Shown: one piece after another, positions 1 to 36,057 of the stretch | How the letters are laid out: every line of letters starts with the position of its first letter | Position numbering within the stretch: the first letter of the stretch is position 1 | Program-made: the position numbers and the translations under genes | NCBI RefSeq assembly: GCF_944387245.1 | Contig: NZ_CALXEE010000015.1 | Span: 1-36,057, forward strand | Source of the DNA: an uncultured Intestinimonas sp. | Lineage (GTDB): Bacteria > Bacillota > Clostridia > Oscillospirales > Oscillospiraceae | DNA length: 36,057 bases | Direction: 5' to 3' | Notes under the pieces: model-generated | The model's database searches: none | What the model saw: the letters and a program-made list of their open reading frames with translations, nothing else | Told to the model about the DNA's origin: nothing

Positions 1-39
1 CTCACCACCTATTGCTATTTTACCTCTTGCAAACGAAAA

Positions 40-63
40 AGCCCAGCTTTCGCTGGACTTTTT
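40..63. terminator. Hairpin terminator, probably bidirectional
   Basis: An imperfect stem (CCAGC at 43-47 with GCTGG at 52-56, extended outward) has five A on its left flank and five T on its right flank, so it can end transcripts on either strand. On the minus strand it lies downstream of the YitT-type gene. Confidence 0.6.
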
Positions 64-74
64 CGACAGGCTGA

Positions 75-102
75 GACCTTCCCCGACGGGGAAGGTCTTT
101 TT
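75..102 (+). terminator. Rho-independent terminator
   Basis: A perfect 10-bp stem (GACCTTCCCC / GGGGAAGGTC) with a 3-nt loop is followed by TTTTT. The T-run is only on the plus-strand side, so it most likely ends a plus-strand gene to the left of the window. Confidence 0.65.
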
Positions 103-116
103 CGTATCAAAATGGA

Positions 117-989
117 TCACGCCCGCAGAAAACCCTTGCCGAAGATCTCGCTGGAGTTGGTGACGATCATAAAGGCGTGGGGGTCGTTCTGCTTGAGGTA
201 GCGCCGCAGCTGGACGGCCTGGTGGCGGGCCAGCACGGTGAGGACCACCTGGTGGGTCTCGTGGGTGTAGGCCCCCTGGCCGGACCAGATGGTAGCGCCC
301 CGATTCAGGTCCTCGATGATGTATTTAGTGACGATCTCGGGCCGGTAGGTAATGACCATGAAGGCCTTACGGCGGTTGAGGGACTCAATGACGGTGTCCA
401 CCAGCACCGACTTGAGGACCAGGCCCAGCAGGGAGCACAGTCCGGCGGTGACGTCAAAGACCAGCAGAGCGGAGGCGGCGATGAGGACGTCGGAGCAGAG
501 GAGGGCCCGGCCCACATCCAGGCCGGTGTACTTTTTGAGGATCATGGCGGCGATGTCGGTGCCGCCGCTGGAGGCGTCCAGGTTGAAGAGGATGCCGGAG
601 CCCAGGGCGGGGAGGAGGACGGCGAAGAAGAGCTCCAGGATGAGCTGGTCGGTGAGGGGGGCCGACATGAGGAAGATCCATTCAAAGACCTGGACCTCCA
701 GGGAGTATAGGATGGAACAGTAGACGGTGCGGAAGCCGAAGCCCTTGTCCAACAGGAGGAAGCCCAGCAGGAGGAAGAGGATGTTGATGACGCCGTTGTA
801 GACCGACGCCGTGAGCCAGGGCACGGGGATGAGCTCAGCCAGGACGATGGCCAGGCCGGATACGCCGCCGATGGAGAAGTGGTTGGGGAACTTGAAGAAG
901 TAGACGCCCACCGACACCAGGGTGATGCCCAGGGTCATAAAGAGGAACTCCTGGATGTTTTTCTTGGTCAGCCAGTTTTGCTGCCGCAT
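117..989 (-). CDS. YitT family membrane protein (DUF161/DUF2179)
   Basis: The 290-residue product has five or six predicted membrane segments in the first two thirds (visible hydrophobic stretches near residues 15-32, 40-55, 62-80, 115-135 and 160-200). A soluble C-terminal domain of about 75 residues follows (from about 210, starting with RRKAFMVITYRPE). This is the standard build of the Bacillus YitT/YqfU family: a DUF161 membrane part plus a DUF2179 ligand-like domain. The SSGGTD stretch near residues 139-144 is typical. The function of the family is not established. The start is the ATG at 989, preceded by CAGGAGC. The gene begins 40 bp downstream of the SLH/GH18 gene on the same strand, so the two are probably co-transcribed. 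Confidence 0.88.
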   Translation of the reverse strand: MRQQNWLTKKNIQEFLFMTLGITLVSVGVYFFKFPNHFSIGGVSGLAIVLAELIPVPWLTASVYNGVINILFLLLGFLLLDKGFGFRTVYCSILYSLEVQVFEWIFLMSAPLTDQLILELFFAVLLPALGSGILFNLDASSGGTDIAAMILKKYTGLDVGRALLCSDVLIAASALLVFDVTAGLCSLLGLVLKSVLVDTVIESLNRRKAFMVITYRPEIVTKYIIEDLNRGATIWSGQGAYTHETHQVVLTVLARHQAVQLRRYLKQNDPHAFMIVTNSSEIFGKGFLRA

Positions 990-1029
990 GTTCGTTCAGC
1001 TCCTGTCGTGGATGTGGATGGAGACGGGG

Positions 1030-2694
1030 TCAGCGCTGGGCCAGGATGGCGGACCAGGCGTTGTAGTTGGGGATGTCGCTGTAGGCGGGCACGTTGCCCA
1101 GCCGCCACACGGAGACGCCGGTAATGCCCATCATACGGGCCAGGGTGAGCTTGTCGGCCACGCTGCGGGCGTCCTCGTACCACAGCCGGACGGTCATGCC
1201 CTCCTCGGTGGTGTAGAGGGCGGAGGGGTTGCGGTCGCTCTCGTCGTAGGTCACCACGGTGCCCGCCTGGGCCAGGCGCTTGGCCACGGTGTCGGGGGCG
1301 GGGCGGTAGATGGTGGTGTCGGCCAGCAGGCCGTTTCCGTCCACCTCAAAGCCCACGGCGGCAAAGGAGATCTGGAGGACAATCTTGCTCTTGTCCTGGA
1401 CGCCGGTGGCCGGGTCGGTGATGGCGGAGAGGGCCCGGTAGATGTCGGGGAAGGGGGTCACCGGGGAGTCGGGGGCCTTGGTGCCCACGTAGCCCTCCGG
1501 CACGCTGGTCCACTGGTAGTCGTGGGCCATGAGGATGACCTTGTCGCACACCTCGCCGATGGCCCGGTAGTCGTAGCCCTTGTACCAGTCATCGGGGGGC
1601 ACGCAGACGTAGAGGGACTTGCCCGCCGGCAGGGCGGCGCGCAGCTCGGTGAGGAAGGTGACGAAGTCGGCCTTGAGAAGGTCGGTGCGCAGGCCCTCGA
1701 AGTCGATGACAATGCCGGCGTAGTCGGCGCTGGCCCCGGCGATGGCGGAGACGGCCTGACTCTGGGCGGCGGGGTCGGGAAGGACCTTCTCCAGCACGCT
1801 GGTGGCGGAGCCGTCGGAGAGGGTGACGTTCTGGGTGGTGTCGGCGTAGACGTTCAGGTTGTAGGGGGTGTCATTGCCCCGGAAATAGTCGGTGGCGGTG
1901 GAGGCGTCGGCGGGCTTCACCCAGTCGTTGCCGTTGGTCTTGGAGGAGTTGAGGACGGGTCCGGCGTCGCTCCACTCCATCCGGGCCCAGCCCAGGCAGA
2001 CGGTGTCCATATCGGCGGTGAGGCCGATCTGGGAGTAGGAGGAGAAGGCGTAGAAGCCGGTGAGAAAGTCCACCTTGGACTGCATCCGCTGGTAGACCCG
2101 GTTGAGCATGGCGGCGGCCTGCCCCCGGGTGGCGAAGGCGTCGGGCTGGAAGAGGAGCTGGCCGTTTACCTCCACGCCGGTGGTGAGGCCGAAGGCGGCG
2201 GCCAGGGCGATGTGGCCGGCGTGGTCGGTGACGTCAGGGAAAGAGGTGGCGGTGGGGGCGATGTCGTTGGCCAGGGTCTCGTAGCCCAGGGCCCGGACCA
2301 GCATGACGGCCATGTCCTCCCGGGTGATGTAGGCCAGGGGCTGGAAAAGGTCGCCGGCGTCCACCACCCCGTGGGCCAGGGCGGTCTCGGCGGCGGCGTA
2401 GTACCAGTCGTCGGGGGAGATGTCGGTGAAGGAGGGGGTGGCCGGGGTCACGGCCTCCCAGCCGAACATCCGCTGGAGGATGGTGACGAAGCTGGCCCGG
2501 TTGAGCCGCTCCTCGGGGCGAAAGGTGCCGTCGTCCAGGCCCTGGATGAGGCCGTAGTCGGAGGCCTGCTGGATATCGTTGTAGGCCCAGTGCTCGGGGG
2601 AGACGTCGGGGAACTCCACCGCCAGGGCCGAGGCGGACAGGGAACACAGAAAGACCAGACACAGGGAAAGTGCGGCCAGACGCCGAAGGATCAT
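1030..2694 (-). CDS. SLH-domain GH18-type glycoside hydrolase (secreted)
   Basis: This 554-residue secreted protein has a signal peptide at about 1-25 (hydrophobic core LAALSLCLVFLCSLSASALA). Three S-layer homology repeats follow at about 27-75, 88-135 and 152-200, each with the FxDVxxHWA-like start and a TRExxxxML-like end. A GH18-like TIM-barrel domain of about 345 residues ends the protein. The GH18 signature is GIVIDFEG at about 327-334, with Asp331 and the catalytic-acid Glu333; the C-terminal barrel Trp is in VSVWRLGN. Related proteins in spore formers act on peptidoglycan or N-acetylglucosamine polymers, and SLH repeats tether proteins to secondary cell-wall polymer. The exact substrate is unknown. 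The ATG start at 2694 has GGAGG about 10 nt upstream. It likely shares a transcript with the downstream YitT-type gene. Confidence 0.88.
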   Translation of the reverse strand: MILRRLAALSLCLVFLCSLSASALAVEFPDVSPEHWAYNDIQQASDYGLIQGLDDGTFRPEERLNRASFVTILQRMFGWEAVTPATPSFTDISPDDWYYAAAETALAHGVVDAGDLFQPLAYITREDMAVMLVRALGYETLANDIAPTATSFPDVTDHAGHIALAAAFGLTTGVEVNGQLLFQPDAFATRGQAAAMLNRVYQRMQSKVDFLTGFYAFSSYSQIGLTADMDTVCLGWARMEWSDAGPVLNSSKTNGNDWVKPADASTATDYFRGNDTPYNLNVYADTTQNVTLSDGSATSVLEKVLPDPAAQSQAVSAIAGASADYAGIVIDFEGLRTDLLKADFVTFLTELRAALPAGKSLYVCVPPDDWYKGYDYRAIGEVCDKVILMAHDYQWTSVPEGYVGTKAPDSPVTPFPDIYRALSAITDPATGVQDKSKIVLQISFAAVGFEVDGNGLLADTTIYRPAPDTVAKRLAQAGTVVTYDESDRNPSALYTTEEGMTVRLWYEDARSVADKLTLARMMGITGVSVWRLGNVPAYSDIPNYNAWSAILAQR

Positions 2695-2747
2695 GGGTAA
2701 GTACCTCCATTCAACGCGGGTGGAAAGGAAAGGGAAACTGCGCCTTC

Positions 2748-2776
2748 ATTGTATCAGGGTAAGACTGGAAAAACAA
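2748..2776 (-). promoter_or_regulatory. Sigma-A-type promoter for the SLH/GH18 gene
   Basis: Read on the minus strand, TTGTTT (2776-2771), a 17-bp spacer and TACAAT (2753-2748) lie about 55 bp upstream of the start codon. Upstream of it sits a perfect palindrome TGTGGAAATTCCACA (2817-2831), which could be an operator; no regulator is identified. Confidence 0.6.
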
Positions 2777-2907
2777 TGGATAGCCTTGGAAAAGGTCGGT
2801 TTTCCCGGTGGAGCTCTGTGGAAATTCCACAAAACGGAAATAGAAATGCTGTGGTTTTCGTCAAAAGGTCGGGGAAGGGGTGGGGTTTTTTGTGACATTT
2901 TGCGTGA

Positions 2908-2936
2908 TTGAATGGCGTGATATTTTCATGTAGAAT
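2908..2936 (+). promoter_or_regulatory. Sigma-A-type promoter for xpt
   Basis: TTGAAT (2908-2913), a 17-bp spacer and TAGAAT (2931-2936) lie in AT-rich DNA 40 bp before the xpt start. The short leader has no room for a purine riboswitch, which controls xpt in Bacillus subtilis, and its conserved core bases are not seen. Confidence 0.7.
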
Positions 2937-2976
2937 AGAATCGAAATCAAATTCATAAAGATGGAGGAGTGGCCCA

Positions 2977-3552
2977 ATGAAACTTCTGGAGGAACGTATC
3001 CGAAAAGACGGCAAGATCAGGGGCGGAGACGTGCTCAAGGTGGACAGCTTTCTCAACCACCAGATGGATGTGGCCCTCTTTCAGGAGATCGGCAAGGAGT
3101 TTTACCGGCTGTACGGCGACTGCGGAGTCACCAAGATTTTGACCATCGAGGCATCGGGGATCGGGATCGCGTGTGTGACTGCGCAGTTTTTTGGTTGCCC
3201 GGTGATCTTCGCCAAGAAGAACAAGACCAAGAACATCGCCGGGGACGTCTACACCTCCAAGGTGGAGTCCTTCACCCACGGCAAGGTCTATGACATCATC
3301 GTGTCCAAGGAGTTCCTGCTCCCCACCGACCGGGTGCTCCTCATCGACGACTTCCTGGCCAACGGCTCCGCCCTCCAGGGCCTCATCAACCTGGTCCGGG
3401 ATGCGGGCGCGGAGCTGGTGGGCGCCGGCATCTGCGTAGAGAAGGCCTTCCAGCCCGGCGGCAACCTCATCCGCAGCATGGGCGTCCGGGTGGAATCCCT
3501 GGCAAAGGTCAAGTCCATGGGCGAGGACGGCAGCATTGAGTTCTGCGACTGA
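2977..3552 (+). CDS. xpt: Xanthine phosphoribosyltransferase
   Basis: This enzyme transfers the ribose-5-phosphate group of PRPP to xanthine, giving XMP in cytosolic purine salvage. The 191 residues match the family length (about 190-195). The type I PRTase PRPP-binding signature is RVLLIDDFLANGSA at about 119-132, with the paired acidic residues Asp124 and Asp125. The N-terminus (KLLEERI.KDG.I..GDVLKVDSFLNHQ) is the Xpt pattern rather than that of hypoxanthine or adenine PRTases. The start ATG at 2977 has GGAGGA at 2963-2968. It lies directly upstream of a purine/nucleoside-type importer, which supports a salvage role. PRPP would come from prs, found later in this window. Confidence 0.93.
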   Translation: MKLLEERIRKDGKIRGGDVLKVDSFLNHQMDVALFQEIGKEFYRLYGDCGVTKILTIEASGIGIACVTAQFFGCPVIFAKKNKTKNIAGDVYTSKVESFTHGKVYDIIVSKEFLLPTDRVLLIDDFLANGSALQGLINLVRDAGAELVGAGICVEKAFQPGGNLIRSMGVRVESLAKVKSMGEDGSIEFCD

Positions 3553-3565
3553 CGCCGCCGAATGA

Positions 3566-3590
3566 GGGCGCGTCTGGGAAGCCGCGCCCC
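3566..3590. repeat. Repeated hairpin (family F), copy 1
   Basis: GGGCGCG and CGCGCCC form a 7-bp stem around a 10-nt loop just after the xpt stop. The 20 bases CGTCTGGGAAGCCGCGCCCC (3571-3590) recur exactly at 12629-12648, just past the stop of the hydantoinase gene. No T-run follows, so it is not a standard terminator. Confidence 0.6.
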
Positions 3591-3610
3591 GCAAAAAATG
3601 CTGTTGTCCC

Positions 3611-3639
3611 TTGCTCACCAATTCTTTTTTCATTACATA
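3611..3639 (+). promoter_or_regulatory. Promoter for the BMP importer operon
   Basis: TTGCTC (3611-3616), a 17-bp spacer and TACATA (3634-3639) would start transcription near 3646. This leaves an untranslated leader of about 170 nt before the lipoprotein start at 3815. Confidence 0.5.
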
Positions 3640-3645
3640 GGTTCC

Positions 3646-3778
3646 CAGCATGCTGCCGCAGCCGAGCGGGAGGGTTCAAATCCTCCTGCCGGGATGAGCG
3701 GATCGCCTTTCGGCTGTCCCGCCGCGGTACGTATTTTCCATCGGATACCCCGGCTGTGACAGCCGTTTTGCGTTTTTT
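3646..3778 (+). promoter_or_regulatory. Candidate attenuator or riboswitch-like leader of the importer operon
   Basis: The leader carries four mutually pairable hexamers in order: CAGCCG (3659-3664), CGGCTG (3711-3716), CGGCTG (3751-3756) and CAGCCG (3760-3765). The last two form a 6-bp terminator stem followed by TTTTGCGTTTTTT (3766-3778). Segment 1 can instead pair with segment 2 or 3, and pairing with 3 would prevent the terminator. Between segments 1 and 2 there is an 8-bp hairpin (arms near 3667-3674 and 3683-3690) with the loop GTTCAAAT. This is the layout of a transcription-attenuation riboswitch. I do not see the conserved cores of the classical purine, SAM, TPP, glycine or cobalamin classes. 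The ligand is unknown; a purine is a guess from context. Confidence 0.45.
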
Positions 3779-3814
3779 GGGTGTCAAACATATTTATGAG
3801 GAGGACAATGAATC

Positions 3815-5080
3815 ATGAAGAAGCGCATCCTTGCCATGCTCCTGGCCGGGTCCATGATCTTCGGCCTGGCCGCCTGCTCCGGCGGCGGCAGCACCGAGAC
3901 CACCCCCGCCGAGACCGGTACCGAGGAGACCACCCCTGTGGAGACCGACGGCGCCAAGACCGTGAAGGTGGGCCTCATCTGCATCGGCGACGAGAACGAC
4001 CAGGGCTACACCTACAACTTCATCCGTGGCCAGGAGGCCGCCACCGAGGCCCTGGCCGCCAAGGGCATCAACGTGGAGTGGAGCGTGAAGTGGAACATCG
4101 GTGAGGACTCCTCCTGCGAGGAGGCCAACATCGAGCTGGCCGAGGAGGGCTGCCAGCTCATCATCAACAACTCCTTTGGTTTTGAGGAGTACATGCTGAA
4201 GGTGGCCCCCGACTACCCCGACATTGAGTTCATCTCCTGCACCAACCAGGCCTCCGCCGTGGACGACCTGCCCAACACCCACAACGCCTTCGCCAACATC
4301 TATGAGGGCCGCTACCTGGCCGGCGTGGTGGCCGGCATGAAGATGCAGGAGATGATCGACAACGGCGAGATCACCCCCGAGCAGGCCGTCATTGGCTACG
4401 TGGGCGCCTACTCCTTCGCCGAGGTGATCTCCGGCTTCACCGCCTACTACCTGGGCGCCAAGAGCGTGTGCCCCAGCGTGACCATGAAGGTCAACTTCGT
4501 GGGCTCCTGGTCCGACGCCACCGCCGAGGGCAACGCCGCCCAGGCTCTGTGCGATGAGGGCTGCATCATGATCTCCCAGCACTCCGACAACACCACCCCC
4601 GCCACCGCCGCCCAGGCCGCCGGCGCCTTCCACACCGGCTACAACAACGACATGATCTCCATCGCCCCCGAGGCCTCCCTTATCGGCACCCGCATCGACT
4701 GGTCCGTGTACTTTGAGTACGCCATCGAGGCCGTGGCCAACGGCGAGGAGTTCGACCAGGATTGGTGCCACGGCATGGATATGGGCGCCGTGGTCATGAC
4801 TCCCCTCAACGAGGACATCGCCGCCGCCGGCACCGCTGAGAAGCTGGCCGAGGTGGAGCAGCAGATCCACGATGGCACCCTCCAGGTCTTTGACACCTCC
4901 ACCTTCACCGTGGACGGCGCCGAGATGACCTCCTGCATGGCCATCGACACCGACGGCGACTTCGTGGCCGACTCCGAGGAGGCCGTGTTCGACGGCGCCT
5001 TCCACGAGTCCTACTTCCAGTCCGCCCCCTACTTCACCGCCAAGATCGACGGCATCGAGTGGGTCAACGAGGCTTATTAA
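3815..5080 (+). CDS. BMP-family lipoprotein, purine nucleoside ABC importer binding protein
   Basis: This is the extracellular substrate-binding lipoprotein of a nucleoside-type ABC importer (PnrA/BmpA/NupN family). Its 421 residues begin with a lipoprotein signal peptide whose lipobox is LAAC, with lipidated Cys21. An acidic, Thr/Glu-rich linker at about 22-48 precedes the periplasmic-binding fold. Family features include VKVGLICIGDENDQGYTYN near residue 50 (usual GxxDxSFN), INNSFGFEE, NTHNAFANIYEGRYLAGVVAGM and IGYVGAYSFAEVISGF. The ligand is probably a purine nucleoside, but xanthine or another purine is possible given xpt next door. The start at 3815 is chosen over the ATG at 3808 because GAGGAGGA (3798-3805) is well spaced for it and the signal peptide begins there. 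A strong terminator follows, so the binding protein is probably made in excess over the ATPase and permeases. Confidence 0.9.
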   Translation: MKKRILAMLLAGSMIFGLAACSGGGSTETTPAETGTEETTPVETDGAKTVKVGLICIGDENDQGYTYNFIRGQEAATEALAAKGINVEWSVKWNIGEDSSCEEANIELAEEGCQLIINNSFGFEEYMLKVAPDYPDIEFISCTNQASAVDDLPNTHNAFANIYEGRYLAGVVAGMKMQEMIDNGEITPEQAVIGYVGAYSFAEVISGFTAYYLGAKSVCPSVTMKVNFVGSWSDATAEGNAAQALCDEGCIMISQHSDNTTPATAAQAAGAFHTGYNNDMISIAPEASLIGTRIDWSVYFEYAIEAVANGEEFDQDWCHGMDMGAVVMTPLNEDIAAAGTAEKLAEVEQQIHDGTLQVFDTSTFTVDGAEMTSCMAIDTDGDFVADSEEAVFDGAFHESYFQSAPYFTAKIDGIEWVNEAY

Positions 5081-5100
5081 GCGTCATACCGCGCGCAGAA

Positions 5101-5136
5101 GGGAGGACCGCCGTCCCGGCGGTCCTCCCGTTTTTT
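5101..5136 (+). terminator. Strong terminator between lipoprotein and ATPase genes
   Basis: A 13-bp GC-rich stem (GGGAGGACCGCCG / CGGCGGTCCTCCC, with a short loop) is followed by TTTTTT. It separates the binding-protein gene from the rest of the importer operon. Confidence 0.85.
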
Positions 5137-5144
5137 CCGGGGGC

Positions 5145-5173
5145 TTGCCCCGGCCATTGGCCTCCGGTATAAT
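5145..5173 (+). promoter_or_regulatory. Internal promoter for the ABC ATPase and permeases
   Basis: TTGCCC (5145-5150), a 17-bp spacer and a consensus TATAAT (5168-5173) lie just beyond the terminator and 39 bp before the ATPase start, so the membrane and ATPase parts can be transcribed separately. Confidence 0.7.
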
Positions 5174-5211
5174 GGAATCGAGAAACGGCCGTCACGGAGA
5201 CGGGAGAAAGG

Positions 5212-6807
5212 ATGACAGCCTTGGAAACTGTCCACGCCATTGAGCTGCGGGGCATCACCAAGCGCTTCGGCGCCAAGGTGGTGGCCAACGACCACATCGA
5301 CCTGGCCCTGGACCGGGGGGAGATCCTCTCCCTGCTGGGGGAGAACGGCAGCGGCAAGACCACGCTGATGAATATGCTCTCGGGGATCTACCTGCCCGAC
5401 GAGGGCGAGATCCTCATGGAGGGGAAGCCCATCGCCATCCGCTCCCCCAAGGACGCCTACGACCACGGCATCGGCATGATCCACCAGCACTACAAGCTGG
5501 TGGACGTGTTCACCGCCGCCGAGAACATCGTCCTGGGCCTCCACGACGGAAAGAAGCTGGACCGGAAGGAGATCGCCCGCAAGGTGCGGGAGATCAGCGA
5601 CAAGTACGGCTTCGGCATCGACCCGGACAAGAAGATCTACGACATGTCGGTGTCGGAGAAGCAGACGGTGGAGATCGTCAAGGTGCTCTACCGGGGAGCC
5701 GACATCCTTATCCTGGACGAGCCCACGGCGGTGCTCACCCCCCAGGAGACCGACCGGCTCTTCGACATCCTGCGGGCCATGAAGGCCGACGGCAAGGCCA
5801 TCGTCATCATCACCCACAAGCTCCACGAGGTCATGGCCATCTCGGACAAGGTGGCCGTGCTGCGCAAGGGCAAGTACATCGGCACGGTGAACACAGCCGA
5901 GACCGACCCCCAGAAGCTCACCGAGATGATGGTGGGCCACGCGGTGAGTCTGAACATCGACCGGCCGGAGGCCAAGTACCACGACCTGCGGCTGGAGGTG
6001 AAGGGCCTCAACTGCCTGGGCAGCGACGGAGTGCCCGCCCTCACCGACGTGAGCTTCCAGGCCATGGGCGGCGAGATACTGGGTATCGCCGGCATCGCCG
6101 GCTCCGGCCAGAAGGAGCTGCTGGAGGCCATTGCCGGGCTGCAGAAGGCGGAGTCGGGCCACATCTTCTACTATCCGCCCCACCCCAAGAGCGACATCGC
6201 CGGCAAGCACGTGCCGGTGGACAAGGCGGGGGAGGAGCTGGTGGGGAAGACCCCCACCCAGATCCAGAAGATCGGCGTCTCCCTGGCCTTCGTACCCGAG
6301 GACCGGCTGGGCATGGGCCTGGTGGGGGGCATGGGCATGGTGGACAACATGATGCTCAAGACCTACAAGGAGCACCCCGGTCCCTTCGTGGACCGGAAGC
6401 CCCCCAAGGCCCTGGCCGAAAAGCTCATCGATGAGCTGGAGATCGTCACCCCTGGGGTGAACACCCCGGTGCGGCGGCTCTCCGGCGGCAACGTACAGAA
6501 GGTGCTGGTGGGCCGGGAAATCGCCTCCAGCCCCACGGTGCTCATGACGGCCTACCCCGTCCGCGGCCTGGACATCAACTCCTCCTACACCATCTACCGC
6601 CTCCTCAACGAGCAGAAGATGAAGGGGGTGGCCGTCCTTATGGTGGGCGAGGACCTGGACGTGCTGCTGGAGCTGTGCGACCGCATCCTGGTCCTCTGCG
6701 GAGGCCGGGTCTCCGGGGTGGTGGACGGCCGCACCGCCACCAAGGAGGAAGTGGGCCTCCTCATGACCCACGTGGGCGGCGGAAAGGAGGCGGAAGACCA
6801 TGCATGA
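5212..6807 (+). CDS. ABC importer ATPase with two nucleotide-binding domains
   Basis: This is the double-NBD ATPase of a nucleoside/simple-sugar importer (YufO/NupA, RbsA-like), 531 residues. The first domain has Walker A GENGSGKTT at 43-51, a variant signature VSEKQ at 147-151 and Walker B ILILDEP at 165-171. The second domain has a degenerate Walker A (GIAGSGQKE, about 294-302), a canonical LSGGN at 423-427, and TAYPVRGLD in place of a normal Walker B. This asymmetry is usual for the family. The start ATG at 5212 has GGGAG and AAAGG upstream. Its end overlaps the next permease by 8 bp, so the two are translationally coupled. Confidence 0.92.
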   Translation: MTALETVHAIELRGITKRFGAKVVANDHIDLALDRGEILSLLGENGSGKTTLMNMLSGIYLPDEGEILMEGKPIAIRSPKDAYDHGIGMIHQHYKLVDVFTAAENIVLGLHDGKKLDRKEIARKVREISDKYGFGIDPDKKIYDMSVSEKQTVEIVKVLYRGADILILDEPTAVLTPQETDRLFDILRAMKADGKAIVIITHKLHEVMAISDKVAVLRKGKYIGTVNTAETDPQKLTEMMVGHAVSLNIDRPEAKYHDLRLEVKGLNCLGSDGVPALTDVSFQAMGGEILGIAGIAGSGQKELLEAIAGLQKAESGHIFYYPPHPKSDIAGKHVPVDKAGEELVGKTPTQIQKIGVSLAFVPEDRLGMGLVGGMGMVDNMMLKTYKEHPGPFVDRKPPKALAEKLIDELEIVTPGVNTPVRRLSGGNVQKVLVGREIASSPTVLMTAYPVRGLDINSSYTIYRLLNEQKMKGVAVLMVGEDLDVLLELCDRILVLCGGRVSGVVDGRTATKEEVGLLMTHVGGGKEAEDHA

Positions 6808-7888
6808 AGCCAATACCCCTCTCATCCGGCTGGCTAAGCGGGACGGCATGTCCCGGGGAAAGATGTGGGCCATCCGGGCGGCCGCCTTCGTGGTGGCCAT
6901 CCTCATCGGCGCCGTCGTCTTTCTCCTCATCGGGAATAACCCCATCTCGGCCTACGGCACCATCCTCACCGGCTCCCTGGGCAAAAAGACGGCCATCCGC
7001 CAGACGGTGCGCATCGCCATCCCTCTGCTGGGCACCGCCCTGGCCATCGCCCCCTGCTTCAAGATGAAGTTCTGGAACATCGGCGCCGAGGGCCAGATCA
7101 CCGCCGGCGCCGTGGGGGCCGCCTACTTCGCCCTCTTCTGGGCCGACAAGCTGCCCGGGCCGGTGCTGCTGGTGGTCATGGCCATCGCCGGCGCCCTCTT
7201 CGGCGGTATCTGGGCCCTGATCCCCGCCTTCTTCAAGACCAGGTGGGGCACCAACGAGACCCTCTTCACCCTCATGATGAACTACATCGCCATCGGCATC
7301 GTCAACTGGCTCCAGGGCGGCCCCTGGGAGGGCCGGCCCGGCTCCCAGATCATCCCCCAGTATGACTCCGCCGCCGTCCTCCCCAAGGTACTGGGGGTCC
7401 ACTGCGGCTGGATCATCGTGCTGGCCCTCACCGTCCTCATGTATTTCTACATGAAGTACACCAAGCAAGGCTATGAGATCGCCGTGGTGGGCGAGAGCGA
7501 AAACACTGCCCGCTACGCCGGCATGAACGTGGGGCGCATCGTTATGCGGACCATGTTCCTCTCGGGCGCCATCTCCGGCCTGGTGGGCTTCATCGTCTCC
7601 TCCGGCGCCGACAACACCCTCCACTCCGGGGTGGCCGCCGGGGTGGGCTTCACCGCCATCACCGTGGCGTGGCTGGCCCAGCTCAACCCCTTCGCCATGG
7701 TGGGCATCTCCGCCCTCCTGGCCGTGCTGGAGAAGGGCGCCGACACCCTCCAGACCCAGATGCAGGTGCCCGCCTCCATCTCCGACATCATCACCGGCGT
7801 GGTCCTCTTCTGCATGCTGGGCTGTGAGTTCTTCATCAATTACCGGGTGATCCTCCGGGGTCACCACAAGGAGGTGACCGGCGCATGA
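6800..7888 (+). CDS. Nucleoside-type ABC importer permease 1
   Basis: This 362-residue integral membrane protein belongs to the BPD_transp_2 family (YufP/NupB-like) and has about nine or ten hydrophobic segments. The motif FWNIGAEGQ near residues 90-98 is the coupling-region hallmark of this family and is paired with NLGVEGMM in the second permease. The conserved WLAQLNPFAM region lies near residue 290. It forms the inner-membrane channel with the following gene. It overlaps the ATPase gene upstream and the second permease downstream (ATGA), a typical tight operon. Substrate specificity cannot be read from the sequence; nucleoside or purine is inferred from the BMP protein and xpt. Confidence 0.9.
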   Translation: MHEANTPLIRLAKRDGMSRGKMWAIRAAAFVVAILIGAVVFLLIGNNPISAYGTILTGSLGKKTAIRQTVRIAIPLLGTALAIAPCFKMKFWNIGAEGQITAGAVGAAYFALFWADKLPGPVLLVVMAIAGALFGGIWALIPAFFKTRWGTNETLFTLMMNYIAIGIVNWLQGGPWEGRPGSQIIPQYDSAAVLPKVLGVHCGWIIVLALTVLMYFYMKYTKQGYEIAVVGESENTARYAGMNVGRIVMRTMFLSGAISGLVGFIVSSGADNTLHSGVAAGVGFTAITVAWLAQLNPFAMVGISALLAVLEKGADTLQTQMQVPASISDIITGVVLFCMLGCEFFINYRVILRGHHKEVTGA

Positions 7889-8880
7889 GCATCAATCAGA
7901 GCTTCCTGGTCCTTCTCATCAGTGCCGCCGTCCTCAACGGCACGCCCCTCCTCTTCGGCACCGTGGGCGAGATCCTGTCGGAAAAGGCGGGCAACCTGAA
8001 CCTGGGCGTGGAGGGCATGATGTACATGGGCGGCGCCCTGGGCCTGGGGGCGGCCTTCTACTACGAGCAGGCCGCGGGCGGCAGCGCCAACGGTATCGTG
8101 GCCGTGGTGCTGGCCATCCTCTTCGCCTTCCTGGCCGGAGCCTTCGGCGCCCTCATCTACGCCTTTCTCACCATCTCCCTCCGGGCCAACCAGAACGTCA
8201 CCGGCCTGGCCCTGGCCATCTTCGGCACCGGCGCGGGACAGTTCATCGGCGAGTACATGCGGGTGAGCGCCGGCGGCTACGTGGCCATCAGCAACGCCCT
8301 CAAGGACGTCTTTGCCAATTCCCCCTTCCCGGCGGCCCTGCGGGGGCTGCCCGTGGTGGGACCTCTGATCTTCGGCTATAACATCTTCGTCTATGTGGGG
8401 GTGATCATCGCCGTGGCCATGGCCTGGTTCCTCACCCGCAGCCGGGCCGGCCTCCACCTGCGCTCCGTGGGCGAGTCCCCCGCCACCGCCGACGCCGCCG
8501 GCATCAACATCACCCGCTACAAGTACCTGGCCACCGTCATCGGCGGCGGAATCTCGGCCATCGGCGGCATGGTCTACATCATGACCATCGCCGGCTGCGT
8601 GTGGAACCACGAGGGCCTCTCCGGCGAGGGCTGGCTGGCCGTGGCCCTGGTCATCTTCTGCCTGTGGCGGCCTCTCAACGCCATCTGGGGCTCCGTCCTC
8701 TTCGGCGCCCTCATGATCCTCTACATGCGCCTTCAGCTCCCCTTCATCCCCAGCCAGCTCTACAAGATCCTGCCCTATGTGGTCACCGTCATCGTCCTGG
8801 TGGCCGTCAGCATGCGCAAGAAGCGGGAGAACCAACCGCCCGCATCGCTGGGCAACGCCTACTTCCGGGAGGACCGGTAA
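7885..8880 (+). CDS. Nucleoside-type ABC importer permease 2
   Basis: This 331-residue membrane protein (YufQ/NupC-like, BPD_transp_2) has eight or nine hydrophobic segments. The family motif is EKAGNLNLGVEGMMYMGG near residues 33-50, and a second conserved block, VGESPATADAAGIN, lies near residue 195. It pairs with the upstream permease to form the translocation path. The start overlaps the previous stop by 4 bp. The gene ends the importer operon, and a terminator follows 20 bp later. Confidence 0.9.
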   Translation: MSINQSFLVLLISAAVLNGTPLLFGTVGEILSEKAGNLNLGVEGMMYMGGALGLGAAFYYEQAAGGSANGIVAVVLAILFAFLAGAFGALIYAFLTISLRANQNVTGLALAIFGTGAGQFIGEYMRVSAGGYVAISNALKDVFANSPFPAALRGLPVVGPLIFGYNIFVYVGVIIAVAMAWFLTRSRAGLHLRSVGESPATADAAGINITRYKYLATVIGGGISAIGGMVYIMTIAGCVWNHEGLSGEGWLAVALVIFCLWRPLNAIWGSVLFGALMILYMRLQLPFIPSQLYKILPYVVTVIVLVAVSMRKKRENQPPASLGNAYFREDR

Positions 8881-8900
8881 GGGGAAATATGGTACAAAAA

Positions 8901-8934
8901 AGCGGTCCGCCGTGGCGGACCGCTTTTTGTTTTC
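8901..8934. terminator. Bidirectional terminator between convergent genes
   Basis: A perfect 11-bp stem (AGCGGTCCGCC / GGCGGACCGCT, 8901-8924) is flanked by A-rich DNA on the left and TTTTGTTTT on the right. It serves the importer operon (+) and the SCP2-like gene (-), which converge here. Confidence 0.85.
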
Positions 8935-9261
8935 CTATTTGGAGGGGAGGAGGGACTTGAGCTTCAAAGCCTTATCGATGTTGCCCTCCACCTTCAGTCT
9001 GCCCAGGAAAACTGCCCCAACGGGGTCAGACTGCCCGGAGGCGATTTTGAAGAGGGTCCCGGCCGAACAGGTAAAGAGGGCGTCCCGGTCCCGGTAGTCG
9101 TAGGGCTCCACGTGGAGCTGTCCGTCCTTCACCTCCAGGTAGAAGGTACCCTGGGCCTCCCCGGTGATGTTGAACTGGTAGGCCAGATGCTCTCCGATGC
9201 CGCTGGCGTCGGCCCGGGAGAGGAGCTCTTTGACCTGGGCGAACATGGCGTCAAATGTCAT
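8935..9261 (-). CDS. SCP2 sterol-carrier-like small protein
   Basis: The 108-residue protein resembles the SCP2 (sterol carrier protein 2-like) domain found alone in many Firmicutes. The hallmarks are a central strand pattern (AQGTFYLEVKDGQLHVEPYD), a Phe-rich stretch before a helix (DALFTCSAGTLFKIASGQSDP) and a closing VEGNIDKALKLKSLL. The domain forms a lipid-binding tunnel; the bacterial ligand is unknown. The start is the ATG at 9261, chosen because GGAGG sits 7 nt upstream; longer reading into the neighbouring gene is not supported. It begins 14 bp after the stop of the HExxH gene and is probably co-transcribed with it. Confidence 0.8.
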   Translation of the reverse strand: MTFDAMFAQVKELLSRADASGIGEHLAYQFNITGEAQGTFYLEVKDGQLHVEPYDYRDRDALFTCSAGTLFKIASGQSDPVGAVFLGRLKVEGNIDKALKLKSLLPSK

Positions 9262-9275
9262 GGCGTCCTCCTTCC

Positions 9276-9956
9276 TCATGCCACCGCCTGGAAGAGGCTG
9301 GGCTGCTCCTCCGGCTGCTGATAGGCCTGGGCGGCCTGCTGGGCACGGGTGGTGGTGCGGGTGGTGCCGCCGGAGACATAGGTCTTGCCGCATTCGGGAC
9401 AGATGGCGGTGTGGAGGGTCACCGACTGGCTGACCACCTCACGGCCCTCCCGCTTGGCCTTGGCCTGCTCCCGGACCACGTGCTCCTGCTCGTGGCCCCG
9501 GACGGAGGAGGCCGCCTGGGTGGGGTCAATGTTGGTGGGATTTTTGTAGGAGACGCCGGGGTCATTGGAGCCGTCCTGGTACTTGCGCTCCTTGCAGGTC
9601 TGGCATTCGCCTTCCTCCATGACCTCCTGGGCGGACTTGGACTCCTGGATGGCATCAGTCCCCCGGGCGGCGGCATCCTCCCCCTGGAGCAGAGTGTCGG
9701 GGTCCACGTACTGGATGCGGCCCCGGACGGCCATCTCCACCGGATCCGCCCCCTGGCGGGCCTCCGGGAGCCGGACCTCCCACTGGGGTGTCTCCCGGCG
9801 GACGGGAGCCACCTCCGGCACCGGCTCCACCGGGGTGGTCTGGGCGGGACTCACCCGCCCCACCGCAGCTGTACCGGCGGCGGCGCTCTCTCTGCGCACG
9901 TAGCTGGAAGCATAGGCCCAGCCGTAATCCAGCCCTGCGGAACTCAGACCCATCAT
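9276..9956 (-). CDS. Putative HExxH zinc-metalloprotease-like protein
   Basis: The product is 226 residues from the ATG at 9956. A GTG nine bases upstream is in frame, but the best ribosome-binding site (AAGGGG) is spaced for the ATG. The N-terminal 100 residues are low-complexity and Pro/Ala/Arg-rich. A conserved C-terminal half holds two CxxC pairs (CQTC at about 118-121 and CPEC at about 186-189) flanking GHEQEH at about 155-160, an HExxH metal-binding motif. I recall this arrangement (VRGHEQEHV, then a CPECG knuckle) from the SprA-related/putative metalloprotease family, but I could not confirm it by search. No signal peptide or membrane segment is visible. It shares a promoter with the SCP2-like gene. 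Function is unproven. Confidence 0.65.
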   Translation of the reverse strand: MMGLSSAGLDYGWAYASSYVRRESAAAGTAAVGRVSPAQTTPVEPVPEVAPVRRETPQWEVRLPEARQGADPVEMAVRGRIQYVDPDTLLQGEDAAARGTDAIQESKSAQEVMEEGECQTCKERKYQDGSNDPGVSYKNPTNIDPTQAASSVRGHEQEHVVREQAKAKREGREVVSQSVTLHTAICPECGKTYVSGGTTRTTTRAQQAAQAYQQPEEQPSLFQAVA

Positions 9957-10015
9957 GTCTGCCACCCCTTTTCCACTGCTGCGGGTCCGTACAGAGCGGA
10001 CCTGCGATCAGTGAC

Positions 10016-10044
10016 ATTGTACCTCATTTTTTTCCAATGCTCAA
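10016..10044 (-). promoter_or_regulatory. Promoter for the HExxH and SCP2-like genes
   Basis: On the minus strand, TTGAGC (10044-10039), a 17-bp spacer and TACAAT (10021-10016) are placed 60 bp before the start. The leader carries a 6-bp hairpin (GGTCCG / CGGACC, about 9983-10002). Confidence 0.65.
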
Positions 10045-10083
10045 GAGGGAAGGGCGCCCTTTTCCAAAGTTCCCCAAAACAGC

Positions 10084-10166
10084 AAAAACCGGACGCCTGC
10101 TCCTGACGTCCGGCCCCTGCCAAAAGGAAAGAGGATACAATGAAATGAAAAGAAACTGTCTCTTGC
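10084..10166 (-). ncRNA. Predicted small RNA 1 of a tandem homologous pair
   Basis: On the minus strand a TATAAT (10176-10171) lies 5 nt before GCAAGAGAC. A pyrimidine-rich stretch follows (TTTCTTTTCATT, then CATTGTATCCTC). The RNA ends in a 7-bp hairpin (CCGGACG / CGTCCGG, 10113-10089) plus TTTTT, a Rho-independent terminator, giving about 83 nt. A -35 TTGTTA lies 15 bp before the -10, slightly short. No open reading frame runs through it on this strand. The middle is complementary to a Shine-Dalgarno site plus an AUGAAAAG start (GAGGATACAATGAA on the plus strand, 10131-10144), suggesting translational control in trans. I know no family name for it. Confidence 0.6.
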
Positions 10167-10265
10167 GAGTATTATAGTACCGTAGAGTTGTTAACAATCA
10201 AATCCTGAATTGTTACAAGAAGATTAAATCTTCCCAATTTGCTGTAAAGTTCGTGTAATCTGGGG

Positions 10266-10347
10266 AAAAAAGAAAAAGAGCGGCGGTAATGCCCGTCGCT
10301 CTCTTCCCGGATCGGAGGATAGAATGAAAAGAAGAATCGTCTCTTGC
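10266..10347 (-). ncRNA. Predicted small RNA 2 of a tandem homologous pair
   Basis: This second copy shares with RNA 1 the 5' GCAAGAGAC, a CTTTTCATT core and TATCCTC in the same order, and the 40-bp interval from the TTGT box to GAGAC is identical in length. The terminator hairpin (about 10302-10277, AGAGCG arms) is different in sequence but is followed by TTTTTCTTTTTT, so the ending is conserved by structure. The promoter is weaker (TTGTAA, 17 bp, CACAAT). The unit is about 80 nt, and RNA 1 lies about 100 bp downstream. Confidence 0.55.
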
Positions 10348-10412
10348 TGATTGTGATGATACCAGCAGATTGTTACAAAAGAAGGCCACAGATGTTACAA
10401 ATCTGTGAAACA

Positions 10413-10859
10413 TCACCGAAGGGCCTCAAAGAACCGCCGCAGGAGGGCGGCGCAGGGTTCCTTCAGGATGCCGCCATAGACCCGGGGGTGGTGGTTGAAG
10501 TCCTCCATGAAGAGGTTGAGGACGGAGCCGCAGCAGCCTGCCTTGTCGTCCTTGGCGCCGTAGTAGACCCGGTCGATGCGGGCGTTGACGATGGCCCCGG
10601 CGCACATGGGGCAGGGCTCCAGGGTGACGTAGAGGGAGCAGCCGTGGAGGTTCCAGCCCCCCCGGTGGGCACAGGCCGCCCGGATGGCTTCCACCTCGGC
10701 GTGGGCCAGGGCGTCGCCGTTGGCCTCCCGGCGGTTCCAGCCCTCCCCGATGATGGCGCCGTCCCGGTCGGCCACCACGCAGCCCACCGGCACGTCCCCC
10801 GTCTCCAGGGCTTTTTGGGCCAGCTCCAGGGCCCGGGTCATGTAGGTTTCCGGCGTCAT
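10413..10859 (-). CDS. tadA: tRNA adenosine(34) deaminase
   Basis: This enzyme deaminates A34 of tRNA-Arg(ACG) to inosine in the cytosol. The 148 residues match the family size. Zinc-site motifs of the cytidine-deaminase fold are intact: HAE (His53, with catalytic Glu55) and PCPMC (Cys83 and Cys86). GDVPVG at 21-26 and the C-terminal RRFF are typical of TadA. The start is the ATG at 10859 with AAAGGGGG upstream; the frame stays open further upstream, but nothing there resembles the family. It is divergent from the glutaredoxin-like gene, 99 bp away. Confidence 0.93.
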   Translation of the reverse strand: MTPETYMTRALELAQKALETGDVPVGCVVADRDGAIIGEGWNRREANGDALAHAEVEAIRAACAHRGGWNLHGCSLYVTLEPCPMCAGAIVNARIDRVYYGAKDDKAGCCGSVLNLFMEDFNHHPRVYGGILKEPCAALLRRFFEALR

Positions 10860-10886
10860 GGGACGCCCCCTTTCTATGGTCCGGGC

Positions 10887-10915
10887 TTGTATTTCGGGCC
10901 GGGACCGGGTATGAT
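10887..10915 (+). promoter_or_regulatory. Promoter for the glutaredoxin-like gene
   Basis: TTGTAT (10887-10892), a 17-bp spacer and TATGAT (10910-10915) lie 43 bp before the start codon. Confidence 0.65.
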
Positions 10916-10958
10916 GGACGCAGAGGGGCAAAGGAGCCCCCGTGCAAAGGAGAAAAAC

Positions 10959-11222
10959 ATGAAAGATATTCTGCTCTTTTATCTGCCCGGCTGCCCCCAC
11001 TGCAAGCTGGCCCTCCGGTTCCAGGAGGAGCTGCTGGCGGAACATCCGGAGTGGAAGGACATTTCCTTCAAGATGGTGGACGAGGCGAAGGAGGCCGCTC
11101 TGGCCGACACCTACGACTACTATTATGTGCCCACCTATTATGTAGGCGGCAAAAAAGTCCACGAGGGCCACGCCGAGAAGTCCGACGTGGAGAAGGTTTT
11201 CCGTCTGGCGGCGGAGGGCTAA
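10959..11222 (+). CDS. Glutaredoxin/thioredoxin-like protein
   Basis: This 87-residue thioredoxin-fold protein has the redox motif CPHC at 12-15 near the start of helix 1. It has the cis-proline segment VPTYYVGGKKVHEG at about 57-70, the hallmark of glutaredoxin-like folds. It probably reduces disulfides or mixed thiols in the cytosol; a partner is not evident. The start ATG at 10959 has AGGAG at 10948-10952. Its TAA stop overlaps the TAG stop of the convergent mocA-like gene by two bases. Confidence 0.85.
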   Translation: MKDILLFYLPGCPHCKLALRFQEELLAEHPEWKDISFKMVDEAKEAALADTYDYYYVPTYYVGGKKVHEGHAEKSDVEKVFRLAAEG

Positions 11223-11770
11223 CCGGGGGTGTCCACATCCACCAGCTCGGCGGGGTCTCCCACCTCCGTGAGGGCGAGAAGGTCCCGGTGTGCCCGGATG
11301 ACGGCGCTGCCGCCGGTGTCCCCGGTGAGGGCCATGAGCTCGGGGTAGAGGGCTTTCGGGAAGATCACCGGGTTGCCCTTTTTCCCCTGCCAGGAGAGGG
11401 CGTGGATGCGGTCCGATGACTCCTGAAAGGCATTTAATAATTTAATGATACTTTTTGTAGTCAGATTTGGCTGGTCACAGACGGCAAACAGGGCGCCGTC
11501 GCTGCGCCAGGCCGCCTGAAGCCCCAGACGGATGCCCGCTGCCACCCCTTCCCAGGGGTGGCAGTTTTGTATGGGCAGATAGCCCGCCTTGGCGGCGTCC
11601 ACCAGGATCTGGCCGTACTGGCTGGTGACCACCGCCGGGGAGAAGAGAGCGGGGGGCAGGGCGGCGAAGGCCCGGCGGTAGAGGGGGGTGCCCTCCCAGA
11701 GGGTGAGGAGCTTGTTGCCGCCGTACCGCCGGCCAAAGCCGGAGGCCAGCAGGATGCAGGCGATCTTCAT
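11219..11770 (-). CDS. mocA: MocA/MobA-like molybdenum cofactor nucleotidyltransferase
   Basis: This 183-residue protein is an NTP-transferase of the MobA/MocA type. The N-terminal G-loop is LLASGFGRRYGGNKLL at about 7-22 (family LAAGxSxRMGxxKLL). The metal-site motif is CDQPNLTT at 98-105, and the C-terminal LVDVDTPG is the usual DIDTPED region. MocA relatives attach CMP to molybdopterin to make the cytosine dinucleotide cofactor used by xanthine-dehydrogenase-type enzymes. The xdh genes nearby, and the comparable ygfJ (mocA) position in the E. coli purine-catabolism cluster, support this; the CMP versus GMP choice is inferred. The start ATG at 11770 has GGAGG 6 nt upstream. Confidence 0.8.
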   Translation of the reverse strand: MKIACILLASGFGRRYGGNKLLTLWEGTPLYRRAFAALPPALFSPAVVTSQYGQILVDAAKAGYLPIQNCHPWEGVAAGIRLGLQAAWRSDGALFAVCDQPNLTTKSIIKLLNAFQESSDRIHALSWQGKKGNPVIFPKALYPELMALTGDTGGSAVIRAHRDLLALTEVGDPAELVDVDTPG

Positions 11771-11808
11771 TTGGACCTCCTTTCGGGGAAGGGAAACGTA
11801 CTGCGCTG

Positions 11809-11913
11809 AAAAGAGCCTTCCCCTGGGGGTCTGACTGTCCACCGGACAGTCAGAAGAAATGACTTCTTCCTTGACCCGTGGTGCCCCAGTGCGCACACTG
11901 GGGCGGATGAGGG
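11809..11913 (+). repeat. Family-B two-hairpin element, copy 1, interrupted
   Basis: The left arm CCTTCCCCTGGGGG is followed, instead of the expected AAGG, by about 50 bp of other sequence before the right part GGTGCCCCAGTGCGCACACTGGGGCGGATGAGG resumes. The intervening DNA contains a perfect 11-bp inverted repeat (TCTGACTGTCC / GGACAGTCAGA, 11829-11853) and a smaller GAAG...CTTC hairpin. Confidence 0.6.
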
Positions 11914-11960
11914 GGGCTTTAAGTGTGGTTTACAATTCGTGCTCTTTCTGATACGTAAAA

Positions 11961-12208
11961 GGACGGGAGAGACGGCTCAAAACCCGTTTCTTTTTCCCTG
12001 CTGGAAAAAGAACGGTTTTTGGAATCCAAAGAAAAAGGGGCCCCAAAGGGGTTAAGTGGCTCCAAATAGAAATCCGGCGGCCCGTCTTTACGCCCCCGTA
12101 GAGCACCAGCCCCGTCTACGGTAGACTACGCCGGCGGAACAGGGACAGGCCGTGGTCCTATCCGCAATTTTTTCGCCGCCTGCGTGGGTGGGCGCTGCGG
12201 CGTGGTGG
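11961..12208 (+). repeat. Family-A interspersed repeat, copy 1
   Basis: This is one of five copies in the window. It starts with GGACGGGAGAGACGG. It contains the terminator-like inverted repeat CGTTTCTTTTTCC / GGAAAAAGAACG, then GGAATCCAAAGAAAAAGGGG, AATCCGGCGGCCCGTC and the CGTAGA / TCTACG hairpin (about 12098-12121). It ends in TTTTTCGCCGCCTGCGTGGG. No reading frame is conserved across copies. Confidence 0.8.
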
Positions 12209-12317
12209 GTGCAAGTTGCGGCGTGGTTTCATGGGCGGATGCTATCCGCCCCTACGCCGGAGCACCGGCGGCATTACGGAGTAAGCCGACGGTGCAAGTG
12301 ACATAACGTTAGAAGAG

Positions 12318-12391
12318 CCCCGGGGGTACATCCAATAGGGGGGGGCCATCGTCGGGGCAAAGTCCGCACCGCTCACCCCGGCCTGACGGCC
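12318..12391 (+). repeat. Family-E element, copy 1 (inner part inverted relative to copy 2)
   Basis: The outer part GGGGGTACATCCAATAGGGG matches 32335-32361. The inner 45 bp (12346-12391) matches the inner part of copy 2 at all but two or three positions, but as its reverse complement. Confidence 0.8.
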
Positions 12392-12422
12392 AGGTCTCGC
12401 TGAGCTCCCTTGCCTCTCATCT

Positions 12423-12572
12423 CCCAAATGGACCCGCTTTGCTGGGCTCCATTTGGGTCCCTGTTTCTCCTGTGCTTGGTCGTTTCAAGGGGTGGATTGT
12501 CAAGGAGGGGAAAATCGAAATTCCCCTCCTTGACTGACTCTTCCGCCCCTTTCTGGTCACTCAGAAAGGGGC
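12423..12572. repeat. Three consecutive perfect hairpins
   Basis: Stem 1 is CCCAAATGGA / TCCATTTGGG (12423-12457). Stem 2 has 14 bp, GTCAAGGAGGGGAA / TTCCCCTCCTTGAC (12499-12534). Stem 3 is GCCCCTTTCTG / CAGAAAGGGGC (12545-12572). All are fully paired within about 150 bp. None has a downstream T-run. Their role is unknown. Confidence 0.75.
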
Positions 12573-12622
12573 CCGCCGGAGGCCGTAACGCAATCAAGGA
12601 GTAAGAAAAATAATGCGGTACC

Positions 12623-12648
12623 GGGGCACGTCTGGGAAGCCGCGCCCC
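12623..12648. repeat. Repeated hairpin (family F), copy 2
   Basis: GGGGCACG and CGCGCCCC pair with one A-C mismatch around the same 10-nt loop TCTGGGAAGC found at 3573-3582. It sits 17 bp past the hyuA stop on the minus strand, as copy 1 follows the xpt stop. Confidence 0.6.
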
Positions 12649-12664
12649 ATGCCTTTGACCTCAG

Positions 12665-14047
12665 TTACCGCCAGAACTGGCTCTTTCCCCGGTGGACGAA
12701 CTGTCCCTGCCCCTCCAGGACCACCTTGCCGTCCTGGGCGGCCAGGGCGCCGCTGAGGAAGACGGCCTCGGGCTTGCCGGTGAGGGTCATGCCCTCGTAG
12801 GGGGTGTAGTCCACCGCCTGGACCTGGTCCTGGGCGGTAATGGTCCAGGTGCGGGCGGGGTCGAAGATGACCACGTCGGCGTCGTTGCCCACAGCCAGGC
12901 AGCCCTTCCGGGGCCACATGCCGAAGAGCTTGGCGGGCTGCTCTGCCAGGAGCCGCACCAGGTCATTCACCGTCATCCGGCCCTGGCCCACCCCGAAGTG
13001 GTACATGAGGGCGGGGCGGTGCTCCACGCCGGGCAGGCCGTTGGGGATTTTGGAGAAGTCATCCCGGCCCAGCTCCTTTACCCCGTGGAAGTCGAAGGAG
13101 CAGTGGTCGGTACCCATGGTGTCGATGTCCCCGGCGGCGATGCCCTCCCACAGGGCCGTCTGGTCGTCCTTGCTCCGGGCGGGAGGGGAGAAGACGTACT
13201 TGGCCCCCTCGAAGTCGGGAAGGCTGTACAGGCTGTCGTCCAGGAGGAGGTACTGGGGGCAGGTCTCCACATAGAGCTTCTGGCCCCGTGCCCGGGCCGC
13301 CCGGACGGCCTCCAGGCCCCGGCGGGTAGAGAGGTGGACGATGTTCACCGGCACCCCCGCCAGCTCGGCGATGGAGAGATAGCGGCTCACCGCCTCGGCC
13401 TCCACCAGAGGGGGCCGGGACAGGGGGTGGGCCTGGGTGCCCAGATTGCCCGCCGCCTTCTGGGCGGCAATGCCCTTGGTCACCAGGTCGCCGTTTTCGC
13501 AGTGGCAGCCCACCACGGCCCCCTCCTCCGCTGTGGCCTTGAGGACCTCATAGATGACCCCGTCGGGCAGGCGCAGGTTGTCGTAGGCCATGTAGACCTT
13601 GTAGGAGGTGACCCCGGCGGCGGTCATGTCCTTCAGCTCGGCCCGGATACGGGGGTCCCAGTCCTTGATGGTCATGTGGAAGCCGTAGTGGCAGCTGGCC
13701 ACCCCGTCGGCCCGGCTGTGCCAGGTCTCCAGGGCGGAGGCCAGAGAGCAGCCCCGCTGGGATTCGGCAAAGTCCAGCACGGTGGTGGTGCCCCCGGCCA
13801 GGGCGGCCATGGAGCCCGTCCGCCAGTCGTCGGTGGTCTCGTTGGGCAGGCCCTTGTTCATCTCGAAGTGGGTGTGGGTGTCGATGAAGCCGGGGAAGAC
13901 CAGCTTCCCGGCGGCCTTCACCACCTGGGCGTCCCCGGCGGGCAGGTCGGGGCCGATCTGGACGATCTTGCCGCCGTCCATGCGCAGATCGGCCTGGACG
14001 GGACCCTCGGGCAGCACCAGGGTGCCATTCTGAATGAGGATAGACAT
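12665..14047 (-). CDS. hyuA: Dihydropyrimidinase / D-hydantoinase-type amidohydrolase
   Basis: This cyclic amidohydrolase opens hydantoin, dihydropyrimidine or similar ureide rings. Of its 460 residues, the whole binuclear zinc set of the family is present at near-identical positions: His58 and His60 (DTHTH), the carboxylated Lys150 (TSYKVYMAY), His182 (GCHCENGD), His238 (VNIVHLST) and Asp314 (MGTDHCSFD). The start ATG at 14047 has AAGGAGGT 9 nt upstream; the in-frame ATG at 14068 precedes that site and is rejected. E. coli hyuA (ygeZ) sits in a purine-catabolism cluster with xdh and carbamate kinase, as here. A terminator-like hairpin separates it from the upstream membrane-protein gene. Actual substrate unproven. 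Confidence 0.9.
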   Translation of the reverse strand: MSILIQNGTLVLPEGPVQADLRMDGGKIVQIGPDLPAGDAQVVKAAGKLVFPGFIDTHTHFEMNKGLPNETTDDWRTGSMAALAGGTTTVLDFAESQRGCSLASALETWHSRADGVASCHYGFHMTIKDWDPRIRAELKDMTAAGVTSYKVYMAYDNLRLPDGVIYEVLKATAEEGAVVGCHCENGDLVTKGIAAQKAAGNLGTQAHPLSRPPLVEAEAVSRYLSIAELAGVPVNIVHLSTRRGLEAVRAARARGQKLYVETCPQYLLLDDSLYSLPDFEGAKYVFSPPARSKDDQTALWEGIAAGDIDTMGTDHCSFDFHGVKELGRDDFSKIPNGLPGVEHRPALMYHFGVGQGRMTVNDLVRLLAEQPAKLFGMWPRKGCLAVGNDADVVIFDPARTWTITAQDQVQAVDYTPYEGMTLTGKPEAVFLSGALAAQDGKVVLEGQGQFVHRGKSQFWR

Positions 14048-14073
14048 AGGGATGACCTCCTTTTTCATGTATC

Positions 14074-14121
14074 AAAAAAACGGGCTCCCATCCTGACTGT
14101 GCCGTCAAAATGGAAGCCCGT
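14074..14121 (-). terminator. Intra-operon terminator/attenuator before hyuA
   Basis: On the minus strand ACGGGCTTCC (14121-14112) pairs with GGGAGCCCGT (14089-14080) with one mismatch, and TTTTTTT follows. It lies between the small membrane-protein gene and hyuA, so hyuA should be transcribed at a lower level or under conditional read-through. Confidence 0.7.
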
Positions 14122-14157
14122 GCGCGCGGCACTTCGTTACAGCTTCTCGGAAAACAT

Positions 14158-14517
14158 TCAGCGGAAGATGGCCCACAGCACCACAGGGACGGCCAGCTTC
14201 AGCACGGAGGAGACGGCCATCGTGGCGGTGAAGTAGGTCATGGCCTTTTGCGGACTGCCGGTGTTCTGGGTAAAGGTGTCCAGGGTGTTCTGAAAATTCC
14301 GCTCCTTCTGATGCTGGCCCGACAGGACGTCGCTGAGGATGCGGATGAGGGAGTAGACCAGCAGGGCCAGCCACACCATAAAGACCACGGTCCGGGTGAG
14401 GGAGCCGCCGTCGCCGGCGATGAAGAGGGCGAAGCTGAGGACAAGAGCCAGGATGGTGACCACAGGGTAGAGGCGGGCGGCGGTTCTGGCCGCGCCGGAG
14501 ACGGGAGACGTGGACAT
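14158..14517 (-). CDS. Small three-helix membrane protein, unknown
   Basis: This 119-residue protein has three hydrophobic segments (about 15-35, 43-63 and 97-118) and a polar loop between the second and third (DVLSGQHQKERNFQNTLDTFTQ). I do not recognise a family. The start ATG at 14517 follows a modest GAGAGG. It lies 31 bp after the threonine-synthase-like gene and upstream of hyuA on the same strand, so it is part of this catabolic operon. A membrane anchor or small transport accessory is possible but unsupported. Confidence 0.65.
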   Translation of the reverse strand: MSTSPVSGAARTAARLYPVVTILALVLSFALFIAGDGGSLTRTVVFMVWLALLVYSLIRILSDVLSGQHQKERNFQNTLDTFTQNTGSPQKAMTYFTATMAVSSVLKLAVPVVLWAIFR

Positions 14518-14548
14518 GGGAAGGACCTCTCTTTTCTCAGTTTGTGGG

Positions 14549-15787
14549 TCAGGGGTGGATGTTCCGCGCGTCAAAGGCGGAGAGGAGGGCGTCCAGGTCG
14601 GGGCGCACCAGCATGGGCTCTCCGGCGGCCTTGATGCCGTTGGCCACGTCCTTGAGGCCGTTCCCCGTGACGATGCTCACCACGGTAGCGTCCGGGTCGA
14701 TGAGTCCCAGCTCCAGGGCCTTTTTCACCCCGGCGGTGCCGGTGACCCCGGCGGGCTCCCCAAAGACCCCCTGGGTCCGGCCCAGAAGGCGCATGGCCCC
14801 TAAAATCTCCTCGTCGGACACGTTGACGGCGATGCCCTTGGATTCCCGGACGGCGTTCAGGGCCTTGTCGGCGTTCCGGGGCACCCCCACGGCGATGGAG
14901 TCGGCCAGAGTGTTCTCTTCCATGGGCTGCCAGGGCTCTCCGGTCTGAAGGGCCCGGTTCAGGGGGCAGCAGCCCTCCGCCTGGGCGGAAATCAGTTTGG
15001 GCAGACGGTCAATGAAGCCGGTCTCGTAGAGGTCCTTAAAACCCTTCCACACCCCGGCGATGGTGCAGCCGTCCCCCACGGAGAGGGCCACATAGTCGGG
15101 GACCTGCCAGCCCAGCTGCTCCATGAGCTCAAAGGTCACCGTCTTTTTGCCCTCGGAGAGGTAGGGGTTGATGGCGGCGTTGCGGTTGTACCAGCCCCAG
15201 CGGTCGATGGCGGCTTTGGAGAGGGCGAAGGTGTCCTCATAGGAGCCGTCCACGCTGATGACGGTGGCGCCGAAGATCATGAGCTGGGCCACCTTACCCT
15301 TGGGGGCCCGGCTGGGGACGAAAATGTAGGTGGCCAGCCCCGCCGCCGCGGCGTTGCCCGCCAGGGAGGAGGCGGCGTTGCCGGTGGAGGAGCAGGCGAT
15401 GGTGTCCGCCCCGGCCTCCCGGGCCTTGACCACCGCCATGGCGGAGGCCCGATCCTTCAGGGAGGCGGTGGGGTTCTGGCCGTCGTCCTTGATGTAAAGG
15501 GTCTTTAAGCCCAGGACCTTGGAGAGCCGGTCGGCCTTGTAGAGAGGGGACCAGCCCACCCGCAGGGGCGGGGCGGGGGAGTCCTCCTCCACCGGCAGAA
15601 AGGGCCGGTACCGCCACATGGAATAGTCGTGGTTTTGTGCCAGATCGGCGGGGGAAAAGTGGTCTCGGATGGCGGAATGCGAATACTGAATGTCTAATAT
15701 ACCGCCACATTTACAGGTTGTGATCGTCGGAAGGGCCTCGTACTCCGCGCCGCAGCGGGTGCACTTGGCGCTCAGGACATATTTCAT
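14549..15787 (-). CDS. Threonine-synthase-like PLP enzyme
   Basis: This 412-residue fold-type II PLP enzyme begins with a small zinc ribbon (Cys9, Cys12, Cys25, Cys27), as many ThrC-like proteins do. The PLP lysine is Lys111 in NPTASLKDRAS, with ACSSTGNAASSLAGNAAAAG as the phosphate/cofactor clamp and SVGDGCTIAGVWKGF as the second glycine-rich loop. A canonical threonine synthase acts on O-phosphohomoserine. No threonine-biosynthesis genes (hom, thrB) are near, and the setting is a catabolic block, so a beta-elimination or ammonia-lyase role is an alternative. The start ATG at 15787 has AAGGAGGT upstream. Confidence 0.8.
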   Translation of the reverse strand: MKYVLSAKCTRCGAEYEALPTITTCKCGGILDIQYSHSAIRDHFSPADLAQNHDYSMWRYRPFLPVEEDSPAPPLRVGWSPLYKADRLSKVLGLKTLYIKDDGQNPTASLKDRASAMAVVKAREAGADTIACSSTGNAASSLAGNAAAAGLATYIFVPSRAPKGKVAQLMIFGATVISVDGSYEDTFALSKAAIDRWGWYNRNAAINPYLSEGKKTVTFELMEQLGWQVPDYVALSVGDGCTIAGVWKGFKDLYETGFIDRLPKLISAQAEGCCPLNRALQTGEPWQPMEENTLADSIAVGVPRNADKALNAVRESKGIAVNVSDEEILGAMRLLGRTQGVFGEPAGVTGTAGVKKALELGLIDPDATVVSIVTGNGLKDVANGIKAAGEPMLVRPDLDALLSAFDARNIHP

Positions 15788-15823
15788 GGGACACCTCCTT
15801 GGTGGGTGAGGGCATTTTTCTCC

Positions 15824-15849
15824 GTGGGGCGCGACAACCTCGGCGCGCC
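15824..15849 (+). repeat. Family-C GCGCGCC element, copy 1
   Basis: GTGGGGCGCGACAACCTCGG and then CGCGCC recurs at 16160-16185 (identical core) and at 19342-19367 (two changes). Reverse-strand relatives lie at 23618-23640 and near 32401-32415. Confidence 0.7.
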
Positions 15850-15887
15850 AAACCACGCCTCGGCCCATTGCTTTCTTTTATGCGCAA

Positions 15888-16160
15888 GGACGGGGGAGAC
15901 GCTCTCAAAACCCGTTTCTTTTTCCCTGCTGGAAAAAGAACGGTTTTTGGAATCCAAAAAAAAGGGGCTCAGGAATGGGTTGAGTGGTCCTAAATAGGAA
16001 TCCGGCGGCCCGTCTTTACGCCCCCGCTCAGCACCAGCCCCGTCCACAGGTGACTACCTCGGTGGAACAGGGAAGAGCCGTGGTCCTATCCCCACTTTTT
16101 TCGCCGCCTGCGTGGGTGGGGGTCGGGGCGTGGTGGCGCTATCTGGTATTCCCTCTATTG
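15888..16160 (+). repeat. Family-A interspersed repeat, copy 2
   Basis: It has the same order of blocks as the other copies, including CTTTTTCC / GGAAAAAG, GGAATCC, ATCCGGCGGCCCGTCTTTAC and TTTTTTCGCCGCCTGCGTGG. The central CGTAGA / TCTACG hairpin of copies 1 and 3 is altered here (CGCTCA...GTCCAC). Confidence 0.8.
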
Positions 16161-16185
16161 TGGGGCGCGACAACCTCGGCGCGCC
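16160..16185 (+). repeat. Family-C GCGCGCC element, copy 2
   Basis: It carries the same GTGGGGCGCGACAACCTCGG core as copy 1 and directly joins the family-A copy to the following family-B element. Confidence 0.7.
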
Positions 16186-16192
16186 TTATAAA

Positions 16193-16250
16193 ACCTTCCC
16201 CCCTCAGGGGGGAAGGTGCTCCAGTGCACACACTGGAGCGGATGAGGGGG
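16193..16250 (+). repeat. Family-B two-hairpin element, copy 2
   Basis: Hairpin 1 is CCTTCCCCCC / GGGGGGAAGG. Hairpin 2 is CTCCAGTG / CACTGGAG. CGGATGAGGGGG follows. Compared with copy 4, both sides of hairpin 2 change together (CCCC/GGGG to CTCC/GGAG). Confidence 0.8.
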
Positions 16251-16270
16251 TGGAGTGGGGTGCCGGTGCC

Positions 16271-17746
16271 TTACAGGCTCTTCAGCACGCCGCTCTCCTC
16301 GTTGAAGGCGTTGATGAGCTCGTCCAGGGCGTCGGCCTGGTGGTGGACGGCGTCCCAGGTGTGCTCGGTGTCGTACCAGAGGGCGTCCAGCTCCTCCACG
16401 GTGCGGCCCTGCTGCTCCACCCAGGTGTAGTATTTGAGGTTGTGGACCCGCTTCCGGGCGGGGTAGGTGAGTTCCTCCATGGCGTCGGTCCGCAGGCCCA
16501 GCATGTGGAGGTTGTGGTCCACCGCCGCCGCCTTGGCGTCGTAGGGGCCGTACTCCTCGGCCAGCTCCTGGATGCGGGAGCCGTACATGTCGGCGGAGTC
16601 GGTGAGGACGGTGAAGATGAGGTCCTTGCCGGTGAACTCGTAGTACTTGGCCATCTTGATGCAGCAGAGCACGTTGGCGATGCCGCTGATGCCCAGCCAG
16701 GACAGTTTTTGCAGGGTCTCGTCGTCCACCCCGGCCTCCTCCTTGAGGTAGCGGAGACCGGCGGGGGCGTTGAAGAGCCGCAGCAGCCGCTGGGAGTCCT
16801 CGTCGTCGATGGCGATGACCATGTCGGTATTCTTCACGTCGTGAATCCAGGGCACGTGCTTGTCGCCGATGCCCTCGATGCGGTGGCCGCCGAAACCGTT
16901 GTTGAGGAGGGTGGGGCACTGGAGGGCCTCGCCCACGGCCAGCTTCATGGTGGGGTAGATCTCCTTGAGGTAGTCGCCGCAGCCGATGGTGCCGGCGGAG
17001 CCGGAGGTGAAGCAGGCGCCCGCCATGTGGTCGCCGGGGCCTTTGAGGTGCTCAAAGACGGTGGCGATGGCGTCGCCGGTGACCTGGTAGTGCCAGAGGT
17101 GGTTGCCCATCTCCTCAAACTGGTTGAAGACCATCATGTGGGGCTGTTGCTTGAGCTCGTTGGCCTTGTCGAAGATCTCCTTTACGTTGGACTCGCAGCC
17201 GGGGGTGGCGATGACCTCGCCGGCAATGGACTTGAGCCAGTCGAAGCGCTCCCGGCTCATGCCCTCGGGGAGGATGGCCACCGAGTCCACCGCCAGCAGC
17301 TTGGAGTTGAAGGCGCCGCCCCGGCAGTAGTTGCCGGTGGAGGGCCAGACGGCGTGGTCGGCGGTGGCGTCGAACTGGCCGGTGACCAGCCGGGGCACCA
17401 GGCAGCCGTAGGCGGCCCCCACCTTGTGGCAGCCGGTGGGGAACCACTTGCCCACCAGACAGATGATGCGGGCAGGGACGCCGGTGAGGGCGGAGGGCAG
17501 CTCAATGTAGTTGGGCACTTCCTGGTAGAGGCCGCCGGAGGCCTTGGCCTCGTTCTTCCAGGTGATGCGGAAGAGGTTGAGGGGGTCCACATCCCACAGG
17601 CCCACGTGGCGCAGCCGGTCCTGGATCTTGCCGGGCACGGTCTCCGGGTGTTTCATCTGCTGATAGGTGGGGATGACCACCCCGTTCTCCCGGGCTTTCT
17701 GGATGTTCCGGGCCAGGGCGTCGGGGTGGAGGGTGAGATCGATCAT
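16271..17746 (-). CDS. Fold-type II PLP-dependent enzyme (cysteine synthase/ammonia-lyase-like)
   Basis: This 491-residue enzyme resembles the PLP-dependent beta family (COG0031-like). The probable Schiff-base lysine is Lys108 in PTGCHKVGAAY. The substrate/carboxylate loop is PSTGNYCRGG at 135-144, and the phosphate-binding glycine loop is GSAGTIGCG at 249-257. It is longer than cysteine synthase (about 310) because of a divergent N-terminus and a C-terminal domain of about 200 residues. The exact reaction is unknown. In E. coli and gut purine degraders a related PLP enzyme (YgeX, diaminopropionate ammonia-lyase) sits in the equivalent cluster, so a lyase releasing ammonia is my inference. 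The start ATG at 17746 has AAGGAGG upstream. It is divergent from carbamate kinase. Confidence 0.72.
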   Translation of the reverse strand: MIDLTLHPDALARNIQKARENGVVIPTYQQMKHPETVPGKIQDRLRHVGLWDVDPLNLFRITWKNEAKASGGLYQEVPNYIELPSALTGVPARIICLVGKWFPTGCHKVGAAYGCLVPRLVTGQFDATADHAVWPSTGNYCRGGAFNSKLLAVDSVAILPEGMSRERFDWLKSIAGEVIATPGCESNVKEIFDKANELKQQPHMMVFNQFEEMGNHLWHYQVTGDAIATVFEHLKGPGDHMAGACFTSGSAGTIGCGDYLKEIYPTMKLAVGEALQCPTLLNNGFGGHRIEGIGDKHVPWIHDVKNTDMVIAIDDEDSQRLLRLFNAPAGLRYLKEEAGVDDETLQKLSWLGISGIANVLCCIKMAKYYEFTGKDLIFTVLTDSADMYGSRIQELAEEYGPYDAKAAAVDHNLHMLGLRTDAMEELTYPARKRVHNLKYYTWVEQQGRTVEELDALWYDTEHTWDAVHHQADALDELINAFNEESGVLKSL

Positions 17747-17807
17747 GACAAAAAGCCTCCTTCGTCGTGGGCGGCCGCCAGCCGTCCCGGGTGATGTTGG
17801 TGACTCC

Positions 17808-17835
17808 ATCATAACATACCAAGGGGAGAAATCAA
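17808..17835 (-). promoter_or_regulatory. Promoter for the PLP-enzyme gene
   Basis: On the minus strand, TTGATT (17835-17830), a 16-bp spacer and TATGAT (17813-17808) lie 61 bp before the start. Confidence 0.65.
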
Positions 17836-17870
17836 GGGGAAAGGTCAAACTTTGGGCGGGCGGAAAAACA

Positions 17871-17898
17871 TTGACAAGGAGGCGGGGCGTGGTATGAT
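17871..17898 (+). promoter_or_regulatory. Strong promoter for carbamate kinase
   Basis: A consensus TTGACA (17871-17876), a 16-bp spacer and TATGAT (17893-17898) lie 36 bp before the arcC start. It is back to back with the PLP-gene promoter, so a single site could regulate both. Confidence 0.75.
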
Positions 17899-17934
17899 GG
17901 AGGTAAGAACGACAATGGAGAGGGGGAGACAGCC

Positions 17935-18864
17935 ATGGGCAGACGGATTGTGGCCGCCATTGGAGGCAACGCTTTGGGGGAGGCCCTGCCGGAGCAGCGC
18001 CGGGCGGCGGAGGAGACCGCCAAAGTGCTGGCCGGACTCATCCAGGGGGGCGACCAGGTGGTGCTGGTCCACGGCAGCGGACCCCAGATCGGCCTCATCA
18101 GCGCCGCCATGACCGGCCTCTCCCGCACCGATCCCGACCACCCCATGGCCCCCTTGTCGGTGTGCACCGCCATGGCCCAGGGCTACATCGGCTACGACCT
18201 CCAGAACGCCCTGGGGGAGGAGCTCCTCCGCCGGGAGTTGCACCGGCCGGTGGTCACCCTCCTCACCCAGGTGGAGGTGGACCCGGCCGACCCCGCCTTC
18301 GACCATCCGGACAAGCCCATCGGGGCATTCCTCACCCAGGCCGAGGCCCAGGAGATGGCCCGCCGGGGGAACCCGGTGATGGAGGACGCCGGCCGGGGCT
18401 GGCGGCGGGCGGTGGCCTCTCCCCGCCCCAAGCGGGTGGTGGAGCTGGAGAGCATCCGCACCCTGCTGGACCATGGCACCGTGGTGGTGGCCGGCGGCGG
18501 AGGCGGCATCCCCGTGGCCGCCCAGGGGAACGCCCTAAAAGGGGTGGGAGCCGTGGTGGACAAGGACTTCACCGCCGCCCTGCTGGCCCGGGAGCTGGAC
18601 GCCCAGGTCCTCCTCATCCTCACCGGCGTGGCCGGGGTGTCCGTCCACTACGGAAAGCCCAACCAGCGCCAGCTCACCCACATGACGGTGGCGGTGGCCC
18701 GGGAGTATCTGGCCCGGGGGGAGTTCGCCGCCGGGTCCATGGGGCCCAAGGTAGCCGCCGGGGCGGAGTTCGCCCAGTCGGGGCCGGGCCGACGCTGCGT
18801 CATCACCGATCTGGAGCATGCCGCCGATGCCCTCCGGGGCCAGGCGGGGACCAGTATCGGATAA
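17935..18864 (+). CDS. arcC: Carbamate kinase
   Basis: This enzyme converts carbamoyl phosphate and ADP to carbamate and ATP, the energy-yielding last step of arginine, allantoin or purine fermentation. The 309 residues match the family (about 310). Amino-acid-kinase fold motifs are visible: AAIGGNAL at 7-14, VHGSGPQIG at 45-53, VVAGGGGGIPV near 185 and the DKDF motif near 210. No arginine deiminase or ornithine carbamoyltransferase gene is in the window. With hyuA, xdh and mocA around it, a role in purine or ureide breakdown is more likely than the arginine pathway; this is inferred from neighbours. E. coli yqeA is the parallel. Confidence 0.93.
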   Translation: MGRRIVAAIGGNALGEALPEQRRAAEETAKVLAGLIQGGDQVVLVHGSGPQIGLISAAMTGLSRTDPDHPMAPLSVCTAMAQGYIGYDLQNALGEELLRRELHRPVVTLLTQVEVDPADPAFDHPDKPIGAFLTQAEAQEMARRGNPVMEDAGRGWRRAVASPRPKRVVELESIRTLLDHGTVVVAGGGGGIPVAAQGNALKGVGAVVDKDFTAALLARELDAQVLLILTGVAGVSVHYGKPNQRQLTHMTVAVAREYLARGEFAAGSMGPKVAAGAEFAQSGPGRRCVITDLEHAADALRGQAGTSIG

Positions 18865-18908
18865 GGATGGCGTCTCGGGATGGTACAGCCGTTCCGTAGC
18901 TCCGTAAA

Positions 18909-18963
18909 ACCTTCCCCCTTGCAGGAGGAAGGTGTCATGGCCAATGGCCATGACGGATGAGGG
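18909..18963 (+). repeat. Family-B two-hairpin element, copy 3
   Basis: Hairpin 1 is CCTTCCCCCT / AGGAGGAAGG. Hairpin 2 is GTCATGGCC / GGCCATGAC, a wholly different sequence from copies 1, 2 and 4 but perfectly paired. CGGATGAGGG follows as in all copies. Confidence 0.8.
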
Positions 18964-19043
18964 CCGCAGCGTGAAGAAAATGTGCCGGTGGCACATTTTA
19001 GCGTAGGCCCGGACAGCTATGCTGGCCGGGTTTCGCCGGATAG

Positions 19044-19310
19044 AAGAAGAGACGCTTTCAAAGACCGTTTCTTTTTCCCTGCTGGAAAAAGAACGGTTTT
19101 TGGAATCCAAAGAAAAAGGGGCTCCCGTGTGGGTTGAGTGGTCCCAAATAGGAATCCGGCGGCCCGTCTTTACGCCCCCGTAGAGCACCAGCCCCGTCTA
19201 CGGTAGACTACCTCGGTGGAACAGGGATAACCTGTGGTCCTATCCAACATTTTTTCGCCGCCTGCGTGGGTGGGTATCGGGACGTGGTGGCGTTGCCTGT
19301 ATTCCCTATT
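19044..19310 (+). repeat. Family-A interspersed repeat, copy 3
   Basis: It is close to copy 1, with an intact CGTAGA / TCTACG hairpin (about 19179-19202). It lies between arcC and xdhA, both on the plus strand, the only copy in a plus-strand gene context. Confidence 0.8.
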
Positions 19311-19341
19311 CACGCTTCACTTTTCCCTCTTCCTTTTATTT

Positions 19342-19367
19342 GTGGGGTGCGACGACCTCGGCGCGCC
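19342..19367 (+). repeat. Family-C GCGCGCC element, copy 3
   Basis: GTGGGGTGCGACGACCTCGG then CGCGCC, with two substitutions from copies 1 and 2. Confidence 0.65.
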
Positions 19368-19569
19368 AAACCACGCTCCGGGGATGGGGTAGGGGCGGAT
19401 AGCATCTGCCCGCAAAAATTTTCGCTGACAGGGGAAGGCGGCGGCGGAACCGTCGTCTGAGGGTACGTTCCTGGATCATTTGCTTCCAAAGAGGGAAGGC
19501 GATTCTGCCTTTCCTCTTTCTTTTTCAGCATAATTGAGATATAATGCCCATGATAGGAGGTGTACTTTT

Positions 19570-21891
19570 GTGGAAATTGGAAGAAGCATCCACCGAGTGG
19601 ACGCCCTGGACAAGGTGACCGGCCGGGCGAAATATACCGACGATTTCCGGGGCCAGGGGGTCCTGGTGGCCAGAATCCTCCACAGCACCATCGCCAACGG
19701 CGTGGTGAAGGACATGGACCTCACCGAGGCCCGCAAGGTGCCCGGGGTGGTGAAGATCCTCACCTGCTTTGACGTTCCCGACATTCAGTTCCCCACCCCG
19801 GGCCACCCCTGGAGCGTGGAGGCCGCCCATCAGGACGTGGCCGACCGGAAGCTGCTGGCCCGGCGGGTGCGCATCTACGGAGAGGATATTGCCGTGGTGG
19901 TGGCCGAGGACGAGATCGCCGCCGAACACGCCCTGAAGGCCATCAAGGTGACCTATGAGGAGTACCCCGTCTACACCGACCCGGAGGCGGCCATGGCCCC
20001 GGGGGCGGTGGCCATCCACGACGAGCATCCGGACAACATCCTCCGGCACACCTGCTTTGACGTCCTCACCCCGGGGGCCGGCGGGCGGGGGGTGGACGAG
20101 GTCTTTGCCGACCCGGCCTACCGCCACTTTGAGGCCCACATCGACACTCAGGCCGTCCAGCACTGCCACATCGAGAACCCGGTGTCCTACGCCTGGATGG
20201 AGGGGGAGCGCATCGTGGTGGTGTCCTCCACCCAGATCCCCCACATCGTCCGCCGGGTCATCGGACAGGCCCTGGGCATCGGCTGGGGCAAGGTGCGGGT
20301 CATCAAGCCCTACATCGGCGGCGGTTTCGGCAACAAGCAGGAGGTCCTCTACGAACCCCTCAACGCCTGGATCACCACCCAGATCGGCGGGCGGAAGGTG
20401 AAGCTGGAGCTCACCCGGGAGGAGACCTTCCAGAACACCCGCTCCCGCCACGCCATCCACTTCGACGTTAAGGCCGCCGTGGACCCGGCGTCCATGCGTC
20501 TCATGGCCCGCACCTGCCGGGCGGTGAGCAACCAGGGCGGCTACGCCTCCCACGGCCACTCCATCGTGGCCAACGCCGTCACCGGCTTCCGCCAGACCTA
20601 CCCCGACGCCTTCGCCCACCGGTCCGACGCCTATACCGTCTACACCAACCTGGGCTCCACCGGCGCCATGCGGGGTTACGGCATCCCCCAGTGTAACTTC
20701 GCCGGAGAGTGCTTCATGGACGACATTGCCCGGGAAATGGGCTGGGACCCCATGGCCTTCCGGCTCAAGAACATCATGCCCCTGGGCTACGTGGACCCCA
20801 CCAACGGCATCACCTGCCACTCCACGGGCCTGGCCGAGTGCATCCGCAAGGGCGCTGCGTTCATGGACTGGGACAAACTCCGGGCAGAGTATGCCAAGCC
20901 CCAGACGGGGCCGGTCCGCCGGGGCATCGGCATGGCCGTCTTTTCCTACAAGACCGGTGTGTGGCCCATCTCCCTGGAGACGGCCTCCGCCCGGGTGATC
21001 CTCAACCAGGACGGCACCGTCCAGCTCCAGCTGGGCGCCACCGAGATCGGCCAGGGCGGCGACACCGTCTTTTCCCAGATGTGCGCCCAGGCCATCGGTA
21101 TCCCCACCGAGGATGTACATATCGTCTCCTTCCAGGACACCGACACCGCCCCCTTTGACACCGGCGCCTACGCCTCCCGGCAGACCTATGTCACCGGCAA
21201 GGCCATCAAGAAGGCGGGCGAGTCGTTCCGGGCCAAGGTGCTGGACTTTGCCGCCGGGCTCACCAACCTGGACCGGGGCAACCTGGACATCCGGGGCCGG
21301 GACGTGGTGAGCACGGTCAGCGGCGAGGCGGTGCTCAGTCTGGCCGACCTGGCCATGGAGGCCTTCTACTCCCTGAGCCACTGTGAGCACATCACCGCCG
21401 AGGAGACCGTCCAGTGCAAGAACAACACCTTCGCCTTCGGCGCCTGCTTCGCCGAGGTGGAGGTGGATATCCCCGTGGGCAAGATCAAGGTGCTACGCAT
21501 CGTCAACGTCCACGATTCGGGCAGGCTCATCAACCCCAAGCTGGCCGAGGCCCAGGTCCACGGCGGCATGAGCATGGGCCTGGGCTACGCCCTCAGCGAG
21601 GAAATGAAGTACGACGACAAGGGCCGTCTCCTCAACGGCAACCTCTTGGACTACAAGCTGCCCACCGCCATGGACCACCCGGAGCTCCACGCCCTCTTTG
21701 TGGAGACCGACGACCCCTCCGGCCCCTTCGGCAACAAGGCCCTGGGGGAGCCACCCGCCATCCCGGTGGCGGGCGCCGTCCGGAACGCCGTCCTCCAGGC
21801 CACCGGCGTGGCCATCCACCGGCTGCCCATGAATCCCCAGCGCATGGTGGAGGCCTTCACCGAAGCCGGACTCATCGAAAAGGGGGAATGA
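19570..21891 (+). CDS. xdhA: Xanthine-dehydrogenase-type molybdenum hydroxylase, large (Mo) subunit
   Basis: This catalytic subunit hydroxylates a purine or related N-heterocycle using molybdopterin and passes electrons to the FeS and FAD subunits. At 773 residues it matches separate-subunit enzymes (E. coli XdhA about 750). Visible Mo-cofactor motifs are GGGFGNK (from residue 250), TGAMRGYG, GATEIGQGGD and the catalytic glutamate Glu727 in ALGEPP. The N-terminal substrate domain starts IHRVDALDKVTGRAKYTDD. The start is GTG at 19570 with AGGAGG (19555-19560) 9 nt before; upstream in-frame TTG is not preceded by a site. xdhB starts three bases after the stop. Xanthine versus another substrate (nicotinate, aldehyde) cannot be settled here; xpt and the nucleoside importer favour a purine. 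Confidence 0.9.
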   Translation: MEIGRSIHRVDALDKVTGRAKYTDDFRGQGVLVARILHSTIANGVVKDMDLTEARKVPGVVKILTCFDVPDIQFPTPGHPWSVEAAHQDVADRKLLARRVRIYGEDIAVVVAEDEIAAEHALKAIKVTYEEYPVYTDPEAAMAPGAVAIHDEHPDNILRHTCFDVLTPGAGGRGVDEVFADPAYRHFEAHIDTQAVQHCHIENPVSYAWMEGERIVVVSSTQIPHIVRRVIGQALGIGWGKVRVIKPYIGGGFGNKQEVLYEPLNAWITTQIGGRKVKLELTREETFQNTRSRHAIHFDVKAAVDPASMRLMARTCRAVSNQGGYASHGHSIVANAVTGFRQTYPDAFAHRSDAYTVYTNLGSTGAMRGYGIPQCNFAGECFMDDIAREMGWDPMAFRLKNIMPLGYVDPTNGITCHSTGLAECIRKGAAFMDWDKLRAEYAKPQTGPVRRGIGMAVFSYKTGVWPISLETASARVILNQDGTVQLQLGATEIGQGGDTVFSQMCAQAIGIPTEDVHIVSFQDTDTAPFDTGAYASRQTYVTGKAIKKAGESFRAKVLDFAAGLTNLDRGNLDIRGRDVVSTVSGEAVLSLADLAMEAFYSLSHCEHITAEETVQCKNNTFAFGACFAEVEVDIPVGKIKVLRIVNVHDSGRLINPKLAEAQVHGGMSMGLGYALSEEMKYDDKGRLLNGNLLDYKLPTAMDHPELHALFVETDDPSGPFGNKALGEPPAIPVAGAVRNAVLQATGVAIHRLPMNPQRMVEAFTEAGLIEKGE

Positions 21892-21894
21892 GCC

Positions 21895-22776
21895 ATGTAT
21901 GATCTTACATCCATCTACCGGGCGGCGTCGGTGGCCGACGCCATTGCCGCCCTGGAGCGTGACCCCCAGGCGGTGGTCATCGCCGGGGGCTCCGACGTAC
22001 TCATCAAGATCCGGGAGGGCAAGCTGGCGGGCTGCCGGCTGGTGTCCATCCACGGCCTGGACGCCGAATTGGCCGGGGTCAAGGTCCAGGACAGCGGCGA
22101 TCTGGACATCGGACCCCTCACCACCTTCCACAATGTGACCTTCGATCCCCTCATCCGGACCCACGTCCCCGTGCTGGGGGAGGCCGCCGACATGGCTGGC
22201 GGGCCCCAGCTCCGGGCGGTGGGCACCATCGGCGGCAACGTGTGTAACGGCGTCACCTCCGCCGACACCGCCTCCACCCTCATGGCCTTCGGCGCGCAGA
22301 TGCACGTTCAGGGTCCCGACGGCTGGCGGGTGGTACCCATTGACGACTGGTACAAGGGGGTGGGCAAGGTGGATCTGCGGCCCGCCGAGCTCCTGTGCCG
22401 CATCGTCATCCCCAAGGCCAACTTCGAGGGCTGGACCGGCCACTACATCAAATACGCCCAGCGCAACGCCATGGACATCGCCACCCTGGGGGTGAGCTGC
22501 CTGGTGAAGCTGTCGGCGGATAAGACCGTCTGCGAGGACGTGCGCCTGGCCTTCGGCGTGGCGGCACCCACGCCCATCCGCTCCCACACCGCCGAGGACG
22601 GGGTCCGGGGCCTGACCGTGGCCCAGGCGGCGGAGCAGATCGGGGACCTGGCCCTCCAGGACATCAATCCCCGGACCAGCTGGCGGGCCTCCAAGGAGTT
22701 CCGGGTCCAGCTGGTGAAGGAGCTCTCCGGCCGCGCCCTCCTGGAGGCGGCCCGGAAGGGAGGTGCTCAGGTATGA
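21895..22776 (+). CDS. xdhB: Molybdenum hydroxylase FAD-binding subunit
   Basis: This 293-residue FAD subunit of a CO-dehydrogenase/xanthine-dehydrogenase flavoprotein type carries the FAD pyrophosphate loop AGGSDVLIKIREG at about 30-42 and TIGGNVCNGVTSAD at 111-124. It accepts electrons from the iron-sulfur subunit and passes them to NAD or another acceptor. Its length is that of the separate-subunit form (E. coli XdhB, 292). The start ATG at 21895 has AAAGGGGG upstream. The stop overlaps the next start (ATGA). Confidence 0.92.
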   Translation: MYDLTSIYRAASVADAIAALERDPQAVVIAGGSDVLIKIREGKLAGCRLVSIHGLDAELAGVKVQDSGDLDIGPLTTFHNVTFDPLIRTHVPVLGEAADMAGGPQLRAVGTIGGNVCNGVTSADTASTLMAFGAQMHVQGPDGWRVVPIDDWYKGVGKVDLRPAELLCRIVIPKANFEGWTGHYIKYAQRNAMDIATLGVSCLVKLSADKTVCEDVRLAFGVAAPTPIRSHTAEDGVRGLTVAQAAEQIGDLALQDINPRTSWRASKEFRVQLVKELSGRALLEAARKGGAQV

Positions 22777-23258
22777 TGGAAATTCTGCACTGTACCGTCA
22801 ACGGCAAGCCGGTGGAGGTGGGCTACGACCTGCGGGAGTCCCTGCTGGACACCCTTCGGGACCGGCTGGGCCTCACCAGCGTGAAGCGGGGCTGCGAGGT
22901 GGGGGAGTGCGGCGCCTGCACCGTCCTGGTGGACGGGGTGGCCATCGACTCCTGCATCTACCTCACCGCCTGGTGCGAGGGCAAGCACATCCTCACCGTG
23001 GAGGGTCTCCAGGGTGAGAACGGCGAGCTCAACCCCATCCAGAAGGCCTTCATCGAGGAGGCCGCCGTCCAGTGCGGCTTCTGCACCCCCGGCATTATCA
23101 TGTCGGCGGTGGAGATCGTGGGCTCGGGCAAGCAGTACACCCGGGAGGAGCTGCGCAAGCTCATCTCGGGACATCTGTGCCGCTGCACCGGCTACCAGAA
23201 CATCCTCAACGCCGTAGAGCGGGCAGTCGACGAGTGCCACAAGATTGTGGGTAAGTAA
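22773..23258 (+). CDS. xdhC: Molybdenum hydroxylase 2Fe-2S subunit
   Basis: This 161-residue electron-transfer subunit has two [2Fe-2S] clusters: a plant-ferredoxin type site with Cys41, Cys46, Cys49 and Cys61 (CEVGECGAC...C), and a C-terminal site with Cys101, Cys104, Cys136 and Cys138 (CGFC...CRC). All eight ligands are present. It links the Mo subunit to the FAD subunit. It overlaps xdhB by 4 bp and ends the operon, and two terminator-like hairpins follow. Confidence 0.93.
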   Translation: MMEILHCTVNGKPVEVGYDLRESLLDTLRDRLGLTSVKRGCEVGECGACTVLVDGVAIDSCIYLTAWCEGKHILTVEGLQGENGELNPIQKAFIEEAAVQCGFCTPGIIMSAVEIVGSGKQYTREELRKLISGHLCRCTGYQNILNAVERAVDECHKIVGK

Positions 23259-23306
23259 CCTACTTTTTCTTGCCCTACTTTTCCTTGAAAGAAAAAGTAG
23301 GCAAAA
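23259..23306 (+). terminator. Hairpin after xdhC with two competing 5' arms
   Basis: CCTACTTTTTCTT (23259-23271) pairs perfectly with AAGAAAAAGTAGG (23289-23301). A second arm TGCCCTACTTTT (23271-23282) can pair with the same right arm (AAAAAGTAGGCA). No long T-run follows, so termination may be incomplete; the sequence resembles a dispersed hairpin. Confidence 0.5.
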
Positions 23307-23420
23307 AGAACTTTGGTACCGCTCTGTACCCGGTGCGTATCCGGCGTCTGCGCCCGGTCACGGGAGGAAGGGCGGAGATGAAGCGGTAAAAAAACTTTGA
23401 GCACCATAGGATAAAATCAG

Positions 23421-23452
23421 CGGGCGCTGCCGACCGGCAGCGCCCGTATTTT
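23421..23452 (+). terminator. Rho-independent terminator of the xdh operon
   Basis: A perfect stem CGGGCGCTGCC / GGCAGCGCCCG is followed by TATTTTT. It is 160 bp beyond xdhC. Confidence 0.75.
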
Positions 23453-23456
23453 TACG

Positions 23457-23514
23457 ACCTTCCCCCCACAGGGGGGAAGGTGCCCCAGTGCGCACACTGG
23501 GGCGGATGAGGGGG
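23457..23514 (+). repeat. Family-B two-hairpin element, copy 4
   Basis: CCTTCCCC with GGGGAAGG, then CCCCAGTG / CACTGGGG, then CGGATGAGGGGG. It is arranged tail to tail with the inverted copy that follows. Confidence 0.8.
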
Positions 23515-23554
23515 CGTTGGATAGAGGCAAAAGGGAGATTTTCTACCCTGCCCA

Positions 23555-23610
23555 CCCTCATCCGTCATTTGCTTCGCAAATGCCACCTTCCCCCTGGAAG
23601 GGGGAAGGTT
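23555..23610 (-). repeat. Family-B two-hairpin element, copy 5 (inverted)
   Basis: Reading the minus strand: CCTTCCCCC / GGGGGAAGG, then GCATTTGC / GCAAATG, then CGGATGAGGG. The second stem is again a new sequence with pairing kept. Confidence 0.8.
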
Positions 23611-23617
23611 TTATGGG

Positions 23618-23640
23618 TGCGCCGAGTCGTCGCGCCCCAC
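23618..23640 (-). repeat. Family-C element, reverse copy
   Basis: The minus strand reads GTGGGGCGCGACGACTCGGC, a variant of the family-C core. It adjoins the inverted family-B copy as the C and B elements adjoin at 16160-16250. Confidence 0.55.
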
Positions 23641-23724
23641 GAACAAAACAGTCCCGTTTCAGTGCGGCGGGCGGGTACGATCCGCCCCTACTCACATCAC
23701 AAGGACAATCTGCCGCCCGCAAAC

Positions 23725-23758
23725 AAAAAAACCGCCCCGGACCAGCGGTCCGGGGCGG
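23725..23758 (-). terminator. Terminator of the atoDA operon
   Basis: On the minus strand a perfect 12-bp stem CCGCCCCGGACC / GGTCCGGGGCGG with a 3-nt loop is followed by TTTTTTT, 33 bp past the atoA stop. Confidence 0.9.
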
Positions 23759-23790
23759 CATAAGGTCCCTTTCTGACAGTGGGCCTGAAC

Positions 23791-24453
23791 TCAGGCGGTC
23801 ATGTCCTTCAGGTCCTCGGCCACGGTGAAGTCGGCCTCGGTAGCGGCCTTGACGTCGTCCACGGTGAACTCGGGGTTGATCTCGGTCATGACGAGGCCGT
23901 TCTCAGTGACCTCCATCACGCACATCTCAGTGATGATCTTGGTGATGCAGTGCACGGCGGTGTAGGGCAGGGTGCACTTCTTCAGAATCTTGGGCTTGCC
24001 CTTGGCGGTGTGCTCCATGGCCACAATGACGGTCTTGGCGCCCACCAGCAGATCCATGGCGCCGCCCATGCCGGGCATCTTCTTGCCGGGGATGATCCAG
24101 TTGGACAGAGAGCCCTCCTGGTCCACTTCCAGGCCGCCCAGGATGGTGGCGTTGACGTGACCGCCGCGGATGAAGCCGAAGGAGGTGGCGGAGTCGATGT
24201 AGCAGCCGAACTTGGCGGCCTGGGCGGGAGCGCCGCCGGCGTCGGTCTTGTAGGAGGGCTCAGCGTCGTCGGCGGTGGGCTTGGCGCCGGTGCCGATGAT
24301 GCCGTTCTCGGACTGGAGGACCACATGCACGCCCTCAGGCAGATAAGCGGGGACCATGGTGGGCAGGCCGATGCCCAGGTTCACCACGTCGCCGTCCTTG
24401 AGCTCCTTGGCCACGCGCTTGGCAATGAAGCCTTTGATCTCAGACTTTTCCAT
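23791..24453 (-). CDS. atoA: CoA-transferase subunit B (acetoacetate/butyrate type)
   Basis: This is the beta subunit of a family I CoA-transferase that moves CoA between acyl-CoAs and acids such as acetoacetate, acetate or butyrate. The 220 residues match AtoA/CtfB. The catalytic glutamate that forms the acyl-enzyme is Glu49 in SENGIIG, and GGHVNATILGGLEVD and GMGGAMDL are family blocks. Its ATG overlaps the last base of the alpha-subunit stop (TAATG), so the subunits are translationally coupled. The exact acid partner is not readable; the neighbouring thiolase and butyryl-CoA transferase favour acetoacetyl-CoA/butyrate metabolism. Codon use is less C-ending-rich than in the catabolic block, as for highly expressed genes. 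Confidence 0.9.
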   Translation of the reverse strand: MEKSEIKGFIAKRVAKELKDGDVVNLGIGLPTMVPAYLPEGVHVVLQSENGIIGTGAKPTADDAEPSYKTDAGGAPAQAAKFGCYIDSATSFGFIRGGHVNATILGGLEVDQEGSLSNWIIPGKKMPGMGGAMDLLVGAKTVIVAMEHTAKGKPKILKKCTLPYTAVHCITKIITEMCVMEVTENGLVMTEINPEFTVDDVKAATEADFTVAEDLKDMTA

Positions 24454-25142
24454 TACAGCTTCCCTCCATCCACGATGTAGTTGACGAAAGCGCCGGAGGT
24501 GACGACGTTTTCGGGGGCGATGTCACCGATCTCCACCAGGTTGTCGGCCTCGGCGATGACCAGGTCGGCGGCGGTGGCCATAACGGTGTTGAAGTTACGG
24601 GTGGTGCCCTTGTACCACATGTTGCCGAACTTGTCGATCATGTGGGCGTTGACCACGGCCACGTCGGCGTGGACGGGCTTCATGAGCAGGTAGTCCTTGC
24701 CGTCGATGGTCTGCTTGCCCAGGCAGAAGGGGGAGTCCTCCACGATGGTGCCCACACCGGTGGGGGTGAGCACGCCGCCCAGGCCGGCGCCGGCGGCGCG
24801 GATCATCTCAGCCAGGGAGCCCTGGGGGATGAGGTCGACGGTGAGGGTCTTGTCCACCATGCTCTGGGTGGCCACGTCGGGGGTCATACCCACGTGGGTC
24901 GCGATGACGTGCTTGACCTGATGATTGTGGACCAGTTTGGCCATGCCGTAAAACTCTTCGCCATTGGGGCCGGTCGCCATGCCGCAGTCGTTGCCGATGA
25001 TAGTAAAGTCCTTCTTGCCGCTGTTGGCCAGGGCTTCGATGATGTGATGGGCGCTGCCGCAGCCCAGGAAGCCGCCAAACATGATGGTTGCCCCGTCGGG
25101 GATCATGGCTACGGCTTCCTCCACGGAAATAATTTTAGCCAC
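24453..25142 (-). CDS. atoD: CoA-transferase subunit A (acetoacetate/butyrate type)
   Basis: The 229-residue alpha subunit carries the CoA-binding glycine-rich FGGFLGCGSAHHIIEAL at about 22-38 and the C-terminal GDIAPENVVTSGAFVNYIV found in AtoD/CtfA. The start is GTG at 25142, read as VAKIISVEEA, with AGGAGGG 8-9 nt before; the upstream in-frame extension lacks a site and similarity. It forms a heteromer with the B subunit encoded next. A clear promoter lies 80 bp upstream, so the operon is separate from thlA-but. Confidence 0.9.
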   Translation of the reverse strand: MAKIISVEEAVAMIPDGATIMFGGFLGCGSAHHIIEALANSGKKDFTIIGNDCGMATGPNGEEFYGMAKLVHNHQVKHVIATHVGMTPDVATQSMVDKTLTVDLIPQGSLAEMIRAAGAGLGGVLTPTGVGTIVEDSPFCLGKQTIDGKDYLLMKPVHADVAVVNAHMIDKFGNMWYKGTTRNFNTVMATAADLVIAEADNLVEIGDIAPENVVTSGAFVNYIVDGGKL

Positions 25143-25223
25143 TGTTCGTTCCCTCCTAATAATAATGGCAGGTAGTCCCGGCAGGGGACCCACGTTCCTG
25201 TCGGTACTATGATGCTCACTCGT

Positions 25224-25252
25224 ATTCTAGCACTTTTTCCAGGCGGTGGCAA
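25224..25252 (-). promoter_or_regulatory. Promoter for atoDA
   Basis: On the minus strand, TTGCCA (25252-25247), a 17-bp spacer and TAGAAT (25229-25224). Confidence 0.75.
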
Positions 25253-25310
25253 CACCTATGCCCCCGCCAAAACCCAAAATACCGGGGTGATTTTTCATAA
25301 AAATACCCGT

Positions 25311-25345
25311 AAAAAGGGGCGGGATCTTTTGGAAAGATCCCGCCC
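25311..25345 (-). terminator. Terminator of the thlA-but operon
   Basis: On the minus strand a 13-bp stem GGGCGGGATCTTT / AAAGATCCCGCCC is followed by CTTTTT. A smaller hairpin (GTCCG / CGGAC, about 25394-25410) lies right after the stop of the CoA-transferase gene. Confidence 0.85.
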
Positions 25346-25412
25346 GGAATTGTGATGGGGAAATACGCGTCCCCGTCCCATTGAGACGGCACATTGTCCG
25401 CCTGTGACGGAC

Positions 25413-26753
25413 TCAGACCCGATTGCTCCTGCGCCAGATGCCCATCTTTTCGGCGTCCTGAATGAGCTGCTCCCGGAAATCCGGGTGGGCGATGGAGATG
25501 ATCTTCTCCGCCCGCTCCCAGGTGGTGGTCCCCTTCAGGTTCACCATGCCGTACTCTGTGACCAGGTAGTGGATGGTGGACCGGGGATCGGTGGCGATGG
25601 TGCCGGGGGTCAGGGTGGGCACGATGCGGCTCTTCAGGCTACCGTCCTTACCGGCGACGGTGGAGGACATGCAGATGAAGCTCTTGCCGCCCTTGGAGAG
25701 GTAGGCCCCCATGACGAAATCCAGCTGACCGCCGGTGCCGGAGATGTGCTTGATGCCGGCGCTCTCGGCGTTGACCTGACCGAAGAGGTCCAGGTCAATG
25801 GCGTTGTTGATGGAGATGAAGTTGTCCAGCTGGGCGATGACCCGCACGTCGTTGGTGTAGTCCACCGGGGCGCCCAGCACCTCCGGGTTGCGGTCGATGT
25901 AGTCGTAGAGCTTCTGGGTGCCGGCGGCAAAGGCGTACACCTGCCGTCCCTTGTCCAGGTTCTTGCGGGCGCCGGTAATCTTGCCCGCTTTGGCGATGTC
26001 CACGAAGGCATCCACGTACATCTCGGTGTGGACGCCCAGATCCTTCAGGTCGGACTGGGCGATCATGGCGCCGATGGTGTTGGGCATGCCGCCGATGCCC
26101 AGCTGGAGACAGGCCCCGTTGGGGATCTCCGGCACGATGAGCTCGGCCACGGCCCGGTCCACGTCGGTGGGGGCGCCGCCGGCGCCCAGCTGGGCCACCG
26201 GCGGGTTCTCACCCTCCACCACCATGTCCACGTCCTTGATGTTGATCTCGCTGCCCGTGAGGCCGATGCCCCAGGGCAGATTCTTGTTGACCTCCACGAT
26301 GACCACTTTGGCCTTGGCCAGCATGTCAGCGATATGGGAGGTCACCAGCCCGAAGTTGAAGTTGCCGTGGGCGTCCATGGGTGTGACCTGGAGCATGGCC
26401 ACGTCCACCTGGAGGTCCTCCCGGTAGAAGCGGGGCAGCTCGGAGTAGCGCATGGGGCTGAAGTAGCCCATGCCCTTGGCCACGATCTTGCGGTCAATGC
26501 CGCTCATATGCCAGGAATTCCAGACGAAGTGCTCAGGAGCATCTTCCGCCTTTGCGATCTCCGGCATCCACATGGTGACGCCGCCCCGGACCTTCACATC
26601 CGTAAGCTCGTCCTTGCGTTCCGCCAGGGCCTTGTCCAGAGCCACGGGATGGTTGGTACACCACCCATAGTCCACCCAGTCCCCGGACTTGACCACCTTC
26701 ACCGCCTCGGCGGCGGTGGTCAGCTTCTCTTCATACAGCTTTTGATAATCCAT
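25413..26753 (-). CDS. but: Butyryl-CoA:acetate CoA-transferase-like protein
   Basis: This 446-residue single-chain CoA-transferase of the 4-hydroxybutyrate/butyryl-CoA:acetate family catalyses the last step of butyrate formation in many gut Clostridia. The probable active-site glutamate is Glu244 in [23 protein letters not shown] at 217-229 and [19 protein letters not shown] are family blocks. Butyryl-CoA versus 4-hydroxybutyryl-CoA specificity cannot be told from these motifs alone. The start ATG at 26753 follows AGAGGTG. It lies 32 bp after the thiolase gene on the same strand, and no terminator separates them. Confidence 0.85.
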
Positions 26754-26785
26754 GGGTCACCTCTGCTCAGGTCGGCCCGCGGCAA

Positions 26786-28045
26786 TCAGCACTTCTCGAA
26801 GATGGTGGCAACGCCCATGCCGCCGCCGATGCACAGGGTGGCAAGGCCCTTCTTGGCCTCGGGGCGCTTGGCCATCTCGTGGAGCAGGGTGACGATGATG
26901 CGGGCGCCGGAGCAGCCGATGGGGTGGCCGATGGCGATGGCGCCGCCGTTCACATTCAGCTTGCTCAGGTCGAAGCCCAGCTCACGGCCCACGGCCACGG
27001 ACTGAGCGGCAAAGGCCTCGTTGGCCTCGATGAGGTCGATGTCGTCGATGGTCACGCCGGCCTTGGCCATGGCGTTGCGGGAGGCGGGCACGGGGCCCAC
27101 GCCCATGATCTTGGGATCGACGCCGCCCTGGCCCCAGCCGATGAGCTTGGCCATGGGCTTCAGGCCGTACTTCTCCACGGCCTCGCCGGAGGCCACGATG
27201 ATGGCGGCGGCGCCGTCGTTCAGGCCGGAGGCGTTGGCGGCGGTGACGCGCTGGACGTGCTTGCGGGCATCGGCCTCATGGATCTGGGTGGGCTGGAAAG
27301 TGTGGACAACCTGGTCCACCACGCCCTCGGGACCCACGGGGAAGGCGCCCTTCAGCTTGGCCACGGACTCGGCGGTGGTGCCGGCCTTGGGGTACTCGTC
27401 CACCTTGAACTCCACCATTTCCTTCTTCTTCTTGACCATCACCGGGACGATCTCGTCGTTGAAGCGACCGGACTCGATGGCGGCGCAGGCCTTCTGCTGG
27501 GAGGCGGCGGCGAACTCGTCCAGCTCCTGACGGGTGATGCCCCAGATGTCGCAGATGTTCTCAGCGGTGGTGCCCATGTGATAGTTGTTATAGGCGTCCC
27601 ACAGGCCGTCCTTGATCATGGTGTCGACGACCTTCTTGTCGCCCATGCGGGCGCCCCAGCGCTCGTCGGGGAGGGCGAAGGGAGCCTGAGACATGCTCTC
27701 GGTGCCGCCGGCCACGATGATGTCGGCGTCGCCGCAGATGATGGCGCGGGCGGCCTCCATGACGGACTTCATGCCGGAGCCGCAGACCATGTTAACGGTA
27801 AAGGCGGGAACGCTGTAGGGGATACCGGCCTTCACAGTGACCTGACGAGCGATGTTCTGGCCCAGGCCAGCGGTGAGCACGCCGCCGAAGATGACTTCGT
27901 CCACGTTCTCAGGAGCCACATTGGCGCGCTTGAGGGCTTCCTTTACGACAACGGCGCCCATATCCACGGCGGGGGTGTCCTTCAGGCTTCCGCCGAAAGA
28001 GCCAACAGCGGTGCGGCAGCAATTTACAATGTAGACATCTCTCAT
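26786..28045 (-). CDS. thlA: Acetyl-CoA acetyltransferase (thiolase)
   Basis: This enzyme condenses two acetyl-CoA to acetoacetyl-CoA, the entry to butyrate synthesis. The catalytic triad is present: Cys88 (NMVCGSGMKS), His374 (AIGHPIGCSG) and Cys405 (LCIGGGMG). At 419 residues it is about 26 longer than usual thiolases (about 392). The extra residues fall before the NASGLNDGAA block, where VDQVVHTFQPTQIHEADARK is found in place of a short turn, and the His and second Cys are shifted by the same amount. The reading frame is continuous and looks genuine. The start ATG at 28045 has GGAGG about 9 nt before. It is the first gene of an operon with but. Confidence 0.93.
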   Translation of the reverse strand: MRDVYIVNCCRTAVGSFGGSLKDTPAVDMGAVVVKEALKRANVAPENVDEVIFGGVLTAGLGQNIARQVTVKAGIPYSVPAFTVNMVCGSGMKSVMEAARAIICGDADIIVAGGTESMSQAPFALPDERWGARMGDKKVVDTMIKDGLWDAYNNYHMGTTAENICDIWGITRQELDEFAAASQQKACAAIESGRFNDEIVPVMVKKKKEMVEFKVDEYPKAGTTAESVAKLKGAFPVGPEGVVDQVVHTFQPTQIHEADARKHVQRVTAANASGLNDGAAAIIVASGEAVEKYGLKPMAKLIGWGQGGVDPKIMGVGPVPASRNAMAKAGVTIDDIDLIEANEAFAAQSVAVGRELGFDLSKLNVNGGAIAIGHPIGCSGARIIVTLLHEMAKRPEAKKGLATLCIGGGMGVATIFEKC

Positions 28046-28115
28046 GGGTATCTGACCTCCAATTAAGTAAATTTTTTAGAGCTTGTGCTTTCCCATCCAC
28101 TTGCTTCTGGGGAGT

Positions 28116-28144
28116 ATTATATATGATTGTCCCCAAAAATGCAA
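28116..28144 (-). promoter_or_regulatory. Promoter for thlA-but, with adjacent palindrome
   Basis: On the minus strand, TTGCAT (28144-28139), a 17-bp spacer and TATAAT (28121-28116). Just upstream lies GTGAGG-N4-CCTCAC (28152-28167), a possible operator. It does not resemble the Rex site TTGTTAANNNNTTAACAA. The rest of the 313-bp gap shows no gene. Confidence 0.7.
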
Positions 28145-28298
28145 CCGCGAGGTGAGGGGAACCTCACAAATAAGTGCGCGATCACTGTATTTTCTCCCAT
28201 TTTAAAAATCCGGAGGCGAAGTTGTTCTGGTGAGCGGAACATGCGTTTGTAGAGAAGTTCCGATTGTCTTGTGAACAGAATGAGTGGTCCTACCAATT

Positions 28299-28332
28299 GA
28301 AAAAAGGACCCCGACCTGATGGGCCGGGGTCC
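28299..28332 (-). terminator. Terminator after mfd
   Basis: On the minus strand GGACCCCG / CGGGGTCC (8 bp, 11-nt loop) is followed by TTTTTT, 26 bp past the mfd stop. Confidence 0.85.
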
Positions 28333-28358
28333 GGAGGGGGATGGGATACGTTCTGTGC

Positions 28359-31300
28359 TCAGGGGGTGGTGGGGGGAGGCGCGGCGGGGGCGGCGTAGTC
28401 CTCCACCAGCCTGGTGGCCAGCTTCAGGGGGTCCTCCCCCTTCTTGAGCCGGAGGGCCAGGTGGGGCTTTTCCCCGGCGGAGAAGAGGAGGCGGCCCCGG
28501 TAGGCCTGGCCGCCGCAGAGGGAGGAGACCTTCTGAAAGTCCACCTGGGAGAGGACGAAGAGGAGGCGCTCCCCCTTCTGGGCGATCTCGGAGATGCCGC
28601 ACGCGGCGGCGGCGGCGCGGAGGAGGGCCACCGAGATGAGGTTGTTGACGGTGCGGGGCGGGTCGCCGTAGCGGTCGATGAGCTCATCCACCAGGTCGTC
28701 GGCGTCGTGCTCGCTGCGGATGCGGGCAATCCGGCGATAGAGGTCCATGCGCTGCTCGGGGGAGGGGACGTATTTGTCGGGGATGGAGGCGGCCACGGTC
28801 AGGTCGGCGGAGCACTCGGCGGGGAGCTGGGCGGTCTCGCCCTTCTCCTCCAGCACCGCCTCCTCCAGCAGCTTGAGGTACATGTCGTAGCCCACGCTCA
28901 CCAGGAAGCCGGACTGCTCGGGGCCCAGCACGTTGCCGGCCCCCCGGATCTCCAGGTCCCGCATGGCGATCTTGAAGCCGGAGCCGAATTCGGCGAACTC
29001 CCGGATGGCGGCCAGGCGCTTGGTCTGGACCTCGGTGAGCACCTTGCCCTTCCGGTAGGTCATATAGGCAAAAGCCCGCCGGGCCGACCGGCCCACCCGC
29101 CCACGGAGCTGGTGGAGCTGGGAGAGGCCCATCCTGTCGGCGTCCTCGATGATGAGGGTGTTGGCGTTGGGGATGTCGATGCCCGTCTCGATGATGGTGG
29201 TGCATACCAGGATGTCCACCTCGCCGTCGGTCATTTGACTCATGACGTCGTTGATGGCCTCCTGGGTCATCTTGCCGTGGGCCACCGCCACCCGGGCGTC
29301 GGGCAGCATGGCCTGGATGCGTCCGGCGGTGCGGTCGATGGTCTCCACCCGGTTGTGGAGGTAGTAGACCTGGCCGCCCCGCTCCAGCTCCCGGCTCATG
29401 GCGTCCCGGAGCACCGACCAGTCGTGCTCCAGCACGTAGGTCTGCACCGGCTGCCGGTCCTGGGGGGGCTCCTCCAGGGTGGACATGTCCCGTATGCCCG
29501 AGAGGGCCATGTTGAGGGTGCGGGGAATGGGGGTGGCCGAGAGGGTGAGCACGTCCACCTGCTTGGAGAGCTCCTTGAGCTTCTCCTTGTGGGCCACGCC
29601 GAAGCGCTGCTCCTCGTCCACCACCAGCAGCCCCAGGTCCTTGAATTGGACGTCCTTGTTGAAAAGGCGGTGGGTGCCGATGAGGAGGTCCACCTTGCCC
29701 GCCCGCAGGTCCATGAGGGTCTGGCGCATCTGGGCCGGGGTGCGGAAGCGGGAGACCACGTCGATCTCCACGGGGAACTTGGCGAACCGCCGCCGGGCGG
29801 AGAGGTAGTGCTGCCGGGCCAGGACGGTGGTGGGGGCCAGAATGGCGGCCTGCTTGCCGTCCAGGACGCACTTCATGATGGCCCGGAAGGCCACCTCGGT
29901 CTTGCCGTAGCCCACGTCGCCGCAGAGGAGCCGGTCCATGGGCTTGGGCGTCTCCATGTCCCGCTTGATGTCCTGGATGCACCGGAGCTGGTCGTCGGTC
30001 TCGGTGTACTCGAACTGGTCCTCAAACTCCCGCATCCAGGGGGAGTCGGGGGCGAAGGCGTAGCCGGGCAGCCGCTCCCGCTGGGCGTAGAGCTGGATGA
30101 GGCCCTTGGCCAGGTCCTGGACCGCCTTTTTGGCCCGGGTCTTGGTCTTTTCCCAGTCGGTGCCCCCCAGCTTGTTAAGCTTTTTGTGCTCGGTGTCGTC
30201 GCCGGAACCGACATACTTGCTCACCAGGTCCAGCTGGGTGGCGGGGACGTAGAGGGTGTCGGAGCCGGCATAGGCGATTTTGACATAGTCCTTCTGCACC
30301 CCGTCGGTGCTCATCTTGACCATGCCCACGTAGCGGCCTATGCCGTGGTGCTCGTGGACCACCAGGTCGCCGGGAGAGAGGTCGGCGTAGGAGGCCAGCT
30401 TCTGGCGGCTGGAGTCCTTCTTGGACCGGACCTTCCGGGCGGGGACGGCCCGGCCCTCGGTGAGCACCGCGGCGGCGGCGCCGGGGTACTCGAAGCCGGC
30501 GGAGAGGCCACCCAGGCAGATGACGGCCTTGCCGGGGCCGGGGAGCTCATGGAGCTGGAAGTCCACGGCGGTGCGGACCTTCTTCTCCCGGAGCATGGCC
30601 TGGAGGTCCAGGCACCGGCGCTCGGCGGAGGCCAGCACCACGGTGGCAAAGCCCGCCCGCTGGTAGTGCTCCAGGTCGGCGGCGGCGGTCTCCAGGCTGG
30701 CGCCGTAGGAGGGGAGCTGCTTGGTGAGCACGTCCAGCAGGGATTTGGGCCGCAGGGGGTAGGTGTTGGAGGTGAAGGTGTCCAGAAAGACCACCGGATA
30801 GTCGGAGAGCCGGGCCATCAGCTCCTCAAAGGTGCGGACAAACCGGGCGATCTGTCCCGCCACCAGCCCCGACTCCAACAGGGTCTTGACGTCCTCCTCC
30901 ATGCGCCAGAGGTAGTTCCGGGCCCGCTCCGCCACCCGGGGGCTCTCGGCAAGGCACACCACTGCGTCCTCGGGCAGGTAGTCCGCCGCCGTGGCCAGCT
31001 CGGGGTAGATGAGGGCCAGATAGCGGTCCATGGCGGGGAAGGAGAGACCCTGGGAGAGCCGCTCCCGGTCCTGGGAGAGGGTGGTGAGGAGGGTGGCGTG
31101 GTCTCCCTTGGAGCCCTTTACCTGGGAAATGAGGCCGTCCATGGCCTCGGTGAGGCCCACGTAGCCGCCGGGGGAGAGCTGGGGCAGCACCTCGGCCACC
31201 GGCAGGATGTCGCAGACCTGGCGGTTCTCCACCCGGCGCTGGGAGGCGGGGTCGAAGGTGCCCATGGCGTTGATCTCGTCCCCAAAGAACTCGCAGCGAA

Positions 31301-31871
31301 CAGGCTCGGCGCAGGCGGGGGAGAAGAGGTCCAGGATGCCGCCCCGGAGGGCGAACTGGCCCACGCCCTCCACCTGGTCGCAGCGGACGTAGCCGGCGGC
31401 GGTGAGGGTCTCGGCCAGCTCATTGAGGTCGTGGACCTCACCCACCCGCAGGGTGTAGACGGTCTGGAGGAGGAGGTGTTTGGGCAGGGTCCGCTGGAGG
31501 AGGGCCTCCGGGGTGGTGACCACCAGGGGCGGCTCGTCCTGGGCCAGGGTGCGGAGAGCGGCCAGGCGCCGGTGCTCCCACTGACGGGAGACCACGGCGG
31601 CGTCGTGGAAGGTGAACTCCCGGCTGGGCAGGGTGAGGACGGCCTCGCCGGTGAAGGCGTGGAGGTCCTCGGCCAGGCGCTGGGCCTCCCCCTCGTCGGG
31701 GCACACCACCACCACCGGCCGGCCGGCCTTGACCCGGAGCCCGGCGGCAAAATGGGCGCGGTGGACCGCCGCCAGGCCGGACACGGCCGCCGGGCAGGCG
31801 CCCGAGTCCAGGGCGGTGAGCAGGGAGCCGAATTCCGGCACCCGGTCCAGGATGTGGAGAAGCTCTTTCAT
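28359..31871 (-). CDS. mfd: Transcription-repair coupling factor
   Basis: This large DNA translocase removes RNA polymerase stalled at lesions and recruits UvrA. Its 1170 residues match Mfd (about 1150-1180). An N-terminal UvrB-like module has VVVVCPDEGEAQRL near residue 55. The RNA-polymerase-interaction region (LSPGDLVVHEHHGIGRYVGM) lies near residue 500. The RecG-like helicase follows, with Walker A GDVGYGKT at 651-658 and the DEEQ box at 752-755. LRGRVGRS and a C-terminal TRCF domain end it. The start ATG at 31871 follows AAAGGAG. Position after glmU-prs-pth is the conserved Firmicutes order, here split from pth by 653 bp of repeats. Confidence 0.97.
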   Translation of the reverse strand: MKELLHILDRVPEFGSLLTALDSGACPAAVSGLAAVHRAHFAAGLRVKAGRPVVVVCPDEGEAQRLAEDLHAFTGEAVLTLPSREFTFHDAAVVSRQWEHRRLAALRTLAQDEPPLVVTTPEALLQRTLPKHLLLQTVYTLRVGEVHDLNELAETLTAAGYVRCDQVEGVGQFALRGGILDLFSPACAEPVRCEFFGDEINAMGTFDPASQRRVENRQVCDILPVAEVLPQLSPGGYVGLTEAMDGLISQVKGSKGDHATLLTTLSQDRERLSQGLSFPAMDRYLALIYPELATAADYLPEDAVVCLAESPRVAERARNYLWRMEEDVKTLLESGLVAGQIARFVRTFEELMARLSDYPVVFLDTFTSNTYPLRPKSLLDVLTKQLPSYGASLETAAADLEHYQRAGFATVVLASAERRCLDLQAMLREKKVRTAVDFQLHELPGPGKAVICLGGLSAGFEYPGAAAAVLTEGRAVPARKVRSKKDSSRQKLASYADLSPGDLVVHEHHGIGRYVGMVKMSTDGVQKDYVKIAYAGSDTLYVPATQLDLVSKYVGSGDDTEHKKLNKLGGTDWEKTKTRAKKAVQDLAKGLIQLYAQRERLPGYAFAPDSPWMREFEDQFEYTETDDQLRCIQDIKRDMETPKPMDRLLCGDVGYGKTEVAFRAIMKCVLDGKQAAILAPTTVLARQHYLSARRRFAKFPVEIDVVSRFRTPAQMRQTLMDLRAGKVDLLIGTHRLFNKDVQFKDLGLLVVDEEQRFGVAHKEKLKELSKQVDVLTLSATPIPRTLNMALSGIRDMSTLEEPPQDRQPVQTYVLEHDWSVLRDAMSRELERGGQVYYLHNRVETIDRTAGRIQAMLPDARVAVAHGKMTQEAINDVMSQMTDGEVDILVCTTIIETGIDIPNANTLIIEDADRMGLSQLHQLRGRVGRSARRAFAYMTYRKGKVLTEVQTKRLAAIREFAEFGSGFKIAMRDLEIRGAGNVLGPEQSGFLVSVGYDMYLKLLEEAVLEEKGETAQLPAECSADLTVAASIPDKYVPSPEQRMDLYRRIARIRSEHDADDLVDELIDRYGDPPRTVNNLISVALLRAAAAACGISEIAQKGERLLFVLSQVDFQKVSSLCGGQAYRGRLLFSAGEKPHLALRLKKGEDPLKLATRLVEDYAAPAAPPPTTP

Positions 31872-31940
31872 ACGGTGCTCCTTTGGCGGTGGGTGGTGGG
31901 GATAAAGATGGAGTATGGGTGGCTATCATCCGCCCAATAA

Positions 31941-31990
31941 GCCTTCCCCTGGGGGAAGGTGGCTGGCCGGAGGCCAGACGGATGAGGGGG
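31941..31990 (+). repeat. Family-B two-hairpin element, copy 6
   Basis: CCTTCCCC / GGGGAAGG with a minimal loop, then CTGGCC / GGCCAG, then ACGGATGAGGGGG. The second stem differs from all others but is paired. Confidence 0.8.
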
Positions 31991-32043
31991 AGCCTTGCCG
32001 CGTGGTGTTACATCTCGTTTCTTTATCTTTCTGTGACGTGAAA

Positions 32044-32314
32044 GGACGGGAGAGACGGTCAAAGACCGTTTCTTTTTCCCTGCCGGAAAAAGAACGGTTT
32101 TTGGAATCCAAAGAAAAAGGGGCTACCGAGCGGGTTAGGTGATTCCAAATAGGAATCCGGCGGCCCGCCTTTACGCCCCGTAGAGGACCAGCACCGTCCA
32201 AGGGAGACTCCGCCGGCGGAACAGGGACAAGCCGTGGTCCTATCCCAACTTTTTTCGCCGCCTGCGTAGGTGGGGGTCGGGACGTGGTGGCGCTGCCTGA
32301 TGTTACCTCTATCG
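32044..32314 (+). repeat. Family-A interspersed repeat, copy 4
   Basis: GGACGGGAGAGACGG start, CTTTTTCC / GGAAAAAG hairpin, CGGCGGCCCG block, and TTTTTTCGCCGCCTGCGTAG end. The central block reads CGTAGAGGACCAGCACCGTC, as in copy 5 rather than copies 1 and 3. Confidence 0.8.
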
Positions 32315-32334
32315 TAGGGCGTGGCAATCGGAGG

Positions 32335-32404
32335 CCCCGGGGGGTACATCCAATAGGGGGGCCGTCAGGCCGGGGTGAGCGGTACGGACTTTGCCCCGAC
32401 GACG
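32335..32404 (+). repeat. Family-E element, copy 2
   Basis: The outer part GGGGGTACATCCAATAGGGG is followed by an inner block (32361-32404) that is the near-identical reverse complement of the inner block of copy 1 at 12346-12391. Confidence 0.8.
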
Positions 32405-32524
32405 TCGCGCCCCACAAATCAAGTGGTTCCGAGCTGCCACGTCGGGCGGCTGATAGCCGCCCCTACACAAAACGGTGCAAGTCAGGACGTAGGGGCGGAG
32501 ACCATCCGCCCGGGCCGGGCGGTC

Positions 32525-33118
32525 TTACCCGTTATATTGGTTCATGGCCTTGTCCACGCCCTCCCGGATGAGACACTCGGCGGCGTCGGCGGCCTTTTTG
32601 ACCGCCTCCTCCACCGCCTTCTTGTCCTCGCCCTGGAACTTGCCCAGGACCCAGTCGGCCATGTCGTAGTCGGGGTGGGGCTTCTGGCCCACCCCCAGCC
32701 GGATGCGGGGGAACTGGTCGGTGCCCAGGTGGGCGATGATGTTCTTGAGGCCGTTGTGGCCGCCGGCGGAGCCGGACCGGCGCACCCGGATCTTGCCGGG
32801 GGCCAGGGACACCTCATCGGAGATCACCAGCACGTGCTCCGGGGGGATCTTGTAGAAGGCGGCGGCCTCATGGACGGCCTCGCCGGACAGGTTCATATAG
32901 GTCACCGGCTTCATGAGCAGGACCTTCTGGTCCCCCACGGTGATGGTGTTGGTGAGGGCCCGGAACTTCAGGCGCTGGACGGGGACGTTGTGTCGCTCGG
33001 CCAGCTCGTCGGCCACCATAAAGCCTACGTTGTGGCGGGTGTTTTCATACTGGTCTCCGGGGTTGCCCAGGCACACCAGCAGCCAGTCCACGCCGCCGCT
33101 CTTTTTGTTGAAAAGCAT
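32525..33118 (-). CDS. pth: Peptidyl-tRNA hydrolase
   Basis: This cytosolic enzyme frees tRNA from peptidyl-tRNA that drops off ribosomes. The 197 residues match the family. The motifs are LVCLGNPGDQYENTRHNVGF at about 14-33 with catalytic His29, the MNLSG loop, the SDEV acidic residue, and the GSAGGHNGLKN helix that contacts tRNA. The start ATG at 33118 has GAGGTG upstream. It is part of the conserved glmU-prs-pth-mfd order. Confidence 0.96.
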   Translation of the reverse strand: MLFNKKSGGVDWLLVCLGNPGDQYENTRHNVGFMVADELAERHNVPVQRLKFRALTNTITVGDQKVLLMKPVTYMNLSGEAVHEAAAFYKIPPEHVLVISDEVSLAPGKIRVRRSGSAGGHNGLKNIIAHLGTDQFPRIRLGVGQKPHPDYDMADWVLGKFQGEDKKAVEEAVKKAADAAECLIREGVDKAMNQYNG

Positions 33119-33168
33119 AGTACACCTCGCAGGGCCGCCAACCGAAAAAAGACGGCAAACGGCCAAAG

Positions 33169-33192
33169 GGGGCAGAGCCTTGGCTCTGCCCC
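33169..33192. terminator. Perfect hairpin between prs and pth
   Basis: GGGGCAGAGCC / GGCTCTGCCCC is an 11-bp perfect stem with a 2-nt gap. The T-run is poor (CTTTGG on the minus strand), so it may be a weak terminator, an RNA-stability element or another dispersed hairpin. Confidence 0.45.
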
Positions 33193-33276
33193 TAAAGTCT
33201 TTGGTAAAGTCTCTGTTTGACGGCATCGGTTCCCCTCGGCCCATGGGTCACAGGGGGCCGCAGTCGGAAGGATGGA

Positions 33277-34236
<960 letters not shown>

Positions 34237-34309
34237 TTCAGCATCCCTCACAAAATGTTATTTTTTCTTTCCTTTATGTCGCATTCACAGGCCCACGCCT
34301 GGATGTCAC

Positions 34310-35521
34310 TTACTTTTTGCCCTTGGCCCGGCGGCGCTTGGCCGCCCACTGGACCTTGATGGTCTGGGGAGAGCGGGCGATGCACAGGCTGTCCGCCGGC
34401 ACATCCTCGGTAACGGTGCTGCCCGCCGCCGTGTAGGCGCCGTCCCCGATCTTCACCGGGGCCACCAGGTTGGTGTTGCAGCCGATGAAGGCGTTGTCCC
34501 CGATGGTGGTGCGGAACTTGGCGGTGCCGTCGTAGTTCACCGTCACCGTGCCGCAGCCGAAGTTGATGTGGGACCCGGCGTCGGTGTCCCCCACATAGGT
34601 GAGGTGGGAGATCTTGGTGCCGTCGCCGATGGTGGAGTTCTTGAGCTCCACGAAGTCGCCCACCTTCACGTCCTTGCCCACGTGGCAGTTGGGCCGCACG
34701 TAGGCGAAGGGCCCCACGGTGGTGCCGTCGTCCACGGTGGACTCGTTGAGCTGGGAGGCGTTCACCGTCACCCGGTTTCCGATGACGCAGTCCCGGATCA
34801 TGGTGTTGGGGCCGATCTCACAGCCCGCGCCGATGACGGTCTCCCCCCGCAGGATGGTGCCGGGGAGGATGACGGTGCCGCCGCCCACCTTGACCCGGGG
34901 GCCGATATAGGCCTGCTCCTTGTCGATGAAACGGACGGGGGCGGCGGAGAATTCGCCGCACAGCCGCTCCACCGAGGCGTGGCGGGCGAAGTACTGGGCG
35001 CTGTCCCAGACGGGGGTGGGGCGGTCCAGGGGCAAAAGCCCCTTATAGGTGCCGGGGGTGACGCCGAAGGCGCCGCCCTGGGCCCGGACGGCGGTCAGGA
35101 AGTCGCCGCCCTCCTCCATGGCGGAGCGGAGGGCCTGGGCGTCCATGGTGTAGGCGCCGGCGTCCTCACCCCGGGGCAGGCCCTCCCCGAAGCGGCCGGT
35201 GAGCCGGCCAGCCCCCTGGTCGTCCAGAAAGACGGGGCGGGTAAAGACCAGCACGGAGCCCTCCAGATCGGAGAGAAAGGCGGACAGGCGCCCGGCGGCG
35301 TCGCCGGCGCCCTCGGTGACGAATTGCGTCCCGGCGGGGAAGCAGGCTTCTGCGGCGGCCTGGTCGTCGCCGTGGCAGACCACCAGGAAACGCTCCACGC
35401 CGGCGCGCTCCAGCGCCGCCGACAGCCAGGTACAGGCCGGGTCAAAGAGAATGTCTTGCAGCATGAGGGAGGGGGTGTCGTCCTCCCGGGGCAGGAACAC
35501 GATGGCTCCCATAGATCCCAT
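34310..35521 (-). CDS. glmU: GlmU-like protein with degenerate uridylyltransferase half
   Basis: Its genomic place (before prs) and C-terminal half are those of GlmU, which makes UDP-GlcNAc for the cell wall. Residues from about 200 form a left-handed beta-helix, and the acetyltransferase residues known from E. coli align: Arg276 (VRPN), Lys294 (ELKNS), His306 and Tyr309 (SHLTY), Asn329 (VNYDG) and Lys335. The N-terminal half is short (about 195 versus 230 residues), and the G-loop LAAGxGTRMxS is replaced by FLPREDDTPS (9-18), so uridylyltransfer looks lost. The nearby ERAGVERFLVVCHG shows common ancestry. The start ATG at 35521 has GGAGG; the upstream GTG is rejected. A separate UDP-GlcNAc pyrophosphorylase would be needed elsewhere. 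Confidence 0.85.
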   Translation of the reverse strand: MGSMGAIVFLPREDDTPSLMLQDILFDPACTWLSAALERAGVERFLVVCHGDDQAAAEACFPAGTQFVTEGAGDAAGRLSAFLSDLEGSVLVFTRPVFLDDQGAGRLTGRFGEGLPRGEDAGAYTMDAQALRSAMEEGGDFLTAVRAQGGAFGVTPGTYKGLLPLDRPTPVWDSAQYFARHASVERLCGEFSAAPVRFIDKEQAYIGPRVKVGGGTVILPGTILRGETVIGAGCEIGPNTMIRDCVIGNRVTVNASQLNESTVDDGTTVGPFAYVRPNCHVGKDVKVGDFVELKNSTIGDGTKISHLTYVGDTDAGSHINFGCGTVTVNYDGTAKFRTTIGDNAFIGCNTNLVAPVKIGDGAYTAAGSTVTEDVPADSLCIARSPQTIKVQWAAKRRRAKGKK

Positions 35522-35587
35522 AAGAAAAGCCTCCAGAAAAGAGTTCGGATCAGGGCGGTCCGGCACGCCGTCCGCCCGCGCGTGAAC

Positions 35588-35616
35588 ATTATATCAGATT
35601 GGTATGTGTTTTGCAC
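35588..35616 (-). promoter_or_regulatory. Probable promoter of the glmU-prs-pth operon
   Basis: On the minus strand a consensus TATAAT (35593-35588) lies 67 bp before the start; the -35 is poor (GTGCAA at 17 bp). Confidence 0.5.
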
Positions 35617-35757
35617 TCCTAACCGCAAATTTTTTCGCGGAAGGGCGATTGGTAGTACCAAAACAGACCAAAACACGGGGTTTTCCGTCAAAATGCCGGA
35701 AAAATGGGGGATAAAAGGGGGTATGGGCGCTTTCACATCCGACCTGCGCCGCAGCAA

Positions 35758-36018
35758 AGGCAATCCCAGGCAGCGCCACCACGTCCCGATACCCACCCAC
35801 GCAGGCGGCGAAAAAATGTTGGATAGGACCACAGCTTTTCTCTGTTCCACCGACGGAGTCACCTGTGGACGGTGCCGGTCCTCTACGGGGGCGTAAAGAC
35901 GGGTCGCCGGATTCCTATTTGGAGCCACTCAACCCCCACGGGAGCCCCTTTTTCTTTGGATTCCCAAAACCATTCTTTTTCCAGCAGGGAAAAAGAAATG
36001 GGTTTTGAACGGTCCTTG
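35758..36018 (-). repeat. Family-A interspersed repeat, copy 5 (inverted)
   Basis: The minus strand shows the family order: CTTTTTCC / GGAAAAAG, GGAATCC, CGGCGACCCGTC, CGTAGAGGACCGGCACCGTC, and TTTTTTCGCCGCCTGCGTGG. It is the only copy in this orientation. Confidence 0.8.
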
Positions 36019-36033
36019 TGGGACCACTTAACG

Positions 36034-36057
36034 CCCCCCTCATCCGTCATGGCCGTC
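36034..36057 (-). repeat. Family-B element, copy 7, truncated by window end
   Basis: The plus strand reads CCCCCTCATCCGTCATGGCC, the reverse of the CGGATGAGGG tail plus the start of a GGCCATGA-type second stem as in copy 3. Confidence 0.65.

Follow-up and report, generated by a model that had tools for sequence, protein, structure and literature searches.

The window, by which we mean the whole stretch of 36,057 nucleotides analysed here from an uncultured Intestinimonas sp., carries two sibling small RNA (sRNA) genes, A and B, on its minus strand. Their gene anatomy, strand, conservation and paralogy, a covarying terminator in B and a common promoter array were all observed. We consider that A and B are probably independently transcribed, terminator-ended members of an order-level family, which would block translation start sites under WalR-type control. 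Judged from the sequences, the family is genuine, belongs to a known kind of sRNA and has no entry in Rfam. No paper titled on sRNAs of Flavonifractor or Intestinimonas was found in a search by these genus names.

Table 1. Positions of the features of A and B in the window.
Feature	Position	Strand	Description	Basis
sRNA A	10268..10347	-	5′ box GCAAGAGAC, core, terminator; RNA start 10347 (ends approximate)	
Core of A	10314..10334	-	CUUCUUUUCAUUCUAUCCUCC; complement GGAGGAUAGAAUGAAAAGAAG	
Terminator hairpin of A	10271..10308	-	3′ side T-rich	folding
sRNA B	10076..10166	-	5′ box GCAAGAGACAG, core, terminator; start 10166	
Core of B	10126..10152	-	CUUUUCAUUUCAUUGUAUCCUCUUUCC; complement GGAAAGAGGAUACAAUGAAAUGAAAAG	
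Terminator hairpin of B	10081..10121	-	conserved loop AGGAGCA	
-10 element of B	10171..10176	-	TATAAT	read directly; conserved in other units
Promoter array of A	10371..10410	-	TTTCAC-N5-TGTAACA-N15-TGTAACA	2 mismatches to array pattern; 34-unit stack
Promoter array of B	10189..10228	-	TTTAAT-N5-TGTAACA-N16-TTAACA	0 mismatches to array pattern; exact box
Extra half-site pair 5′ of B	10242..10258	-	TTACAC-N5-TTACAG, 11 bp spacing	seen directly

The preliminary description of this DNA had placed a TTGT 31 bp 5′ of GCAAGAGAC in two minus-strand units, and the spacing is exactly 31 bases in both. The pyrimidine-rich cores with CTTTTCATT and TATCCTC were likewise read in both units, and each unit is closed by a hairpin with a T-run, as had been claimed. 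The folding of the full RNAs, compared with dinucleotide shuffles, gave z values of -3.5 for B and -2.4 for A, and the 5′ parts of A and B alone folded no better than shuffles. B may end at either of two T-runs, 10084-10088 or 10076-10079. As described, A and B have different hairpin sequences and both keep the terminator; among B copies, the hairpin and its loop are conserved. The array of A consists of WalR/PhoP-like half-sites with spacings of 11 and 22 bp. A and B each have a predicted promoter of their own, an intergenic position and an intrinsic terminator, as expected of trans-acting base-pairing sRNAs. The earlier observation was right and understated, and the upstream array common to all three types of the family had been missed.

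When both units were compared with 60 relatives by blastn, the best E value was below 1e-29 in nine of the 10 other genomes of the genus (G009 gave only 0.066), and matches below 1e-8 were obtained in 5 of the 26 other genomes of the family, which argues that the units are not chance. A pattern scan of genome contigs gave 89 matching stretches, of which 80 were retrieved for analysis; the carriers were Flavonifractor (among them Flavonifractor plautii ATCC 29863), Pseudoflavonifractor, Intestinimonas, Scatomorpha, Galloscillospira, further Oscillospiraceae and others. In F. plautii ATCC 29863 (L155), A and B are arranged in tandem. The scan pattern fixed GCAAGRGACAG, TCATT and TCCTC, and the B and C copies owe the invariance of these bases in part to the search itself; most A copies were found through their nearness to a B. 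Model R1, in which the hairpins of A and B were mixed and no base pairs were obtained, was used as a sequence model and extracted 112 units. A match on a Methanolobus contig (L151) was dropped as chance and 15 units from relatives were added, which made 126, and 118 distinct copies were kept. A and B are paralogs, as the preliminary description had proposed. The copies fall into three core types, with 35 copies of type A, 55 of type B and 28 of type C (core CAGUUUCAUCUUUUUCAUUUUGUCCUCAUUCC), and the array is common to all types. All 33 loci that hold both types have A on the 5′ side of B, with the two genes on one strand; in two of these loci they are 0.7 and 2 kb apart. Two of the 35 A copies (L047, L040) and the B copies at 28 loci have no partner on their own stretch, these stretches being often draft contigs. 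Three tandem type-C copies, nearly identical in pairs, were seen at positions 420-970 of L162. The tadA gene is the 5′ neighbour of many A-B loci and other copies are located elsewhere (assigned by eye, the neighbour calls being contaminated by antisense ORFs); such scattered copies are the pattern expected of trans-acting RNAs.

Related genomes were searched with model R2, a sequence-only model of promoter and core. R2 matched 76 of 394 genomes of the order at E<=1e-3. Twelve genomes of families f2, f7 and f13 matched at E<1e-6, and in a class-wide sample of 391 genomes the only matches at E<=1e-5 were in G000, G060 and G030, all of the same family as the window. Rfam gave no sRNA family at the gathering score in the window or in the loci of 19 relatives, the only matches being ssnA and two tRNAs, in agreement with the earlier statement that no named family fits. 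The sRNA family, for which Rfam has no entry, is present in 38 of the 43 genomes listed for the gut-bacterial family of the window, its own genome included. The ssnA RNA motif (RF03031, 45.8 bits) lies at 14105-14152 on the minus strand, 5′ of a dihydropyrimidinase-like ORF (12665-14068, by eye). Around 19045 and 32048, the window has a recurring palindrome-like sequence that contains GGAAAAAGAACGGTTTTTGGAATCCAAAGAAAAAGGGGC and may be a small mobile repeat.

In all types the promoter reads TTTAAY-N5-TGTAACA-N16-TAACA, followed by about 12 bases, the -10 region and the RNA start; the first half-site is looser in some A copies and C has one extra base. When 34 units were stacked at +1, the array fell in the same columns, with type C one base further out. 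Among the 112 full-length units, the second half-site starts at -51 or -52 in 102, and all three half-sites meet a loose pattern in 86. The exact box TKTAAYNNNNNTGTAACA was found at 23 sites in 10 genomes, compared with 1 for a reversed-pattern control: 11 were sRNA promoters, 9 belonged to an operon for an NlpC/P60 hydrolase, 2 lay upstream of a Bmp-family lipoprotein gene and 1 was elsewhere. The boxes of the hydrolase operon overlie the -10 region, with one per genome and none in the draft G010. The hydrolase has an SH3-SH3-NlpC/P60 arrangement (Pfam for the G002 copy, PF00877 E 2.6e-31; other copies by eye). At L083:1570-2791 the operon consists of a 96-aa protein without a Pfam match and this hydrolase; the TGTAACCAAATTGTAACA box is present at the promoter of such operons in 9 of 10 genomes, and in G024 it stands directly before the hydrolase gene. 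Positions 3815-8880 of the plus strand of the window carry a Bmp-family lipoprotein gene (PF02608) and, behind it, genes of an ABC transporter (by eye), and another Bmp gene (G000:C18) has the same promoter box. At about 1500 of L081 (G024), a weak array match with 3 mismatches, which may be chance, stands before a gene for a Na+/phosphate symporter-like protein (by eye).

The array is PhoP/PhoB-like, but a Pho regulon was rejected, since 15 of 16 pstS places in 12 genomes lack the array. The best array scores at these 15 places stay below the background maximum of 15.3, and the sRNA units score 15.1-47.0; the pstS place in L087 (G007) has a score of 22.9 about 1.1 kb upstream. In the available part of the B. 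subtilis study, the WalR motif is given as TGTWAH-N5-TGTWAH (PMC9210968). The array here reads TKTAAY-N5-TGTAACA, in which the second half-site matches this motif and the first is usually TTTAAY. OmpR-type C-terminal domains number 12 in G000 and 19 in G008. One G008 regulator has YycF as its best NCBIfam model at 293.5 bits, below the cut-off of 340, and adjoins a WalK-like kinase (kinase by eye); a second regulator scored 254.8 for YycF, also below the cut-off. From this, we infer that an OmpR-family response regulator, likeliest of the WalR/YycF type, may bind at the putative -62/-51 half-sites. The available text on S. aureus WalR states that the mode of regulation is set by the site position (PMC10746227), and by this logic the sRNA site (-62 to -45) would be activating and the hydrolase site over the -10 repressing. 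The putative WalR-type control would therefore activate the sRNA genes and repress the NlpC/P60 hydrolase. The likeness to the WalR (YycF/VicR) regulon, as far as the available excerpts describe it, lies in the box near TGTWAH-N5-TGTWAH, in its presence also at a peptidoglycan-hydrolase operon, and in the YycF-like regulator with its WalK-like kinase; on the other hand, sRNAs are not mentioned among the WalR targets in the available parts of the WalR literature on B. subtilis and S. aureus.

The cores of A and B are complementary to a Shine-Dalgarno (SD) sequence, a spacer and AUG-AAA, and the earlier remark that their complement reads as an ideal initiation region was borne out by distant relatives. 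Twenty divergent members, 16 of them from other families, were hand-picked from the matches of a core-containing model; their 5′ boxes are altered, with GCAGGCAGUAGCG, GAAGUGAU and GCAAGGCAAGAACAG among them. In f2 and most f7 members, the core is UUUUUCAU-spacer-CCCUCCUA, the complement of UAGGAGGG-spacer-AUG-AAAAA. The arrangement TTTCAT-N3..9-anti-SD was found in 13 of the 20 (10 of the 16 from other families), where 0.05 was expected from shuffles; this count is biased, as the search model contains the core, yet the spacer length and SD strength depart from the model. The presence of CAU and anti-SD at a workable spacing in these 13 favours the start-site mechanism of the preliminary description, and start-site blocking by A and B, with targets that are candidates only, is our best reading. 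The pattern is missing from the other seven (three f13, two f3, one f7 and one of the same family). In the five loci from f13 and f3, the anti-SD stretch is kept without CAU, as would be the case if the sRNAs were real but paired solely with the SD and had few specific target genes, the AUG-AAA complement being inherited without a role and the exported bias not being a true one. We regard this alternative as rather unlikely, and the 13 members that kept CAU despite changed flanks and spacers speak against it, with the bias stated above. A, B and C have the start-region complement in common and different flanks, and they therefore probably divide the targets among themselves.

The sequence GGAGGATANAATGAAAA, with up to 2 mismatches, occurs at 66 sites in 12 genomes; 39 of these lie outside sRNA genes, and the sequences at all 39 were translated in silico. 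An ATG frame of at least 60 codons is opened by 21 of the 39, and 10 of these 21 encode proteins that are exported or membrane-anchored by eye. Near-perfect sites are rarely in common between genomes, which is in line with SD-only pairing; they lie at orthologs only twice, in a secreted protein of G006/G010 and a Der-like GTPase of G002/G005. The earlier interpretation was partly supported: the core stays complementary to a start region in 13 of the divergent members, but that the RNAs pair with the SD and the start of mRNAs to block translation is a proposal, with such recurrence in only two genome pairs and favourable but modest results in the pairing tests. The secreted protein MKKRILSFALSLTLCLG (L412/L414), whose start is identical in the two genomes and has a near-perfect core complement, is a candidate target. 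In G007 (L020 ~1797-2079, C17:4133), the start GGAGGATACAATGAAAA of a 90-aa membrane-like protein without a Pfam match is a perfect core complement, 120 bases downstream of two tandem B genes. The livG gene of G008 was dropped as a strong B target, its site not being found in the six orthologs checked. The genome of the window has GGAGGA-N3..6-ATGAAA at 8 places besides A, and three of these gene starts are common with G002: a lipoprotein MKKRTIALLLLTALLG (L376/L388), a GalU-like protein MKVRKAVIPAAGLGTRM (L386/L392) and MKVVIVGGVAGG (L382/L369).

A pairing test was conducted on a G008 sample of 40 stretches and 851 ORFs, with 508 ATG genes having an SD, and on 225 genes of G004; a simple in-house rule served to assign signal peptides, and the C and f2 cores used in G008 were taken from other genomes. 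In G008, the cores paired more strongly with exported than with cytosolic starts, with median differences of -2.2, -3.1 and -3.2 kcal/mol for A, B and C, respectively, and a bias of this kind appeared in 0 of 30 dinucleotide shuffles for each, which opposes the SD-only alternative. The f2 core showed a weak bias (2/30 and 6/30 shuffles), and A with its 5′ box, tested on all G008 starts, surpassed mononucleotide shuffles by just 0.5 sd. The preference for exported starts recurred in G004 for B (p 0.0095, 2/40 shuffles), and for A it was not significant among the 225 genes (p 0.28, 6/40 shuffles). A control with the 16S 3′ end showed no outright preference there (p 0.81), unlike B, which again counts against pairing with SDs only; yet it too outperformed its shuffled versions (1/40 for exported and 0/40 for lipoprotein starts), and the shuffle measure in G004 is therefore not specific to the sRNAs as compared with any anti-SD, which together with the result for A leans towards that alternative. 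Exported genes often start with AUG-AA (0.59 vs 0.11, G004), and, given this and the in-house signal-peptide rule, the bias is a preference and not a proof. In the samples from G008 and G004, lipoproteins and secreted proteins are over-represented among the genes that start with AUG-AA behind a strong SD, and genes with such starts are the likeliest candidate targets.

In the start-site reading that we prefer, an OmpR-family regulator, most likely of the WalR/YycF type, would bind the -62/-51 half-sites and activate transcription from a poor -35. The CU-rich core would then base-pair with target mRNAs over the SD, the spacer and AUG-AAA, keeping ribosomes from entering, and envelope-protein synthesis would be lowered while the cell-wall regulator is active. 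The family probably damps the output of selected, perhaps exported, proteins. A wider version is a class-level translational brake, in which the conserved seed is complementary to initiation regions in general (SD, spacer, AUG, AAA) and acts under WalR-type control, the starts of exported proteins are dampened as a class and the NlpC/P60 hydrolase is repressed alongside. We think this version unlikely; if true, it makes the testable claim that one regulator can single out a class of proteins by their start sites.

The terminator helix of B was analysed in 55 B sequences. Paired bases made up 97.8% of its cells, compared with 36-48% in slid controls, and changes on both sides were found in 14 of 16 pairs, a result reached by 0 of 500 shuffles. 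The cells included 104 G-U and 7 A-C; this excess would be reversed if read on the other strand, and the RNA is therefore the minus strand. The 5′ box of B is predicted to pair with part of the core, leaving the core partly paired; this helix showed no covariation, its bases barely vary, and it counts neither for nor against. The AGGAGCA loop of B is conserved beyond plain terminator needs. GGA or AGGAG in a hairpin loop is the CsrA motif. The sRNAs could have a protein as their main partner; in that case CsrA, or a protein like it, would bind the GGA of the B loop (AGGAG), and the core would be secondary. AGGAGC is present in the terminator loop of 46 of the 55 B copies and in one copy among the 63 of types A and C, and the stem around it covaries, both of which fit this idea; but each B RNA has a single AGGAG loop, A and C have none, and the feature common to A, B, C and the divergent relatives is the core and not the loop, so that we judge it very unlikely. 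That the element is instead a small peptide gene or leader on the plus strand, which carries GGAGGATAGAATGAAAAG, an ideal RBS-ATG (MKRNCLLRVL / MKRRIVSC), is extremely improbable and was rejected, because conservation follows the RNA rather than this peptide, the alternative that the preliminary description had named as refuting it: in 46 of 55 B copies a stop codon ends the frame after the second codon, in A and C the frame and its length vary, no reading frame is conserved, and the promoter array, the terminator and the G-U asymmetry all match the minus strand.

Sibling sRNAs are also found in Neisseria meningitidis, where a study reportedly mentions the anti-Shine-Dalgarno; the sibling arrangement is alike and the organism is unrelated. 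Among Gram-positive bacteria, the available part of the LhrC report describes RsaE, FsrA, SprD and other sRNAs in which UCCC motifs bind targets and translation is blocked at the SD (PMC4132741). The RNAs described here differ from these in having no Rfam match and no UCCC in the window cores, which read UCCUCC and UCCUC; UCCC is present in f2/f7 relatives. According to the same part of that report, LhrC1-5 of Listeria monocytogenes are multicopy homologous sRNAs with LisRK-dependent promoters, placed under envelope-stress two-component control through an element upstream of -53, and through CU-rich motifs they bind the mRNA for the surface adhesin LapB at its ribosome-binding region (lapB; PMC4132741). 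Membership in LhrC fails on sequence and on the missing UCCC, and none of the five Rfam matches at E<=5 is LhrC. The organisms, 5′ box, terminator and promoter array differ as well, and, as far as LhrC is described there, three UCCC sites stand against one core here with UCCUC(C) and the AUG-AAA complement. As in the described LhrC system, the RNAs are multicopy and CU-rich, and their common promoter array is consistent with one envelope-stress regulator. LhrC is the closest analogue, which the family may resemble in its way of working, and this parallel points to a putative link between cell-wall signalling and translation in gut commensals.
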